This document shows positions 1 to 64,000 of a stretch of 64,000 nt of DNA, in pieces. Location: the NCBI RefSeq assembly GCF_036226925.1, contig NZ_CP109031.1, forward strand, positions 7,130,001-7,194,000, in the 5' to 3' direction. Within the stretch, counting starts at the first letter, position 1. Every line of letters starts with the position of its first letter. Made by a program: the position numbers and the translations under genes. The notes below the pieces were generated by a model. It did no database searches, was not told the origin of the DNA, and worked only from the letters and a program-made list of their open reading frames with translations. The DNA is from Streptomyces sp. NBC_00659 (GTDB taxonomy: Bacteria > Actinomycetota > Actinomycetes > Streptomycetales > Streptomycetaceae).

Positions 1-1
1 C

Positions 2-862
2 GGACCGGACGGTCAGGTGGACGTGGAGGTCGTCCGCATGTGGCGGCAGGCCCACACAGGCGAGGTGCTGCCCTGGGAGAGTGTCGGCAACCCCAACGAG
101 AGGTCGGAGGACTGGCGGCGCTGCCGGGAGGTCGGAGTTCCCGAGGCTGTTGCAGAGCCCACGGGACGACTGCATGTGTTCATGCGCAACTTCGGGTCCG
201 GTGTCAGCGCCCGTCGTGAGACCGACGAGGGCTGGGGGCGCTGGGAGGACCTGGGCGGCCGCAACATACAGGACTGCCTGACTGCGGTCCTGAAGTCCAC
301 CGGGCGGATTGAACTGTTCGCCGCGAACCGCAGCGGCGGTGTGCACTGGTACCAGGAGGCCGTGTACGGCCCGTACAAACTGCAGGACGGTGTGACGTCG
401 GCCGACCCGGACGCCTGGCGGCCCGTCGGTGGACTCACTCCGGTGCAGATCGGACGCTCGCGCATGGTGTTCTTCTACCGCGAGGAGGACTCCGGAGAGG
501 TGCTGTGCGTGCGGCAGCGACCTGACGGCCGATGGAACGGACGTGTCGAACGGCTCGGCGGTCACGGCGGGACCGGCAGGATCGCGGCTCTGCGGCAGCA
601 GAACGCCCGTCAGGACTCCATCGTCCTCGCGCGCCGCAACGCTCGGAACCGGCTGAGCACTGCGGTTGTCGCCACCCAAGGGCAGGGGGAGACACCGCAA
701 TGGACCGACCACGACGTACTGATCGCGCGTCCGCCTGCCCTGGCGCTGGACCACGCGGGGCGGGTCGTGGTGGCGGTGATGGGCCCCGACGCGCGGGTGA
801 GAGTGATGCGGCAGGCCACGCGAGATGCCGCCGAAGGTTTCGGGCCGCCGACAGTCGTGTGA
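2..862 (+). CDS. beta-propeller lectin-like protein, 5' truncated by window edge
   Basis: The reading frame is already open at the first bases, so the true start is probably outside the window; a GTG at 17 is only the first visible start. About 280 residues are seen. They contain a repeated pattern of 'TGRLHVFMRN', 'GWGRWEDLGG', 'TGRIELFAAN' and 'GGVHWYQE', that is Gly-Arg-hydrophobic strand, Trp turn and Gly-Gly, as in multi-bladed propeller lectins of the PLL/tachylectin type. I infer sugar binding from the repeat pattern; no ligand can be named. It lies 49 bp upstream of a co-directional SGNH esterase, so the two could act together on a glycan. Signal peptide status is unknown because the N-terminus is missing. 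Confidence 0.6.
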   Translation, partial: GPDGQVDVEVVRMWRQAHTGEVLPWESVGNPNERSEDWRRCREVGVPEAVAEPTGRLHVFMRNFGSGVSARRETDEGWGRWEDLGGRNIQDCLTAVLKSTGRIELFAANRSGGVHWYQEAVYGPYKLQDGVTSADPDAWRPVGGLTPVQIGRSRMVFFYREEDSGEVLCVRQRPDGRWNGRVERLGGHGGTGRIAALRQQNARQDSIVLARRNARNRLSTAVVATQGQGETPQWTDHDVLIARPPALALDHAGRVVVAVMGPDARVRVMRQATRDAAEGFGPPTVV

Positions 863-911
863 CCGGCTTCCGGAACCATGTACAGAGAAATGATGAAGGT
901 ATGAGGAAAAA

Positions 912-2300
912 ATGAGGAAGATCCGCATCTTGGGCAACTCCCTGGCCGCTTCGCGGGTGGAGAGGGAGGCACCGCTCGCTGGCTGGGGCCAGTACATCGG
1001 TGAGTTCTTGAACGAGGGCTACGAGGTGCACAACTACGCCCGTGATGCCATGACGTTGCGCGGCTACTACGCCGAGCGTTTCGCCGCACTCCTCACCCTC
1101 CTGCAGCCCGGCGATCTGGTGATCCTCGCCTTCGGCCACGTCGAGCAGCGCATCAACGAGCCGCGCCGATACCACGGACCGCGCGAGTACAAGGAGTACC
1201 TGCGCCTGTGCGTCGACGCGATCCGGGTCGAGGGGGGCATTCCCGTGCTGCTCACCCCGGAGGCCCGCTGTGTCTTCGACGAGGCCGGGAACATTCTGAA
1301 TACTCATGACGAATACCCCGAACTCACCCGCGAGGCGGCGGCCGAGACCGGCGCTCTGCTGGTCGACATGAACGAGTACACGACGACGATGCTCGCGGAA
1401 CTCGGGCCCACGCGAGCGCGTCGGCTGTTCCGCTGGATGGACCCGGGCGAACACCCGAACCACCCCGACGGGGTCGTTGACTCCACCCACTTCAACACCC
1501 AGGGAGCGCGCGAGGTGGCGCGGCTCACGGCCGTCCGTTTCCTCGAAACCCCGGGCCTGCCACCGGACATGGTCAACCCGCAACTGGTGACGCCCGGCGA
1601 GACACCCCCAGTGCTCACCGAGTTCATGGTGAGCAATCCCGAGATGGCCCTCACTCTGACGCCGAGCCTGCTGGGTATGGCGGACTTCACCTCGCCCGCG
1701 CCTGGGCAACTCGTCGGTGCCATGTGCAAGTTGGCGGGCACCACACCCGTGGGAACCGACTACATCCTCTTCTACGAGCAGGGCCGTTACCTCGGTGGCA
1801 CCGCCGTCTCCGTCTCGGGGACGTGGCAGTGGCGCCGAACCGTCAACTGGAGCGCGGGCCGGCACAGCGTGGAGGCGCTCGCAGTCAAGGGCGATGCCGT
1901 CTCCTGGACGTCCGTGCTCGAATTCGAGGTTCTCGACCACGTCGAACCGCCGCAGGTCGAGGGCCCCAAGCCGGACGTTTTGAGCGGCCCACGCCCGCGC
2001 TTCTTCGGCAAGACTGCCCGCGGCACGACCAAGGTGATGGTCCTGGAGCAGGGCCGACTCATAGCCGCGGCACCCGTCAAGGCGGACGGAACCTGGCAGG
2101 TCACCCACGCCCACGACTGGCGCCCGGGTACCTACACCGTCGAGTTCGTCGGGATCTTCAGCGCCATCCACTCCGAGCCCGCCTCGCTGACGCTGCGCGT
2201 GCACGGCATCCCCGAGGACAGCTGGCTGCACACGTCGCTGGCGTCCCGCCACTCATGCACGGGCGAGTGCGCGCACTACCCGGTGATGCCGACCTGGTGA
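912..2300 (+). CDS. SGNH/GDSL-fold esterase with C-terminal Ig-like domains
   Basis: The protein is 462 aa. Residues 1-215 resemble rhamnogalacturonan-acetylesterase-type SGNH hydrolases. Block I is G8-N9-S10-L11, keeping the nucleophile Ser, and block V is D190-S-T-H193, keeping the Asp/His pair. Block I has Asn where GDSL enzymes have Asp, and the usual GHND oxyanion motif reads G75-H-V-E78, so activity may differ from the family norm. Residues about 250-345 and 350-440 look like two bacterial Ig-like domains, each with a 'GTWQ' strand. No signal peptide is visible. The ATG at 912 follows a purine-rich stretch (GAGGAAAAA) and overlaps a tiny upstream ATG...TGA. Probable role: deacetylation of a polysaccharide, with the upstream lectin-like gene as partner (inference). 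Confidence 0.72.
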   Translation: MRKIRILGNSLAASRVEREAPLAGWGQYIGEFLNEGYEVHNYARDAMTLRGYYAERFAALLTLLQPGDLVILAFGHVEQRINEPRRYHGPREYKEYLRLCVDAIRVEGGIPVLLTPEARCVFDEAGNILNTHDEYPELTREAAAETGALLVDMNEYTTTMLAELGPTRARRLFRWMDPGEHPNHPDGVVDSTHFNTQGAREVARLTAVRFLETPGLPPDMVNPQLVTPGETPPVLTEFMVSNPEMALTLTPSLLGMADFTSPAPGQLVGAMCKLAGTTPVGTDYILFYEQGRYLGGTAVSVSGTWQWRRTVNWSAGRHSVEALAVKGDAVSWTSVLEFEVLDHVEPPQVEGPKPDVLSGPRPRFFGKTARGTTKVMVLEQGRLIAAAPVKADGTWQVTHAHDWRPGTYTVEFVGIFSAIHSEPASLTLRVHGIPEDSWLHTSLASRHSCTGECAHYPVMPTW

Positions 2301-2345
2301 ACTGACGCCTGAAGTTCGACGCCTGACGTTCCGGATATGAATGCG

Positions 2346-2380
2346 AAAGTGGGCCTCCGCCAGAAGCGGAGGCCCACTTT
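2346..2380. terminator. perfect bidirectional intrinsic terminator
   Basis: A 15-bp perfect stem (2346-2360 with 2366-2380) encloses a 5-nt loop. It starts with AAA and ends with TTT, so it can end transcription on both strands. It sits between the SGNH gene ending at 2300 on the plus strand and the fatty-acid oxidation gene ending at 2400 on the minus strand, exactly where a shared terminator is needed. Confidence 0.9.
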
Positions 2381-2399
2381 CCTGTATGCCGTCAGGCCG

Positions 2400-4526
2400 T
2401 TACGCCGGAACCGACGCCACGCCCGCGTCCAGGAAACGCTTCCCGGTCACGCGCTCCGAGACGCCCTCGCGGTCCAGGTACGGCGTGATGCCGCCCAGGT
2501 GGAAGGGCCAGCCCGCGCCGGTGATCAGGCAGAGGTCGATGTCCTGGGCCTCGGCGACGACGCCCTCGTCGAGCATGAGGCCGATCTCCTGGGCCACCGC
2601 GTCGAGGACCCGGTCCCGCACCTGCTCCTCGGTCAGGACGACGTCGCCCTGCTTGAGGAGAGCCGCGACCTCGGGGTCCAGCTCCGGCTTGCCGGAGTCG
2701 TAGACGTAGAAGCCGCGCTTGCCCGCCTTGACGACGGCCGCGAGGTTCGGGGAGACCGTGAAGCGGTCCGGGAAGGCCCGGTTGAGGGTCTCCGAGACGT
2801 GCAGGCCGATCGCGGGGCCGACCAGTTCGAGGAGGACCAGCGGGGACATCGGCAGGCCGAGCGGCTCGATGGCCTTCTCGGCGACCTCGACCGAGGTGCC
2901 CTCGTCGATGACGTTCTGGATCTCGCCCATGAAGCGGGTCAGGATGCGGTTCACGACGAACGCCGGGGCGTCCTTGGTGAGAACCGCGGTCTTCTTCAGC
3001 TTCTTGGCGACGGCGAACGCCGTGGCCAGCGAGGCGTCGTCGGTCTGCTCGCCGCGCACGATCTCCAGGAGCGGGAGGATCGCGACCGGGTTGAAGAAGT
3101 GGAAGCCCACGACCCGCTCGGGGTTCTTCAGCTTCGACGCCATCTCGGTGACCGACAGCGAGGAGGTGTTGGTGGCGAAGATCGCGTGCGCCGGGGCGAC
3201 CGCCTCGACCTCCGCGAACACCTGCTGCTTGACGCCGATCTCCTCGAAGACGGCCTCGATGACGAAGTCGGCGTCGGAGAAGCCCTCCGCCTTGTCCAGC
3301 ACACCGGAGACCAGGGCCTTCAGGCGGTTGGCCTTGTCCCGGTTCACGCGGCCCTTGAGCAGCAGCTTGTCGATCTCGGCGTGGACGTAGCCCACACCCT
3401 TGTCGACGCGCTCCTGGTCGATGTCCGTGAGGACGACCGGGACCTCCAGGCGGCGCAGGAAGAGCAGGGCGAGCTGGCTGGCCATCAGGCCCGCGCCGAC
3501 GACGCCCACCTTGGTGACCGGACGCGCGAGCGACTTGTCCGGCGCACCCGCCGGACGCTTGCCGCGCTTCTGGACCAGGTTGAACGCGTAGATGCCGGAG
3601 CGCAGTTCGCCACCCATGATCAGGTCGGCGAGCGCCACGTCCTCGGCGTCGTAGCCCTTCTGGAGGTCGCCGTCCTTGGCCGCGGCGATGATGTCCAGCG
3701 CGCGGTAGGCGGCCGGGGCGGCCCCGTGCACCTTGCTGTCGGCGATGAACCGGCCACGCGCGACGGCCTGGTCCCAGGCCTCGCCGCGGTCGATCTCCGG
3801 GCGCTCGACGGCGATCTCGCCCTTGAGGACGGCGGCCGTCCACAGCAGCGACTGCTCCAGGAAGTCCGCACCCTCGAAGAGCGCGTCGGCGATGCCGAGG
3901 TCGTAGACCTGACCGCCCTTGAGCTGCTTGTTCTGGTTGAGCGAGTTCTCGATGATCACCGAGACGGCCTTGTCCGCGCCGATCAGGTTCGGCAGGATCG
4001 TGCAGCCGCCCCAGCCGGGGACCAGACCGAGGAAGACCTCGGGCAGCGAGAACGCCGGCAGGGCCGCGGAGACGGTCCGGTACGAGCAGTGCAGACCGAC
4101 CTCGACGCCACCGCCCATCGCCGCGCCGTTGTAGTAGGCGAAGGTCGGGACCGCGAGGCCCGACAGACGCTTGAAGACCTCGTGGCCGCCCTTGCCGATG
4201 GCGAGCGCGTCCTCGTGCTTCTTCAGCAGCTCGACACCCTTGAGGTCGGCGCCGACCGCGAAGATGAACGGCTTGCCGGTGACACCGATACCGACGATCT
4301 CGCCGGCCGCGGCCTCCTTCTCGACCTGGTCGACGGCGGTGTTCAGGTTCGCCAGCGACTGAGGACCGAAGGTGGTCGGCTTGGTGTGGTCGAAGCCGTT
4401 GTCGAGGGTGATGAGCGCGAAGCGCCCGGCACCGAACGGCAGGTCGAGGTGGCGTACGTTCGCGGACGTCACTACCTCGTCGGGGAACAGCTCGGCTGCG
4501 CCCTTCAGGAGTTCAGCGGTGGTCAC
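2400..4526 (-). CDS. fadJ: fatty-acid oxidation complex alpha subunit (enoyl-CoA hydratase / 3-hydroxyacyl-CoA dehydrogenase)
   Basis: This is a 708-aa bifunctional enzyme, the usual length for FadB/FadJ. The N-terminal half is a crotonase fold: 'NGAAMGGGVEVGLH' forms the CoA-oxyanion region and 'PEVFLGLVPGWGG' the catalytic-Glu region. The second half begins with a Rossmann motif 'VGVVGAGLMASQ', followed by 'VGFHFFNP' and 'FVVNRI', typical of 3-hydroxyacyl-CoA dehydrogenases. It hydrates trans-2-enoyl-CoA and oxidises the 3-hydroxy product with NAD. The GTG start overlaps the thiolase stop (GTGA), so the two subunits are translationally coupled. Symbol by family; fadB is equally possible. 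Confidence 0.93.
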   Translation of the reverse strand: MTTAELLKGAAELFPDEVVTSANVRHLDLPFGAGRFALITLDNGFDHTKPTTFGPQSLANLNTAVDQVEKEAAAGEIVGIGVTGKPFIFAVGADLKGVELLKKHEDALAIGKGGHEVFKRLSGLAVPTFAYYNGAAMGGGVEVGLHCSYRTVSAALPAFSLPEVFLGLVPGWGGCTILPNLIGADKAVSVIIENSLNQNKQLKGGQVYDLGIADALFEGADFLEQSLLWTAAVLKGEIAVERPEIDRGEAWDQAVARGRFIADSKVHGAAPAAYRALDIIAAAKDGDLQKGYDAEDVALADLIMGGELRSGIYAFNLVQKRGKRPAGAPDKSLARPVTKVGVVGAGLMASQLALLFLRRLEVPVVLTDIDQERVDKGVGYVHAEIDKLLLKGRVNRDKANRLKALVSGVLDKAEGFSDADFVIEAVFEEIGVKQQVFAEVEAVAPAHAIFATNTSSLSVTEMASKLKNPERVVGFHFFNPVAILPLLEIVRGEQTDDASLATAFAVAKKLKKTAVLTKDAPAFVVNRILTRFMGEIQNVIDEGTSVEVAEKAIEPLGLPMSPLVLLELVGPAIGLHVSETLNRAFPDRFTVSPNLAAVVKAGKRGFYVYDSGKPELDPEVAALLKQGDVVLTEEQVRDRVLDAVAQEIGLMLDEGVVAEAQDIDLCLITGAGWPFHLGGITPYLDREGVSERVTGKRFLDAGVASVPA

Positions 4527-5749
4527 TTGTCGCCTCCGGCGTCCTTGTGGTGCGGGTTCTCCCAGATCACCGTGGCGCCCATGCCGAAGCCGACGCACAT
4601 GGTGGTGAGGCCGTAACGGACCTCCGGCTGCTCCTCGAACTGGCGGGCCAGCTGCGTCATCAGACGGACGCCGGAGGAGGCGAGGGGGTGGCCGTACGCG
4701 ATGGCGCCGCCGTACTGGTTGACGCGCGCGTCGTCGTCGGCGATGCCGTAGTGCTCCAGGAAGGCGAGCACCTGGACGGCGAAGGCCTCGTTGATCTCGA
4801 AGAGGTTGATGTCCTCGATCGACAGACCGGCCTGGGCGAGGGCCTTCTCGGTGGCCGGGATCGGGCCGTAGCCCATGACCTCCGGCTCGACGCCCGCGAA
4901 GGCGTACGAGACCAGGCGCATCTTGACCGGCAGGCCGTTCTCGCGGGCGAAGTCCTCGGAGGCGAGGATCGACGCGGTCGCACCGTCGTTCAGACCGGCG
5001 GCGTTACCGGCGGTGACCCGGCCGTGGACGCGGAACGGGGTCTTCAGGCTGGACAGGTTCTCCAGCGTGGTGCCCGGACGCATCGGCTCGTCGGCGGTGA
5101 CCAGGCCCCAGCCCGTCTCACCGATCTCCGCGTTGGTGTTGCGCACCGAGATCGGCACCAGGTCCTGCTGGATCTTGCCGTTGGCGTACGCCTTGGCGGC
5201 CTTCTCCTGCGAGCGCACGGCGTACTCGTCGGCGCGCTGCTTGGTGATGGTCGGGTAGCGGTCGTGCAGGTTCTCGGCGGTCATGCCCATGAACAGGGCG
5301 GACTCGTCGACCAGCTTCTCGCTGACGAACCGCGGGTTCGGGTCCACGCCCTCGCCCATGGGGTGACGGCCCATGTGCTCGACACCGCCGGCGATGACGA
5401 CGTCGTACGCGCCGAAGCCGATGGAGCCCGCGGTGGCGGTGACGGCCGTCAGGGCGCCGGCGCACATGCGGTCGATGGAGTAGCCGGGGACCGACTGGGG
5501 GAGCCCGGCGAGGATGCCGGCCGTGCGGCCCAGGGTCAGACCCTGGTCACCGATCTGCGTGGTCGCGGCGATGGCGACCTCGTCGATCTTCTTGGGGTCA
5601 AGACCGGGGTTGCGGCGCAGCAGCTCCCGGATGGCCTTCACGACGAGGTCGTCGGCGCGGGTCTCGTGGTAGATGCCCTTCGGGCCCGCCTTGCCGAACG
5701 GGGTGCGGACGCCGTCTACGAAGACGACGTCCCTGACGGTACGAGGCAC
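4523..5749 (-). CDS. fadA: acetyl-CoA C-acyltransferase (thiolase)
   Basis: The protein is 408 aa from a GTG at 5749, preceded by GGAGGAG six to seven bases upstream; an upstream in-frame extension has no such site. It cleaves 3-ketoacyl-CoA to acetyl-CoA and a shortened acyl-CoA. The nucleophilic Cys lies in 'DRMCAGALTAV', the His in 'AYGHPLASSG' and the second Cys in 'TTMCVGFGMG', all canonical. It is the first gene of a two-gene operon with the alpha subunit immediately downstream (4-bp overlap). Confidence 0.94.
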   Translation of the reverse strand: MPRTVRDVVFVDGVRTPFGKAGPKGIYHETRADDLVVKAIRELLRRNPGLDPKKIDEVAIAATTQIGDQGLTLGRTAGILAGLPQSVPGYSIDRMCAGALTAVTATAGSIGFGAYDVVIAGGVEHMGRHPMGEGVDPNPRFVSEKLVDESALFMGMTAENLHDRYPTITKQRADEYAVRSQEKAAKAYANGKIQQDLVPISVRNTNAEIGETGWGLVTADEPMRPGTTLENLSSLKTPFRVHGRVTAGNAAGLNDGATASILASEDFARENGLPVKMRLVSYAFAGVEPEVMGYGPIPATEKALAQAGLSIEDINLFEINEAFAVQVLAFLEHYGIADDDARVNQYGGAIAYGHPLASSGVRLMTQLARQFEEQPEVRYGLTTMCVGFGMGATVIWENPHHKDAGGDK

Positions 5750-6547
5750 GATGGCTCTCCTCCAGATGCGGGATGGCACTGCTGCGCGACACACGCCTGA
5801 GCGCGCGCTCAGCACCCATGCTACTTACGAGTAACCAACCTGCCCAGTCCCGCGGGCGGGAGCGGCGAAGGTCACATCCGGAAGGCCTACGCGTTCCGGC
5901 CCGGCCACTCGCGAGCGGGCGGCCGGCGCCGGGCCGCCGCCCGGGGTCCGCCCCGCCGGCCCTCGCGCCGGACGGTCCGTCCGCGGCCTTCCGGCCTGCC
6001 GTCACGCCGCTTCACCAGAGTCGGACACCCAGGAAACGGCCGCACGCGGACGCCCCAGGATCTTGGCGTGATCTCGTCGCCCGTTCGACGGGCCGATTCC
6101 CCTTCGAGGACCCGTCCGGCGCGCACCGGGAGAGCCGGCACACGCCCCGGGCGGCGCACACGGTGGGGCACGACGGACATGCCGGGCGCGCGGAGTGCTT
6201 CCGGCACACGGAGCAACCGGAGCGCGCGCCGGACGTCCGGCGCGCACCCGGCGTACAGGCGGCGCACGGTGCACACGGGCGCGCGCCCGGTACGGTCCTA
6301 CGCCCGGCACGGCACGGTTCTACGTCCGGCCCGGCACAGTTCCACGCCCGGCACGGTCCTACGCCAAACGGGTGGCCGTACGCCGGGTGCGCCGATACGC
6401 CCGAGGCGCGGCCCGTACGCCATGCCCGCCGTCGAGCGGGGAGACCGCCGCCGTGGAGAGGCACTCCGGGCCGTCTCGGGTTCCGGTCCGGACCGCCCCG
6501 GGCACAGCGCCCCCGGCGGGCCGGGGCGTCCCGAGGGTCCGGTCGTC
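5750..6547. other. 798-bp intergenic region without a credible gene
   Basis: This lies between the thiolase start and the end of the RNase D gene, both on the minus strand. Open frames here are arginine/proline-rich, differ on every strand and lack ribosome binding sites, so I read none as genes. The first ~70 bases should hold the promoter of the beta-oxidation operon. The middle holds the short tandem repeats listed separately. Confidence 0.6.
6291..6370. repeat. imperfect 22-bp tandem repeats
   Basis: Three units start at 6291, 6313 and 6335 with the consensus TACGGTTCTACGCCCGGCACGG, with a partial fourth copy at about 6352. The copies differ by a few substitutions. They lie in a gene-free stretch upstream of the beta-oxidation operon and downstream of rnd. 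Confidence 0.6.
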
Positions 6548-7825
6548 CTAGGCGGTCTTCACGGACAGCGCCGTCACCAGTTCCGGCGTGACCAGCTCCA
6601 CCTGCCAGGGCCGCGCCCCGCAGGCGGTGAGCGCCGCGCCCACCGACTCCGTGTCCGGTGTCGTGGGCGGCTCCCAGCACACGCGCCGCACGGTGTCCGG
6701 GGTGATCAGGTTCTCCTGTGGCATGTTCAGCCGGTCGGCCAGCGCCGACACGGCGGCCCGCGCGGCGGAGAGCCGGGCGGCGGCGGCCGGGTCCTTGTCG
6801 GCCCAGGCCCGCGGCGGGGGAGGCCCGGTCACCGGCTGGCCGGGCTGGGGCAGCTCGGCGTCCGGCAGCGCCTTCGCGCGGTCGACCGCGGCCTGCCACT
6901 GCTCCAGCTGGCGCCGGCCCATGCGGTGCCCGAAGCCGTTCAGGGCGGCCAGGGCCTGCAGGTTGGCGGGCACAGCCAGCGCGGCTTCGACGATCGCCGC
7001 GTCCCCGAGCACCTTGCCCGGCGAGATGTCCCGGCGCTGCGCGACGCGGTCGCGGGTCTCCCACAGCTCCCGGACGACGGCCATCTGCCGACGGCGGCGC
7101 ACCTTGTGCATCCCGGACGTACGGCGCCAGGGGTCCTTGCGCGGGGGCGCGGGCTCGGCCTGGGCGATGGCGTCGAACTCCTGCCGGGCCCACTCCAGCT
7201 TGCCCTGCCGGTCGAGCTCCTTCTCCAGGGCGTCGCGCAGGTCGACCAGCAGTTCCACGTCGAGCGCGGCGTAGCGCAGCCAGGGCTCGGGCAGCGGGCG
7301 GGTCGACCAGTCGACGGCGGAGTGCCCCTTCTCCAGGACGAAGCCGAGGACGCTCTCCACCATGGCTCCGAGGCCCACCCGGGGGAACCCGGCCAGGCGT
7401 CCGGCCAGCTCGGTGTCGAAGAGGGTGGTGGGGATCATGCCTATCCCGCGGAGGCAGGGCAGGTCCTGGGTGGCGGCGTGCAGGACCCATTCCGCCCCGG
7501 AGACGGCCTCACCGAGACCGGACAGGTCGGGACAGGCGACGGGGTCGATGAGCGCGCTGCCGGCGCCCTCGCGGCGCAGCTGCACCAGGTAGGCCCGCTG
7601 GCCGTACCGGTACCCGGAGGCGCGCTCGGCGTCGACGGCCACCGGGCCGGAGCCGGCGGCGAACGCGGCGATCACCTCGGCGAGCGAGGTCTCGTCGGTG
7701 ATCACCGGCGGGATGCCTTCTCGGGGCTCGAGCAACGGGGTCGGCGCCGATTCGACGTCGTCCGGAGGGCCGCCTCCGGTGGTTCGCAGTGAGCTGTCTG
7801 CTGCGGTCTCTTGGGCGTCGGTCAC
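6548..7825 (-). CDS. rnd: ribonuclease D (3'-5' exoribonuclease with HRDC domain)
   Basis: The protein is 425 aa. The N-terminal DEDD-type exonuclease shows 'AVDAERASGY' (Asp-x-Glu), 'HAATQDLPCL' (second Asp) and 'LRYAALDVELL' (Tyr and last Asp). Residues about 235-320 form an HRDC helical domain that binds RNA. It trims 3' ends of structured RNAs such as tRNA precursors. The start is GTG at 7825 and lacks an obvious Shine-Dalgarno sequence; a 38-bp palindrome lies 25 bp upstream. Confidence 0.92.
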   Translation of the reverse strand: MTDAQETAADSSLRTTGGGPPDDVESAPTPLLEPREGIPPVITDETSLAEVIAAFAAGSGPVAVDAERASGYRYGQRAYLVQLRREGAGSALIDPVACPDLSGLGEAVSGAEWVLHAATQDLPCLRGIGMIPTTLFDTELAGRLAGFPRVGLGAMVESVLGFVLEKGHSAVDWSTRPLPEPWLRYAALDVELLVDLRDALEKELDRQGKLEWARQEFDAIAQAEPAPPRKDPWRRTSGMHKVRRRRQMAVVRELWETRDRVAQRRDISPGKVLGDAAIVEAALAVPANLQALAALNGFGHRMGRRQLEQWQAAVDRAKALPDAELPQPGQPVTGPPPPRAWADKDPAAAARLSAARAAVSALADRLNMPQENLITPDTVRRVCWEPPTTPDTESVGAALTACGARPWQVELVTPELVTALSVKTA

Positions 7826-7849
7826 CTGTCAAGGGTATCTGTGGATGGA

Positions 7850-7887
7850 CGACGCCCGTCGACGGAACGTTCCGTCGACGGGCGTCG
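7850..7887. promoter_or_regulatory. 38-bp perfect palindrome upstream of rnd
   Basis: Bases 7850-7868 are the exact reverse complement of 7869-7887, with no spacer; the centre reads GGAACGTTCC. It lies between the stop of the response regulator (8009, minus strand) and the start of rnd (7825, minus strand). It could be a loop-less terminator for the regulator gene, a dyad operator for rnd, or a cruciform-forming site. No T-tract follows on the minus strand, which weakens the terminator reading. Confidence 0.75.
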
Positions 7888-8008
7888 GATGGTCGTAAAC
7901 CAGTCAGGTGAGCGCAACACGGGGTTCACGGGCCGGGAGTCGGCCAGGGGGCCGGGAGGCCGTTCGGTGTCGGGGTGGGATGCGGGCAGGAGGGTGGTGG
8001 GGGAGGGG

Positions 8009-8671
8009 TCAGTGGATGATTCCGGTCCGCAGGGCCACCGCGACCATTCCGGCGCGGTCGCCCGTGCCGAGTTTGCGCGCGATGCGGGCGAGGTGGCTCT
8101 TGACGGTCAGTGCGGACAGGCCCATGGAGACGCCGATGGCCTTGTTCGACTGGCCCTCCGCGACCAGGCGCAGGACCTCGACCTCTCGGCCGGACAGTTC
8201 GCGGTAGCCGCCCGGGTGGCTCGGGGAACCCGGGGGGCGGCGGTGCATACGGGCGGCGGCCGAGCCGATGGGCGCGGCGCCGGGCCGGGTGGGGAGCCCG
8301 ACGTTCGTACGGGTGCCGGTGACGACGTAGCCCTTGACACCGCCCGCGAGGGCGTTGCGTACGGCGCCGATGTCGTCGGCGGCGGAAAGGGCGAGGCCGT
8401 TGGGCCAGCCGGCGGCTCGGGTCTCGGAAAGGAGGGTGAGGCCGGAACCGTCCGGCAGGTGGACGTCGGCGACGCAGATGTCACGCGGGTTGCCGATTCG
8501 GGGACGGGCCTCCGCTACGGACGACGCCTCGATGACGTCGCGCACTCCGAGCGCCCACAGATGGCGGGTGACGGTGGAACGGACCCGAGGGTCGGCCACG
8601 ACCACCATGGCGGTCGGCTTGTTCGGGCGGTAGGCGACCAGGCTTGCGGGCTGCTCGAGGAGAACGGACAC
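8009..8671 (-). CDS. LuxR/NarL-type response regulator
   Basis: The protein is 220 aa from the GTG at 8671, chosen because AGGAGG lies just upstream; an in-frame ATG at 8761 would add 30 residues with no good site. The N-terminal receiver domain shows 'VVVADPRVR', the probable phospho-acceptor Asp in 'CVADVHLPDG', Ser in 'LALSAADD' and Lys in 'GVKGYVV'. A C-terminal LuxR helix-turn-helix runs 'ELSGREVEVLRLVAEG ... ALTVKSHLARIA'. No histidine kinase gene is adjacent, so it is an orphan regulator. Target genes cannot be read from the sequence. Confidence 0.9.
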   Translation of the reverse strand: MSVLLEQPASLVAYRPNKPTAMVVVADPRVRSTVTRHLWALGVRDVIEASSVAEARPRIGNPRDICVADVHLPDGSGLTLLSETRAAGWPNGLALSAADDIGAVRNALAGGVKGYVVTGTRTNVGLPTRPGAAPIGSAAARMHRRPPGSPSHPGGYRELSGREVEVLRLVAEGQSNKAIGVSMGLSALTVKSHLARIARKLGTGDRAGMVAVALRTGIIH

Positions 8672-8927
8672 CAGGCCTCCTGGGGTGCGGGACGGGACCG
8701 GCTCTGGGGGGCGAGCCAGGACGAACCGTGCTTTCAAGGTCACAGACGTCTTCGGCATCAAACCTGTCGACCTTTAGGGAATGATCACGATGGGGTGAGT
8801 AACAATCCGCGCAATTCGGACGCGCGATCGATCATCCGAAGATCGAACCGAGTCGTTCCGCGTCGTTCCGCGTCGATACGCGGCCGAAAGTGGTCGTATC
8901 GATATGCGGCCGGTAAGGAAACGGAAA

Positions 8928-8951
8928 GGGCGCGCGCGTCGGCGCGCGCCC
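8928..8951 (-). terminator. intrinsic terminator of the DUF3000 gene
   Basis: A 10-bp perfect GC stem (8928-8937 with 8942-8951) with a 4-base loop lies just past the DUF3000 stop. On the minus strand it is followed by TTTCCGTTTCC. Confidence 0.8.
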
Positions 8952-8960
8952 TCGCGGGGG

Positions 8961-9638
8961 TCAGCGGGACTGTGGTCCCCGGCGCTGCGGCAGGGTGACC
9001 ACCGAGGCGTCACCCGGAGTCACCGGCGGCAGCCCCGCGACCTGGCACAGCAGGTCGCACCAGCCGGCGAGGTGCGCGGCGGTGTCCGGTACGCCGCCGA
9101 GCCCCTCCCGGGGGGTCCAGGACGCGCGGATCTCGATCTGCGAGGCGGCCGGGCGTTCCGCGAGCCCGCCGAAGTAGTGCGAGCTCGCGCGCGTGACGGT
9201 GCCGCTCGCCTCGCCGTACGAGAGACCGCGGGCCTGGAGCGCGCCGGTCAGCCATGACCAGCAGACCTCGGGGAGCAGTGGGTCGGCGGCCATCTCCGGT
9301 TCCAGCTCCGCGCGGACCAGGGTCACCAGACGGAAGGAGCCCTGCCAGGCGTCGTGCCCCGCCGGGTCGTGCAGCAGGACGAGGCGGCCGTCGGCCAGAT
9401 CCTCGTCGTCGGCGACGACCGCGGCCTCCAGCGCGTACGCGTACGGAGCCAGGCGCTGCGGTGGTCGCGTCGGGTCGATCTCGATGTCCGGCCGCGGCCG
9501 CGCGGCCCGCAGCGCTTCGACGGCCGCCCGGAAGGGCAACGGGGCCGTCTCCGCCGCATTCCTGTCCTCCTCCTTCTTCTCCTTCGCGTCGTCCATTCCG
9601 CCAGCGCCGTCCGACAGTCGTCCCTGAGCCGCAGCCAT
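8961..9638 (-). CDS. DUF3000 family protein
   Basis: This is a 225-aa protein of unknown function from an actinobacterial family (DUF3000) conserved next to hemE in streptomycetes (recalled). After a charged, Glu/Lys-rich N-terminus (residues 15-30) it has a compact alpha/beta body with 'EIRASWTPREGLGGVP' and 'HLAGWCDLLCQVAGLP'. No catalytic motif or membrane segment is visible. The start at 9638 is uncertain; an in-frame ATG at 9596 would give 211 aa. Confidence 0.8.
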   Translation of the reverse strand: MAAAQGRLSDGAGGMDDAKEKKEEDRNAAETAPLPFRAAVEALRAARPRPDIEIDPTRPPQRLAPYAYALEAAVVADDEDLADGRLVLLHDPAGHDAWQGSFRLVTLVRAELEPEMAADPLLPEVCWSWLTGALQARGLSYGEASGTVTRASSHYFGGLAERPAASQIEIRASWTPREGLGGVPDTAAHLAGWCDLLCQVAGLPPVTPGDASVVTLPQRRGPQSR

Positions 9639-9814
9639 GCCGGGAAGATTAAGGGGAACGGAGCCCGCGCGCAGGGAGAGACACCCGTGCGTGGGACCCC
9701 TGTCCGGATCGTGCCGCGCGAACACCGCCCGGTGGGAGGGCCGCCCGGAGGGCCGCGGGCGGGGCGGCGGAGCCCGGGACGGGGATGCCCGTGAGCCGTG
9801 GGAGACTTTCCGTC

Positions 9815-10882
9815 GTGAGCGCCAACCACAGCCCCGCCGGGCAGCAGCCGACAGCCACGTACGAGTCCGCCTTCCTCAAGGCGTGCAGGCGCGAGCCCGT
9901 GCCGCACACGCCCGTGTGGTTCATGCGGCAGGCCGGTCGCTCACTGCCCGAGTACCTCAAGGTGCGCGAGGGCATCCCCATGCTGGAGTCCTGCATGAGG
10001 CCCGAGCTGGTCGCCGAGATCACGCTCCAGCCGGTGCGCCGGCACCACGTGGACGCCGCGATCTACTTCAGCGACATCGTGGTCCCGCTGAAGGCCATCG
10101 GCGTCGACCTGGACATCAAGCCGGGCGTCGGCCCGGTCGTCCAGAACCCGATCCGCACCCGTGCCGACCTGGCCCAGCTGCGCGATCTGACCCCGGAGGA
10201 CGTCTGGTACGTCACCGAGGCGATCGGGCTCCTGACGGCCGAACTCGGCGAGACCCCCCTCATCGGTTTCGCGGGCGCGCCTTTCACCCTCGCGAGTTAC
10301 CTCGTGGAGGGCGGTCCGTCCAAGAACCACGAGCACACCAAGGCGCTGATGTACAGCGACCCACAGCTGTGGGCCGACCTGCTCGACCGTCTCGCCGAGA
10401 TCACCTCCGCCTTCCTGAAGGTGCAGATCGAGGCCGGGGCGAGCGCCGTCCAGCTCTTCGACTCCTGGGTCGGCGCCCTGGCCCCCGCCGACTACCGCCG
10501 CTCCGTGATGCCCGCCTCCGCCAAGGTCTTCGACGCCGTGGCCTCGTACGGCGTGCCGCGCATCCACTTCGGCGTCGGCACCGGTGAACTGCTCGGCCTC
10601 ATGGGCGAGGCCGGCGCGGACGTCGTCGGCGTCGACTGGCGCGTCCCGCTCGACGAGGCCGCCCGCCGCGTCGGCCCCGGCAAGGCGCTCCAGGGCAACC
10701 TCGACCCCGCGGTCCTGTTCGCGTCCACCGAGGCCGTCGAGACGAAGACCCGCGAGGTGCTCGACGCCGCCGCCGGCCTGGAGGGCCACGTCTTCAACCT
10801 CGGGCACGGTGTCATGCCGAGCATGGACCCGGACGCGCTGAGCCGGCTGGTGGAGTACGTCCACACGCAGACGGCAAGCTAG
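9815..10882 (+). CDS. hemE: uroporphyrinogen III decarboxylase
   Basis: The protein is 355 aa from a GTG at 9815, with GGGAG 8-12 bases upstream; an ATG at 9785 would add 10 residues atypical of the family. HemE removes four carboxyl groups from uroporphyrinogen III to give coproporphyrinogen III. The signature '[15 protein letters not shown]' near residue 30 holds the substrate-binding Arg residues, and '[13 protein letters not shown]' carries the conserved Asp region. The downstream haem genes cgoX and hemQ lie about 4-6 kb to the right. A hairpin overlapping the stop codon ends the transcript. Confidence 0.96.
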
Positions 10883-10920
10883 TGCCGCGACGGGGCGAAC
10901 GTTGCCTGTCGCGGCACTAG
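10879..10920. terminator. hairpin terminator overlapping the hemE stop codon
   Basis: A 13-bp perfect stem (10879-10891 with 10908-10920) has a 16-nt loop and contains the hemE TAG in its left arm. It is shared with the convergent rhomboid gene that ends at 10942. There is no T-tract, which is common for terminators in this group. Confidence 0.8.
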
Positions 10921-10941
10921 TCCGGCTCCCGTAGCCCCGGC

Positions 10942-11760
10942 TCACCAACTGTGCCGCGCCTGTCTGCCGAACAGCAGGCGGCGCGGTTCGGGCGGTGGCG
11001 GGGTGCCCGGACGCAGCGGCCAGGCCAGGAGCATGCCGGCCAGGAAGCCGACGACGTGCGCCGCGTACGCCACGGTGCCCGCGGCGGGCACGGCGGCGCC
11101 GGACGAGTACGCGGCCTGGAGCACGAACCAGAAGCCCAGCACGAGCCACGCGGGCAGCCGGAGCGGCAGGAACACCAGGAACGGGACCAGGACCCAGACC
11201 CTGGCTCTCGGATACAGCACCAGATACCCGCCGAGGACCCCGGCGATCGCCCCCGAGGCGCCGATCAGCGGATCGCCCGAGTCCTCGTTGACCAGCGCGA
11301 AGCCGTACGCCGCCGCGAAACCGCACGCCACGTAGAACAGCGTGAAGCGCACATGCCCCAGCCGGTCCTCGATGTTGTTGCCGAAGATCAGTAGGAAGAG
11401 CATGTTGCCCAGCAGATGCAGCCAGCTCCCGTGCAGGAACATCGCCGTGAGCACCGACAGCGGCGGCGACTTGTCGTAGCCCCGCGGGCCCAGCAGACAG
11501 CCCGGTCCGTGCGGTCCGCCGCCGACTTCCCCGGTCGGCACCAGCCGGGGGATCCGATGATGGATCAGTTCCTGCGGCACGGCGGCGTAGTGGTCCATGA
11601 ACGCGCGCAAGTGACACAGCTGCGACAGGGCGCTGTCGCCCGCCACCGATCCGGAGAGACCGGGGGTGTAGAGGAACACGAGCACATTGGCGGCGATCAG
11701 CGCGTACGTCACATAGGGCGTGCGCCGCACCGGGTTCACGTCATGGACGGGAATGACCAC
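10942..11760 (-). CDS. rhomboid family intramembrane serine protease
   Basis: The protein is 272 aa with about six hydrophobic segments. The catalytic Ser lies in 'LIGASGAIAGVLGG', the catalytic His in 'AYAAHVVGFLAGM', and the family 'HLLGNMLFLLIFGNNIED' motif is present. It cleaves transmembrane substrates within the bilayer; the substrate is unknown. The first segment begins at about residue 18. The GTG start at 11760 has no strong ribosome binding site. It is convergent with hemE and ends at the shared hairpin. Confidence 0.9.
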   Translation of the reverse strand: MVIPVHDVNPVRRTPYVTYALIAANVLVFLYTPGLSGSVAGDSALSQLCHLRAFMDHYAAVPQELIHHRIPRLVPTGEVGGGPHGPGCLLGPRGYDKSPPLSVLTAMFLHGSWLHLLGNMLFLLIFGNNIEDRLGHVRFTLFYVACGFAAAYGFALVNEDSGDPLIGASGAIAGVLGGYLVLYPRARVWVLVPFLVFLPLRLPAWLVLGFWFVLQAAYSSGAAVPAAGTVAYAAHVVGFLAGMLLAWPLRPGTPPPPEPRRLLFGRQARHSW

Positions 11761-11961
11761 GAGGGACTACTGCCCCCGCTGGGCGGGGTGAATCCGGGCT
11801 CCACCGGGCTCGGCCCGGTCCGGCCGCCGGCACGGTTTCCCGCCGGACCCACTGAACACATGTGCCCCCACGGCCGTATGTCTCCTCAGCCCCCCGCGCC
11901 GCTCCGGCGGCGTGGCGCGGGTATGACGACGCGACGACGTGAAGACGTGAGGACACAGGCC

Positions 11962-12309
11962 ATGAGCGACCGAGTTACTCCTCCGATGCACGCCCTGCCC
12001 GACGGCGAGGCGGAGATCGCGCTGGTGCTGCACCTCCCCTGGGAGGACGTCGCGGCGCTCGGCCAGGAGGCCGGACGGCTCGCGGCCCGGTTGCAGCGGC
12101 CCGTGACCCTGGACGAGGCCGTCAGCCATCGGCTGCGGTCCTCCCGGCCGGCGGCACACGCGAAGCCGGCCCAGACCGCGCCCGCGGTCACCGCGGGCGC
12201 GGTCTCCTCGGCCGGCTCGGTCTCCTCGCTGCCGCCTCGGCCGCCCGCCGAGCACGCCCGGCAGGCGATCGACCGGATCAATGGGGCGGCGGGGAACGAG
12301 TCCGCGTAG
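11962..12309 (+). CDS. small conserved hypothetical protein
   Basis: The protein is 115 aa, starting at ATG 11962 behind GAGGACA. The first 60 residues look like a folded domain ('EIALVLHLPWEDVAALGQEA', helical with Leu/Ala repeats); the rest is Ala/Ser/Pro-rich, probably disordered. Codon third positions are almost all G or C, which supports coding. I do not recognise the family. It is an isolated gene between the rhomboid gene and the oxidoreductase. Confidence 0.65.
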   Translation: MSDRVTPPMHALPDGEAEIALVLHLPWEDVAALGQEAGRLAARLQRPVTLDEAVSHRLRSSRPAAHAKPAQTAPAVTAGAVSSAGSVSSLPPRPPAEHARQAIDRINGAAGNESA

Positions 12310-12454
12310 CCGTCGAGCGGGCTGTCGTCCTACGGGCGGACCGTCCGGGCGGGGCGGGAGCGCGCCGCCCAGGGTGCCCCGGACGCCGCGCCGGGAAGCG
12401 GGTGCCGGGCGTCCGCCGGGCGGGCGAGACCGTGCGGACACGCCCCGGTTCCCG

Positions 12455-13873
12455 TCACGGGCCCGCCCGGCGCACCTTCGCCACCGCCTTGCGGGCCGCC
12501 ACCAGGACGGGGTCCCAGACAGGCGAGAACGGCGGCGCGTAGCCGAGGTCCAGCATCGTCATCTGTTCCACCGTCATGCCCGCGGTCAGCGCCACCGCCG
12601 CGATGTCCACCCGCTTCGCCGCGCCCTCCCGGCCGACGATCTGCACGCCGAGCAGCCGTCCCGTGCGGTGCTCCGCGAGCATCTTCACCGTCATGAGGGC
12701 GGCGTTCGGGTAGTAGCCCGCGCGGCTCGTCGACTCGATGGTGACGGTCTCGAACCGCAGGCCCGCCCGGTGCGCGTCCTTCTCCCGCAGTCCGGTGCGG
12801 GCGATCTCCAGATCACAGACCTTGCTCACCGCGGTGCCGACGACACCGGGGAACGTGGCGTATCCGCCGGCCACGTTGGAGCCGATGACCTGCCCGTGCT
12901 TGTTCGCGTGGGTACCCAGCGCGATGTGCCGCTCGCGTCCCGAGACCAGGTCGAGCACCTCGACGCAGTCGCCGCCCGCCCAGATGTTCTCGTGCCCGCG
13001 CACGCGCATCGCCAGGTCGGTCAGCAGCCCGCCGTGGTCGCCGAGCGGCAGCCCCGCCGCGCGGGCGAGCGTCGTCTCGGGGCGCACGCCGATACCGAGC
13101 ACCACCACGTCCGCCGGGTACGTGGCGTCCTCGGTGACGACCGCGCTGACCCGCCCTTCGGCGCCGGTGAGGAACGCGGTGACCTCGGCGTCGTCGACCA
13201 TGGTGATCCCGAGGCCCTCCATGGCGGTGTGCACCAGGCGGCCCATGTCCGGGTCGAGCGTGGACATGGGCTCCTTGCCGCGGTTGACCACCGTCACCTC
13301 GTACCCGCGGTTGATGAGCGCCTCGGCCATCTCCACGCCGATGTAGCCCGCGCCGACGACCACGGCCCGGCGGCCCTCGGCAGCCGTCAGCGAGTCGAGC
13401 AGGGCCTGCCCGTCGTCCAGGGTCTGCACGCCGTGCACGCCCGGCGCGTCGGCGCCCGGCAGGTCGGGGCGGACCGGACGCGCGCCGGTCGCGATCACGA
13501 GTCGGTCGTACGACGTCCACTGCTCGTCCCCGCTGCCGAGGTCCCGGGAGCGCACCCGGGCCCCCGCGACGTCGATCTCGGTGACCTCCGTACGCATCCT
13601 CAGGTCGATGGAGCGCTCCCGGTGTTCCTCGGGGGTCCGCGCGATCAGCCGGTCGCGGTCCGGGACGTCGCCGCCCACCCAGTACGGGATGCCGCACGCC
13701 GAGTACGACGTGAAGTGGCCCCGCTCGAACGCCACGATCTCCAGCTCGTCCGGACCGCGCAGCCGGCGGGCCTGTGACGCGGCGGACATTCCCGCCGCGT
13801 CACCCCCGATCACGACCAGTCGTTCCCGGGCGCCACGCCCGCCGTCGGCACCGTTCGTATCGCTCATGCTCAT
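12455..13873 (-). CDS. FAD-dependent pyridine nucleotide-disulfide oxidoreductase (CoA-disulfide reductase/NADH oxidase type)
   Basis: The protein is 472 aa. An FAD-binding Rossmann motif 'VVIGGDAAGMSAASQ' lies near residue 20, an NAD-binding repeat 'AVVVGAGYIGVEMAE' at about 165, and the single active-site Cys of CoA-disulfide reductases in 'YSACGIPYWVGG'. The C-terminal dimerisation domain carries 'QIVGREGAAKRVD'. It probably reduces a small disulfide or oxygen with NAD(P)H in the cytosol; the substrate is uncertain. The alternative start Met3 differs by two codons. Confidence 0.88.
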   Translation of the reverse strand: MSMSDTNGADGGRGARERLVVIGGDAAGMSAASQARRLRGPDELEIVAFERGHFTSYSACGIPYWVGGDVPDRDRLIARTPEEHRERSIDLRMRTEVTEIDVAGARVRSRDLGSGDEQWTSYDRLVIATGARPVRPDLPGADAPGVHGVQTLDDGQALLDSLTAAEGRRAVVVGAGYIGVEMAEALINRGYEVTVVNRGKEPMSTLDPDMGRLVHTAMEGLGITMVDDAEVTAFLTGAEGRVSAVVTEDATYPADVVVLGIGVRPETTLARAAGLPLGDHGGLLTDLAMRVRGHENIWAGGDCVEVLDLVSGRERHIALGTHANKHGQVIGSNVAGGYATFPGVVGTAVSKVCDLEIARTGLREKDAHRAGLRFETVTIESTSRAGYYPNAALMTVKMLAEHRTGRLLGVQIVGREGAAKRVDIAAVALTAGMTVEQMTMLDLGYAPPFSPVWDPVLVAARKAVAKVRRAGP

Positions 13874-13900
13874 ACGAACACGCTACGGGGGCCCGGTACT

Positions 13901-15040
13901 TCAGTCCTCCTCGCCGCCTTCCGCGGTTCCGCCGCGCGCGGGCGGGGCGGCCTTCGGCGCGGCCTCGCCCGCCGGAGCCGGGCCGGGAGCCGGGCGGGAA
14001 GCCGGAACCGGGACCGGGACCGCCGACGCCCGCGCGGCGGCACTCGGGGCCGGACCCGGAGCCACCGCCGGGGCCGGGCGGCGGGGCAGCCGGGGACGCA
14101 CGAAACGCATCCACACCAGGGCGATCAGGCCGAGGACCACCGCGAAGGGGAGCAGCGCCCCGATCGCCAGGGCCAGCCAGCGCACCATGGTGACCAGCAC
14201 GTCCCAGCCGCCCTGGAGCGCGTCCAGGAAGCCCGGGTCCTCGTCCTTCTTGGCGGCCTTCTTCACCGGGGTCTCGGACAGCGAGAGGGTGATCGTGGCC
14301 AGGCTCGTGCGGTCCTTCAGCGACGCCTGCTGGGCGAGCAGCGATTCCAGGTCGGCCTGCCGGCTGCTCAACTCCCCTTCCAGCGCCACCACATCACTGA
14401 GCTTGGTCGCCTTGTCCATCAGTTCCCGGACCCGGGTCACGCTGGCGCGCTGCGACTTGACCCGGCTCTCCACGTCCACGACCTGATCGGTGACGTCCTG
14501 TGCCTTGGCGGTCCGCTCGACGACCTTGCCGGCGCCCTCCAGGTCGGCGAGCACCTGGTCGTAGCGCTCGGTGGGCACCCGCAGGACGACGCGGGTGCGC
14601 TCGTGGCCCCTGCCGTCACGGGTGGTGGTCTCGTTGCCGACGTAGCCGCCGGCGTTCTCGGCCGTGGCCCGGGCGTCGTCCAGGGCCTTGGCCACCTCCT
14701 TGACCTCGACGGTCAGGGAAGCGGTGCGGATGATGCGGTTCACGGTCACCTTGGGCGGGGCGGCCTTGCGTCCGCCCGAGCTGTCGCTGCCGGCCGCACC
14801 TGAGTCCGCCTGCTCCGCGGGGCCGGCCTTCGCGTCTCCAGCGTCCTGCGCGTACCCCTTGTCGCTGCTGGTGCCGGCCGTGTCATCGGCGGCGCCGCAT
14901 CCCGACAGCGCGAGCGTGGTGACGAGGAACATGCCGGCGAGGACCCGGGCCGGGCGGGCGGTGCGTCCTGGCGAGGCGGGTGAGACGGACGAGACGGGTG
15001 GCACGGGTCGGTCCGGACGTCCGGAGCTGCGTGTGAGCAT
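13901..15040 (-). CDS. DUF4349 membrane lipoprotein
   Basis: The protein is 379 aa from ATG 15040; a longer frame upstream lacks support. A lipobox 'TLALSGC' follows a hydrophobic stretch, so the protein is probably lipidated at the Cys. The DUF4349 core (about residues 115-270) includes a predicted coiled coil 'ELSSRQADLESLLAQQASL'. A single membrane helix, 'ALAIGALLPFAVVLGLIALV', precedes a basic and Pro/Ala-rich tail. Topology: lipid anchor and coiled coil outside, tail inside. Function unknown. It is divergent from the haem gene cgoX. Confidence 0.85.
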   Translation of the reverse strand: MLTRSSGRPDRPVPPVSSVSPASPGRTARPARVLAGMFLVTTLALSGCGAADDTAGTSSDKGYAQDAGDAKAGPAEQADSGAAGSDSSGGRKAAPPKVTVNRIIRTASLTVEVKEVAKALDDARATAENAGGYVGNETTTRDGRGHERTRVVLRVPTERYDQVLADLEGAGKVVERTAKAQDVTDQVVDVESRVKSQRASVTRVRELMDKATKLSDVVALEGELSSRQADLESLLAQQASLKDRTSLATITLSLSETPVKKAAKKDEDPGFLDALQGGWDVLVTMVRWLALAIGALLPFAVVLGLIALVWMRFVRPRLPRRPAPAVAPGPAPSAAARASAVPVPVPASRPAPGPAPAGEAAPKAAPPARGGTAEGGEED

Positions 15041-15198
15041 GCGGTCTACCCCCAAGGTGGTGACGACTGACGCTTCTTCGACGCCGCGGCGGCCCGGAAC
15101 GTTGGACGACTCCGGTCCCGATGCGGTCACGGTCCGGGCTCGCGCCGGACACCGGGCTCCCCGACAAAGGCGTCGGTGGTGTCTGAGAAGGTGGAGCC

Positions 15199-16683
15199 AT
15201 GCGCGAAGAGGACACTTCTCCGGGTTCGGGACACGTCGTGGTGGTCGGCGGAGGGATCGCGGGGCTGGCAGCCGCCCACCGCCTGCTCGGGCGGGGCGCG
15301 CGCGTCACCGTCCTGGAGGCCTCCGACCGCCTGGGCGGCAAGCTGCTGGCCGGCGAGATCGCGGGCGCACGCGTCGACCTCGGCGCCGAGTCGATGCTGG
15401 CGCGCCGCCCGGAGGCCGTGGACCTCGCCCGCGAGGCGGGACTGGGCGACCGCCTCCAGCCGCCCGCCACCGCGACGGCCTCCCTGTGGACCCGCGGCAC
15501 CCTGCGCCCCATGCCCAAGGGCCACGTCATGGGTGTCCCCGGCAGCGCGTCCGCCGTCGCGGACGTCCTCTCCGAAGAGGGCCTGCGCCGCATCGAGCAG
15601 GACGCCGACCTGCCCCGCACCGAGGTGGGCGAGGACATCGCCGTCGGCGAGTACGTGGCGGCGCGTGTCGGCCGCGAGGTCGTCGACCGCCTCGTGGAAC
15701 CCCTCCTCGGCGGCGTGTACGCGGGCGACGCCTACCGCATCTCGCTGCGCCTGGCCGTCCCCCAGCTCTACGCCGCCGCCCGCACGCACACCTCCCTCAC
15801 CGAGGCCGTCCGCGACATCCAGGCCAAGGCGGCCGCCGCCGGGCAGACCGGCCCCGTGTTCATGGGCATCGACGGCGGGGTGGGCCGGCTGCCGCTCGCC
15901 GTCGCCGGGTCGGTGACGGCACGCGGGGGCGAGATCCTCACCGGGACGCCGGTGACCGAGCTGCGCAGGACCACGGCGGCCGGGGCCGGGGAGCCCGCCC
16001 GCGCCGCCTGGCGCGTCGTCGCCGGGGACCGTGTCCTGCACGCCGACGCGGTCGTCCTGGCGCTGCCCGCCCCGGCCGCCGCCGCGCTGCTGCGGGCCGA
16101 GGCCCCGGCCGCGGCGGCCGAGCTGGCCGCCGTGGAATACGCGTCGATGGCCCTGGTGACCCTCGCCTACCGCAGCGAGGGCGTCACCCTCCCCGAAGGA
16201 AGCGGCTTCCTGGTGCCGCCGGTCGACGGGCACACCATCAAGGCGTCCACCTTCGCCTCCCGCAAGTGGGGCTGGATCGCCGACCAGGACCCCGGCCTGC
16301 TGGTCCTGCGCACCTCCGTCGGGCGGTACGGCGAGACGGAGGTGCTCGGCAGGCCCGACGCCGACCTCGTCGAGGTGTCCCGCCACGACCTGCGGGAGGC
16401 GACGGGGCTGGACGCCGAGCCGGTGGAGACCCGGGTGACCCGCTGGGACGACGGCCTGCCCCAGTACCCGGTCGGCCACCACGCGCGCGTGGCCCGCGTC
16501 CGCGAGCACGTCGCAAAGCTGCCGGGCCTCGCGGTGTGCGGCGCGGCGTACGACGGGGTCGGCATCCCGGCCTGCATCGCGTCCGCGTACGCCGCCGTCG
16601 ACCGGCTCGGCGGCGACGGCGGCGGTCTCGAGGCGCTGCGGGCCGACCCGGTGCAGAGCCTGCACGGCGGCGCGGGAGAATAG
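15199..16683 (+). CDS. hemY: coproporphyrinogen III oxidase / protoporphyrinogen oxidase (HemY/CgoX type)
   Basis: The protein is 494 aa. The FAD dinucleotide-binding motif '[19 protein letters not shown]' is at the N-terminus, followed by '[12 protein letters not shown]', as in the oxygen-dependent PPOX family. In Actinobacteria and Firmicutes this enzyme oxidises coproporphyrinogen III to coproporphyrin III (CgoX), consistent with hemQ lying only 4 bp downstream. The start ATG follows AAGGTGGAG. The pair is probably one operon. Often labelled hemG in streptomycetes. Confidence 0.92.
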
Positions 16684-16687
16684 CCTC

Positions 16688-17419
16688 ATGAGTGACGACG
16701 CCCCCACCACCGAGGCCGCCAGGATCCCGAACAAGGGCAAGCTGGCCAAGGACCTGAACGAGGTCATCCGCTACACCCTGTGGTCGGTCTTCAAGCTGAA
16801 GGACGTGCTCCCCGAGGACCGGGCCGGTTACGCCGACGAGGTCCAGGAGCTGTTCGACCAGCTCGCCGCCAAGGACGTCACCGTCCGCGGCACCTACGAC
16901 GTCTCGGGACTGCGCGCCGACGCCGACGTCATGATCTGGTGGCACGCCGAGACCAGTGACCAGCTCCAGGAGGCGTACAACCTCTTCCGCCGTACGAAGC
17001 TGGGCCGTGCCCTGGAGCCCGTCTGGTCGAACATGGCGCTGCACCGGCCCGCCGAGTTCAACCGCTCGCACATCCCGGCGTTCCTCGCCGACGAGACGCC
17101 CCGCGACTACATCAGCGTCTACCCCTTCGTGCGCTCCTACGACTGGTACCTGCTGCCCGACGAGGACCGCCGCCGGATGCTCGCCGACCACGGCAAGATG
17201 GCCCGCGGGTACCCCGACGTCCGCGCGAACACGGTCGCCTCGTTCTCGCTCGGCGACTACGAGTGGCTCCTCGCCTTCGAGGCCGACGAGCTCTACCGCA
17301 TCGTCGACCTCATGCGCCACCTGCGCGCCTCCGAGGCCCGGATGCACGTCCGTGAAGAGGTCCCGTTCTACACCGGCCGCCGCAAGGACGTCGCCGAACT
17401 GGTCGCGGGCCTCGCCTGA
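16688..17419 (+). CDS. hemQ: coproheme decarboxylase HemQ (ChdC)
   Basis: The protein is 243 aa, a chlorite-dismutase-fold protein. It decarboxylates two propionates of coproheme to give haem b, the last step of the coproporphyrin-dependent route. The catalytic Tyr lies in '[13 protein letters not shown]' and the proximal haem His in '[10 protein letters not shown]', both conserved in actinobacterial enzymes. It is coupled to the preceding hemY gene (4-bp gap) and ends in a double hairpin. The matching coproporphyrin ferrochelatase gene is not in this window. Confidence 0.94.
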
Positions 17420-17448
17420 CCGTCCCGGCCGGGTTCGGCCGGACGGTC
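17418..17448 (+). terminator. hairpin at the hemQ stop codon
   Basis: A 12-bp stem with one bulged C (17418-17430 with 17437-17448) and a 6-nt loop begins inside the hemQ stop codon. It lies directly before a stronger terminator. Confidence 0.6.
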
Positions 17449-17456
17449 CCGCGAGC

Positions 17457-17487
17457 AGGCGGGCGCCCCTCCGGGGGACGCCCGCCT
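17457..17487. terminator. intrinsic terminator between hemQ and the TAP-like hydrolase
   Basis: The stem is 9 bp outer plus 4 bp inner with one bulge, with a tetraloop at about 17470-17473, followed on the plus strand by TTCGGTTTT. It serves the convergent genes hemQ and the hydrolase ending at 17507. Confidence 0.85.
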
Positions 17488-17506
17488 TCGGTTTTCCCGG
17501 AGCCGG

Positions 17507-19096
17507 TCAGTGTGCCCGGGCCACCGGTTCCCGGTGCGGTGCGCACCCCGCGTTCCGCCCGGGGAGCCGGCCCTCCAGCAGATAGGCGTCCAGATAGCCG
17601 TTGACGCAGGTGTTGGGGCCGCCCGCGATCCCATGGGTGCCGGCACCGTTCTCGGTCACCAGCACCGAGCCCCACAGCCGTCGCTGCAACTCCTTGGCAC
17701 CCTCGTACGGCGTCGCCGCGTCCCGCTCGGCGGCGAGGATCAGCGTCGGCGGCAGCTCCCCGGGCAGCGTCCGTACGTCGAGCGGCTTCTGCCGGGGCGC
17801 GGACCAGTACGCGCACGGCAGGTTCATCCACACGTTGTCCCAGGTCTCGAACGGGGCGACCCGCGCGAGACGGGTGTTGTCGCGGTCCCAGGTGCGCCAG
17901 TCGGTCGGCCAGGGCGCGTCGTTGCACTCCACGGCCGTGTAGACCGCGTTGCCGTTCTCCTGCTCGGCGGCGGCCTCCGGATGCGGTCCCGCCAGCTGGA
18001 TCAGCGGCTTCGGGTCGCCCTTCAGATAGGCGGACAGCGCCAGCGCGCGCTGCGGCCAGTAGTCGTCGAAGTACCCGGCCTGGAGGAACGCGCCCTGAAG
18101 CTGGGCGGGCCCCACCGTGCCGCCCGCGGGGGAGGCGGCGAGCCGGGCCCGCGCCTTCTCGTAGGAGCGCCGTACCTCCTCGGACGTGCGGCCCAGCTTG
18201 TACACCGTGTCGTGCCGGGCCATCCACGCGCGGAAGTCGGCCCAGCGGGTCTCGAACGCGGCCGACTGGTCGAGGTTGTTGCCGTACCAGACCTTCTCGG
18301 GGGCGGGGTTCACCGCCGAGTCGAAGACCATACGGCGTACGTGCGAGGGGAACAGCGTCGCGTACAGGGCACCGAAGTAGGTCCCGTACGAGGCACCCAT
18401 GAACGTCAGCTTCCGCTCGCCGAGCGCGGCCCGCAGCACGTCCAGGTCACGGGCGTTGTTGAGCGAGGTGTAGTGGCGCAGGGCGGAGCCCGAACGCCGG
18501 GCGCAGCCGCGGGCGTACGCCTTCGCCTCCGCGATCCGTGCCTTCTTGAACGACTCCGAGGGGACCGCCGGGGCCTGGAGGAGCGGCTTCGGCGGGTGCT
18601 TGGGGTCCCGGCAGGACAGCGGCGCCGACCGGTCGACACCGCGCGGGGCGTAGCCGACGAGGTCGTAGGCGCCTCCGATCCGCTTCCACGCGGGCAGCAT
18701 GCCGATCAGCGGGAAGTACACGCCGGAGGCGCCGGGACCGCCGGGGTTGTACACGAGAGCGCCCTGGCGCGGCACCTTGTGCCTCGCGTTGTGCGGATCC
18801 TTGCCGGTGGCCTTCACCCGGCTGACGGTCAGTCTGATCCGTTTGCCGTCGGGGAGCGCGTAGTCGAGGGGCACCGTGACCGTGCCGCACTGGAGGCCGG
18901 ACGGCAGGTGTTCCTCCTTGGGGCACTTGCCGAAGCGGATGCCCGCGGCGGCGGCGCGCTGGGCGGCGACGGCGGTGCCGCGCGTCTCGGCGGAAACGAG
19001 CGGGTCCGGCCAGGCCGGCGCGCCGTCCGCCGGAGCGGCGACGAGGCCGGTCAGCAGCAGGGACCCCGCGGTTCCGTGGAGGACGGCAGTTCTCAT
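17507..19096 (-). CDS. secreted tripeptidyl-aminopeptidase-like alpha/beta hydrolase (S33/TAP)
   Basis: The protein is 529 aa from ATG 19096 with GAAGGGA upstream. A signal peptide is visible: Arg, then a hydrophobic run, ending near 'APADGA'. The nucleophile Ser is in 'FMGASYGTYFGA', the acid Asp in 'AAERDAATPYEG' and the His in 'GAGTHGIAGG'. The 'VYNPGGPGASG' oxyanion region and the C-terminal TAP-like domain match Streptomyces tripeptidyl aminopeptidases and SlpD/SlpE. It probably removes N-terminal tri- or dipeptides outside the cell. Confidence 0.9.
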   Translation of the reverse strand: MRTAVLHGTAGSLLLTGLVAAPADGAPAWPDPLVSAETRGTAVAAQRAAAAGIRFGKCPKEEHLPSGLQCGTVTVPLDYALPDGKRIRLTVSRVKATGKDPHNARHKVPRQGALVYNPGGPGASGVYFPLIGMLPAWKRIGGAYDLVGYAPRGVDRSAPLSCRDPKHPPKPLLQAPAVPSESFKKARIAEAKAYARGCARRSGSALRHYTSLNNARDLDVLRAALGERKLTFMGASYGTYFGALYATLFPSHVRRMVFDSAVNPAPEKVWYGNNLDQSAAFETRWADFRAWMARHDTVYKLGRTSEEVRRSYEKARARLAASPAGGTVGPAQLQGAFLQAGYFDDYWPQRALALSAYLKGDPKPLIQLAGPHPEAAAEQENGNAVYTAVECNDAPWPTDWRTWDRDNTRLARVAPFETWDNVWMNLPCAYWSAPRQKPLDVRTLPGELPPTLILAAERDAATPYEGAKELQRRLWGSVLVTENGAGTHGIAGGPNTCVNGYLDAYLLEGRLPGRNAGCAPHREPVARAH

Positions 19097-19225
19097 CGCG
19101 AAATCCCTTCGGCGCACGGCAGCGACAGAAGGGATGCTTCGGCCGGCGGCCGGCGAAGTAAAGCACCGCCCGCCGGTGTCGGCGCCAATGACCCCGATGC
19201 GCCCCCCCGGGAGCGCCCCCTCCCG

Positions 19226-19999
19226 TCAGGAGGTCTCGCGGTCGCGGTGTGTCAGGGCCGCGCGCAGTTCCGGCTCGCCGATCGCGCGGATGCCGCGTAC
19301 GGCGACGGAAGTGAGGTACGTACGGTCGTCGCCGGACGCGTCGGCGTGCCTGGCCAGGGTGCCGAGCAGCCGCTGTCCGGCCGGGGAGGCCCAGCGGGTG
19401 CAGGGGTGCACCTCGATCCGGGCTATGGCGAGACAGCTCAGCGTCAGGATGAGCGGAAGCAGGAACCAGACGGCCACCGGCACGTCGCTGCCCGGAGCCT
19501 GGCCCGGCAGCAGCAGGGCCACCACGCCCAGCGCGAGGACCGCGGCCGCGGCGGCCCGGACCTGGCGGACGGCACTCGCGACGGAGGTGCGGGCCCCGTC
19601 GGGGACGGCGAGGCCGGCCGCGACCAGGCGGTCCGCGAGACGGCGTACCGAGTCGGCGGCGGCGGTGGCCGCCCGCACGGGTGCTATCCGGGACTGGCCC
19701 TCGGGTCCGATGGCCCTGATGACCGAGCGCTCCATGTCGTCGCGCCCGCGCGGGTCGACGACCGTGGCCCAGCCGGTGTGCGCGAGCAGCAGGCGACGCT
19801 GGCGGGCCATCGACACCAGGGTCAGGTCGGCCACCCGGGCCGGTCCGCCGGACAGGAACGCGGCCTCGTACAGCGTGAGGTCGTGCCCGCGCGCGGCGTC
19901 GGCGTCGAGGGACGCGGTGTGGACCGCGGCCAGACACAGCCGGGTGCAGGAGACGCCGGCCGCCAGCCAGGCGAGGAACAGGAGAAGGACCCAGAACAT
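19226..19999 (-). CDS. TIGR04222-type membrane protein
   Basis: The protein is 257 aa. An N-terminal membrane helix, 'MFWVLLLFLAWLAAGV', precedes the characteristic block 'LTLYEAAFLSGGPARVADLT', which I recognise as the TIGR04222 domain. Two more hydrophobic segments lie at about 145-160 and 172-190. Members elsewhere often end in Gly/Cys/Ser-rich low-complexity tails (recalled); this one has only a short charged tail. It is the last of three leftward genes with a DUF4142 gene and a DUF692 enzyme, a neighbourhood that suggests a shared process. Function unknown. Confidence 0.75.
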   Translation of the reverse strand: MFWVLLLFLAWLAAGVSCTRLCLAAVHTASLDADAARGHDLTLYEAAFLSGGPARVADLTLVSMARQRRLLLAHTGWATVVDPRGRDDMERSVIRAIGPEGQSRIAPVRAATAAADSVRRLADRLVAAGLAVPDGARTSVASAVRQVRAAAAAVLALGVVALLLPGQAPGSDVPVAVWFLLPLILTLSCLAIARIEVHPCTRWASPAGQRLLGTLARHADASGDDRTYLTSVAVRGIRAIGEPELRAALTHRDRETS

Positions 20000-20185
20000 G
20001 GCGTGTTTCTATGCGATGTGGCCGGTGGCGTCATGTTCCACTCACGATGTGGGACGCAGCCGTTCCCGGTATGTGACGTTCCGTTTGCCGCGGACCTCGG
20101 CGAATCGGCGCCCCACGTGCCCAACTCGTATGAGTCGGGCCGCTCTTGAGGAACAGACCCCTCGCGGACGGCCCGACCTGGTCGT

Positions 20186-20953
20186 TCAGGAGGTCGGGGA
20201 GGGATGGGGGCGCGTGGCGGCCGGAGGGAGCGGGTAGCCCGAGGACGGGGTCACCGGGAGGGGTGACGACGGGGACGGGACCGGGCCGGGCGGTGCGGGG
20301 GAGCGGGTGAGCGGCGGCGGGCTCGCGGTGGCCGCGTCCTCGGCGAGCGCGTCGAAGTCCACGTATCCGGTCGCTTCCAGGACCTTGATGTGGTCGAGCA
20401 CGGTGGTGTTCGCGTCGTCGGCGAGATCCCGTACGAGCGAGTTCCGGGTGTTCGCGCGGACCTGCGCGACCATGGCGAACACCTTGCCGTGCGCCGCGCG
20501 CAGGATGTTCGCGAAATCCTGGTCGTACCGCGTGCCGTGCGCCGCGCTGAGCGTGGACAGCCACTGACGCTGCTGCGGACTGGGCTGGCTGGGCAGTTCC
20601 AGGCTGAGCCGCGCGGCGACGCTGCGGACACGGGCGTCGAGGAACGTGTGCCCCTCGATGAGGTGCTGTCCGGCCGTCCGTACGGCCTGGGTGGTGCCGC
20701 GCTCCTGGGCCTGCTGGCCGGCGGGCAGCTCCCACAGACCGGCCAGCCGGACCCTGGTGACGAAGTCCCGGTCCAGGGCGGACAGCGGACCGTAGGGGGT
20801 CGGCACGGTCTGGGAGTTCAGGGTGTCCAGGCCGGTCCCGGCACGGTCCGCGTACGACCAGATCGGAAAGGCCAGCGCGACGAAGGTCGCCAGCAGCGCG
20901 GCGACGATGAGCCCTGTTCCGCTGACGAGTCCGGTGCGGTTGTCGGATCGCAT
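20186..20953 (-). CDS. DUF4142 family exported protein
   Basis: The protein is 255 aa from ATG 20953 behind AGGAGG. A hydrophobic segment at residues 10-32 acts as signal anchor. The helical DUF4142 domain (about 55-205) has ferritin-like helices with His in 'HLIEGHTFLD' and 'LDHIKVLEATG'. A Pro/Ser-rich tail follows. Function unknown. It lies between the TIGR04222 gene (186 bp away) and the DUF692 gene (315 bp) on the same strand. Confidence 0.82.
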   Translation of the reverse strand: MRSDNRTGLVSGTGLIVAALLATFVALAFPIWSYADRAGTGLDTLNSQTVPTPYGPLSALDRDFVTRVRLAGLWELPAGQQAQERGTTQAVRTAGQHLIEGHTFLDARVRSVAARLSLELPSQPSPQQRQWLSTLSAAHGTRYDQDFANILRAAHGKVFAMVAQVRANTRNSLVRDLADDANTTVLDHIKVLEATGYVDFDALAEDAATASPPPLTRSPAPPGPVPSPSSPLPVTPSSGYPLPPAATRPHPSPTS

Positions 20954-21268
20954 GGTGCCTCCTGTTGCGGCACCGCACGCTAATGCGCTTCGGGTGCGGG
21001 TTGGCATGCTACTGGGGGCTCTACGCCAACTGCCGTACACGAAGAACGGATCGGACTGAGGGGGGAAGGCGCCGATTGCGGTGGTTCGCGCGTACTCCAG
21101 AACAGCTTGAAGCGGTTGAAACGGGGCGCACACATGACCTTCACAAGCGGAGGTGTTACTCCGGGCACACTCCGCGGGTGAGGTGTGTCGGGTGCCCGGG
21201 CCAGGCGGCGCGCCGTGGCCGGTGGCGCGCGGCTGTGTGCCGGGCGGGTTCCCGCCCGGCACGCCCGC
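20954..21268. other. 315-bp intergenic region
   Basis: This lies between the DUF692 gene's end and the DUF4142 start. A 62-codon minus-strand frame with three cysteines crosses it but has mixed third-position use unlike its neighbours, so I do not call it a gene. The promoter of the DUF4142 gene must lie here. I see no strong hairpin. Confidence 0.5.
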
Positions 21269-22825
21269 TCAACGCCGGAGCAGCACCCGGCGGGTGGCCC
21301 GGGCCAGCCGGGCCGCGGGCCGCCCGGACAGCGGGGCCGGACCCGATCGTTCCAGCCACCAGTCGCGCAGCCGCCGCGTGTCCGCGCCTTCCGGGAGTCC
21401 CGTGAGCAGCAGGTGCTCGGCGAAGTCCAGGGCGTCCCGGCGGTAGCCGCCGGTCATCGGACGCCGCTGCGCGTACGCGAGGAACGCCGACCGGTAGGCG
21501 TCGGCCAGGATCGCCGGCAGCTCCGGGGCCACCTTCGCCACGACGTCCGCCCGCTTGGCGGCGAGGGCGCGCGCCTGTACCCCGAGGCGGACGCGGTCGA
21601 AGCCCTCGGGGGCGGGGGTCCCGGCGACGAGCGAGGACAGCAGGGCGGCCTGCGCCAGCGCCACCCGCTGACGACGGGCGTCGTCGGTGCCGGCGCGTGA
21701 ACCCGGTGCGGCCTGCTCGTCCGGTCCGCCCGCACCGCCCTGCTCGTCCGGTGCGGCCTCGGTGTCACCCGGTGTCCGGGACGCGGGCGTGGTGATCGCG
21801 GGAGGGGGCGACGAGGTGCCCGGGCTCCGCGTCGGCTCCGTTTCCGCCCCCGCCTCCCCGGCGGCCGCCGGAGAGGCGGCCCGGCAGCCCGCCAAGGCCA
21901 CCGCACCCCGCTCCGCCGCCCGGGCCGCGGCCTTCGTCGTCTCTCGCATCTCCCGCGTCTCCCGCGCCCCTGGGGTCCCCCGGGTCGCGGCTTTTGCCGT
22001 CTCCAGCGTTCCCCGGATCGCGGTCAGCTCCCGCTCCAGTCCGGCCGGGTCGGGGAAGTTCTCGTCGCGTTCGAGGAGGACCCCCGGCGGGGTCACCCGG
22101 GACGCGAGGTCGGCGAGGATGTCGAGCACGGGCCGCGTGACGGGATGGGCGTGGCTGTCGTGCCATACGCCGTCACGCTCGAAGCCCCCGGCGACGTGGA
22201 CGTAGGCGATCGCCTCGACGGGCAGTTCGTCGAGCGCCTCGGCGGGGTCCTCGCCACGGTTGACGTGGTTGGTGTGGAGGTTGGCCACGTCGATGAGCAG
22301 CCGGACGCCGGTGCGGTCGACCAGGTCGTAGAGGAACTGGCCCTCGGTCATCTCCTCGCCGGGCCAGGAGATCAGCGCGGCGATGTTCTCCACGGCGAGC
22401 GGGACGGGCAGCGCGGCCTGAGCGGCGCGGACGTTCTCGCACAGGACGTGCAGCGCGTCCCGGGTGCGGGGAACGGGCAGCAGGTGCCCGGCCTCCAGCA
22501 GTGGCGACGCGGTGAGCGGGCCGCCCGCCCGGACGAACGCGATGTGTTCCGTGACGAGGGGCGAGCCCAGTGCCTCGGCGCGTTCCGCGAGCGCGGTGAG
22601 CCGCGCCTCGTCGGGCCGGTCGGCGCCGCCGAGGCCCAGGGAGACGCCGTGCGGCACCACCGTGATCCCCCGCTCGCGCAGCCGCAGCAGCGACTCGGGG
22701 AGATGACCGGGGCACACGTTCTCCGCCACGGCCTCGACCCAGTCGATGCCGGCCATGTTCTCCACGGCCTCGGCGATCTCCGGCCTCCACCCGATGCCCG
22801 TACCCAGCCGCCCCGGCTCCCTCAT
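21269..22825 (-). CDS. DUF692 multinuclear non-haem iron (MNIO) family enzyme with fused C-terminal domain
   Basis: The protein is 518 aa from ATG 22825 with GGAGGAGGG upstream. Residues 1-285 form a DUF692 TIM barrel with the metal-site residues in place: His in '[11 protein letters not shown]', 'TEHIAF', 'AVENIAAL', '[14 protein letters not shown]', 'YVHVAGGF', 'DSHAHPV' and 'LLERDENF'. Characterised relatives (MbnB, TglH) use two or three iron ions to oxidise Cys or other residues of peptides. A low-complexity Ala/Thr/Pro linker (about 290-385) leads to a helical C-terminal domain of about 130 aa, possibly the DUF2063-like partner fused in. No precursor peptide is recognisable nearby. Confidence 0.87.
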
Positions 22826-23220
22826 GTCCCCTCCTCCGTCGCGGCCTCGGCCGCGCCCCGCCCCTACGTCGCTCCCCACGACGGCCGGTGCACCGGCGTG
22901 ACCAGGTCATGGCCCCGGGGGCCGGGACCGAACCCCCCGGGGCGGACGTTCAGAGCAACATTTGAGGTTTCGCGGTTTCGTGCCCGGCGTCTCCGGGGTC
23001 ACGCGGATGCGCGGCGAACGACCGCCCCGCGGGGGGCACGACCGGCGGCGGTCCCTGCCGATCGGTCATTTCGGGCCACAACGGTGAACGAGGGGGTGTC
23101 AATTGGCCTGAAAGCCCTCCAGCGTCCTTCGTTCGGGGGCTGGTAACGCCAACTTCCGTTTCCCTAAGATGTATTGCCGGTGGGGCCGGTCAGGCCGGCC
23201 GACACTGATCTGGGGGAACG
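22826..23220. other. 395-bp divergent intergenic region
   Basis: This separates the divergent DUF692 and DUF574 genes, so promoters for both should lie here. A TAAGAT hexamer at 23165-23170 could be a -10 element for the methyltransferase gene, but no matching -35 is evident at 16-18 bp. No gene is seen. Confidence 0.45.
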
Positions 23221-24039
23221 ATGCAGCCTGGCGAGCAGCTGACCACGTCGATCGATGCCACGGTGCCCACGGCCGCGCGCATGTACGACCACTACCTCGG
23301 CGGCAAGGACAACTACGCCGCCGACCGGGCGGCCTGCGAAGAGCTGGACAAGGTCGTGCCCAGCACGCGCGCGCTCGCTCTGAACAACCGGCGCTTCCTC
23401 CAGCGGGTGGTCCGGACGCTGGCGGACGGCTACGGGATCAGGCAGTTCCTCGATCACGGATCCGGCCTGCCCACCCAGAACAACGTGCACCAGGTCGCCC
23501 AGACGGTCGACGAGACCTCCCGGGTGGTCTACGTCGACAGCGATCCGATGGTGCTGGTGCACGGCCGGGCCCTGCTGGACCAGAACGAGCGGACCGCCGT
23601 CATACACGCCGACCTGCGGCAGACGGAGGAGATCTTCTCCCACCCCGACACCCGGCGGCTGATCGATCTCTCGCAGCCGGTGGCCGTGCTGTTCAACTCG
23701 GTGTTCCACTGCATCCCGGACAGCGAGACCGACGGGCCGCTCCCCGTGATCCGCCGCGTCGCCGAACGGCTGGCGCCCGGCAGCTTCATGGTGATGTGCC
23801 AACTGGTCAGCGAGGACGCCGAGGTCCGCGACTTCGTCACCGGGTTCATGGACACCGCGACGCAGGGGCACTGGGGCCGGGTCCGCCAGGAGAAGGACGT
23901 GGAGCAGTTCTTCGACGGCATGGACATCCTCGAACCCGGACTGGTCGAGGTATCGACCTGGCGCCCGGACACCGACGTCGTGCCGCGCCAGCTCACGCAG
24001 GAGTGGATCGAGTTCGGCGGGGTCGGCCGGATCCGCTAG
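23221..24039 (+). CDS. DUF574 SAM-dependent methyltransferase-like protein
   Basis: The protein is 272 aa from ATG 23221 behind GGGGGAACG. It has the DUF574 signature: 'ARMYDHYLGGKDNYAADR' near residue 20, a SAM-binding strand 'RQFLDHGSGLPTQNNVHQ', the acidic loop 'VVYVDSDPMVLVHG' and 'LFNSVFHCIPD'. The family is greatly expanded in streptomycetes, often beside HTH/DUF397 regulator genes as here. Substrate unknown. Confidence 0.9.
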   Translation: MQPGEQLTTSIDATVPTAARMYDHYLGGKDNYAADRAACEELDKVVPSTRALALNNRRFLQRVVRTLADGYGIRQFLDHGSGLPTQNNVHQVAQTVDETSRVVYVDSDPMVLVHGRALLDQNERTAVIHADLRQTEEIFSHPDTRRLIDLSQPVAVLFNSVFHCIPDSETDGPLPVIRRVAERLAPGSFMVMCQLVSEDAEVRDFVTGFMDTATQGHWGRVRQEKDVEQFFDGMDILEPGLVEVSTWRPDTDVVPRQLTQEWIEFGGVGRIR

Positions 24040-24167
24040 TTCCGGTCCACTTCCGGCCTCCCGGCGCCTGCGGCGGGACCCGCTCGCGGGTGCGCGGCGG
24101 GATCTGCCCGACGGGAGCTGTCTGGCGGGGCCTGCCGGCAACGGTCCGGGCCCGGCGTGACGGCCCG

Positions 24168-25091
24168 TCAGTGCGAGGCGTTGTACCGCTGTTCCACCGT
24201 GCTGCGCAGCAATGCCAGGGACGCGCGCGGGCTGAGAGCCTCGTCGGCGAGCCGGTCCAGGACCACCCGGTACTCCTCCGTCTCGTCGCGGTCCTCCAGG
24301 AAGTTGGCGCTCCTGATGTGCTCCAGATAGACGATGTCGGGCAGTTCGACGCCACCGAAGCGCAGATAGGTGACGGGGATCGCCGGAGCCGAGGCGTTGG
24401 TGACGTCCAACGGCACGATCTGCACGACCACATGGGGGCGCTGGGCCATCTCGATGAGGTGCTCCAGCTGCGCGCGCATCACCTCACGGCTGCCCAGAAC
24501 GCGCAGCAGTACGGACTCGTCGACGACGGCCCACAGCTGAGGGGCGTCCACCCGGTTCAGCAGCTCCCGCCGGCGCATGCGCAACTCCACCCGGCGCTGC
24601 ACCTCGGCGGCGGGCGCCGTCGGGAGCCCGCGCTCCACCACGGCCCGTGTGTAGTCCGGGGTCTGCAACAGGCCCGGAACGTACTGGATCTCGAAGGTGC
24701 GGATGGTGGTGGCCGCCTCCTGGAGTCCGACCAGCCGGTCGAACCACTCGGGCATCAGCCGCTTGTCGTAGCGCTGCCACCACCCCGGCTCGCCCGCGCG
24801 CTTGAGCAGTCTGAGCAGGACCGACACCTGGTAGTCCTCGGTCCCGTACAGGTCGAGCAGCGCGCGGACGTCGCCCTCCGTCGGCGGCCGACGGCCCTTG
24901 CCCGCCTCTATGCGCGACAGCTTCGCCGCGCTGAACCCCAGGGAACGCGCGGCCTGTTCCTGGGACAGCCCCGCGTCCTCGCGGGCGCCGGCCAGCTGAA
25001 CGCCGACCAGCATCTTCAGCAGAGTGGGGGCGGGCTCCTCCCGGCTCAGATACGGTTCGAGGCGGGAGACGCGGCGTGACTCGACGGACAT
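24168..25091 (-). CDS. XRE-type helix-turn-helix regulator with DUF5753 domain (WhiJ-like)
   Basis: The protein is 307 aa. An N-terminal HTH 'LSQEQAARSLGFSAAKLSRI' at about residues 42-62 is followed by the DUF5753 ligand-like domain ('IQYVPGLLQTPDYTRAV', 'RQQ..L' pattern replaced by 'RRVELRMRRRELL', 'VQIVPLDVT'). In streptomycetes such genes pair with a small DUF397 gene. WhiJ, its best-known member, represses aerial development until relieved by its partner. The DUF397 gene lies 129 bp upstream on the same strand. Confidence 0.9.
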   Translation of the reverse strand: MSVESRRVSRLEPYLSREEPAPTLLKMLVGVQLAGAREDAGLSQEQAARSLGFSAAKLSRIEAGKGRRPPTEGDVRALLDLYGTEDYQVSVLLRLLKRAGEPGWWQRYDKRLMPEWFDRLVGLQEAATTIRTFEIQYVPGLLQTPDYTRAVVERGLPTAPAAEVQRRVELRMRRRELLNRVDAPQLWAVVDESVLLRVLGSREVMRAQLEHLIEMAQRPHVVVQIVPLDVTNASAPAIPVTYLRFGGVELPDIVYLEHIRSANFLEDRDETEEYRVVLDRLADEALSPRASLALLRSTVEQRYNASH

Positions 25092-25220
25092 CCTGACTCC
25101 CAGTCGAACGGCAGAAGACAGCCAAAATTATCGCACTGCCCCGGACTCTGCCGCAGGGGGAGACAGAAGTGGACAACCATCGTTCCGTTTCAACGGAGTT
25201 CGGAGCATCGGACGCCTGGA

Positions 25221-25454
25221 TCAGAGCAGGTGGTCGAACTCCCCGTCCTTCGCGCCGGCCAGGAACGCGGCCACTTCCGCGGGGGTGTAGACGAGGGCGG
25301 GACCGTCGGGGTCGCGGGAGTTGCGTACCGCGATACCTCTGTCGCCGAGGTCGGCCACCTCGACGCAGTTGCCTTCGGCATTGCTGTGCCTGCTCTTGAT
25401 CCAGGAGGCGCCCAGCGAGCTCGCCCGCACTCCGTTCGGCACTGATGGCACCAA
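25221..25454 (-). CDS. DUF397 small protein, partner of the HTH/DUF5753 regulator
   Basis: The protein is 77 aa. The core 'ASWIKSRHSNAEGNCVEVAD' and 'VRNSRDPDGPALVYTPAEVA' is diagnostic of DUF397. The first start is TTG at 25454, with GTG at 25451 as an equal alternative; GGAGAG sits 6-9 bases upstream. DUF397 proteins are thought to modulate the adjacent HTH regulator by direct contact. It is divergent from the HEAT-like gene across a palindromic promoter region. Confidence 0.9.
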   Translation of the reverse strand: MVPSVPNGVRASSLGASWIKSRHSNAEGNCVEVADLGDRGIAVRNSRDPDGPALVYTPAEVAAFLAGAKDGEFDHLL

Positions 25455-25565
25455 CGCACTCTCCTTGCTGACGTTCCACCAGGTGTGTGTTTGTCCGGCC
25501 GCCCGGTCGAGGGCTCCGGCCGGACCTCACGTGGCCCAAAACTCTCTCCGGCTTCATGCAATTTC

Positions 25566-25603
25566 TCGTGCAATTGCACGAAGACGCTGACAGCGTGGAT
25601 AAT
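25566..25603 (+). promoter_or_regulatory. sigma-70-like promoter overlapped by a 16-bp palindrome
   Basis: TTGCAC (25574-25579) and GATAAT (25598-25603) are separated by 18 bp, a good vegetative-type promoter facing the HEAT-like gene at 25743. A perfect 16-bp palindrome, TCGTGCAATTGCACGA (25566-25581), covers the -35 box. A GCAATT half-element occurs once more 12 bp upstream. This is a likely operator, with the neighbouring HTH regulator the natural candidate (inference). Confidence 0.6.
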
Positions 25604-25742
25604 AGCCGTGGCGTCAACCTCGTTACCAGGGGCGTGTAGTGACGTCGGCTCAGCCGCTCCCCCGGGGAGCGTGATCGTCCGGGACGGGCCCTCGGCCCGC
25701 CCGCGCACCTGTCACTGTCCGACGCCTTCGGAGGGAGCGGAA

Positions 25743-26216
25743 ATGGCAACACCACTCGGGAATTTGGAACGCGTGCCGTGGGACGAGATCAAGGACTCCA
25801 AGGGGTCGGCGGAAGCCATCCCCTTCCTCCTCGACACCGTCGCCTGGGGGGATGCGGCAACGGCCAGGGCGGCACTCCAGGACCTGAGGGAACGAATCTG
25901 CCAGTTCGGATTCGTCGTGGAGCAGGCGACGGCCGCCACCGTCCCCTTCCTCTGGGAGCTCGCCGAACTTCCCCAGGTCACCTGCCGCGTTCAGATAATC
26001 CAGCTCCTGAAGGACATCGCGGACGCACGGCAGTGGGAACGCACGGCCGCCGCCTACCCCAAACTCCTCAACCGCCGGGAGAACTGGGTGGGATGGGAGC
26101 GCGAAGCCCGCCAGGCCGTGCGCGCCCACAGAGGCACCCTCCAGCACCTGCTCGCCGAGCCGGACACCGAACTCGTCCGCGTCACGGCGGAACTCGCCAC
26201 CACGCTGGCGAAGTAG
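25743..26216 (+). CDS. HEAT-repeat-like hypothetical protein
   Basis: The protein is 157 aa from ATG 25743 behind GGAGGGAG. It is wholly helical in character, with repeated pairs such as 'EAIPFLLDTVAW', 'ATVPFLWELAEL' and 'VQIIQLLKDIADA', resembling HEAT/ARM repeats and probably mediating protein contacts. No catalytic motif, signal or membrane segment. It is divergent from the DUF397 gene and under the palindrome-bearing promoter, so possibly part of the same regulatory module. It ends 9 bp from the convergent PTH2-like gene. Confidence 0.75.
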   Translation: MATPLGNLERVPWDEIKDSKGSAEAIPFLLDTVAWGDAATARAALQDLRERICQFGFVVEQATAATVPFLWELAELPQVTCRVQIIQLLKDIADARQWERTAAAYPKLLNRRENWVGWEREARQAVRAHRGTLQHLLAEPDTELVRVTAELATTLAK

Positions 26217-26225
26217 GGGCCGCCG

Positions 26226-26978
26226 TCAGACCGCCGCATCCGGAACGCTTTTCGGCAGGGTGCCGACGCGGTCGTGTCCCTCGACGGCGACCGTCAGTCC
26301 GGGAGCGATCTCCGTGAACCCCGCGTCACGGACCAACGGCAGCTCGGAAGCGCTGAGTTCACTCCAGCGGGCCGGGTCGGCCGTGCGCACCGAGAGGGCG
26401 AAGCCCGCCTCGCGCCAGGCGATCCGCTCCTTCTCCGACAGTTCCCACCAGGCCAGCTGGGCGCCATGGCCCGTCTGCGCCATCGTCTTGCCGGCCGACA
26501 TGTCGAGTTCCGGGTTCAGCCACAGCACGGGCGCCGCCGGATCGGCCGGTGCCGGGGGCTCCGGATCGTCGAGATCCGTGCCGGACACCTGGAGCCGTGC
26601 CAGGTCCTTGGGCCAGCCGTCCAGCGGTACCGGCGGGAAAACCCGTACCTCCGCGGACCGCCCGGTCACGGTGATGCCGGGCAGAGTCTCGGCCCGCCGC
26701 CACTCGGCTCCGCGCGCCCGCCGCACGACCTTGCGGATCCGGGCGTCCTGCCAGTCCCGCATCGCCTCCGCCCAGATACCGTCCCCGAGCGACCGCTCGT
26801 CGCTCAGGATGGTCAGCACGGCCCGGGCGGCGGTCTCCAGCGCGTCGGTGCGCGCCGGGGGAGCGGCCTTCTCGATGTGCACGACCAGCGGCAGCACGAA
26901 CTGCCGTGCCTCGTCGCGCACGGTGGGCTCGTCACGGAACGGGCTGTCGTCGGCGGGGGTGGGGTCGTCGCTGCTCAC
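26226..26978 (-). CDS. PTH2-like peptidyl-tRNA hydrolase family protein
   Basis: The protein is 250 aa from GTG 26978; longer upstream frame is Arg/Gly-rich and unsupported. The C-terminal third carries 'MSAGKTMAQTGHGAQLAWWE' and 'VRDAGFTEIAPGLTVAVEGH', which match the lysine-glycine-bearing start and closing strands of PTH2 domains. Residues 1-130 are a charged, helical region of unknown role. PTH2 enzymes release peptidyl-tRNA; whether this longer actinobacterial form does so is unproven. Confidence 0.72.
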   Translation of the reverse strand: MSSDDPTPADDSPFRDEPTVRDEARQFVLPLVVHIEKAAPPARTDALETAARAVLTILSDERSLGDGIWAEAMRDWQDARIRKVVRRARGAEWRRAETLPGITVTGRSAEVRVFPPVPLDGWPKDLARLQVSGTDLDDPEPPAPADPAAPVLWLNPELDMSAGKTMAQTGHGAQLAWWELSEKERIAWREAGFALSVRTADPARWSELSASELPLVRDAGFTEIAPGLTVAVEGHDRVGTLPKSVPDAAV

Positions 26979-27061
26979 GCCCCCAGTCTGCCAGGCGGAA
27001 GATCCGTTCCGGACGGACGGTCCGGTTCCGGAGCCGCCCGTCCGGCCGGTGCCGACGCCGG

Positions 27062-27274
27062 TCAGCCCGAACACGCGGTGCGCTGTGCCTCCTGCCAGGC
27101 GCAGACGGGGCACAGCGTGATCCCCCTGTACGACTCCGGATACTCGGTCGGTTCACGGCACAGCACGCACTCCGCGTACGGCGGCCCGGCCTGTTCCGCC
27201 GCCGGGTCGAGGGCGTCGCGGGAGTCCATGCCCGGCCGCCCGTTTCCGCCGGTCGCGCAGTGGTCGTCGCTCAT
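27062..27274 (-). CDS. small CxxC zinc-ribbon-like protein
   Basis: The protein is 70 aa from ATG 27274 behind GGTGGAGG. Two Cys pairs, 'CVLCREP' and 'LCPVCAWQ', are 15 residues apart and probably bind one zinc ion. No other domain. Conserved small proteins like this occur in streptomycetes, but I know no function. It is 83 bp upstream of the PTH2-like gene on the same strand. Confidence 0.65.
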   Translation of the reverse strand: MSDDHCATGGNGRPGMDSRDALDPAAEQAGPPYAECVLCREPTEYPESYRGITLCPVCAWQEAQRTACSG

Positions 27275-27367
27275 GCCTCCACCTTACGAGGAGGCGCACC
27301 GAGGTCCCCGGCCGTTTCAGCCGGTCCGGTAGGTCCGGGTCGGTCCGCCGGGCCGGCGGGCGCGCGT

Positions 27368-28372
27368 TCAACCGGCCCCGAACTCGTCCGGATTCCCCGA
27401 ATCCTTGGGGCCCTCCGGCTTCACGGGCACCCTGGGCTCGCCCAGGATCCCGAACGTGTCCGGGATACCGAGTCCGTCCGTGTCCGCGAACGCCTCCGGA
27501 AGGCCGAGAGCCTCCGGCACTCCGTTGATCCGCTCCGGCGGGGCGGGAGGCTCGACGGGCTCGACCGCCGGCCGCCGCTCCCGCTGCGACTCCGTCACCA
27601 CCGGCGGCTGTCCCGACTGGGCCCGTTCCAGGAAGCGCAGCAGTTCGACCGGGAAGGGCAGGACGAGGGTGGAGTTCTTCTCGGCCGCGACGGCCACCAC
27701 CGTCTGGAGCAGCCGCAGTTGGAGCGCGGCCGGCTGTTCCGACATCACCTCGGCGGCCTGCGCCAGCTTCTTGGACGCCTGAAGTTCCGCGTCCGCGTTG
27801 ATGATCCGGGCCCTGCGCTCGCGGTCGGCCTCGGCCTGGCGGGCCATGGACCGTTTCATCGTCTCGGGCAGCGACACGTCCTTGATCTCGACCCGGTCGA
27901 TCTGCACGCCCCAGCCGATCGCCGGGCTGTCGATCATCAACTCCAGCCCCTGGTTGAGCTTTTCGCGGTTGGAGAGCAGATCGTCCAGGTCGCTCTTGCC
28001 GATGATCGACCGGAGGGAGGTCTGCGCCATCTGCGAGACCGCGAAACGGTAGTCCTCGACCTGGACGATCGCGTTCGCCGCGTCCACCACCCGGAAGTAG
28101 ACGACCGCGTCCACGCGGACCGTGACGTTGTCCCGGGTGATGCCCTCCTGCGCCGGGATGGGCAGGGTCACGATCTGCATGTTGACCTTGCGCAGCCGGT
28201 CCACGAACGGCACGACCATGGTGAAGCCGGGGGAGCGGACCTCTCCCGCGAGCCGCCCGAGGCGGAAGACGACCCCGCGTTCGTACTGCTTGACGACCCG
28301 GGCGCCGGCCGCGACGTAGATCACCGAGGCGGAACAGGCCGCCGTGATCGCCACGATGAGTTCCTGGACCAT
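27368..28372 (-). CDS. slipin / SPFH (band 7) membrane protein
   Basis: The protein is 334 aa from ATG 28372 with GGGGG upstream. A short N-terminal membrane segment (residues 3-22) is followed by a band 7 domain: 'VKQYERGVVFRLGRL', 'TRDNVTVRVDAVVYFRV' and 'IDRVEIKDVSLPETMKRSMA'. The C-terminal 70 residues are Pro/Glu-rich. Slipins scaffold membrane microdomains and often work with an NfeD-type protease partner, which is absent here. Confidence 0.9.
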   Translation of the reverse strand: MVQELIVAITAACSASVIYVAAGARVVKQYERGVVFRLGRLAGEVRSPGFTMVVPFVDRLRKVNMQIVTLPIPAQEGITRDNVTVRVDAVVYFRVVDAANAIVQVEDYRFAVSQMAQTSLRSIIGKSDLDDLLSNREKLNQGLELMIDSPAIGWGVQIDRVEIKDVSLPETMKRSMARQAEADRERRARIINADAELQASKKLAQAAEVMSEQPAALQLRLLQTVVAVAAEKNSTLVLPFPVELLRFLERAQSGQPPVVTESQRERRPAVEPVEPPAPPERINGVPEALGLPEAFADTDGLGIPDTFGILGEPRVPVKPEGPKDSGNPDEFGAG

Positions 28373-28509
28373 GACGACCCCCTTCCGAGCCGCCCGACAA
28401 GTCTGGCCATTCCACTCTACGTCGCGGGGGCACGGTTGTTGCCGGGTCGGCGGGGAGGGGCTCCTGGTGCCCCGCCCCGCGTCCCGCGGCATGATCCGAA
28501 CGGCAGACC

Positions 28510-29616
28510 CTAGGCTCCCGGGTGCTCCACGAGCCCCTTCGCGTCGCGGGCGAGCGCGGTCAGCCGGGAGATCGCGCGGAAGTACTTCTTGCGGTAGCCG
28601 CCGTTCAGCATCTCCTCGCTGAACAGACGGTCGAAGGGCATTCCGGAGGCGAGGACCGGTACCTCGCGGTCGTACAGCCGGTCGGCGAGCACGACGAGCC
28701 GCAGCGCCGTCGACTGGTCCGGGACGGGCTGGACGTCGGTGAGGCAGACCGCCTTGATCCCGTCCGTCAGGGCGCCGTACCGGCTGGGGTGGACGCGGGC
28801 GAGATGGCCGAGCAGATGCGGGAAGTCGTCGAGGGACGCGCCGTCGGTGGCGTACGCGGCCTTGGTGACCTGCTCCTCGGAGAACGGGGACGGCGCCTCG
28901 GGCAGCCCGCGGTGGCGGTAGTCCTCGCCGTCGATGCGCAGCGAGCGGAAACGCGCGGACAGGCCCTGGATCTCCCGCAGGAAGTCGGCGGAGGCGAACC
29001 GGCCCTCGCCGAGCTTCCCCGGAAGCGTGTTCGAGGTGGCGGCGAGCGCCACGCCCGCGTCGACCAGCTTGCCGAGCAGGGTGGAGACGAGGACGGTGTC
29101 GCCCGGGTCGTCGAGTTCGAACTCGTCGATGCACAGGAGGCGGTGCCCGGAGAGGGTCTGCACGGTCTTCTGGAAGCCGAGCGCGCCGACCAGGTTGGTC
29201 AGCTCGACGAAGGTGCCGAACGCCTTGAGCGCGGGCTCCGCCGGGGTCGCGTGCCACAGCGAGGCCAGGAGGTGGGTCTTGCCGACGCCGTAACCGCCGT
29301 CCAGGTAGACACCCCGGGGACCGGCCGGCGTCTTCGGGGCCTTGCCGCGGCCGAACAGCCTCCGCTTGGGCGTACCCACGGCGTGCGCCCCGCCGAGACC
29401 CCCGGCGAAGGTTTCGAGGATGCCTACGGCCTCGATCTGGCTCGGCTGGTTCGGGTCCGGGATGTACGTGGCGAAGCGCACCGAGTCGAAGCGCGGCGGC
29501 GGCACCATCTCGGCGACGAGCCGGTCGGCGGGGACGTGCGGCTCGCGGGCGCACAGGGACAGCGGGGCCGCTTCGGCTATCGGGTCGATCGCGGAGGCGG
29601 TGGAGGTGGACGACAC
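28510..29616 (-). CDS. zapE: cell division protein ZapE / AFG1-like ATPase
   Basis: The protein is 368 aa from GTG 29616, preceded by GGGGAACC. Walker A 'GGYGVGKTHLLAS', Walker B 'LLCIDEFELDD' and sensor region 'VALAATSNTLPGKLGEG' fit the AFG1/ZapE AAA family, as does 'KKYFRAISRL' near the end. The E. coli relative acts at the division ring; the streptomycete role is unknown. Its start codon lies 37 bp from that of the divergent reductase gene. Confidence 0.9.
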   Translation of the reverse strand: MSSTSTASAIDPIAEAAPLSLCAREPHVPADRLVAEMVPPPRFDSVRFATYIPDPNQPSQIEAVGILETFAGGLGGAHAVGTPKRRLFGRGKAPKTPAGPRGVYLDGGYGVGKTHLLASLWHATPAEPALKAFGTFVELTNLVGALGFQKTVQTLSGHRLLCIDEFELDDPGDTVLVSTLLGKLVDAGVALAATSNTLPGKLGEGRFASADFLREIQGLSARFRSLRIDGEDYRHRGLPEAPSPFSEEQVTKAAYATDGASLDDFPHLLGHLARVHPSRYGALTDGIKAVCLTDVQPVPDQSTALRLVVLADRLYDREVPVLASGMPFDRLFSEEMLNGGYRKKYFRAISRLTALARDAKGLVEHPGA

Positions 29617-29653
29617 GGTTCCCCACTCTATGCGCCGTGCCAGACTGCACGTC

Positions 29654-30463
29654 ATGCGACGCCTGTTCCCTGTGACCCATGAAACAGCAGCCGAGGCCTC
29701 TGCCGAGGCCTCGGGGGCGGATGTGACGGAACGCGAGTGGGAGCTCGGGGAGCTGGCGGAGGCGTACGCCTATCCCGAGGTCCGGTGGCCCTGGCTCCGG
29801 GCCAACATGGTCTCCACGCTCGACGGCGCCGCCCAGCACGACGGGCGCTCGCAGCCCATCTCGAACGCCACCGACATGAGGATCTTCGGTGTGCTCCGGG
29901 GGCTCGCGGACGTCGTGGTCGTCGGAGCCGAGACGGTGCGGCAGGAGGGCTACCGGCCGGCCCGCGCGCGTGAGGCCTTCGCGGCGCTGCGGGAGGCCGC
30001 CGGGCAGGGCCCCGCTCCCGCGATCGCGGTGGTCACGGCGAGCCTCGACCTGGACTTCTCGCTGCCGCTGTTCACCTCGCCCCTGGTGCCCACGCTGGTG
30101 CTGACCGGTGCCGCGGCGGCCCCGGACCGGGTCGCCGAGGCCGAGCGGGCGGGTGCGCGGGTGGTGATCGCCGGGGACGGCGTGGGGATCGATCCCGCGC
30201 GTGCCGTACGGGCCCTGGGCGACCTCGGGCACACCAGGCTGCTGACCGAGGGCGGGCCGAGGCTGCTGGGCCAGCTGATCGCGGCCGGTGTCCTGGACGA
30301 GATGTGCCTGACGCTGGCCCCGATGCTCGCCGCGGGTGACGCCCAGCGGATCGCGGGAGGGCCTTCGGTGCCGGTTCCCCAGCAGTTCGGACTGGTGTCC
30401 CTGCTGGAAGAGGCCGGGTTCCTGTACAGCCGGTACGGTCGGTCCGGCCGACAGTCGGAATAG
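29654..30463 (+). CDS. RibD C-terminal-domain reductase (pyrimidine reductase family)
   Basis: The protein is 269 aa, of the dihydrofolate-reductase-like fold used by riboflavin biosynthesis reductases. Visible motifs: 'ANMVSTLDGAAQHDGRS', 'DVVVVGAETVRQEGYRP' and 'RLLTEGGPRLLGQL' for NADPH binding. There is no deaminase domain, so it is a stand-alone reductase. Start at 29654 chosen by family; the ribosome binding site is weak and ATG 29630 is possible. Confidence 0.85.
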   Translation: MRRLFPVTHETAAEASAEASGADVTEREWELGELAEAYAYPEVRWPWLRANMVSTLDGAAQHDGRSQPISNATDMRIFGVLRGLADVVVVGAETVRQEGYRPARAREAFAALREAAGQGPAPAIAVVTASLDLDFSLPLFTSPLVPTLVLTGAAAAPDRVAEAERAGARVVIAGDGVGIDPARAVRALGDLGHTRLLTEGGPRLLGQLIAAGVLDEMCLTLAPMLAAGDAQRIAGGPSVPVPQQFGLVSLLEEAGFLYSRYGRSGRQSE

Positions 30464-30480
30464 TAGATTCCGTTTCTCTT
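30456..30480 (+). terminator. short hairpin with T-rich tail at the reductase stop codon
   Basis: A 6-bp stem (CGGAAT/ATTCCG, 30456-30461 and 30467-30472) with a 5-nt loop overlaps the TAG stop and is followed by TTTCTCTT. Short, so only a moderate case. Confidence 0.45.
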
Positions 30481-30579
30481 CCGACGGGCACACTAATTCG
30501 CGCAGTACCCGTGCTGTCACGGGGCAGGATGGTTTCCGCAGGGGGCCGGGACGGCCCACGGACGAGAAGGGCGCCTGTC

Positions 30580-31053
30580 GTGTTCACGAGCGTATTGATG
30601 ATCGAGAAGGCCCTGACGTCCGCCGACGTGGAGTTCGTCACCACCTTGCACGGTGACGAGACAGTCGCCTTCCACGTGCTCCTCCAGCCCCGGGGCGACC
30701 AGGCGGACCGGCTGCTGCGGGCCATCGACGACGTCGCGATGGGCGAGCTCGACGAGGCGACCCGCGAGGGCGAGACGCCGGAGGGCGAGGAGGCCGCGAG
30801 TCAGGGCGAACGGGCACTGGAGGTGTCGCTGGTGGCGCTGCGCGGTTCCGGCAGCACGGCCGAGGGCCGGCTCATCGAGGACCACCCCCTCGACGCGCTG
30901 AAGACCTTGGTCGACGAGGTGGAGGCCGACGAGGTCATCGTGCTGACCGACCCCCACTACGTGGAGGAGTTCTTCCACCGTGACTGGGCCTCCCGGGCCC
31001 GCCACAAGGTGGGCGTGCCGGTCCTGAAGCTTTTCTCGCACAGCAAGGCGTGA
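30580..31053 (+). CDS. conserved hypothetical protein upstream of murC
   Basis: The protein is 157 aa from GTG 30580, with GAAGGGCG about 9 bases upstream; ATG 30598 would drop six residues. A central acidic region (residues 50-75, Glu-rich) separates two folded parts. The C-terminal 'ADEVIVLTDPHYVEEFFHRD' and 'VGVPVLKLFSHS' resemble a Rossmann-like strand-helix pattern as in universal stress proteins (weak inference). Co-directional with murC and probably streptomycete-conserved. Function not known. Confidence 0.7.
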   Translation: MFTSVLMIEKALTSADVEFVTTLHGDETVAFHVLLQPRGDQADRLLRAIDDVAMGELDEATREGETPEGEEAASQGERALEVSLVALRGSGSTAEGRLIEDHPLDALKTLVDEVEADEVIVLTDPHYVEEFFHRDWASRARHKVGVPVLKLFSHSKA

Positions 31054-31131
31054 GCGGGCTCCCGGTTCCGGGGGCATGAGAGCGGCCCGGGCGCGTGTCC
31101 CTGGCGCCCGGGGCCCGTCCGCCGGTGTCCC

Positions 31132-31161
31132 TTGTGAGGCGCTGTCCGTCGCACCCAATAG
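31132..31161 (+). promoter_or_regulatory. possible murC promoter
   Basis: TTGTGA (31132-31137), 18 bp, then CAATAG (31156-31161), giving a transcript leader of about 60 bases before murC at 31228. The -10 match is poor; TAGGCT, a common streptomycete -10, overlaps 3 bases later with a longer spacer. Confidence 0.35.
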
Positions 31162-31227
31162 GCTGGGCCCGCGTTCCCCTCGGGAGAACGCGCCCACCTT
31201 CGTACCGGATCTTGGGGAGATACACGC

Positions 31228-32616
31228 ATGGCACCCGGCCTTCCTACCGCGATGGACCGACCGCACTTCATCGGCATCGGCGGCGCCGGGATGTCGGGCA
31301 TCGCGAAGATCCTCGCGCAGCGTGGAGCCCAGGTGGCGGGCAGCGACGCGAAGGAGTCCGCCACCGCCGAGGCGCTGCGCGCGCTGGGCGCCACGGTCCA
31401 CATCGGGCACGCGGCCGGCCACCTCGCCCCCGACGCCACCTGTGTCGTGGTCTCCTCCGCGATCCGCGCGGACAACCCGGAGCTCGCCCGCGCGGCCGAG
31501 CTCGGCATCCCGGTCGTCCACCGCTCGGACGCCCTCGCCCGGCTGATGGACGGCCTGCGCCCGATCGCGGTCGCCGGCACGCACGGCAAGACGACCACCA
31601 CCTCGATGCTGGCCGTGTCCCTGTCCTCGCTCGGCCTGGCCCCGTCGTACGCCATCGGCGGCGACCTCGACGCCCCCGGTTCGAACGCCCTGCACGGCGA
31701 GGGCGAGATCTTCGTCGCCGAGGCCGACGAGTCGGACCGCAGCTTCCACAAGTACGCGCCCGAGGTCGCGATCATCCTCAACGTCGAACTCGACCACCAC
31801 GCCAACTACGCGTCGATGGAAGAGATCTACGAGTCCTTCGAGACGTTCGTGGACCGTGTCACCGAGGGCGGCACGCTGGTGATCTCGGCGGACCACGAGG
31901 GCGCCCGCGAGCTGACCCGCCGTGTCACCGGCCGTGGGGTGCGCGTCGTGACGTACGGCGAGTCCGCCGACGCGGACGTCCGGGTGCTCTCCGTGGTCCC
32001 GCAGGGCCTGAAGAGCGAGGTGACGGTCCTGCTGGACGGCGCCGAGCTGACCTTCGCGGTCTCCGTACCCGGCCGCCACTACGCGCACAACGCCGTGGCG
32101 GCGCTGGCCGCGGGTGTCGCCCTGGGCGTCCCGGCCGCCGAGCTGGCCCCCGCGCTCGCCTCGTACACCGGCGTGAAGCGCCGCCTCCAGCTCAAGGGCG
32201 AGGCGGCCGGCGTCCAGGTCGTCGACTCCTACGCGCACCACCCGACCGAGATGACCGCCGACCTGGAGGCCATGCGCGCCGGCGCCTCGGGCCGCATCCT
32301 CGTGGTCTTCCAGCCGCACCTGTTCTCCCGCACCCAGGAGCTGGGCAAGGAGATGGGCGAGGCCCTGTCGCTGGCGGACGCCTCGGTCGTCCTGGACATC
32401 TACCCCGCCCGCGAGGACCCGATCCCCGGGATCACCAGCGAGCTGATCATCCAGTCCGCGCGGACCGCGGGCGCGGAGGTGACGCCGGTCCACGACAAGG
32501 CCGAGGTCCCGTCCGTCCTCGCGGGAATGACGAAGCCCGGTGATCTCGTTCTCACCATGGGCGCCGGCGACGTGACGGATCTCGGACCCGAGATCCTCGC
32601 CCGCCTGGCCGAGTGA
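31228..32616 (+). CDS. murC: UDP-N-acetylmuramate--L-alanine ligase
   Basis: The protein is 462 aa from ATG 31228 behind GGGGAGA. It adds L-alanine to UDP-MurNAc, the first amino-acid step of peptidoglycan. Motifs: 'HFIGIGGAGMSGIAKIL' for UDP-substrate binding, ATP loop 'AGTHGKTTTTSML', 'EADESDRSF' and 'DSYAHHPTEMTADL'. It sits outside the division and cell wall cluster, as is usual for streptomycetes (recalled). msrB follows 47 bp downstream. Confidence 0.96.
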   Translation: MAPGLPTAMDRPHFIGIGGAGMSGIAKILAQRGAQVAGSDAKESATAEALRALGATVHIGHAAGHLAPDATCVVVSSAIRADNPELARAAELGIPVVHRSDALARLMDGLRPIAVAGTHGKTTTTSMLAVSLSSLGLAPSYAIGGDLDAPGSNALHGEGEIFVAEADESDRSFHKYAPEVAIILNVELDHHANYASMEEIYESFETFVDRVTEGGTLVISADHEGARELTRRVTGRGVRVVTYGESADADVRVLSVVPQGLKSEVTVLLDGAELTFAVSVPGRHYAHNAVAALAAGVALGVPAAELAPALASYTGVKRRLQLKGEAAGVQVVDSYAHHPTEMTADLEAMRAGASGRILVVFQPHLFSRTQELGKEMGEALSLADASVVLDIYPAREDPIPGITSELIIQSARTAGAEVTPVHDKAEVPSVLAGMTKPGDLVLTMGAGDVTDLGPEILARLAE

Positions 32617-32663
32617 CCGTGGCCCCTCAGCGGGGCCTCCTTGAACGTGAGGGGTTGAGCTTC

Positions 32664-33071
32664 ATGTCGTACGACATCGAAAAGCCGGACGAGCAGTGGC
32701 GAGCGGAGCTGACCCCGGCCGAGTACACGGTGCTGCGCAAGGCCGGCACCGAGCCCGCCTTCACCGGTGAGTACACCGACACCAAGACGACGGGCGTCTA
32801 CTCCTGTCGCGCCTGCGGCGCCGAACTCTTCACCTCCACGGAGAAGTTCGAGTCGCACTGCGGCTGGCCGTCCTTCTACGACCCGAAGGACTCGGACGCC
32901 GTCGAACTGATCCAGGACCGTTCGCACGGAATGATGCGGACGGAGGTGCGGTGCGCCCGCTGCGGGTCGCACCTCGGCCATGTTTTCGAGGGTGAGGGGT
33001 ATGCGACGCCGACGGACCAGCGGTACTGCATCAACTCGATCTCGCTGCGGCTGACGCCGGACGAGGGCTGA
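32664..33071 (+). CDS. msrB: peptide-methionine (R)-S-oxide reductase
   Basis: The protein is 135 aa from ATG 32664. It reduces the R-form of methionine sulfoxide in proteins. The catalytic Cys is in 'QRYCINSISLR' near the C-terminus; the zinc site is two CxxC pairs, 'CRACGAEL' and 'CARCGSHLGH'. 'HCGWPSFY' and 'GHVFEGEGY' are family signatures. The enzyme lacks an obvious resolving Cys near position 60, so it may depend on another thiol. Likely co-transcribed with murC. Confidence 0.95.
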   Translation: MSYDIEKPDEQWRAELTPAEYTVLRKAGTEPAFTGEYTDTKTTGVYSCRACGAELFTSTEKFESHCGWPSFYDPKDSDAVELIQDRSHGMMRTEVRCARCGSHLGHVFEGEGYATPTDQRYCINSISLRLTPDEG

Positions 33072-33107
33072 GACTCTCTTCGCCTGCTCGGTCGTCCATC
33101 TCCGGAT

Positions 33108-33275
33108 TCATGAGATCCGCTTCAGATGCTGCGCGAGCTGGTGGAGGGCCCAGCCGCGGGGGTCGGTGCCGTCGCCGATCGGGTAGTGCAGAGCGGGTTC
33201 GGCGGCGGGGCCGAGCTGGACAGGGGTGGGGCCGAGGGGCGGGCTGAGGGCGTGGGCACGGCGGCTGTTGTCCTG
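33108..33275 (-). pseudogene. start-less C-terminal coding fragment
   Basis: A 55-codon minus-strand frame between two TGA stops (33276-33278 upstream, 33108-33110 at its end) has nearly all G/C third positions, as real genes here do, but contains no ATG, GTG or TTG. The peptide includes 'EPALHYPIGDGTDPRGWALH' and ends 'QLAQHLKRIS', which reads like a natural C-terminus. It looks like the remnant of a deleted gene between msrB and the flippase-like gene. I do not recognise the family. Confidence 0.55.
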
Positions 33276-33307
33276 TCAGAACCGGCCGTGTGCCGTCCCT
33301 TCGCCGT

Positions 33308-34444
33308 TCACAGCACCTTGCGGTGCACCAGGGCCGACAGGATGAGCGTGCCCGGGAGCAGCGGGATCCAGACCGTCAGGACGCGGTAGCCGATGACGGT
33401 GGCCGTCGACAGGCCCGTCGGGGCGCCCAGCGAGACCATCGTGAAGACCATGGCCGCGTCCACGGGGCCGATTCCGCCCGGTGCGGGTACGGCGCCGACG
33501 GCGGTACTCGCGATCAGCAGCGCGAACACCACCTGAGCCCACGACAGCGGCAGCCCGAGCGCGAAGCCGACCGCCGCGATCGTGCTCCCCTGGAGCACCG
33601 GGGCGACGGCCGAACCGCCCCAGAGGGCGAGCACGCGGCTGGGCCGGGTGTGCAGGATCCGTACATCGGTCAGCGCGGTGCGAACGAAGTCGACGGCCGG
33701 GCGGCGCAGCGGACGGACCGTCGTCACGAGCAGGCAGACGGTCGTGAGACCGAGCACCGCGCTTCCTGCCGCCGCCAGCAGCGTCGAGCGGTCCGGGGCG
33801 AGCGCGCCGAACCGCAGGGTGTCTCCGACGGCGATCAGGAAGACGATGAGCACCGGAATCCTCGCCACCGGCTTGACCAGCGAATACAGGGCGAGCGAGG
33901 CGGTCGCGCGAGCCAGGGGTATGCCTCTGCCCCGCAGGAAGCGCAGGGTGACCGCGTGGGCGCCGATGCTCGCCGGCAGCACGTGGTTGGCGGCGCCGGC
34001 GGCCAACTGCGACGCCAGCAGCAGGCCGGGCGGCAGCCGTTCCGGCAGGGCGCCCTGCCGGACGCACGCGGCGACGACCCAGCCCAGCAGGGTGAAGAGG
34101 AGCCCGGCCAGCAGCCACCAGGGATCGGCGTCACCCAGCCGGGCGACGCCGTCGAGCACGGCGCTCCGGTCCAGCGCCGCCCACGTCCCGATCAACAGCA
34201 GGGGGAACAGCGTCACCACCAGGCGGGTGAGGCGCGAGAGGGACGTGGGGCGGGCGGCAGCGGGAGGGGGGCAGGTGGTTGTCGGCGGGCAGGTGGCCGG
34301 AGGCGACTGCGTCGACGGGGAGTGCGCCGATGCGGGGTGGTCGGGGCAGGACACGTCGCCGGCCGCGGGGGTGGTGGTGCGTGTGGGTGACGGTGCCGCT
34401 GTGGGCGTGGGGGCGGGGAGGCTGTCGAGCGGAGGCAGGGACAC
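33308..34444 (-). CDS. UPF0104 / lysylphosphatidylglycerol synthase TM-region flippase-like protein
   Basis: The protein is 378 aa from GTG 34444. A 70-residue Pro/Thr/Ser-rich cytoplasmic-like N-terminus precedes about eight membrane helices. 'AAGAANHVLPASIGAHAVTLRFL' and 'VGAVPAPGGIGPVDAAMV' match the two conserved blocks of the MprF membrane part and the UPF0104 family. Without a synthase domain it probably moves a lipid or lipid-linked compound across the membrane; the substrate is unknown. Confidence 0.82.
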   Translation of the reverse strand: MSLPPLDSLPAPTPTAAPSPTRTTTPAAGDVSCPDHPASAHSPSTQSPPATCPPTTTCPPPAAARPTSLSRLTRLVVTLFPLLLIGTWAALDRSAVLDGVARLGDADPWWLLAGLLFTLLGWVVAACVRQGALPERLPPGLLLASQLAAGAANHVLPASIGAHAVTLRFLRGRGIPLARATASLALYSLVKPVARIPVLIVFLIAVGDTLRFGALAPDRSTLLAAAGSAVLGLTTVCLLVTTVRPLRRPAVDFVRTALTDVRILHTRPSRVLALWGGSAVAPVLQGSTIAAVGFALGLPLSWAQVVFALLIASTAVGAVPAPGGIGPVDAAMVFTMVSLGAPTGLSTATVIGYRVLTVWIPLLPGTLILSALVHRKVL

Positions 34445-34900
34445 GGCGCACGTTGTCCTTCCGCGTCACGCCCGGGTACGGACGGACGGATCCAAGGCGA
34501 AGCAACGGGGACGGGGGAAACGTGCCCGCCCGGTGTGACGCCACGGTGTCCGGGAGTGGAAGGGGGACCAGCGCGTGAGCGACACGGCGTCCGGCAAGGA
34601 GGGGAACGGCGCGGGAGCGCCACGGCCGAGGTGTCGACTCCGGCGCCGGATGCCTGGCGGTCCCCGGTGGTGGTCCCCGGTGGTTGCGTCGACGACCCCG
34701 GTGCCGGATGCCCGGTGGATCCAGGTGGCGTGAGTCCGGCCGACCCGGTGACGGACGTCCGTGCCCGGGGAGTCGGCGAGTCGCCGTCCGAGGCACCCGC
34801 GCACCCCCGATCCTGGCCTGACGCGCGGCCCTGGACTCCCCGGCCCGGGGGCCGCGCGCCCATCGCCGCTCCCGTGCCGCCCCGGAACCTACGGAGAACC
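34445..34900. other. 456-bp divergent intergenic region
   Basis: This lies between the flippase-like gene (minus) and the YhgE-like gene (plus). A plus-strand frame is open through it to 34535 but starts only at a weak site and reads as Arg/Pro-rich low complexity, so I place the gene start at 34901. GGTCCCCGGTGGT occurs twice in tandem near 34660-34685. Promoters for both genes should be here. Confidence 0.5.
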
Positions 34901-36328
34901 ATGGACGCCGACAGCAATCACCCCGCGGACGACGGCGCCGAGGACCCCACGGGTACCGCGTCCACGGGCGACGGCGCCGTCACCCGCCCCGGCGGCCGCG
35001 ACGGTACCGGCACCGGCGCGGCCGCCCCCGCCGGTGCCCCTGTTCAGGCGCGCGCCGCCACGCTCCTACGCCACCCGAAGCTGTGGCTGGTGCCCACCGT
35101 GCTGACGGGGCTGCTCGCGCTGCTGCTGTCGCTGCTGTACATGGGCGGCATCGTCAACCCCAACGGGCATCTGCGTCACCTGCCGATCGGCCTGGTCAAC
35201 GAGGACACCGGCAAACCGCCTCCGGGGCAGCGGCAGAACGTGGGAACCCAGGTCACCGCGGCCGTCGTCGCGAGCGACACCTCCGGCACCGCGCGCTGGC
35301 GCAGGCTCACCCGCGCTCAGGCCCAGGATGAACTCGCCTCCGGCAAGATCTACGGCGCTCTCGTCGTCCCCCGGAACTTCACCGACTCGCTGACCGCGCT
35401 GACCACGGCGAACGCCACGGTCCGGCCCACCATGACGGTGCTGACCAACCCCGGTACGGGCAGTCTCGGTTCGTCCCTCGCGAGCCGGATCACCACGGCG
35501 GCCGCCCAGCAGACCTCCACGACGATCGGCAAGCAGCTGACGGCGTCCCCGGTGACCGCGCAGGCGGACGCCACGACACGGCTGCTCCTCGCCGACCCCG
35601 TCCAGGTCGTCACCCGCATCGGGCACCCCATCGGCACGCACAGCGGCCTCGGGCTGAGCGCGTTCTACTACACCCTGCTCCTGGTGCTGGCCGGCTTCCT
35701 CGGCGGCAACCTCATCAGCACCGGCGTCGACACGGCCCTCGGCTACGCCGACAACGAGATCGGCCCCTGGCACACCCGCCGTCCGACCGTGCCGATCAGC
35801 CGCACCCAGACCCTGCTCCTGAAGATGGTCATGACCGCCGGGATCACCGTGCTCACGGTCTCCCTGGTCATGCTGGCCACCGTCGCGATCCTGGGCATGG
35901 ACGCCACCCACCTGCCGTTGCTGTGGATCTACTCCTACTGCGCGAGCCTCGCCGTCGGACTGGGCGTCCAGGCGATCAACGCGGCGTTCGGCGGGATCGG
36001 GCAGCTCGTGTCCATGTTCGTGTTCATCGTGCTGGGCCTGCCGTCCTCGGGCGCCACCGTCCCGCTCCAGGCGGTCCCCGGCTTCTACCGGTTCCTGTCC
36101 GTCTTCGAGCCCATGCGCCAGCTCAGCGACGGGGTGCGCGCCATCCTCTTCTTCGACGCGCGGGCCGACGCCGGGCTCGGCCGCGCCTGGCTCATGATCG
36201 CCGTCGGCGCCGTGCTCGCCCTCGTCTTCGGCTTCGTGATGACCCACTACTACGACCGCAGGGGCCTGGACCGACTGACCCCCCAGCCGCCCACCCGCCC
36301 GGCCACCCGTCCCGCGGCGTCCACCTGA
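34901..36328 (+). CDS. YhgE/Pip-type ABC-2 membrane protein (DUF3533-like)
   Basis: The protein is 475 aa from ATG 34901 with GGAGA upstream. After a disordered Gly/Thr-rich start (residues 1-55), one membrane helix (about 65-85) is followed by a large extracellular region with 'LPIGLVNEDTG', then five helices in the C-terminal half. This layout is typical of YhgE/Pip proteins, which are ABC-2-type export components, sometimes linked to type VII secretion. Cargo unknown. Convergent with a LysR gene. Confidence 0.8.
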   Translation: MDADSNHPADDGAEDPTGTASTGDGAVTRPGGRDGTGTGAAAPAGAPVQARAATLLRHPKLWLVPTVLTGLLALLLSLLYMGGIVNPNGHLRHLPIGLVNEDTGKPPPGQRQNVGTQVTAAVVASDTSGTARWRRLTRAQAQDELASGKIYGALVVPRNFTDSLTALTTANATVRPTMTVLTNPGTGSLGSSLASRITTAAAQQTSTTIGKQLTASPVTAQADATTRLLLADPVQVVTRIGHPIGTHSGLGLSAFYYTLLLVLAGFLGGNLISTGVDTALGYADNEIGPWHTRRPTVPISRTQTLLLKMVMTAGITVLTVSLVMLATVAILGMDATHLPLLWIYSYCASLAVGLGVQAINAAFGGIGQLVSMFVFIVLGLPSSGATVPLQAVPGFYRFLSVFEPMRQLSDGVRAILFFDARADAGLGRAWLMIAVGAVLALVFGFVMTHYYDRRGLDRLTPQPPTRPATRPAAST

Positions 36329-36375
36329 CCGGGCCGGCGGCTCACGCGCGGTCGGGCCCGTCCTCGGGCCCGTCC

Positions 36376-37245
36376 TCAGGTCAGGTGGCGCAGGAGCGCG
36401 CGGACCGCGGGAGGGGGATCGCCACGGGGGTGCACCATCATGATCTTCCAGTGCGGGGCGTGCCGGGTGAACGCGTGGGTGCCCAGGCCCGGGAACCGTC
36501 CCGCGATCGAGGTGGGCATGACACAGACGCCCAGGTCGTCGCGGACGAGTTCGGCCGCGGCCACGATGTCGTCGACCTCGAAGACCGCCTCCCGTTCCAC
36601 ACCGGCGGCACGGAACGCCCGGTCCACGCAGAGGCGGATCGCCGAGCCCGGCGCGAAGTCCACCAGCGGCAGCCGGGCCGCCTCGGCGAGGGTGACCGTG
36701 CCGTCCGGGCCGGCCCCGGCGAGCGGGCGTGACGGGGCGGACACCAGCACCATCTCCTCGTACGACAGCAGCCGGGTCACCAGGCCGCGCTGCCGCTGCC
36801 GGTCGAGCGCGACCACGGCCAGGTCGACGCTGCCCTCGCGGAGCCCGTGCCGGATGTCGGTCATGGACCCCTGCCGCAACCGCACCACCACGCCCGGATG
36901 CTCCGCCCGCAGCGCGGCCAGCGGCCGGTGGAGGTCGGCCCAGACACCCTGCGCCGTGCCGATGGTGACCCGCCCCCGCAGCTGCCCCCGGACCAGGTCG
37001 ACGGTCGCCCGCGCCTGTTCCGCCGCCCGCAGAGTGGCGCGCGCCGCCGGGACGAAGGCCTCGCCCGCCGAGGTCAGGACCACCCGGTGCGTGGTGCGGT
37101 CGAACAGAGGGGTGCCCAGCTCCCGTTCCAGCGCGAGGACGGCGCTCGACACGGCGGACTGCACCACGTGCAGCCGCTGGGCCGCGGCGGTGAAACCGCC
37201 CTCCTCGGCCACCGCGACCACGACCTCCATCTGCCGCAGATCCAT
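36376..37245 (-). CDS. LysR family transcriptional regulator
   Basis: The protein is 289 aa from ATG 37245 with GGGAG/GGAG upstream; a longer frame is open but lacks a site. The winged HTH 'FTAAAQRLHVVQSAVSSAV' lies at residues 18-36, followed by a periplasmic-binding-like effector domain ('RVTIGTAQGVWADL'). It probably controls a nearby gene, such as the convergent exporter, but no divergent target is adjacent, which is unusual for LysR. Confidence 0.9.
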   Translation of the reverse strand: MDLRQMEVVVAVAEEGGFTAAAQRLHVVQSAVSSAVLALERELGTPLFDRTTHRVVLTSAGEAFVPAARATLRAAEQARATVDLVRGQLRGRVTIGTAQGVWADLHRPLAALRAEHPGVVVRLRQGSMTDIRHGLREGSVDLAVVALDRQRQRGLVTRLLSYEEMVLVSAPSRPLAGAGPDGTVTLAEAARLPLVDFAPGSAIRLCVDRAFRAAGVEREAVFEVDDIVAAAELVRDDLGVCVMPTSIAGRFPGLGTHAFTRHAPHWKIMMVHPRGDPPPAVRALLRHLT

Positions 37246-37436
37246 CTCCACTCCCGGGGCAGCAGCCCGTCGCGTACCGGGATCCCGTACTGGAGCGGGA
37301 TTCCGTCCTGTGCCGATCGTCCGTACCGATTGTCCCAGGACGTGATCGTCCGTGGGGGCGGCGGAAGCGGCGGCCGGGGCAGGCGTGGACGGGTGGATGT
37401 ACGGGGGAGGGGATGGGGAGGGGACGGGGTGCGCGG

Positions 37437-38408
37437 TCACGTCCCGCGGACACCGTTGCGCATCTCGCGCGGGCTCACCCCGAAGCGCTGCCGGAAGGCG
37501 GTGCTCAGCGCGCTCGCCGACGAGAACCCCGAGGCGTAGGCCAGATCGGTGATCGTGAGTCGCTCGCAGTCGCCGCACCGGAGCCGTTCGCGGACCAGCC
37601 GCAGCCGCTCCTCGCGGATCAGGTCGCGGGGGGTGGTGCCCGCGTGCTGAAGGGCCAGCTGGATCTGGCGCAGCGACCAGCCGAGCGCGCGGGCCATGGA
37701 CGTACCGGTGAGGCCGGGGTCGGCGGCGTTCTCGCGGACGTGGCGGCGCACCACCGTCTCCACGTCGGACAGATGACGGGCGCCGTCGGGGCGGTCGTCA
37801 CCGGTGGTGAGCATGCACAGCAGTTCCACCACCCGGTCGGACACGGCGTTGAACTGGGCCTCGGTGAGATCGCCGCGCTCGGCGTACAGACCGTCGACCA
37901 TCGAGCGGACGACACGGCCGAGGCCCCTGCTCAGGTCGAGGCCGGTGGCCAGCGGCGACTTGCGGCTCAGGGGGCCGTCCAGCTCGCGGGCCGGGATCGT
38001 GAGGACGAACGCCTGCGTGGCGGCGTCCTGGACACACTGGAACGGCGACCCGAACGAGACGATCGTGCCCGTCCCCGGCGTCAGCCGTGCCTCGTGACCG
38101 TCCTGGCGCAGGAGGATCTGCCCGGTCAGCGGCAGCAGTAACCGGTAGTCCCCGTCGGGATCCTCACGGATCTGCCCCGCGGTCCTGCTGTACTCGATCT
38201 CGTCCGACCGGAACCTGACGAGTTGGTACGCCTCGGTGTGCTGTCGGACCGTCTCGCCGCGGAAGTCGTCCGTGCGGCTGTACCGGTAGCCCATCCGGGA
38301 CTGGTACGAGCCGATGTGCTCGCTCCAGAAGTCGGTCCGCTCCGACGATTCCACCGCACCCGTCGACCGGGCTTCCACCAGGTAGTTCCCCGTGGGCAAG
38401 GCCACCAT
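37437..38408 (-). CDS. AraC family transcriptional regulator
   Basis: The protein is 323 aa from ATG 38408 behind GGGAG. The N-terminal AraC_binding_2-type cupin region (about 45-190) includes 'RLLLPLTGQILLRQDGHEAR'. The C-terminal double HTH includes 'TSMARALGWSLRQIQLALQ' and 'ITDLAYASGFSSASALSTAF'. It is divergent from the conservon by 206 bp and could regulate it (inference). Effector unknown. Confidence 0.9.
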   Translation of the reverse strand: MVALPTGNYLVEARSTGAVESSERTDFWSEHIGSYQSRMGYRYSRTDDFRGETVRQHTEAYQLVRFRSDEIEYSRTAGQIREDPDGDYRLLLPLTGQILLRQDGHEARLTPGTGTIVSFGSPFQCVQDAATQAFVLTIPARELDGPLSRKSPLATGLDLSRGLGRVVRSMVDGLYAERGDLTEAQFNAVSDRVVELLCMLTTGDDRPDGARHLSDVETVVRRHVRENAADPGLTGTSMARALGWSLRQIQLALQHAGTTPRDLIREERLRLVRERLRCGDCERLTITDLAYASGFSSASALSTAFRQRFGVSPREMRNGVRGT

Positions 38409-38614
38409 CGACTCCCGTGCGGGTGAGGGCAGTTACGCGGTGTCAGCCTAGTGCACACAGCCGGTGCGCATGGCGGCAACTTCCTTGCGCGCAGGAGAAA
38501 GCGTGAACGCCGACGCGCGGCTACCGTCATGCGCCCCGCCAACTCGCACCACATCCCTCACTGTTCCAGCTCGTGCCCCAGCAATGCGTTTCCGCATAAG
38601 AGGACTTGAGGACC

Positions 38615-40018
38615 ATGACCGAACGGATACCGGAGGCCGCGTCCTGGTGCCTGGCGGCCGGACTGCTCGCCGTCACCGTGCTGCTGCTGCGCCAGCGCGG
38701 GATCAGCTCGCGGCAGCGCCGCCGGACCGACGATCTCACGGAGGACCTGCGCGCCCGCGACGAGGAGCTGCGCCACCTGGCCGAGGTCCGCCTGCCCACC
38801 CTGGAGGACACCCCGCACCAGTACGTCAGCCCGGGTGCCCCGCCCACCGCTCTGCTCGACGCGCGCCTGGCCGGCACGGACTTCGCGAAGCACCTCGACG
38901 GCGTCCTCGAACGCTTCTCGGAGGCGGTGGGACACGCACAGGCGCGGGCCGACCGGTCCGCGAAGTCCGCGCTCAAGGCGTCGATGCGCTCGATCCAGGC
39001 CCTCGCCAACGAGCAGCAGGTGTCCATCGCCGAGATGCAGGACCGGCACGATCACCCCGACGTCCTGCGCGACCTGCTCGAGATCGACCACACCAACGCC
39101 CAGTTCGGCCGCCGCGCACAGGCCATCGCCGTCCTGTGCGGCTCCTGGCCCGGACGGCAGCGTGGTACCTCCGAGCTGATCGAGGTGGTGCGGGGCGCGA
39201 CCTCCCGCGTCCGTGACTACCGGCGCGTCCGCGTCAACGGACAGGTCGACGTCGCCGTCGAGAGCCGCGCCGTCGAACCGGTCGTCCTCGCCGTCGCCGA
39301 ACTGCTGGACAACGCGGCACGCCACTCACAGCCCGACGCCACCGTCGAGGTCACCGTCCAGTCGGCGCACAACGGTGCCTGCGTGGTCGTCGACGACGCC
39401 GGTGTCGGCATGGACGGCGGGGCGGTCGAGCGCGCGGCCGGACTGCTGACCGGCCGCGACCTGGTGGACGTGACCCGGCTCGACGACCCTCCGCAGTTCG
39501 GCTTCGCCGTCATCGGTGTACTCGCCGCACGGTACGGATTCAGCGTCTCGGTGGACACCCGGTCCCCGTACGGCGGGGTGCGCGCGGTGGTCTTCCTGCC
39601 CACGACGCTGCTCACGCATCCGGCCCCGGCCGTGACGGTGCCCCCGTGGGCAGGGCCCTCACCGACGGCCGGAAGGCCGACGGGCGCGCCGCCGGTGCTT
39701 CCCACCCGGCGGGCGGCCGAGCCCGTCGAGACGACGACGGCCGGTGGCCTGCCGAAACGGCGGCGCCGGGTCCCGGGGCCGCCGGGCCTCGCGGGACAGT
39801 CCGCCACCGTGCCCACTGTGCCCCTCGTGCCCGCCGAGGACGTCAGCGCACGGTCGGCCGAGGAGAACGCCCGGCGCATGGGGGCGTTCGCCCGCGGTAC
39901 CCGCTTCGGCCGCGCGGAGCAGGACACCACCGGCACTCCGGCCGTCCCGCAATCGCCGCACGCCCCCGAGACCCCGTACGGAACACCCCACTCGATCGAA
40001 GGGAGCACACTGGGATGA
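38615..40018 (+). CDS. cvnA: conservon sensor-like histidine kinase (CvnA)
   Basis: The protein is 467 aa from ATG 38615 with TTGAGGACC upstream. A membrane helix at residues 8-25 precedes a coiled region; the ATPase domain shows the N box 'VAELLDNAARHSQPDA', G1 box 'VVDDAGVGMDGG' and G2-like 'FGFAVIGVLAARYGF'. There is no phospho-accepting H box in the usual place. The last 120 residues are Pro-rich and disordered. CvnA scaffolds a complex of roadblock protein, DUF742 protein and GTPase. First gene of a five-gene operon. Confidence 0.92.
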   Translation: MTERIPEAASWCLAAGLLAVTVLLLRQRGISSRQRRRTDDLTEDLRARDEELRHLAEVRLPTLEDTPHQYVSPGAPPTALLDARLAGTDFAKHLDGVLERFSEAVGHAQARADRSAKSALKASMRSIQALANEQQVSIAEMQDRHDHPDVLRDLLEIDHTNAQFGRRAQAIAVLCGSWPGRQRGTSELIEVVRGATSRVRDYRRVRVNGQVDVAVESRAVEPVVLAVAELLDNAARHSQPDATVEVTVQSAHNGACVVVDDAGVGMDGGAVERAAGLLTGRDLVDVTRLDDPPQFGFAVIGVLAARYGFSVSVDTRSPYGGVRAVVFLPTTLLTHPAPAVTVPPWAGPSPTAGRPTGAPPVLPTRRAAEPVETTTAGGLPKRRRRVPGPPGLAGQSATVPTVPLVPAEDVSARSAEENARRMGAFARGTRFGRAEQDTTGTPAVPQSPHAPETPYGTPHSIEGSTLG

Positions 40019-40428
40019 CCGCGCCCATGACCAACGAGCTGGGGTGGATGCTCGACGAGGTCCTGAAGGTGCCGGAGGCCCGGCACGCGATCCTGCTGTC
40101 CACCGACGGCATGCTCCGCGCCCACTCCGCGGACATCGGCCGGGACGACGCCGAGCGGCTGGCCGCCGGCCTGTCCGGCGTGCAGTCGATCAGCCGCAGC
40201 ACCGCCGAGTTCTGCGGCAGCCCGGACGCGCCCTGGCGGCAGACCCTGATCGAGTTCGCGCACGGATACGTCTTCCTCGTCGCCGCGGGCGAGGGCACCC
40301 ACCTCGCGGTGTCCACGACCGAGGACGTCGACATGGAGGCGGTCAGCTACCGCATGCACAAGATGGTCGACCGGCTCGGCAAGGAGCTGACCAGCCCCGC
40401 CCGCAAGGACACCGGCAGCCCGGCATGA
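40015..40428 (+). CDS. cvnB: conservon roadblock/LC7 protein (CvnB)
   Basis: The protein is 137 aa. ATG overlaps the CvnA stop (ATGA). Roadblock/LC7 fold: 'HAILLSTDGMLRAHSADIGR' and 'GYVFLVAAGEGTHLAVST'. Roadblock proteins regulate small GTPases; in conservons CvnB interacts with CvnC and CvnD at the membrane-bound CvnA. Confidence 0.95.
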   Translation: MTAPMTNELGWMLDEVLKVPEARHAILLSTDGMLRAHSADIGRDDAERLAAGLSGVQSISRSTAEFCGSPDAPWRQTLIEFAHGYVFLVAAGEGTHLAVSTTEDVDMEAVSYRMHKMVDRLGKELTSPARKDTGSPA

Positions 40429-40790
40429 CACCGCCCGGACGTCGTCCCGGGGAACGGCTGGTGCGGTCGTACGTCGTCACCGGCGGCCGCTCGCAGCCCT
40501 CACGCAACACCCTCGACCTCGTCACGCTGCTGATCGCCGCCGCCGGCCCGCCGCTCACCGGGCTGAGCCCCGAGGCACGGCGGCTGATGGAGCTGTGCCG
40601 GCCCGGGGCCCTGTCGCTGGCCGAGGTGGCGGGCCATCTGGAGCTGCCCGTCAGCGTCACCAAAGTGCTGGTCGCCGACCTGATGGACAGCGGTCACCTC
40701 GTCACCCGCGCGCCGATCCCCTCCGCCGGGCCGCCGTCCGACATCCGCATCCTCAAGGAGGTGCTCGATGGACTGCGCTCCCGCCTCTGA
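40425..40790 (+). CDS. cvnC: conservon DUF742 protein (CvnC)
   Basis: The protein is 121 aa; ATGA overlap with cvnB. DUF742 marks: 'RLVRSYVVTGGRSQPSRNTL' and a winged-helix-like 'LSLAEVAGHLELPVSVTKVL'. It may act as an adaptor within the conservon complex. Its 3' end overlaps cvnD by 23 bp. Confidence 0.95.
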   Translation: MTPPGRRPGERLVRSYVVTGGRSQPSRNTLDLVTLLIAAAGPPLTGLSPEARRLMELCRPGALSLAEVAGHLELPVSVTKVLVADLMDSGHLVTRAPIPSAGPPSDIRILKEVLDGLRSRL

Positions 40791-41370
40791 GACCGCGTAT
40801 CTGCCCGAGGGCGTGCGGACCGCCGTGAAGCTGCTGGTCGTGGGCCACTTCGCGGTCGGGAAGACCACGTTCGTCGGCGCGCTCTCCGAGATACGACCGC
40901 TGCGCACCGAGGAGGTCATGACCCAAGCCGGTTTCCTCGTCGACGACTTGACGGGATCCCGGGACAAGACCACCACCACGGTCGCTCTCGACTTCGGCCG
41001 CGTCACCCTCAACGACACCCTGGTCCTCTACCTGTTCGGCGCCCCGGGGCAGCGGCGCTTCACCGGACTCTGGCGGGACCTGACGCGCGGAGCGCTGGGC
41101 GCGCTCGTTCTCGCCGACACCCGCCACCTGGACCGTTCCTTCGAAGTCATGGGCCTGCTGGAGGAGTTGGGGCTCCCTTACGCCGTGGCCCTGAACGACT
41201 TCGACAGCAGGCCCGCGTACAGCCTCGACGAGGTGCGCGAGGCCCTCGACCTGTTGCCCTCCACCCCGCTGCTGCGCTGCGACGCCCGCGACCGGGTCTC
41301 CGCCACCGAGACCCTGATCGCCCTCGTCACTCATCTGCTGGCCCGCACCGGCGAACTGGAGAACGTGTGA
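40768..41370 (+). CDS. cvnD: conservon small GTPase (CvnD)
   Basis: The protein is 200 aa from ATG 40768 behind AAGGAGG. P-loop 'LVVGHFAVGKTTFVG', 'LFGAPGQRRF' as switch II (DxxGQ-like with Ala in place of Asp), and the 'LNDF' specificity loop. It is the GTP switch of the conservon, with an inferred role in signal-dependent control of antibiotic production or development (known for other Cvn systems). The start lies inside cvnC. Confidence 0.94.
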   Translation: MDCAPASETAYLPEGVRTAVKLLVVGHFAVGKTTFVGALSEIRPLRTEEVMTQAGFLVDDLTGSRDKTTTTVALDFGRVTLNDTLVLYLFGAPGQRRFTGLWRDLTRGALGALVLADTRHLDRSFEVMGLLEELGLPYAVALNDFDSRPAYSLDEVREALDLLPSTPLLRCDARDRVSATETLIALVTHLLARTGELENV

Positions 41371-42752
41371 ACGCCGTACCTCCCCCCGGCTGCCCGGCCC
41401 GTCAGTCCCTGTACGGGCCGGAGTTCGCGGCCGATCCGACGGCGGTCTACCGGCTGCTGCGGGAGTCGGGACCGACCGCGCCCGTCGAGCTCGCCCCCGG
41501 CGTCCGGGCCACCCTTGTCACCGGGTACGACGCCGCGCTGCACGTCCTGCGCAGCCCGGAGACCTTCTCCAAGGACCCGCGGCACTGGAAGGACCTCGCC
41601 GACGGCACCGTCCCGGCGGCCAGCCCGGTCCTCCCGATGATGACGTACCGGCCCAGCGCCCTGTTCACCGACGGCGAGGAGCATGCCCGGCTGCGGGGCG
41701 TCATCACCGACACGCTCGCCCGCGTCGAGTCCGGCACGCTGCGCGGCTATGCCGAACGCAGCGCCGACACCCTCATCGACCGGTTCGCGCCGCTCGGCAC
41801 GGCGGATCTGCTCGGCGAGTACGCACAGGTCCTGCCCCTGCTCGTCTTCAACCACCTCTTCGGCTGCCCCACCGGGCACGGCGTCCGGCTCGTCGAGGGC
41901 ATGTCCGGGATGTTCGACGGGGTGGACGCCGAGAAGGCGTACGAGCTGCTCATCGCCACTCTGGTCGACCTGGTCGCGCTGAAGCGGCGCCGACCGGCGC
42001 CTGATCTGACGTCCTGGCTGATGGAACACCCGGCCGCGCTCACCGACGAGGAGCTGATCCACACCCTCGCCGTGCTGATGGGGTCGGGCACCGAACCGCA
42101 GCAGAACCTGATCGCGAACGGCCTGCGCCTGCTGCTGTCCGACGACCGCTTCGCGGGCGACCTGTCCGGCGGGACCCTGCCGGTGGAGGACGCCCTCGAC
42201 GAGGTGCTCTGGACCGACCCGCCGATCGCGAACTACGCCGTGCACTATCCGCGGTACGACGTCGTGTACGAGGGCACGCCCCTGCGCGCGGGCGATCCGC
42301 TGGTGGTGAGCCTCGCCGCTGCGAACACCGACCCCACACTGACGAACCGTCAGCGCACGGGCAACCGGGCGCACTTGGCGTGGAGCGCCGGTCCGCACAC
42401 GTGTCCCGCGCAGGGGCCGGCACGACTGATCGCGTCCGTCGCGGTGGAGAAACTCCTGGACCGGATCCCCGACATCGAGCTGACGGTTCCCGTGGAGGAG
42501 CTCCGGTGGCGTCCGGGCCCGTTCCACCGCGCGCTCGCCGCCCTGCCGGTGAGCTTCCCACCCGCCCCGGCCGTCGGACGCTCCGGGAATGGACGCTCCG
42601 GGGACGGACGGCCCGAGTACGGACGCAGGGACAGCCCGGAGGGATCGTCGACCGAACCCTTCCCGCCGCCCGCGTTCGAGCCCTGGACCCCGGAGGCCGG
42701 CCGCCCGCGGAGCGCCTGGGCGCGGACGGTGACCTGGTGGCGCGGGGAATGA
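41367..42752 (+). CDS. conservon-linked cytochrome P450, CYP157-like
   Basis: The protein is 461 aa; GTG start overlaps the cvnD stop (GTGA), so it is the fifth conservon gene (CvnE). The haem Cys346 is in 'GPHTCPAQ'. The near-universal ExxR of helix K reads E279-V-L-W282, with Trp in place of Arg; CYP157 proteins are known for this loss. The I-helix reads 'GSGTEPQQN', not AGxxT. The last 70 residues are a Gly/Pro/Ser-rich tail. It may be a structural or regulatory partner instead of an ordinary oxygenase (inference). Confidence 0.9.
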   Translation: MNAVPPPGCPARQSLYGPEFAADPTAVYRLLRESGPTAPVELAPGVRATLVTGYDAALHVLRSPETFSKDPRHWKDLADGTVPAASPVLPMMTYRPSALFTDGEEHARLRGVITDTLARVESGTLRGYAERSADTLIDRFAPLGTADLLGEYAQVLPLLVFNHLFGCPTGHGVRLVEGMSGMFDGVDAEKAYELLIATLVDLVALKRRRPAPDLTSWLMEHPAALTDEELIHTLAVLMGSGTEPQQNLIANGLRLLLSDDRFAGDLSGGTLPVEDALDEVLWTDPPIANYAVHYPRYDVVYEGTPLRAGDPLVVSLAAANTDPTLTNRQRTGNRAHLAWSAGPHTCPAQGPARLIASVAVEKLLDRIPDIELTVPVEELRWRPGPFHRALAALPVSFPPAPAVGRSGNGRSGDGRPEYGRRDSPEGSSTEPFPPPAFEPWTPEAGRPRSAWARTVTWWRGE

Positions 42753-42848
42753 CCCGGTCCCGGTGAGGCCGGACATCAGGCACAGGGCCCCAGGAACCCG
42801 ACCCCAGGAACGAACCCGGAACCCAGGTACGCGACCGGGGAAAGCGTC

Positions 42849-44093
42849 CTACGAAAGACGGACCGGCAGTGAGCGGTGGCCGTTGGAGATGAAGGAGCCG
42901 ACCGGCCTCAGCTCCTCCTCCGGGACGGCGAGCCGGAGGTCCGGGAAGCGGCCGAACAGGGCCGGAAGGGCGATCCGGGCCTCCAGGCGGCCCAGCGGCG
43001 CTCCCAGGCAGCGGTGCACACCGTGGCCGAAGGCGAGGTGCTCCTTGTCGGCGCGGGTGACGTCGAACTGATCGGCGTCCTTGCCGTGGCGCTCGGGATC
43101 ACGTCCAGCGGCGGCGTAGGCCGCGAGGATCGCGTCGCCCTCGGCGATCACGGTCCCCTCGGGGCCGCCGAGTTCGGACAGGACGATGTCCTCGACGGCG
43201 TACCGCAGCGGCAGACTCGCGACCGGCGCGTCCGCCCGCAGGGTCTCCTCGACCACGTCGTCCCAGTCGGCGCGGCCCTCCCGGACGTGCGCGAGCTGCT
43301 CGGGACGGGTGAGCAGGGCGTGCACGGCGTTGTCGATGAGGTTGACCGTCGTCTCGTGACCGGCGCTGACCATGAGGATCAGGGTGTCCAGGAGTTCCTG
43401 TTCGCTGAGCGCACCGCCGTGCTGATCGTCGCGGGCCGCGATGAGCCCGGAGGTCAGGTCGTCGCCGGGTGACTCCCGTTTGGCGGCGACGAGTTCGCCC
43501 AGGACGATGAACAGCCGGCCGTAGGCGGACGTCATCTCGCCCGGGTCGGCGGAGGTGTCGAAGATGCGGTCCACCAGCTCGCGCAGCTCGGGCCCCCGCT
43601 CCTCGGGCAGTCCGAACAGTTCACTGATCACCTGGATCGGCAGCGGATAGCAGAACTCCTCGCGCAGGTCGACGACCTGGGAGCCGTGTCCGGCCTGCGC
43701 CACGCGGTCCAGAAGCTGCCGGGTGATCTCCTCGACGCGCGGCTGGAGCGCGGCCGTCCGGCGGGCCGTGAACGCCTTGGAGACCAGCGTGCGCAGGCGC
43801 CGGTGGTCACCGCCGTACGCGGTGAACATGTTCTGCACGGCCACCCAGGTGAACAGCGGCCACTCGGGCGTGATCGTGCCGTTCGCGAGCAGGGGCCAGT
43901 GCCGCCGCGCGTCCTTGGACACCCGGGGATCGGTGAGCAGCCGCTTCAGGAGTTCGGGACCGCTCACCGCCCAGGCTTCGACGCCCCCGGGAAGCTCCAC
44001 CCGGGCCAGCGGCCCGCTCTCGCGGATCCGGGCGGCCTCCTCGTGGATGTCGCGTCCGGTCACGTCGATCACCAAAGGACGTGGACTTCCCAT
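42849..44093 (-). CDS. cytochrome P450, CYP154-like
   Basis: The protein is 414 aa from ATG 44093 with AGGAGG 8 bases upstream. It is a canonical P450: I-helix 'SAGHETTVN', helix K 'EETLR', haem loop '[17 protein letters not shown]'. CYP154 enzymes hydroxylate macrolides, steroids and other substrates. Its convergent place 96 bp from a CYP157-like gene matches the known CYP157-CYP154 pairing at conservons (recalled). Needs a ferredoxin from elsewhere; none lies in the window. Confidence 0.93.
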
Positions 44094-44282
44094 CAGGAAC
44101 CTCCTGGCAGCCGAACTCCGATGCGCATACGGCACGTCACGCTACGCGACGGAGCGGGGCCGTCCGTATACGCCGGTGCCGGGTGCGTACGGTGTCAACT
44201 TCCCTGCGCGTACAGGCAATTACGTCTTCCCTGTGCGCGCGGGCAAGCCAGTGAGGGGCCGGATCCCGCCGGGCCGCCCGCC

Positions 44283-44696
44283 TCAGGCGTGCTCGCGGCG
44301 CAGCAGCCGTTTGCGCGGCTTCTGATCGGGGAGCCAGCCGAAGGCGAGGCAGCTTCCGACGGCCCCGAGAAGCAGGCCGATGAAGAAGCCGCCGAGGTTG
44401 GAGGTGACCCAGGTGCCGAGCGACAGCAGGATGCCCAGCAGGGAGTAGAACAGGCGCTGGGCCGGGTTGAAGAGGATCAGCAGGCCGCACAGCAGCATCA
44501 CGGTGGGCAGCAGGTAGCCCGCGAGGCCCTGCATCCCGATGTGCAGGACGACCTTCAGCGACGCCTTCTCGGTGAGCAGGATCTCCGCCCCCGCCAGGGT
44601 GAGCAGCAGCCCGCCCCAGAAGGGGCGGTCCGCGCGCCACCGCCGGAAGGAGCCCCTCAGGTCCCGGGAGTCGTCCGTCCGTGTTCCGGTGCTCAT
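44283..44696 (-). CDS. DUF6114 membrane protein
   Basis: The protein is 137 aa. Four hydrophobic segments (about 27-45, 55-75, 80-97, 102-122) and basic ends. Its ATG overlaps the stop of the DUF6230 gene by one base (TGATG), indicating translational coupling. DUF6114 and DUF6230 proteins are usually adjacent in streptomycetes; role unknown. Confidence 0.82.
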   Translation of the reverse strand: MSTGTRTDDSRDLRGSFRRWRADRPFWGGLLLTLAGAEILLTEKASLKVVLHIGMQGLAGYLLPTVMLLCGLLILFNPAQRLFYSLLGILLSLGTWVTSNLGGFFIGLLLGAVGSCLAFGWLPDQKPRKRLLRREHA

Positions 44697-45367
44697 CAGC
44701 AGCCTTGGTCGCTGAAGCGGAGCTTGAGGCCCGGGAGCTTGAACACCGCCGCCGTCGTCGCGTAGTTGGTCTGGCGCAGGTTCGCGATGCGCACGGTGTC
44801 GGCCTGCTGGCTGAACACGCCCTTGGGGCCCTGGACCCCGGCTTTGTCGAGCGTGCTGGCGTCGTTGCCGATCTCGATGTTGTTGAAGGAGGCGTTGCCG
44901 GACAGTTCCGTGGAGTCGGTGGTCAGGTTCGTCGCCTGGACCTTGTCCGCCCCGCTGCCGGCCGTGATGAGCAGGTTCGTGCCCCCCAGGTCGACGCTCT
45001 GGCACAGGTGGTCCAGGGTCGCGTTCTTGATCGCCGAGGTGACGATGAGGACCTGGCCGCCCGTGTCGCCGGCGTTCGGGCTGTCCTCGGCCATGTTGTC
45101 GAGGCCGCCGAACTGCTCGAAGCCGGTACCGTTCAGCTCGGTCGCGGTGACCGTGAACGGCATGCCGGAGATGGCGAACTGGACACCGAGGGCCCCCTCC
45201 GCCGTCGCGATCATCAGCCCCGCGGCGACCGCGGTGGCGGGTATCGCCATCACGGCGGCGCGGCGCAGCCGGACCCGCCCGCGTCGGTCCTGTCCGGCGG
45301 ATGAACCGCTTTCCGGGGTCTCGGGCGTGGAACCGTTGGACGCCGTGGCGTCCGAGGACGAAGCCAT
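44696..45367 (-). CDS. DUF6230 secreted/membrane-anchored protein
   Basis: The protein is 223 aa from ATG 45367 with GGGAGCAG upstream. A Ser/Thr-rich cytoplasmic head with 'RRGRVRLRRAA' precedes one membrane segment (about 38-58). The rest is an extracellular beta-rich domain with 'LDHLCQSVDLGG' and a C-terminal 'FSDQGC'. Some relatives are labelled cholesterol esterase in databases (recalled), but no catalytic triad is visible. First gene of the pair with DUF6114. Confidence 0.82.
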   Translation of the reverse strand: MASSSDATASNGSTPETPESGSSAGQDRRGRVRLRRAAVMAIPATAVAAGLMIATAEGALGVQFAISGMPFTVTATELNGTGFEQFGGLDNMAEDSPNAGDTGGQVLIVTSAIKNATLDHLCQSVDLGGTNLLITAGSGADKVQATNLTTDSTELSGNASFNNIEIGNDASTLDKAGVQGPKGVFSQQADTVRIANLRQTNYATTAAVFKLPGLKLRFSDQGC

Positions 45368-46752
<1,385 letters not shown>

Positions 46753-46770
46753 CCCCCGCGGGATCCCGGT

Positions 46771-47727
46771 TCACTGTCGGCGTCGCAGCACGACCGCGAC
46801 GCCGGCAGTGAGCAGCAGGGCCGCTCCGGCTCCTCCGGCGACCAGGGGGAGCCCGGGGCCGCCGCCCGTGGTGCTCTCGGCGGCGGGCGCCAGACGATCG
46901 GTGCCCGCCTGCGCGGCCGCCGAACCGGCCTCAGGGGAAGGCGAGTCGGCGGACGGCGACGGGGCCGTGGGGCTGGGTGCCGTGGAGGCCGACCGGGTCG
47001 CCTTGGGGGATTCCTTGGCGCTCTTGCCGGCGGAACCACTCCCGGCGGTCCCCGGGGTCCCGGCGGTCCGGTCCGGCTTCGACGTCCCGCTCCCGCCGGA
47101 GAACACCACGTCCGAGCACGAGTAATAGGTGTCCGTCGTGCTGGAGTTCTGCCAGATCGTGAACAGCATCTGGCGGCCGGTACGGTCGGACGGCAGCGTC
47201 GCGTTGATCCGGTAGGCGCCGCCGACCAGAGCGGGATCGGTGACCGTGGCGAACGGCTTCTCCGGCAGGTCGGACCACTTCAGCGACCGCGTCGGGCTGT
47301 AGCCCTGCTTGGTCAGATAGAGCTTGAACGTCCCCGTGTGCGTGATCGTCGAGCTGTACTTCATGGTCATGGCCGCGCCGGGCGTCAGGCGCGTGGCCGG
47401 GAAGTCGGAGCGGGCCAGGTCGAGGCCCTTGTAGGCGGGCAGACCGCCGCTGCACAGCTTTCCGTCCGGGATCACCGAGCGGTCCCGGCCGCCCACCCCG
47501 CCCACCCGCAGGTTGTCCCACGCCGTGAAGGGCGAGCCGTTCGCGGCGATCGCCGCCCGGCAGGCCGCCGTGCCCTGGCTGCCGCCCTCGGGCGAGCACG
47601 CGTACACCCGGCTGACCGGGGACGTCGGCGCGCCGTGCGCCGACGCGGTCCCCGCCGCCCACGTCGTGAGCAGCAGCGGAGCCGCCAGGGCGACAGCGGC
47701 CGCGGTGGCGGTGCGGTAGGCGGTCAT
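46771..47727 (-). CDS. AA10-type lytic polysaccharide monooxygenase, membrane anchored
   Basis: The protein is 318 aa from ATG 47727 behind GAGGAGACG. The signal peptide cleaves before His31 ('SA-HGAPTSP'), giving the N-terminal His of the copper brace; the second His is in 'STITHTGTF', and the axial Phe is in 'CSDVVF'. The catalytic domain runs to about residue 215. Instead of a carbohydrate-binding module there is a 75-residue Ser/Pro/Thr-rich stalk, a membrane helix and 'VVLRRRQ'. So the enzyme is predicted to sit on the cell surface, possibly acting on the cell's own wall or copper metabolism rather than chitin. Confidence 0.88.
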   Translation of the reverse strand: MTAYRTATAAAVALAAPLLLTTWAAGTASAHGAPTSPVSRVYACSPEGGSQGTAACRAAIAANGSPFTAWDNLRVGGVGGRDRSVIPDGKLCSGGLPAYKGLDLARSDFPATRLTPGAAMTMKYSSTITHTGTFKLYLTKQGYSPTRSLKWSDLPEKPFATVTDPALVGGAYRINATLPSDRTGRQMLFTIWQNSSTTDTYYSCSDVVFSGGSGTSKPDRTAGTPGTAGSGSAGKSAKESPKATRSASTAPSPTAPSPSADSPSPEAGSAAAQAGTDRLAPAAESTTGGGPGLPLVAGGAGAALLLTAGVAVVLRRRQ

Positions 47728-48124
47728 CCGGAACGTCTCCTCGGTGCGTGGGCGAAGCGGCGCGCCACCGCGCGCGGCCGGGACGTACTCCTCGCACGGG
47801 GCACGGGGGGATACGGATCCGGCGCGCGGAGTGTTCAGCCGGATCCGCAATCCGCGCGAATCGGGACCACCTCGCCGCACCGGGGACGGACGAGGGCCGA
47901 ACACCCCCTGGATCGAGGGTTTTCCCGCTATCCCTCCTCTCCGCGTCCTGCCTATCGTTCAGCGCGACCGCCGGGGGCGCCGCACCCCGGATCAAGGAAA
48001 CGACCGCGCGGCACCCACAACGGCCGACAGTTCGAAGTCGACCGCTGGGCTCTACGGGGGGAGGGGCCGCTCGGCGCGCACAGCGTCGGACGGCCCCTTC
48101 TGTTCTGCCGGTACGGTGAGCCGC
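47728..48124. other. 397-bp divergent intergenic region
   Basis: This holds the promoters of the LPMO-like gene (minus) and the DUF89 gene (plus). The only clear structure is the inverted repeat at 47814-47847. No gene is supported. Confidence 0.5.
47814..47847. promoter_or_regulatory. 10-bp inverted repeat
   Basis: CGGATCCGGC (47814-47823) is inverted as GCCGGATCCG (47838-47847) with a 14-base gap, 87 bp upstream of the LPMO-like start. The same CGGATCCG core occurs twice upstream of the neighbouring secreted-protein gene. Confidence 0.5.
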
Positions 48125-49324
48125 ATGCGCGATCCCGACGCCCCCGCCCCCTCTGCCGCCGAACCCGACGACGCCCCGGTGGTCGTGAGCTCGGTGCGGG
48201 GCTCGTTCCCCTGGAGCGTGCTGGCGCAGCGGCATCCGGCGCTCATCCGGAAGGTGCGGGACGCCTTCCCGTACGGTCCCGAACAGCGCCACGCGCTCGA
48301 CGCCCTGCTCAGGAACTGCGCCGAGGGGGTCGTCGAACCGCTCATGGAGCCGGCGGCGGACCGCGGCCGGTGGGATGCCTGGGGCGGCCGGGAGTACTAC
48401 GGCCGGTCCTGGTTCGACCTGCCGTTCCTGTGGTCCGAGAGCTACTTCTACCGCAAGCTCCTCGAAGCGGTCGGCTACTTCGCGCCCGGCCCCTGGCAGG
48501 GCATCGACCCCTTCCGCCCCTTCAAGCTCGCCGAGCTCGACACCCCGGAGGCCGACGAGGAACTCGCCGCGCTGGACGACCTCGCGCGGCGGCCGGCCGG
48601 GGAACAGGAGGAGGCACTGCTGCACGGCTCGCTGTGGGGCAACCGCGCCGACCTCGGGTTCAGCCTGGCCGGCACCGGGGGCGGGACGGCGGCCGAGTCC
48701 CCGCTCGTGGCGAACGACGCGGACGTGCTGCGGTCCCTGTTCGACGGCGGCACCCTCTGTCTCGTCGCGGACAACGCGGGCCGGGAACTCGTCCCCGACC
48801 TCCTCCTCGTCGACCACCTGCTCCGGCACGGCCGGATCGGGCGGGCCGCCCTGCACGTGAAGCCGTACCCGTACTACGTTTCCGACGCCACGACGGCGGA
48901 CGTGCTGGACGCTCTGCGCCGGCTCACCGCCGCGAAGGGAGCGGCCGGCGAGGCCGGGAACCGTCTCTGGGCGGCCCTGTCCGAGGGCCGGCTCACCCTC
49001 CGGACCCATCCCTTCGCCTGCGGCCCGATGCCGTACACCGATCTGCCCGACGACCTCCGGCGGGAGTTCGCCGCGGCCGACGTGACCCTTCTGAAGGGCG
49101 ACCTGAACTACCGTCGGCTCATCGGTGACCGGCTCTACCCCGCCACCACCCCGTTCACCGCCGCCACCGCCCGTTTCCCCGGTGCGGTGGCCGCGCTGCG
49201 CACCCTCAAGTCCGATGTCGTCGTCGGGCTCACCCCCGCCGTCGAGGCGGCCCTCGACGCCGCCGAGGACGACCGCTGGCGCACCGGCGGAACCCACGCG
49301 CTGATCCAGGCGAGACGCGGATGA
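48125..49324 (+). CDS. DUF89 / ARMT1-like damage-control phosphatase
   Basis: The protein is 399 aa from ATG 48125 with GGTGAG upstream. It has the metal-site motif 'VADNAGRELVPDLL' (Asp-Asn-Ala-Gly) and the substrate loop 'LKGDLNYRRLIGD', diagnostic of DUF89. Family members dephosphorylate damaged sugar phosphates or phosphometabolites with Mn/Co/Ni. 'WSESYFYRKLLEAVGYF' is typical of the ARMT1 branch. It is 187 bp upstream of geosmin synthase on the same strand, probably an independent unit. Confidence 0.88.
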   Translation: MRDPDAPAPSAAEPDDAPVVVSSVRGSFPWSVLAQRHPALIRKVRDAFPYGPEQRHALDALLRNCAEGVVEPLMEPAADRGRWDAWGGREYYGRSWFDLPFLWSESYFYRKLLEAVGYFAPGPWQGIDPFRPFKLAELDTPEADEELAALDDLARRPAGEQEEALLHGSLWGNRADLGFSLAGTGGGTAAESPLVANDADVLRSLFDGGTLCLVADNAGRELVPDLLLVDHLLRHGRIGRAALHVKPYPYYVSDATTADVLDALRRLTAAKGAAGEAGNRLWAALSEGRLTLRTHPFACGPMPYTDLPDDLRREFAAADVTLLKGDLNYRRLIGDRLYPATTPFTAATARFPGAVAALRTLKSDVVVGLTPAVEAALDAAEDDRWRTGGTHALIQARRG

Positions 49325-49502
49325 CCACGCGCCCGGCTCCCGGAGCCCGTCGGGTCACCTGAAGGCGGCAGGGACGGAAACGGCGAGGCGGCGGGGTGGG
49401 CCCGACCTGATGGAGAGGCCGTCGTGTGCGGCTTTCGGCGCGGTTCACGCGATGGTGTGATCATGTCCTGGCCTGCGGATGTGCGCACGGGGCCCTGGGT
49501 AG

Positions 49503-51689
<2,187 letters not shown>

Positions 51690-51709
51690 CGGATCCGTGG
51701 GCGCGGGAG

Positions 51710-52012
51710 TCAGCGCCGGACGCTGCGGCGGGCCGCCTCGGAGAGCTCCGACAGGAGGACCGCCGCGGCCTCGGTGACCTCGCGGACCTCCTCCGCGAGG
51801 CCCGGGTCCGCGGCGGCCGCACGGGCGACCTCGTGGTACTCGTCGACGATGGACACGCCGAGGTCCGTGACGCGCCGGTGCTTCGGCGAGCCGCCGGGGA
51901 CGGGCGCGGTCCCGCCGGACTCCGGCCTTGCCGTGAGTGTCTCCCGCAGCCGTGCCAGGGCCCGGGCGGCCTCACGGGGCCGGGCCCGCCTCCCGCTCCA
52001 GCCGGGGGAGCG
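51710..52012 (-). pseudogene. frameshifted small gene
   Basis: A minus-strand frame of 100 codons has strong G/C third-position bias and ends in a believable C-terminus: 'TDLGVSIVDEYHEVARAAA', 'EEVREVTEAAAVLLSELSEA', 'ARRSVRR'. It has no start codon near its beginning. About 40 bases in, at roughly 51974, the neighbouring frame ('SALLTLPRLEREAGPAP') stops just where this one continues naturally ('REAARALARLRETL'), so a one-base frameshift seems to join two parts of one gene. Unknown family; helical. A sequencing error is possible. Confidence 0.5.
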
Positions 52013-52164
52013 TCAGGAGCGCGGAGACCCTGCCCCGGCCGCTTCCTGGGCCGGAGACGGAGACGGGGGCGGCAGTCTCACTCGTTCGGGGATCGTCGCG
52101 GGCCGGAGCGCGGGGTAGAGCATCAGCCGAAGGCGGTCCGTAGAACATCTGCCGGAGGCGACCC

Positions 52165-52830
52165 ATGGAACAGACCGCGCTGCGTCCCAAGCCGATGCCC
52201 GGCGGGGATCCGGGCGGCGGCACCCGTCCGTCCGGCAGTACCCGTCCGTCCGGCGGAGCCCGGCGCCCGCACGCGGCGCGGCGTCGTGGAAGGCGTCTGA
52301 TCACCGTGGTGGCCGGGGTGTCCGCCGGAGTGGTCCTCGTCCTGTCCGGTGTGGGGCTCGGCGCGGTGGGCGCGACCGTGATCGGCGTGAGCAGGCTGGC
52401 GGACCTTCAGCGGCAGACCGGCGCGGCCGGGCAGCCACGGCAGCCCGCCGCCGCCTCCGAAGCGCCGAGGCCGGGCGGTTCCGGGGTGCCGCGGGCCGGT
52501 GGGGTCATGGCGGAGTCCGGCGGCGGCCCGGTCCGGCCGGGGGAGTCCGAGCGGGGGCCCGTACGGGGGACCCTCGGGGTCGAGGCGGCCGACGCCCCCG
52601 GTGGCGCGGGTGCGTTCATCGTGGGGGTGCACCTCCCCGGTCCCGGCTACAGCGCGGGCCTGGTGCGCGGCGACACCCTGCTCGCCCTCGACGGGACCGC
52701 GATCACCTCGGCCGCCGACCTCGCGCGCGCGGTGGCGGACGCGGCGCCGGGCGTCGAGGTCACCCTGCGCGTGCGCCACGCGAACGGCAGCCGCGGACAG
52801 CTGTCCGTCGTCCCGGGCACCGCGACCTGA
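52165..52830 (+). CDS. PDZ-domain membrane protein
   Basis: The protein is 221 aa from ATG 52165 behind GGAGGCGACCC. A basic, disordered N-terminus (1-45), one membrane helix (about 47-72), a Gly/Pro/Ala-rich linker and a C-terminal PDZ domain (about 130-221) with 'GAFIVGVHLPGPGYSAGLVRGD' broken as strand and helix. It resembles a HtrA protease that has lost its protease part. It probably binds C-termini of exported proteins outside the membrane. Confidence 0.82.
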   Translation: MEQTALRPKPMPGGDPGGGTRPSGSTRPSGGARRPHAARRRGRRLITVVAGVSAGVVLVLSGVGLGAVGATVIGVSRLADLQRQTGAAGQPRQPAAASEAPRPGGSGVPRAGGVMAESGGGPVRPGESERGPVRGTLGVEAADAPGGAGAFIVGVHLPGPGYSAGLVRGDTLLALDGTAITSAADLARAVADAAPGVEVTLRVRHANGSRGQLSVVPGTAT

Positions 52831-52881
52831 GACGTGGAGTCGCTCCCCGTCCGGGAGACGTGGAGCCGCCCCCGCCCGGGA
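52831..52881. repeat. 25-26-bp tandem duplication after the PDZ gene
   Basis: Two adjacent copies (52831-52856 and 52857-52881) begin GACGTGGAG and end CCGGGA, differing at four to five bases; a decayed third copy follows to about 52905. It lies just past the PDZ stop. Confidence 0.6.
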
Positions 52882-52975
52882 GGCCCGGAGCCGCCTCGTG
52901 GGCGCGACACCCTGTCCCGGTGAGGACGGGAGAAACATGCTGGTCAACGGCTCCGCTGCCCGCCATGATGGCCGC

Positions 52976-53596
52976 ATGCTGAGCACCCTCGTCGCCTTCC
53001 TCGGCGCCTGCACCCTCATCGCGGCCTCGCCCGGACCGAGCACCGTGCTGATCATCAAACGGTCCCTGGGCAGCAGGCGGTCCGGTTTCCTGACCGTGCT
53101 CGGCAACGAGACGGGCGTCTTCCTGTGGGGCGCCGTCGCCGCGTTCGGCCTCACCGCCCTGCTCGCCGCCTCCGAGATGGCGTACGGCGTCATGCGGATC
53201 GTCGGCGCCGTGGTGCTCGTCGGCTTCGGCGTACAGACGCTGTGGCAGGCACGCCGCTCCAAGGGCGCCGCCGACGGCGGCTGGGAGAGTGCGGAGAGGA
53301 GCGACTGGGCGTCCTACCGGGGCGGGCTGCTGCTCAACCTCGCCAACCCGAAGGCGGCCGTCTTCGCGATGTCCTTCCTGCCGCAGTTCGTGCCCGAGGG
53401 CGCCCCGCACCTGCCCGCCATGCTCGGCCTCGCCGCGCTCTGGGCGGTCTACGAGGTGGGGTACTACGGCGTCTACGTGTGGTTCGTCGGCCGGATGAAG
53501 ACCGTACTGTCCCGGACGGGCGTGCGCCGGCGCCTGGAGCAGGTCTCCGGAGGCGTCCTGCTGCTCCTGGGAGCCCGCCTCGCACTGGAGGGCTGA
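52976..53596 (+). CDS. LysE family amino-acid exporter
   Basis: The protein is 206 aa with six hydrophobic segments. Family marks: 'LIAASPGPSTVLIIKRSL' near the N-terminus and 'GLLLNLANPKAAVFAMSFLP'. It exports amino acids or derivatives such as homoserine lactone; the substrate is unknown. Start at 52976 by family length; ATG 52937, which has the better site (GGGAGAAAC), would add 13 residues. Confidence 0.88.
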   Translation: MLSTLVAFLGACTLIAASPGPSTVLIIKRSLGSRRSGFLTVLGNETGVFLWGAVAAFGLTALLAASEMAYGVMRIVGAVVLVGFGVQTLWQARRSKGAADGGWESAERSDWASYRGGLLLNLANPKAAVFAMSFLPQFVPEGAPHLPAMLGLAALWAVYEVGYYGVYVWFVGRMKTVLSRTGVRRRLEQVSGGVLLLLGARLALEG

Positions 53597-53689
53597 CCGG
53601 CGCGGGCACGACCGGCTCGCGTACGCCCCACCGGAGGGGCAGGATGCTGCCGTAGCCCCCTGGGGAACTCCGCACACACGGAGGCATGG

Positions 53690-54814
53690 ATGACCGCCGC
53701 CACACCCGCGCCCTTCACCGCCGACGACTACGAGGCTCGTATGCGGCGCGCCGCCGAGGCCGCGGCCGACGCCGGGCTCGACGGCGTCCTGGTCGCGCCG
53801 GGGCCCGACCTGGTGTGGCTGACCGGATACCGCCCGGTGGAGACGGAGCGGCTCACCCTGCTGGTGCTGCGGGCGGGACACGACCCGGCCCTCGTCGTGC
53901 CCACCCTGGAGGCGCCCGACGCGGCCAAGTCGGCAGGCGCCCCCGCGCTGACCCCGCACGCCTGGACCGACGGCCAGAACCCCTACGCGGCCGCCGCGCC
54001 CCTCCTGGACGGCGCGGGCCGCTTCGGCATCAGCGACAACGGCTGGGCCCTGCACCTGCTCGGCCTCCAGAAGCGGCTCCCCGGCACTCGCTACGCGGCC
54101 CTGACCGAGGTCCTGCCGATGCTCAGGGCCGTCAAGGACGCGGCCGAGCTGGAGCGGCTCGCAGCCGCCGGAGCCGCCGCGGACGAGGCGTTCGAGGAGA
54201 TCCGCAAGGTGCGCTTCGCGGACCGCAGGGAGTCGGAGGTGTCCAAGGACCTCGCCGATCTGCTGCGCCGGTTCGGACACTCCCAGGTGGACTTCACCAT
54301 CGTGGCCTCGGGCCCCAACGGCGCCAACCCGCACCACGAGGCCGACGAGCGGGTGATCGAGGCCGGCGACATGGTGGTCCTGGACTTCGGCGGACTCAAG
54401 GACGGCTACGGCTCCGACACCTCCCGCACGGTCCACGTCGGCGAACCGGACGACGAGGAGCGCAAGGTCCACGACATCGTGCGCGAGGCGCAGGAGGCCG
54501 GCTTCCGCGCCGTGCGTCCCGGGGCCGCCTGCCAGGACATCGACCGCGCCGCGCGCGCCGTCATCGAGGCCGCCGGGTACGGCGAGTACTTCATCCACCG
54601 CACCGGGCACGGCATCGGCGTCACCACCCACGAACCGCCGTACATGGTCGAGGGCGAGGAACAGCCCCTGGTCCCCGGCATGTGCTTCTCCGTGGAGCCG
54701 GGGATCTATCTGCCCGGCCGTTTCGGGGTCCGTATCGAGGACATCGTCACGGTGACCGAGGACGGCGGACGCCGGCTCAACAACACGTCCCGCGAGATGG
54801 TGATCGTCGACTGA
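53690..54814 (+). CDS. M24 family Xaa-Pro dipeptidase/aminopeptidase
   Basis: The protein is 374 aa from ATG 53690 with GGAGG upstream. The pita-bread metallopeptidase fold shows all five metal ligands: Asp in 'VVLDFGGL', Asp in 'GYGSDTSRT', His in 'RTGHGIGV', Glu in 'SVEPGIYL' and Glu in 'RIEDIVTV'. It cleaves dipeptides or N-terminal residues before proline in the cytosol. Confidence 0.93.
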   Translation: MTAATPAPFTADDYEARMRRAAEAAADAGLDGVLVAPGPDLVWLTGYRPVETERLTLLVLRAGHDPALVVPTLEAPDAAKSAGAPALTPHAWTDGQNPYAAAAPLLDGAGRFGISDNGWALHLLGLQKRLPGTRYAALTEVLPMLRAVKDAAELERLAAAGAAADEAFEEIRKVRFADRRESEVSKDLADLLRRFGHSQVDFTIVASGPNGANPHHEADERVIEAGDMVVLDFGGLKDGYGSDTSRTVHVGEPDDEERKVHDIVREAQEAGFRAVRPGAACQDIDRAARAVIEAAGYGEYFIHRTGHGIGVTTHEPPYMVEGEEQPLVPGMCFSVEPGIYLPGRFGVRIEDIVTVTEDGGRRLNNTSREMVIVD

Positions 54815-54877
54815 CATGCGCCCGCACACCGTGCGGCGACCCCTTCGCCCCCGCCCCCGGACGACAAGGGCGCGACC

Positions 54878-55825
54878 ATGAACCCGACACCGACACCGGC
54901 CCCCGTACCGACCCCCGAGACCGTCCGCCGGCTGGTCCGCACCCTGCTCTCCGACGACGCCGCGCCCGGTCCGGGACCGGACGTACGGCCCGTCCGCGAG
55001 CAGGGCGGGCACACCTGGTGGGTGGGCCGACGCCATGTGCTGCGGCTCGCCCTCGACCGCGAGGCCTCCCTGCGGCAACGCCGTGAACTGAGGCTGCGCG
55101 ATCTGATCCGCCCGTTCGTCGGGGGCACCGTTCCCATGAGTGTGGCGCAGGGCGAGTGGTCGAGCGGACTGACCTACACCCTGGACACGAAGCTGCCCGG
55201 TGTCCCGGGCGAGGAACAGGCCGTCTCGGCACTCGGCGAGGCCGACCTGGCCGACCTGCTGACCGGGCTGCGCGAGGTCCCCGTACCGCAGGCCGAGACG
55301 CTGGGGGTGCCGCGGACCCCGCAGCGCTCCCTGGAGGCCCTGCGGGCCGCCGCCGTACGAGCCACCGAACGGATTCCCGCGGAGGAGTTCGACCCCGCCC
55401 GCTTCGACCAGCTCGCCGCGCCCGCCGCCGTGCAGCTCGGCGCGCAGACCGGCGCCCCGGTCCTCGTGCACCACGGACTCCTCGGCGAACACCTCGTGGT
55501 CAGTCCCGACGGCCGGGTACGGGGCGTCCTCGACTGGACCGGCGCGGTGACCGGGGATCCGGCCGAGGACATCGCGGGGCTGGCCCTCGCGGTCGGCGCC
55601 CCCGCGGCCGTACGCGCCGCCACCCTCGCCGGTTACGGCGCCCGCCCCTGTCTGCGCGGCCTGTGGCTCGCCCGCTGCGACACCGTCATCCGGCTCGCCG
55701 ACCGCCTCCGCGGCGACGACGCCGGACAACTTGCGCTCGCGGAAGCCCGGTTGGCGCGCGCCTGGGAGCCGATCCTGCTGGAGCGGGTCACGGACCTGCG
55801 GGACCCGCCGGACGAGACGTCGTAG
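54878..55825 (+). CDS. aminoglycoside-phosphotransferase-fold protein with degenerate catalytic loop
   Basis: The protein is 315 aa. C-terminal layout follows the APH family: 'VLDWTGAVTGDPAEDIA' gives the metal Asp219. The catalytic loop, HGDxxxxN in active kinases, reads H198-H-G-L-L-G-E-H205: the base Asp is Gly and the Asn is His. The N-lobe Lys is not obvious ('HVLRLALDREA'). I infer a pseudokinase or binding protein rather than a resistance enzyme. It follows the M24 gene by 63 bp and is probably co-transcribed. Confidence 0.8.
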   Translation: MNPTPTPAPVPTPETVRRLVRTLLSDDAAPGPGPDVRPVREQGGHTWWVGRRHVLRLALDREASLRQRRELRLRDLIRPFVGGTVPMSVAQGEWSSGLTYTLDTKLPGVPGEEQAVSALGEADLADLLTGLREVPVPQAETLGVPRTPQRSLEALRAAAVRATERIPAEEFDPARFDQLAAPAAVQLGAQTGAPVLVHHGLLGEHLVVSPDGRVRGVLDWTGAVTGDPAEDIAGLALAVGAPAAVRAATLAGYGARPCLRGLWLARCDTVIRLADRLRGDDAGQLALAEARLARAWEPILLERVTDLRDPPDETS

Positions 55826-55917
55826 GGCGCCCGCGGGACGAGACGCCGTAGAGACGCCCGCCCCGGACGCCGTAGGGCGCCCGCGCGAAACGGCGCAGGG
55901 CGCCCGTCCGAAACGGC
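55811..55917. repeat. imperfect tandem repeats between convergent genes
   Basis: Four tandem units of about 23-28 bp with the core CGTAGGGCGCCCG (one copy GTAGAGACGCCCG) fill the gap between the APH-like stop and the treZ stop. The GGGCGCCC cores are themselves palindromic, so this may also serve as terminator. Confidence 0.6.
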
Positions 55918-55918
55918 C

Positions 55919-57664
55919 TCACGCCTGGGTCAGCACCACGCACGACTCGCCCGGCACGATCAGCACCCCGTCCGTGCCCGGTGCCTCGACAGGATCCCAG
56001 GCCGCGAGGACGCGCGCTCGGCGGATACCGAGGGGAATCGACGCCGGGTCCTTGCCGAGGTTCACGGCGATCCGGACGTCCCCGCGCCGGACGGCGACCC
56101 AGCGGGCCACCGGATCGTGGGCGACCCTGACCGCCGCGAGGTCGGGGTCCGACAGGTCGGCCTGGCTCCGGCGCAGGGCGATCAGGTCGCGGTACCAGGC
56201 CAGCATGCGCGCGTGCGGGGCCTTTTCGGGCTGCGACCAGTCGAGACACGAGCGGTCCCGGGTCGCCGGGTCCTGCGGGTCCGGCACGTCCTCCTCGGCC
56301 CAGCCGTGCGCCGCGAACTCCCTCCGCCTGCCCCGCCGCACGGCCTCGGCGAGCTCGGGGTCGGTGTGGTCGGTGAAGAACTGCCAGGGGGTCGTGGCGC
56401 CCCACTCCTCGCCCATGAAGAGCATCGGCGTGAACGCCGCGGTGAGCGTCAGTGCGGCGGCGCAGGCCAGCAGCCCGGGGGAGAGGGCCGTCGACAGCCG
56501 GTCCCCCTGGGCGCGGTTGCCGATCTGGTCGTGGGTCTGGGTGTAGCCGAGCAGCCGCTGCGCCGAGACCCGTGCACGGTCGAGGGGACGGCCGTGACGG
56601 CGCCCGCGGAAGCTGGAATAGGTGCCGTTGTGGAAGAAGCCCGACGTCAGCGTCTTGCACAGCGCGGTGAGCGGGGGGTGCGCGAAGTCCGCGTAGTAGC
56701 CCTGCGCCTCGCCGGTCAGCGTGGTGTGCAGCGCGTGATGGAAGTCGTCGTTCCACTGGGCGTGCAGCCCGAGGCCGCCCTCCTCGCGGGAGGTGATGAG
56801 CCGCGGGTCGTTGAGATCCGATTCGGCGATCAGGAAGAGCGGCCGGCCCAGGTCGCCGGCGAGCGTGTCCACGGCCGCCGACAGCTCCTCCAGGAAGTGC
56901 ACCGCCCGGGTGTCCCGCAGTGCGTGCACCGCGTCGAGACGCAGCCCGTCGAGCCGGTAGTCGCGCAGCCAGGCCAGCGCACTGCCCACGAGATACGCGC
57001 GCACCTCGTCCGAGCCGGGCGCGTCGAGGTTCACCGCGGAGCCCCAGGGCGTCTGGTGGGTGTCCGTGAAGTAGGGCCCGAAGGCGGGCAGGTAGTTGCC
57101 GGACGGGCCGAGATGGTTGTGCACGACGTCCAGGACGACTCCCAGGCCGAGTTCGTGCGCCCGGTCGACGAAGCGCTTCAGCGCCTCGGGACCGCCGTAC
57201 GGCTCGTGCACCGCCCACAGGGAAACACCCTCGTACCCCCAGCCGTGCCGGCCGGGGAACGGGCACAGCGGCATCAACTCGACGTGTGTGACGCCCAGTT
57301 CCGCGAGGTGTCCGAGCCGGTCCGCCGCCGCGTCCAGGGTGCCCTCGGGGGTGTACGTCCCCACGTGCAGTTCGTAGAGGACCGCGCCGGGCAGCGGGCG
57401 CCCGGGCCAGTCGGCGCGCCACGCGTACCCCGCCTGGTCGACCACGGCGCTCAGTCCGTCGGGACCGTCCGGCTGACGGCGCGAGCGGGGATCGGGCAGG
57501 ACCGGCCCGTCGTCCACCGCGAACCCGTACCGGGTCCCCTCCGCCGCCTCCGCCTCACCCGTCCACCATCCGGCACGCCCGGGATCACGGTCCAACGCGC
57601 GCGTGACACCGGCGCAATGGAGCGTCATCCGCTCGGCCCGTGGTGCCCACACCTCGAATCGCAT
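55919..57664 (-). CDS. treZ: malto-oligosyltrehalose trehalohydrolase
   Basis: The protein is 581 aa from ATG 57664 behind GGGGGAAG. It releases trehalose from maltooligosyl trehalose made by TreY. It is a GH13 enzyme: nucleophile Asp in 'DGLRLDAVHAL', acid Glu in 'FLIAESDLND', third Asp in 'THDQIGNRAQ'. 'ELHVGTYTPEGTL' and the N-terminal 'FEVWAPRAERMTL' beta domain are typical of TreZ. treY lies on the same strand about 5.7 kb away. Confidence 0.95.
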   Translation of the reverse strand: MRFEVWAPRAERMTLHCAGVTRALDRDPGRAGWWTGEAEAAEGTRYGFAVDDGPVLPDPRSRRQPDGPDGLSAVVDQAGYAWRADWPGRPLPGAVLYELHVGTYTPEGTLDAAADRLGHLAELGVTHVELMPLCPFPGRHGWGYEGVSLWAVHEPYGGPEALKRFVDRAHELGLGVVLDVVHNHLGPSGNYLPAFGPYFTDTHQTPWGSAVNLDAPGSDEVRAYLVGSALAWLRDYRLDGLRLDAVHALRDTRAVHFLEELSAAVDTLAGDLGRPLFLIAESDLNDPRLITSREEGGLGLHAQWNDDFHHALHTTLTGEAQGYYADFAHPPLTALCKTLTSGFFHNGTYSSFRGRRHGRPLDRARVSAQRLLGYTQTHDQIGNRAQGDRLSTALSPGLLACAAALTLTAAFTPMLFMGEEWGATTPWQFFTDHTDPELAEAVRRGRRREFAAHGWAEEDVPDPQDPATRDRSCLDWSQPEKAPHARMLAWYRDLIALRRSQADLSDPDLAAVRVAHDPVARWVAVRRGDVRIAVNLGKDPASIPLGIRRARVLAAWDPVEAPGTDGVLIVPGESCVVLTQA

Positions 57665-57857
57665 GGACGCTTCCCCCTTGTCGGCTCGCAGTGACTCAGC
57701 CCGTCCATGGTGCTCCACGGGAGATCAATTCGCTTTCGGATCCACCCTTTTGCCGCGTGTTCGTCGCCCTTTGGTCGCGCGAACGGCCGCACGCGGTGCC
57801 ACCAGCCGGTTCCGGGTCTTCTGGACACCCTGTCGTTACTGGCCGACAATCACGAGC

Positions 57858-58421
57858 GTGACGTCGTCCTTCGAGTTCCACACGTACCCCGCGCGGCTGT
57901 CCGACGCGGAGCGCGACCGGGCGCTCAAGTCCCTCCGTGACGGTGTCGCGCTCGGCCGTCTTTCGCACGACACGTTCATCCGCCGTATGGAGCTGGTGCT
58001 GTCCGCCCGCCGCTCCGAGGAACTCGCCGTGCTCACCGCCGACCTGCCCGGCGACGGGCCCGCCGCGCGGCGCTGGTCGAAGCGGGTGTTCGGCACCGTG
58101 GAGGCCGTGTCCGGCTTCACGGTCCGGCTGCGCCGGGCCTGGCAGGCCGAGCGGCTGCCCAAGCTCCAGCTGCCCGACCCGAGGGGCGCCTACCCGCTGC
58201 GCATCGGCCGCGACCCGGCCAGCGGACTGCGTCTCAACCACGAGACGGTGTCCCGCGTGCACGCCGAACTGCGCCGCCAGGACGGTGTCTGGGTGCTGCG
58301 CGACCTCGGCTCGACCAACGGCACGACCGTCAACGGGCGGCGCGTCATCGGCGCGTCCGTCGTGAAGGCCGGCGACCAGATCGGCTTCGGCCGCATGCTG
58401 TTCCGCCTCGCCTCGGCCTGA
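57858..58421 (+). CDS. DUF1707 and FHA domain protein
   Basis: The protein is 187 aa from GTG 57858. The N-terminal DUF1707 (about 8-60) runs 'ARLSDAERDRALKSLRDGVA ... GRLSHDTFIRRMELVLSARR'. The C-terminal FHA domain (about 110-185) has 'LRIGRDPASGLRLNHETVSR' and 'RDLGSTNGTTVNGRRV', the phosphothreonine-binding loop residues. It suggests a reader of Ser/Thr kinase signalling. No kinase gene is nearby. Weak ribosome binding site. Confidence 0.88.
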   Translation: MTSSFEFHTYPARLSDAERDRALKSLRDGVALGRLSHDTFIRRMELVLSARRSEELAVLTADLPGDGPAARRWSKRVFGTVEAVSGFTVRLRRAWQAERLPKLQLPDPRGAYPLRIGRDPASGLRLNHETVSRVHAELRRQDGVWVLRDLGSTNGTTVNGRRVIGASVVKAGDQIGFGRMLFRLASA

Positions 58422-58613
58422 ACCGCGGCGCCGCACGGGAGTGCCGAGGAGCCCTGGCGCACCCGGAGAACGGACCCGGGCCCCGGTTCACCCGCCGGCC
58501 CCGCAACATCCTTTCGCTCCCGTGGTGTTGACGTATCCCCGGGACTCGTGACTGACTGTGTGTACTTCGTGCACATCAGGTGAACGACGGCACCGTACGA
58601 GTGGAGGTGTGCT

Positions 58614-59966
58614 CTGCCGCCACTCCGCCGCTACCCGACCGTGGACGAAATCGGCGTCCGCGCCGCCGCCCTCGTCGCCCGGCGCCCCGACGACGCCCGG
58701 CTGCGCCGCGTGGGCACCTCCCGGGCGGGCACACCGATGCTGCTCCTGTCCGTCGGACACGGCAGCCGCCAGGTTCTCGTCGTCGCCGGACCGCACGCCA
58801 ACGAACCCGTCGGCGGCGCGACCGTCCTGCGGCTGGCCGAACGGGCCCTCGCCGACCCCCGCCTCACCAAGGGCGCGGACGCCACCTGGAACCTGCTGCT
58901 CTGCCTCGACCCCGACGGCTCCCGCCGCAACGAGGCCTGGCTCCAGGGCCCTTACACACTCGGCCACTACTTCCGGCACTTCTTCCGGCCCGGCTTCCTC
59001 GAACAGCCGGAATGGCTGCCCGAGGGCCCGGACGCCGCCGCCCTGCCCGAGACCCGCGTCCTGCTCGGCCTCCAGGACGAGCTGCGTCCGTTCCTCCAGT
59101 GCTCCCTGCACGGCGTCGACGTCGGCGGCGCCTTCGTCGAGCTGACCCGCGATCTGCCCGGCCTCTCCCAGCGGGTCGCGCACAGCGCGGCCCGCCTCGG
59201 CATCCCGCGCGAACTCGGCCCCTACGACACCCTGTACTGGCCCGCGCTCGGCCCCGCCGTCTACCGCGTCCCGCCGCCGCGCCGGGGAGACCTGGCCGCC
59301 GCCATCACGGAGGCCGCGGTCGACTCCACCTGGTTCCACCCCCAGCCGCACGGCACGGTCACCGCGATCGTCGAGGCACCCATGTGGGGCGTCGGCGCCG
59401 TCGAGGACCGGGCCCGCCCCGCCGATCCCGACGCGGTGCTGCGCTCCGTCAGCCACACCCTGCGGCACGACACGGCGGTCCTGGAGGACATCCTGGCCCG
59501 GGTGCGGCCCGGCCTCGGCAGCTCGCCGGAGGCGACCCGTCTGCTCGCGCCGGTCGACGACTATTTACTGGTCGGACCCGGACTCGCCGACTCCTGGGAC
59601 CCCGACGTGCGCGACACCGGCGGGCGCGCGCTGCCCTCGCTCGACACCGCCCGGCTCACCGCCCTGCGCCTGGCCGGGCGCAGGGTCGCGCTGCGCACGG
59701 CCGGGCTGCTGCACCAGCTCGTCACCGCCTCCGGGCAGGACCCGCGCGGCGCGCTGCCCGAGCTCGACCGGCTGATCGACGCGTGGTGCGCCGAGTACCG
59801 CGACGGCTGCGGAGCGCGCTGGATCCCGGTCGCGCGCCAGGTCGAGTACCAGGCCCGGGTCGTGCTGGCCGCGTTCGAACTCGCCGGACGTCACACCGGC
59901 ACGCGTTCCCGTTCGGGTGACTCCGGCTGGACCGCGCAGGCCACGGTGCCGATGCACCGGGAATGA
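58614..59966 (+). CDS. M14-type zinc carboxypeptidase-like protein, probable CTG start
   Basis: The protein is about 450 aa. Zinc ligands: 'AGPHANEPVGG' (His, Glu) and 'SLHGVDVGG' (His); the catalytic Glu is in 'AIVEAPMWG'. The first standard start is GTG 58641, with no ribosome binding site. The frame is open back to 58584 with no ATG, GTG or TTG, yet residues upstream ('PPLRRYPTVDEI') match the paralogue at 60384-61634 ('PELRYPSVTEI'), and GGAGG lies 6 bases before CTG 58614. I therefore place the start at CTG. No signal peptide. It overlaps the SSI gene by 4 bp. Confidence 0.82.
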   Translation: MPPLRRYPTVDEIGVRAAALVARRPDDARLRRVGTSRAGTPMLLLSVGHGSRQVLVVAGPHANEPVGGATVLRLAERALADPRLTKGADATWNLLLCLDPDGSRRNEAWLQGPYTLGHYFRHFFRPGFLEQPEWLPEGPDAAALPETRVLLGLQDELRPFLQCSLHGVDVGGAFVELTRDLPGLSQRVAHSAARLGIPRELGPYDTLYWPALGPAVYRVPPPRRGDLAAAITEAAVDSTWFHPQPHGTVTAIVEAPMWGVGAVEDRARPADPDAVLRSVSHTLRHDTAVLEDILARVRPGLGSSPEATRLLAPVDDYLLVGPGLADSWDPDVRDTGGRALPSLDTARLTALRLAGRRVALRTAGLLHQLVTASGQDPRGALPELDRLIDAWCAEYRDGCGARWIPVARQVEYQARVVLAAFELAGRHTGTRSRSGDSGWTAQATVPMHRE

Positions 59967-60382
59967 CGACAACCCTTCGAGCGATCCGCGCCGGCCTGCT
60001 CGTCCCGCTCGCGCTCCTCCTGGCGGGCGCGGCCCCCGCCGCCCACGCGGCACCCGGGCAGGGCCTGCCCGGCAACTGGCTCCGCCTCGCCGTCACCCGC
60101 GGCGACGCCCGCGCCGGCGACGCCCGCGGCATCCTGCTGCTCTGCGATCCGCCCCAGGGCCACGCCCACGCCGCGACGGCATGCCGGCAACTCGCCGCCG
60201 CCGGGGGCGACATCGGCCGCATCCCGAGTCGCGCCGGTGCCATGTGCCCGATGCTCTACGCGCCCGTGACGGCGTCGGCTCATGGCGTGTGGGACGGCCG
60301 CCGGGTCGACTACACGCACGCGTTCTCCAACTCCTGTGCGATGGGGGCCGAGACGGGCGCGGTGTTCGACCTGCCGGGCTGA
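59963..60382 (+). CDS. Streptomyces subtilisin inhibitor (SSI) family protease inhibitor
   Basis: The protein is 139 aa; ATG overlaps the carboxypeptidase stop (ATGA). The signal peptide ends near 'HAA-PGQ'. Disulfide Cys: C61/C74 and C95/C125, the latter with the family's 30-residue spacing. The reactive loop 'MCPMLYAPV' puts Met97 at P1 with Leu at P1', as in inhibitors of subtilisin-type proteases. 'GVWDGRRVDY' and 'FSNSCAM' are SSI signatures. A secreted inhibitor coupled to a cytosolic-looking carboxypeptidase is unusual. Confidence 0.93.
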   Translation: MTTTLRAIRAGLLVPLALLLAGAAPAAHAAPGQGLPGNWLRLAVTRGDARAGDARGILLLCDPPQGHAHAATACRQLAAAGGDIGRIPSRAGAMCPMLYAPVTASAHGVWDGRRVDYTHAFSNSCAMGAETGAVFDLPG

Positions 60383-60383
60383 G

Positions 60384-61634
60384 TCAGGCGGCGCCGTCGC
60401 GTGCGTGGCGGGCGGCCGCCATCACCGTACGGGCCTGGTGCTCGACCTGGTTCTCCAGCGGCACCCAGCGGGCCCGGAAGCGTTCGGCGAAGGCGTCGCT
60501 CCAGCCGGCGACCAGCTGTTCGAGGTGGGGCGCCTCGCGGTCGTCGGCCTCCTGGAGGACGCGCAGCAGCATCGACGCGGCCCGCAGCGGGATCCGCCGG
60601 CCGAACGCGTCCACGCTGCCCACGTACGCCATCGTCGTGTCCACGGGGGGTGGCAGCGACCAGTCCGCCGCCAGTCCCGGCACCAGTTCCAGCGCCCACT
60701 TCGCGGCCCGCAGCAGCGGCCCGTCGGGACCCCGCAGCCGGGGCAGGGCCCGCCCGAGCACCTCCTCCACCTGACCCGCGTCCGTCACCAGCCGCTGGGC
60801 CAGGCGTCGCATGGCCGCCGCGGGCGCGGGGTGCGGCGCCGGATCGTCCACCAGGTCGCTGGCCCACATCGGCACCTCCACGACGGCCGTCAGACCGCCG
60901 TACCGGTGGGCGTGGTACCAGGTGCTGTGCCGGGCGTCGTCCGGCATGCTCGGGTACGCCGTGTCCGAGCCCGGCGCCGGCATCACATGCACCCCGGGCC
61001 CCGAGGCGGGCCAGCCCGCGGCGTCCGAGGCGGCCGTCTCGACCGGGATGCGCAGCTCCGCCGCCGACTTGGCGAACGGCTCCGCGAGGCCCGGGATGTC
61101 CTTGGTCAACTGCACCCAGCTGCCGCCCAGATCGGTCCCGTGCAGCGTCACCTGGAGATAGGGCCGCACTTCGTCGATGACCCGGGTCAGCGCCCGCGTC
61201 TCCGGCGGCAGCCGGTCGGGCGGCAGGACGGAGGGCGACCACTCCGGCTGCTCGGGTCCGGCCGGGCGGAAGAAGCCCAGGTGGTAGTCGAGGAGCGTCC
61301 GGGGCGCGGGTGTCACATGAAGGCTCGCCCCGTCGGGGTCCGCGCACAGCAGAAAGTGCCAGGAGGTGTCCCTGCGCAACTCCCGCCGGTACAGCACACG
61401 TTCGGCCAGGGACAGCAGCGTCGAACCGCCGGTCGGTTCGTTGGCGTGGGCCCCCGCCACGACGAGCACCGCGTGCCGGGCATGACCGACGGACAGCAGG
61501 TGGAGGGGTCTGCCCGCGCGGGAGGCGCCCACTTGTCTGAGGACGCACAGGTCGGGCCGGCGGGCCGCCAGCGCCCAGGCGGACGACACGATTTCGGTCA
61601 CACTGGGGTAGCGCAACTCCGGCAGATGACTCAC
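60384..61634 (-). CDS. M14-type zinc carboxypeptidase-like protein (paralogue)
   Basis: The protein is 416 aa from GTG 61634 (GTG 61676 would add 14 basic residues). It is a paralogue of the protein at 58614-59966 along its whole length, with zinc residues 'AGAHANEPTGG' and 'TLHGTDLGG', and Glu in 'AVVEVPMWA'. No signal peptide. It is convergent with the SSI gene, whose stop is one base away, so two related carboxypeptidase-like genes flank the inhibitor. Substrate unknown. Confidence 0.87.
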   Translation of the reverse strand: MSHLPELRYPSVTEIVSSAWALAARRPDLCVLRQVGASRAGRPLHLLSVGHARHAVLVVAGAHANEPTGGSTLLSLAERVLYRRELRRDTSWHFLLCADPDGASLHVTPAPRTLLDYHLGFFRPAGPEQPEWSPSVLPPDRLPPETRALTRVIDEVRPYLQVTLHGTDLGGSWVQLTKDIPGLAEPFAKSAAELRIPVETAASDAAGWPASGPGVHVMPAPGSDTAYPSMPDDARHSTWYHAHRYGGLTAVVEVPMWASDLVDDPAPHPAPAAAMRRLAQRLVTDAGQVEEVLGRALPRLRGPDGPLLRAAKWALELVPGLAADWSLPPPVDTTMAYVGSVDAFGRRIPLRAASMLLRVLQEADDREAPHLEQLVAGWSDAFAERFRARWVPLENQVEHQARTVMAAARHARDGAA

Positions 61635-62008
61635 CCCCGACTTGTCCGCCCTGCGTCGCTTTTGGCAGTACTCCACGGTCTCGGGGAACTGTCAAGGACG
61701 CGTCGGCGCGGCCGCGAGGGAGCCCAGGTGGCATTTTCCGTCGGCAACGGGCGGTGGAAGGTGCGCGGCCCGTCCCGGCCGGCGCGGACGGCGTCCCGCA
61801 GGCCTGCGGCGTACCGGTCGGGATCCCCGGAACGGGTGCTCGGGAGGAGATGGCCGGCGTACGCGCGCGCCACGGGCGGGCGAGCCGGGACGACGTACAC
61901 GATTCACTCGTCCGGGTGACGGGAACTGCGGTCCGGGGCGGGCGGTGGTCGACTCGGACCAATCGCGCGCGGTCGGTCCGGCGCGCAGACCCGAGGTGGT
62001 GGCCCGCG
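61635..62008. other. 374-bp divergent intergenic region
   Basis: This lies between the M14 paralogue (minus) and the P450 gene (plus). The P450 frame is open through much of it, but its translation is Arg/Gly-rich and unlike P450 N-termini; I assign it as upstream region. No clear promoter or hairpin. Confidence 0.45.
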
Positions 62009-63370
62009 GTGCTGTGTCCACACGGCCTTCCCGGCGAAGGCGCCCCGCCGGCGACTCCCACGATCCCACCGGCCCCGATCCCGTCACCTCCACCGCCCGG
62101 CGCGGAACCGTTCCCGCCGTTCGGCGCCGAGCCCTTCCCGTCGTCGGACGCCGGGACCTTCCCGCCGGTCGAGGCCCCGGCGCCGGCTCACGCGTCGGTG
62201 GTCCCGTTCGCCCCGTCCACGCGCTCGCCGGACGAGCCGTGCGGGCCGTACACGCCGCCGCGCGAGTCGTCCGCGCGCGTGGGCGGACCGGCGAGCCTGC
62301 TCGATCCGGGAACCGAGCGTGATCCCCACCCGCTCTACCGCACCCTGCGCGCAAACTTCCCCCTGGTCCGCGACGAGCCGTTCGGCGCCTGGCTGATCAG
62401 CAGGCACGCCGACGTGCGCGCCGCGCTCGCGGACCCGCGGTTCGTCGCGCCGTCACCCGGCCCGGTACCGGCCCACGGGGAGCGCCGCACGCACGACGCG
62501 TACCGGGCCATCGCTTCCGCGGCGCTGAGGAACCAGGTGTCGGCCGCTCTCCGGGCGGGCGTCGAGCGCACCGCCCACGTCCTCGCGAGTCGCCTGGCGT
62601 TCCGTCAGGAGGCCGATCTGGTAGCCGAGTTCTGCCGGTGGCTGCCCGCCGCCGCGGCCGTCACCGCGCTCGGACTGCCGTACGAGGACACCCTGCGCGT
62701 ACACGCGTGGTGCCGAACGGGACTCGACCACCTCGGAGGTCACCGCCCCGGACTCGATGCCTACCTGCGCCCCCACTTGGCCCGCCGCCGCGCCCACCCC
62801 GGTGACGATCTGCTGTCCGCGCTGTGCACGGCCCGCCTCGACGGACGGCCGCTGCCGGACGGGACCGTGACCGAACTCGCCGGGACCGTGCTGGGCGCGG
62901 CCGGCGAGACGACCGCGCGCGCCCTCGCGTCGTTCCTCGCCAACCTCCTCGACCATCCGGGCCAACTCGACCTGATCCGCGCCCGCCCCGGGCTTGCGGG
63001 CGCCGCCTGGGCCGAGTCGCTGCGCCGCGACCCGCCGCTTCAGATCGTGTCCCGCCGGGCGCTCGAACCCATCGGCCCGATACCCGAGGGCGCCACCGTG
63101 GCGTGTCTGCTCGGCGCCGCGGGCCGCGACCCGGCCCGGTTCGCCGACCCGGACCGCTACGACATCTTCCGTGCCGAGCCGGGCGACCTCGCGTACGGCT
63201 CGGGACCGCGGCACTGTCTCGGCGCCCCGCTGGCCCGGCTCACGGCGGAAGCCGGGCTGCTCGCCCTGCTGACCGTGCTGCCGGGCCTGCGCAGGGCATC
63301 CGGGCCCCGGCCGCGTCCCGAGGGTCTGGTCAGCCGTTCACCCCGGACCCTTCCGGTGTGTCCGCGCTGA
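62009..63370 (+). CDS. cytochrome P450 with proline-rich N-terminal extension
   Basis: The protein is about 453 aa from GTG 62009 (GAGGTGG upstream); the start is uncertain. Residues 1-95 are Pro/Ala-rich with repeats of 'GAEPFPPF', 'GAEPFPSS', 'AGTFPPVE', followed by a P450 body of about 355 aa: 'LLDPGTERDPHPLYRTL', I-helix 'GAAGETTAR', helix K 'ESLR', haem loop 'GSGPRHCLGAPLARL'. The body is short for a P450, mainly around helices B-C and the K-L meander. Substrate unknown. Its 3' end overlaps treY by 41 bp tail to tail. Confidence 0.85.
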   Translation: MLCPHGLPGEGAPPATPTIPPAPIPSPPPPGAEPFPPFGAEPFPSSDAGTFPPVEAPAPAHASVVPFAPSTRSPDEPCGPYTPPRESSARVGGPASLLDPGTERDPHPLYRTLRANFPLVRDEPFGAWLISRHADVRAALADPRFVAPSPGPVPAHGERRTHDAYRAIASAALRNQVSAALRAGVERTAHVLASRLAFRQEADLVAEFCRWLPAAAAVTALGLPYEDTLRVHAWCRTGLDHLGGHRPGLDAYLRPHLARRRAHPGDDLLSALCTARLDGRPLPDGTVTELAGTVLGAAGETTARALASFLANLLDHPGQLDLIRARPGLAGAAWAESLRRDPPLQIVSRRALEPIGPIPEGATVACLLGAAGRDPARFADPDRYDIFRAEPGDLAYGSGPRHCLGAPLARLTAEAGLLALLTVLPGLRRASGPRPRPEGLVSRSPRTLPVCPR

Positions 63371-63998
63371 CGCGTTCCAGCAGCACGACGGGTGACCCTC
63401 CGAAGAGGTCCGCCACGCGCGCGTGCCCCGTGAACTCCCGCTCCGCGGAGCCGGAGGGGAGCACATCGGCCCACCGTCCGTCGGGGAGTGCGAGCACGGT
63501 GTCCCGCCAGCCGCCGGCCTCGGCGAGCCCCAGCGACAGCCGGGTGACGGCCGTGATCACCTCTCCGGACCGCACGAACGCCACACAGTGGTCGGCGGCC
63601 GGCCCCTCGGCCCACAGCGGCGCGTACGTCGCCGCGTCGCCGAAGACGTCGGGCCGCCGGGCGCGCAGCCGCAGCGCGGCGGCCGTGAGCGCGGGCTTCT
63701 CCGCGGCCGGGTCGCGCGGCGCGAACGCCTCCCGGTTGTCCGGGTCCACCAGCGCCCGGTACTCGTCCTCGGTGCCCTGGTACACGTCCGGCACCCCGGG
63801 CATCGTGAGATGGACCAGGGCGGCCCCCAGGACGTTCGCCCGCACATGCGGGCCCAGCGAGGCCCGCAGGGCGGCCACGTGCCGTCCAGGGGGCCCGCAC
63901 GGCCCGTCGGTGACGAACGCCGCCACCGCGTCCTCGTAGGCGGGGTCGCGTTCGGTCCAGGCGGTGCGCGTGCCGGCCTCCCTGACGTGCTTCAGCAG
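63330..63998 (-). CDS. treY: malto-oligosyltrehalose synthase, 5' truncated by window edge
   Basis: The last 222 residues of TreY are seen; the frame is open to the window edge. 'TMPGVPDVYQGTEDEYRALV' with 'DPDNREAF' is the family signature near the C-terminus, and 'LKHVREAGTRTAWTERDPAY' lies at the window edge. TreY isomerises the terminal alpha-1,4 bond of maltodextrins to alpha-1,1, giving the substrate of TreZ at 55919-57664. The stop lies inside the convergent P450 gene. Confidence 0.92.
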   Translation of the reverse strand: MLKHVREAGTRTAWTERDPAYEDAVAAFVTDGPCGPPGRHVAALRASLGPHVRANVLGAALVHLTMPGVPDVYQGTEDEYRALVDPDNREAFAPRDPAAEKPALTAAALRLRARRPDVFGDAATYAPLWAEGPAADHCVAFVRSGEVITAVTRLSLGLAEAGGWRDTVLALPDGRWADVLPSGSAEREFTGHARVADLFGGSPVVLLERVSADTPEGSGVNG

Positions 63999-64000
63999 GG

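Follow-up and report, generated by a model that had tools for sequence, protein, structure and literature searches.

A conserved MNIO enzyme with a fused partner-like domain in a Streptomyces clade lacking the adjoining Cys-tailed TIGR04222 gene

Streptomyces sp. NBC_00659 encodes an MNIO (DUF692) enzyme that carries a partner-like protein as a fused C-terminal domain and belongs to a clade from which the adjoining gene for a Cys-tailed TIGR04222 protein is missing. The reading that we favour, with moderate confidence, is that of a peptide or protein oxidase still active on a substrate encoded elsewhere, neither of its neighbours being this substrate. Four points have support from sequences and gene order: the fused partner, the ancestral gene unit, the loss in the clade and the strong constraint on the enzyme. 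The initial annotation saw here a candidate uncharacterised modification system. The association of MNIO enzymes with TIGR04222 proteins was published in 2025, as stated in the consulted parts of that report (PMC12452194), so that the system as such is not new. What is new is the combination of a tail-less local paralogue and a lost Cys-tailed gene with a conserved fused enzyme. MNIO enzymes are usually paired with their substrates through an adjoining precursor gene. In a clade of 53 sampled loci, enzyme and partner are strongly conserved and the adjoining substrate gene is gone; neighbourhood mining therefore misses the substrate of these MNIO enzymes.

The stretch of DNA that was analysed (the window, 64,000 nucleotides) lies inside a 9.66 Mb genome assembled as one contig. 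On the minus strand, the MNIO gene (22825..21269; 518 residues) is followed by genes for a DUF4142 protein whose N-terminal part includes a hydrophobic stretch (20186..20953; 255 residues), a TIGR04222 membrane protein (19999..19226; 257 residues) and a TAP-like alpha/beta hydrolase, a conserved flank recognised by synteny (17507..19117; PF08386, 90.3 bits). Beyond the hydrolase, the plus strand carries a gene of the chlorite dismutase family (16688..17419; PF06778, 261.8 bits), which we take to be HemQ; it is a second conserved flank and served as the control for selection. A flavin amine-oxidase-fold protein encoded there as well is presumably HemY. Matches to PF05114, TIGR04222 (150.1 bits, cut-off 43) and PF13628 (73.1 bits, cut-off 27) confirm the arrangement first proposed, a DUF692 protein with a fused C-terminal domain beside TIGR04222 and DUF4142 genes. 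The whole genome contains one MNIO match and one TIGR04222 match (both at E <= 0.001) and five DUF4142 matches. Gene starts and spacings were obtained with a purpose-made GC-based gene caller, which places the DUF4142 start at 20953, differing from the longest-ORF start. With this start, 315 bp separate MNIO from DUF4142 and 186 bp separate DUF4142 from TIGR04222. The three-gene run is therefore not a tightly packed operon. A hidden small precursor was sought between the three genes among ORFs of at least 20 residues and GC-based gene calls; no Cys-rich coding ORF was found, in line with the earlier remark that no precursor is recognisable in the run.

For comparison, 150 genomes were drawn, 141 with an MNIO match and 9 without. 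The comparison covers 119 loci, that of the window and 118 fetched from the remaining 140 MNIO-bearing genomes. Those truncated at contig ends (L113, L117, L119, L136 and L161 among others) were counted as found. Two MNIO-less genomes, G047 and G105, were fetched besides. The 80 relatives of the locus that bear a name among the matches listed all come from Streptomyces.

The MNIO TIM barrel (residues 1-273; 22007..22825) matches PF05114 (MbnB_TglH_ChrH) over residues 9-273 with 253.7 bits, for a cut-off of 25. It aligns with TglH (3.2e-23) and with MbnB. The retention of metal residues noted at the outset extends to the relatives. Of 12 metal-type His/Asp/Glu/Asn positions, 11 are invariant in 119/119 loci and position 187 is kept in 103/119. 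We assume that these are the iron-binding residues of a multi-iron site. None of the named NCBIfam MNIO equivalogs passed (BufB 174.7/310, HvfB 141.1/360, ApyH 112.5/400, ChrH 35.3/600 and MbnB 29/325 bits). Seven barrel columns differ between clades, several of them beside metal-type residues; they are kept out of the argument.

The barrel is followed by a variable low-complexity linker (residues 274-383; 21677..22006), 29-175 residues long among 81 orthologues, and by a conserved, mainly helical domain of about 135 residues (384-518; 21272..21676), labelled PF26136 'SCO6045-like C-terminal'. As judged from gene order and from a structural model, this domain is very probably a usually separate MNIO partner that has been fused onto the enzyme. 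The fused form occurs in 107/119 loci. In 10/119, the domain is a separate gene directly beside an unfused MNIO gene; L101, which has a frame break, and L113 were also counted as unfused and stand outside these 10 clean cases. All four genomes outside the genus that bear the domain (4/4) have consecutive genes for a Cys-tailed TIGR04222 protein, the MNIO enzyme and the partner. Fold comparison of the C-terminal domain model gave as best match TglI, the partner of the MNIO enzyme TglH. Both marks of partner families are present, a TglI-like helical fold and, in the relatives just named, a gene directly beside MNIO. These observations bear out the suggestion that the extra domain is the separate partner of other MNIO systems. 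The DUF2063 family, named there for a profile search, was not recovered by sequence profile: Pfam gave no DUF2063 match to the domain at E <= 1, and only fold comparison tied the domain to TglI. A profile built from 42 copies of the domain found no significant relative in the PDB (best E 0.086), and NGO1945 (3dee) is not among the fold matches listed for the model. A literature search for the SCO6045-like/PF26136 domain or for a fused MNIO enzyme gave no match beyond a HEXXH-enzyme paper.

Relatives of the locus contain two TIGR04222 paralogues, one Cys-tailed (3-11 tail cysteines in 58 proteins) and one tail-less. The window protein is the tail-less paralogue and not the cognate one. It has cysteines only at positions 18, 22, 189 and 200, hence none after residue 200 of 257, and no Gly/Ser tail with Cys; the DUF4142 gene and spacers lie between its gene and that of the MNIO enzyme. 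By tblastn, the Cys-tailed gene is present in 60/119 loci; L096 is tail-less by this search but has 3 tail cysteines by gene call, and L090 is closest to the Cys-tailed paralogue yet has only 1 tail Cys. In 48/49 fused loci scored, the MNIO stop and the start of the Cys-tailed gene that follows lie at most 10 bp apart (median -4 bp). Where the tail-less paralogue directly follows MNIO, the gap is <=10 bp in 2/17. An ancestral unit made of Cys-tailed TIGR04222, MNIO and partner is supported by these comparisons. In the consulted parts of PMC12452194, TIGR04222 proteins with Ser/Gly/Cys tails, mostly from Actinomycetota, are described as likely MNIO substrates; C-proximal Cys are said to be absent from over a quarter of the family. 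The enzyme of the relatives probably oxidises the tail cysteines of the adjoining TIGR04222 membrane protein. In the ancestor, the barrel would bind two to three irons, and the partner domain would hold the substrate and tune the iron. Cysteines in the Gly/Ser tail would be oxidised, for instance to thiooxazoles, and a membrane protein would thereby acquire a metal-binding tail.

A quick maximum-likelihood tree of the 119 barrels places the window in a clade of 55 loci (SH-aLRT 98). Of these, 53 lack the Cys-tailed gene: 44 have the tail-less paralogue only and 9 have no TIGR04222 gene, three of the nine (L119, L136 and L161) being cut by contig ends. The two exceptions, L148 and L149, show the order MNIO - Cys-tailed - DUF4142 - tail-less. 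According to the gap statistics of the relatives, the site of the adjoining gene corresponds in the window to the spacer 20954..21268 on the minus strand, which holds no such gene. On this tree, the Cys-tailed label must have changed 8 times or more. In the simplest reading, the gene was lost early in the clade and kept or regained in L148 and L149, with a few losses elsewhere.

Selection was estimated from pairwise Nei-Gojobori dN/dS at dS 0.15-1.0, the pairs not being independent. The barrel gives 0.134 for the clade (1375 pairs from 53 sequences) versus 0.202 for the fused Cys-tailed loci (1171 pairs from 49 sequences). The corresponding values are 0.149 and 0.135 for HemQ, and 0.293 and 0.325 for the partner domain. 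The value for TIGR04222 in the Cys-tail loci (0.836) was excluded because it mixes the two paralogues. The barrel shows no general relaxation, and its constraint is comparable to that of neighbouring HemQ. Retention of the metal-type residues together with a dN/dS of 0.13 points to a probably working enzyme with its substrate encoded in trans. Since the enzyme is strongly conserved and its target gene is gone, the window enzyme probably modifies a product encoded elsewhere. It would still work, on neither DUF4142 nor the tail-less TIGR04222. The choice first offered, a neighbour or a gene elsewhere as the source of the substrate, is hence narrowed: the neighbours become poor candidates, one being tail-less and loosely linked and the other never within 10 bp of MNIO, and a gene elsewhere stands as the probable reading.

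What this substrate might be can be approached in two ways. As a tentative proposal, which we hold to be less probable than its opposite, the fused MNIO-partner enzyme could, in nearly half of the sampled genus loci, have given up a RiPP-like role and any genetic link to its substrate and now act on its own, modifying an ordinary protein of the cell. If true, this would be housekeeping protein modification by an MNIO enzyme, perhaps in oxidative-stress or metal/haem physiology. SCO6045, the namesake of the C-terminal domain, would, judging from the PF26136 label, be the orthologue of the window enzyme. In the consulted parts of PMC4991794, oxidative stress raises SCO6045 of S. coelicolor 3.01-fold, and the gene is listed among those with a wild-type response that is absent from the HbpS-SenS-SenR mutant.

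As a less favoured reading, the substrate in trans could be a Cys-rich protein, either an unlinked TIGR04222 relative or a 70-residue protein with 6 cysteines. The unlinked relative occurs in part of the clade; in 19/23 loci, the last 45 residues, which are rich in Gly, include one Cys or more. Searched with a 22-row profile, the 150 genomes yielded 22 strong matches, weak partial matches (<=87 bits), mostly in genomes with the Cys-tailed gene, being dropped from the count. The 19 strong carriers with a fetched MNIO locus are all in the clade without local Cys-tailed gene. However, the relative was not found for 33/53 clade loci (G087, of a second type, counted as positive), and these absences are provisional because, of the 100-250 first-look candidates per genome, about 21 were scored. 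MNIO dN/dS in the clade is 0.133 with the relative and 0.134 without it. With equal constraint in its absence, the relative may serve as substrate in some species and is not what keeps MNIO in all of them. In the window genome it gave no match; the syntenic site, at about 7.396 Mb and outside the window, has flanks that align and holds a gene remnant that stops early and has lost a large internal part. By eye, the unlinked relative has no long hydrophobic stretch and is apparently soluble.

The 6-Cys protein (27062..27274, minus strand) is a weak candidate. It is the only small Cys-rich ORF judged to be a real gene in about 445 kb of this genome, five of the six ORFs that passed the scan being judged chance frames. 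It matches 105/150 genomes, and the 9 MNIO-less genomes contain a single match, weak and 33% identical. Against it, it is missing from 37/141 MNIO genomes, which led us to reject it as a general substrate, and it is of a small CPxCG, zinc-finger-like type. The 'invariance' of its Cys68 is partly built in, because the filter demanded a Cys near the C terminus. Its resemblance to ordinary CPxCG zinc fingers comes from one source name.

The tail-less TIGR04222 neighbour, modified at Cys18, Cys22 or Cys189, is an unlikely substrate. Its gene is syntenic, its family is the one proposed in print (PMC12452194, consulted in part), and in the clade Cys18, Cys22 and Cys189 are conserved in 35, 38 and 40 of 41 aligned copies. 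For Cys22, conservation is lower in the other copies (22/32). Cys189 and Cys18, however, are kept outside the clade too (29/32 and 25/32), and the linkage to MNIO is loose, as seen from the gaps above. Tail-less copies also persist in G047 and G105, both without MNIO match, so that neither neighbour is a good substrate. MNIO itself persists without any TIGR04222 match in 13/141 MNIO genomes, including the one-contig G013 and G110; this count includes some fragmented drafts and rests on 17 scored candidates per genome.

A decaying enzyme, about to be lost from the window lineage, is very improbable. Not only the adjoining substrate gene but also the trans relative is gone in the window genome, and L125 and L145, from genomes without TIGR04222 match, have raised dN/dS values against their nearest kin (0.19-0.29 and 0.17-0.32). 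Yet both retain the metal-type residues. Among eight clade members lacking both Cys-tailed genes, barrel dN/dS is 0.051-0.163 in 27/28 pairs and 0.252 in the other, and the window compared with its two nearest kin gives 0.135 and 0.137. The stress induction of SCO6045 also speaks against decay. The least likely of all is DUF4142 as substrate or functional partner: its gene directly follows MNIO in 33/119 loci, the window included, and lies apart from it in the others. The gaps are 97-423 bp (median 261; 0/33 <=10 bp), so that it is not tightly linked; the window protein has no Cys, and the genome contains four further DUF4142 matches.

The fused MNIO enzyme can be set against known systems. 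TglHI is close, the barrel aligning with TglH and the C-terminal domain with TglI as best fold match; there, two separate proteins act on the C-terminal Cys of a carrier peptide, whereas the window enzyme is one chain. HvfB/HvfC, bufferin and MbnBC systems also combine MNIO and partner, and oxidise Cys to metal-binding heterocycles. They mostly have a DUF2063-RRE type partner and a precursor beside the enzyme; in contrast, the window has a short PF26136 partner and no precursor. According to the consulted parts of PMC13419390, the mixed-valent diiron state depends on the partner HvfC, and the HvfB-HvfC pair is so weakly bound that an artificial fusion, which is highly active, was used for iron spectroscopy and structure. 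The one-chain enzyme of the window would be convenient for such work. The same source cites MovX, an MNIO to which an RRE domain is fused. MovX is likewise a natural fusion to a substrate-handling domain, an RRE there and a TglI-like helical domain here.

The published TIGR04222-MNIO loci (PMC12452194) share with the window the MNIO and TIGR04222 families, a PTH-like neighbour and an actinomycetotal host. They differ in that, in the window, the partner is fused to MNIO, the local TIGR04222 is tail-less and the Cys-tailed gene is missing. The consulted parts of that report mention neither an MNIO-partner fusion nor a loss of the Cys-tailed gene; they describe the order 'Adjamnio-II - MNIO - TIGR04222' and 'PME-type 2' partners. 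A PTH2-like protein encoded in the window (26226..26978, minus strand; 250 residues, 1 Cys; PF01981, 26.6 bits versus a cut-off of 23) resembles the 'adjamnio-II' neighbour of Table 2 therein. The PTH2-like gene is kept in 5/9 MNIO-less genomes.

A PTH2-like protein encoded at positions 26226-26978 of the window (minus strand) resembles the ‘adjamnio-II’ neighbour of published MNIO-TIGR04222 loci (PMC12452194). Matches to it were found in 139 of the 150 sampled Streptomyces genomes, including 5 of the 9 that have no MNIO. In the window, a segment carrying genes for a SAM methyltransferase (PF04672) and an HTH-DUF5753 protein (23221-25091) is placed between the PTH2-like gene and that of the MNIO. 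Because just four of the 80 named loci (L008-L011) have both genes of this pair, with 92-96% identity, the segment looks like an insertion.

A 70-residue protein with six cysteines (CVLC...CPVC..., ending in ACSG) is encoded at 27062-27274, also on the minus strand. It has matches in 105 of the 150 genomes; among the nine without MNIO, a single one shows a match, which is weak.

Some Streptomyces (genomes G090, G099 and G031) possess a second MNIO. Its frame is 302-361 residues long, and its PF05114 score of 357.8-371.1 bits greatly exceeds that of the SCO6045 type. An additional DUF4142 gene, about 57% identical to that of the window, is located upstream of the MNIO in loci L012, L023, L087, L016 and others.

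An unlinked family of TIGR04222-like proteins (loci L224-L226 and L227-L249) has glycine-rich tails with 0 to 4 cysteines in the last 45 residues. In the genome of the window, one such relative, with a cysteine-bearing glycine tail, is decayed (locus L267, about 12450-12600, minus strand; about 7.396 Mb in the genome). It is intact at the syntenic place in the close relatives represented by L228 and L231.
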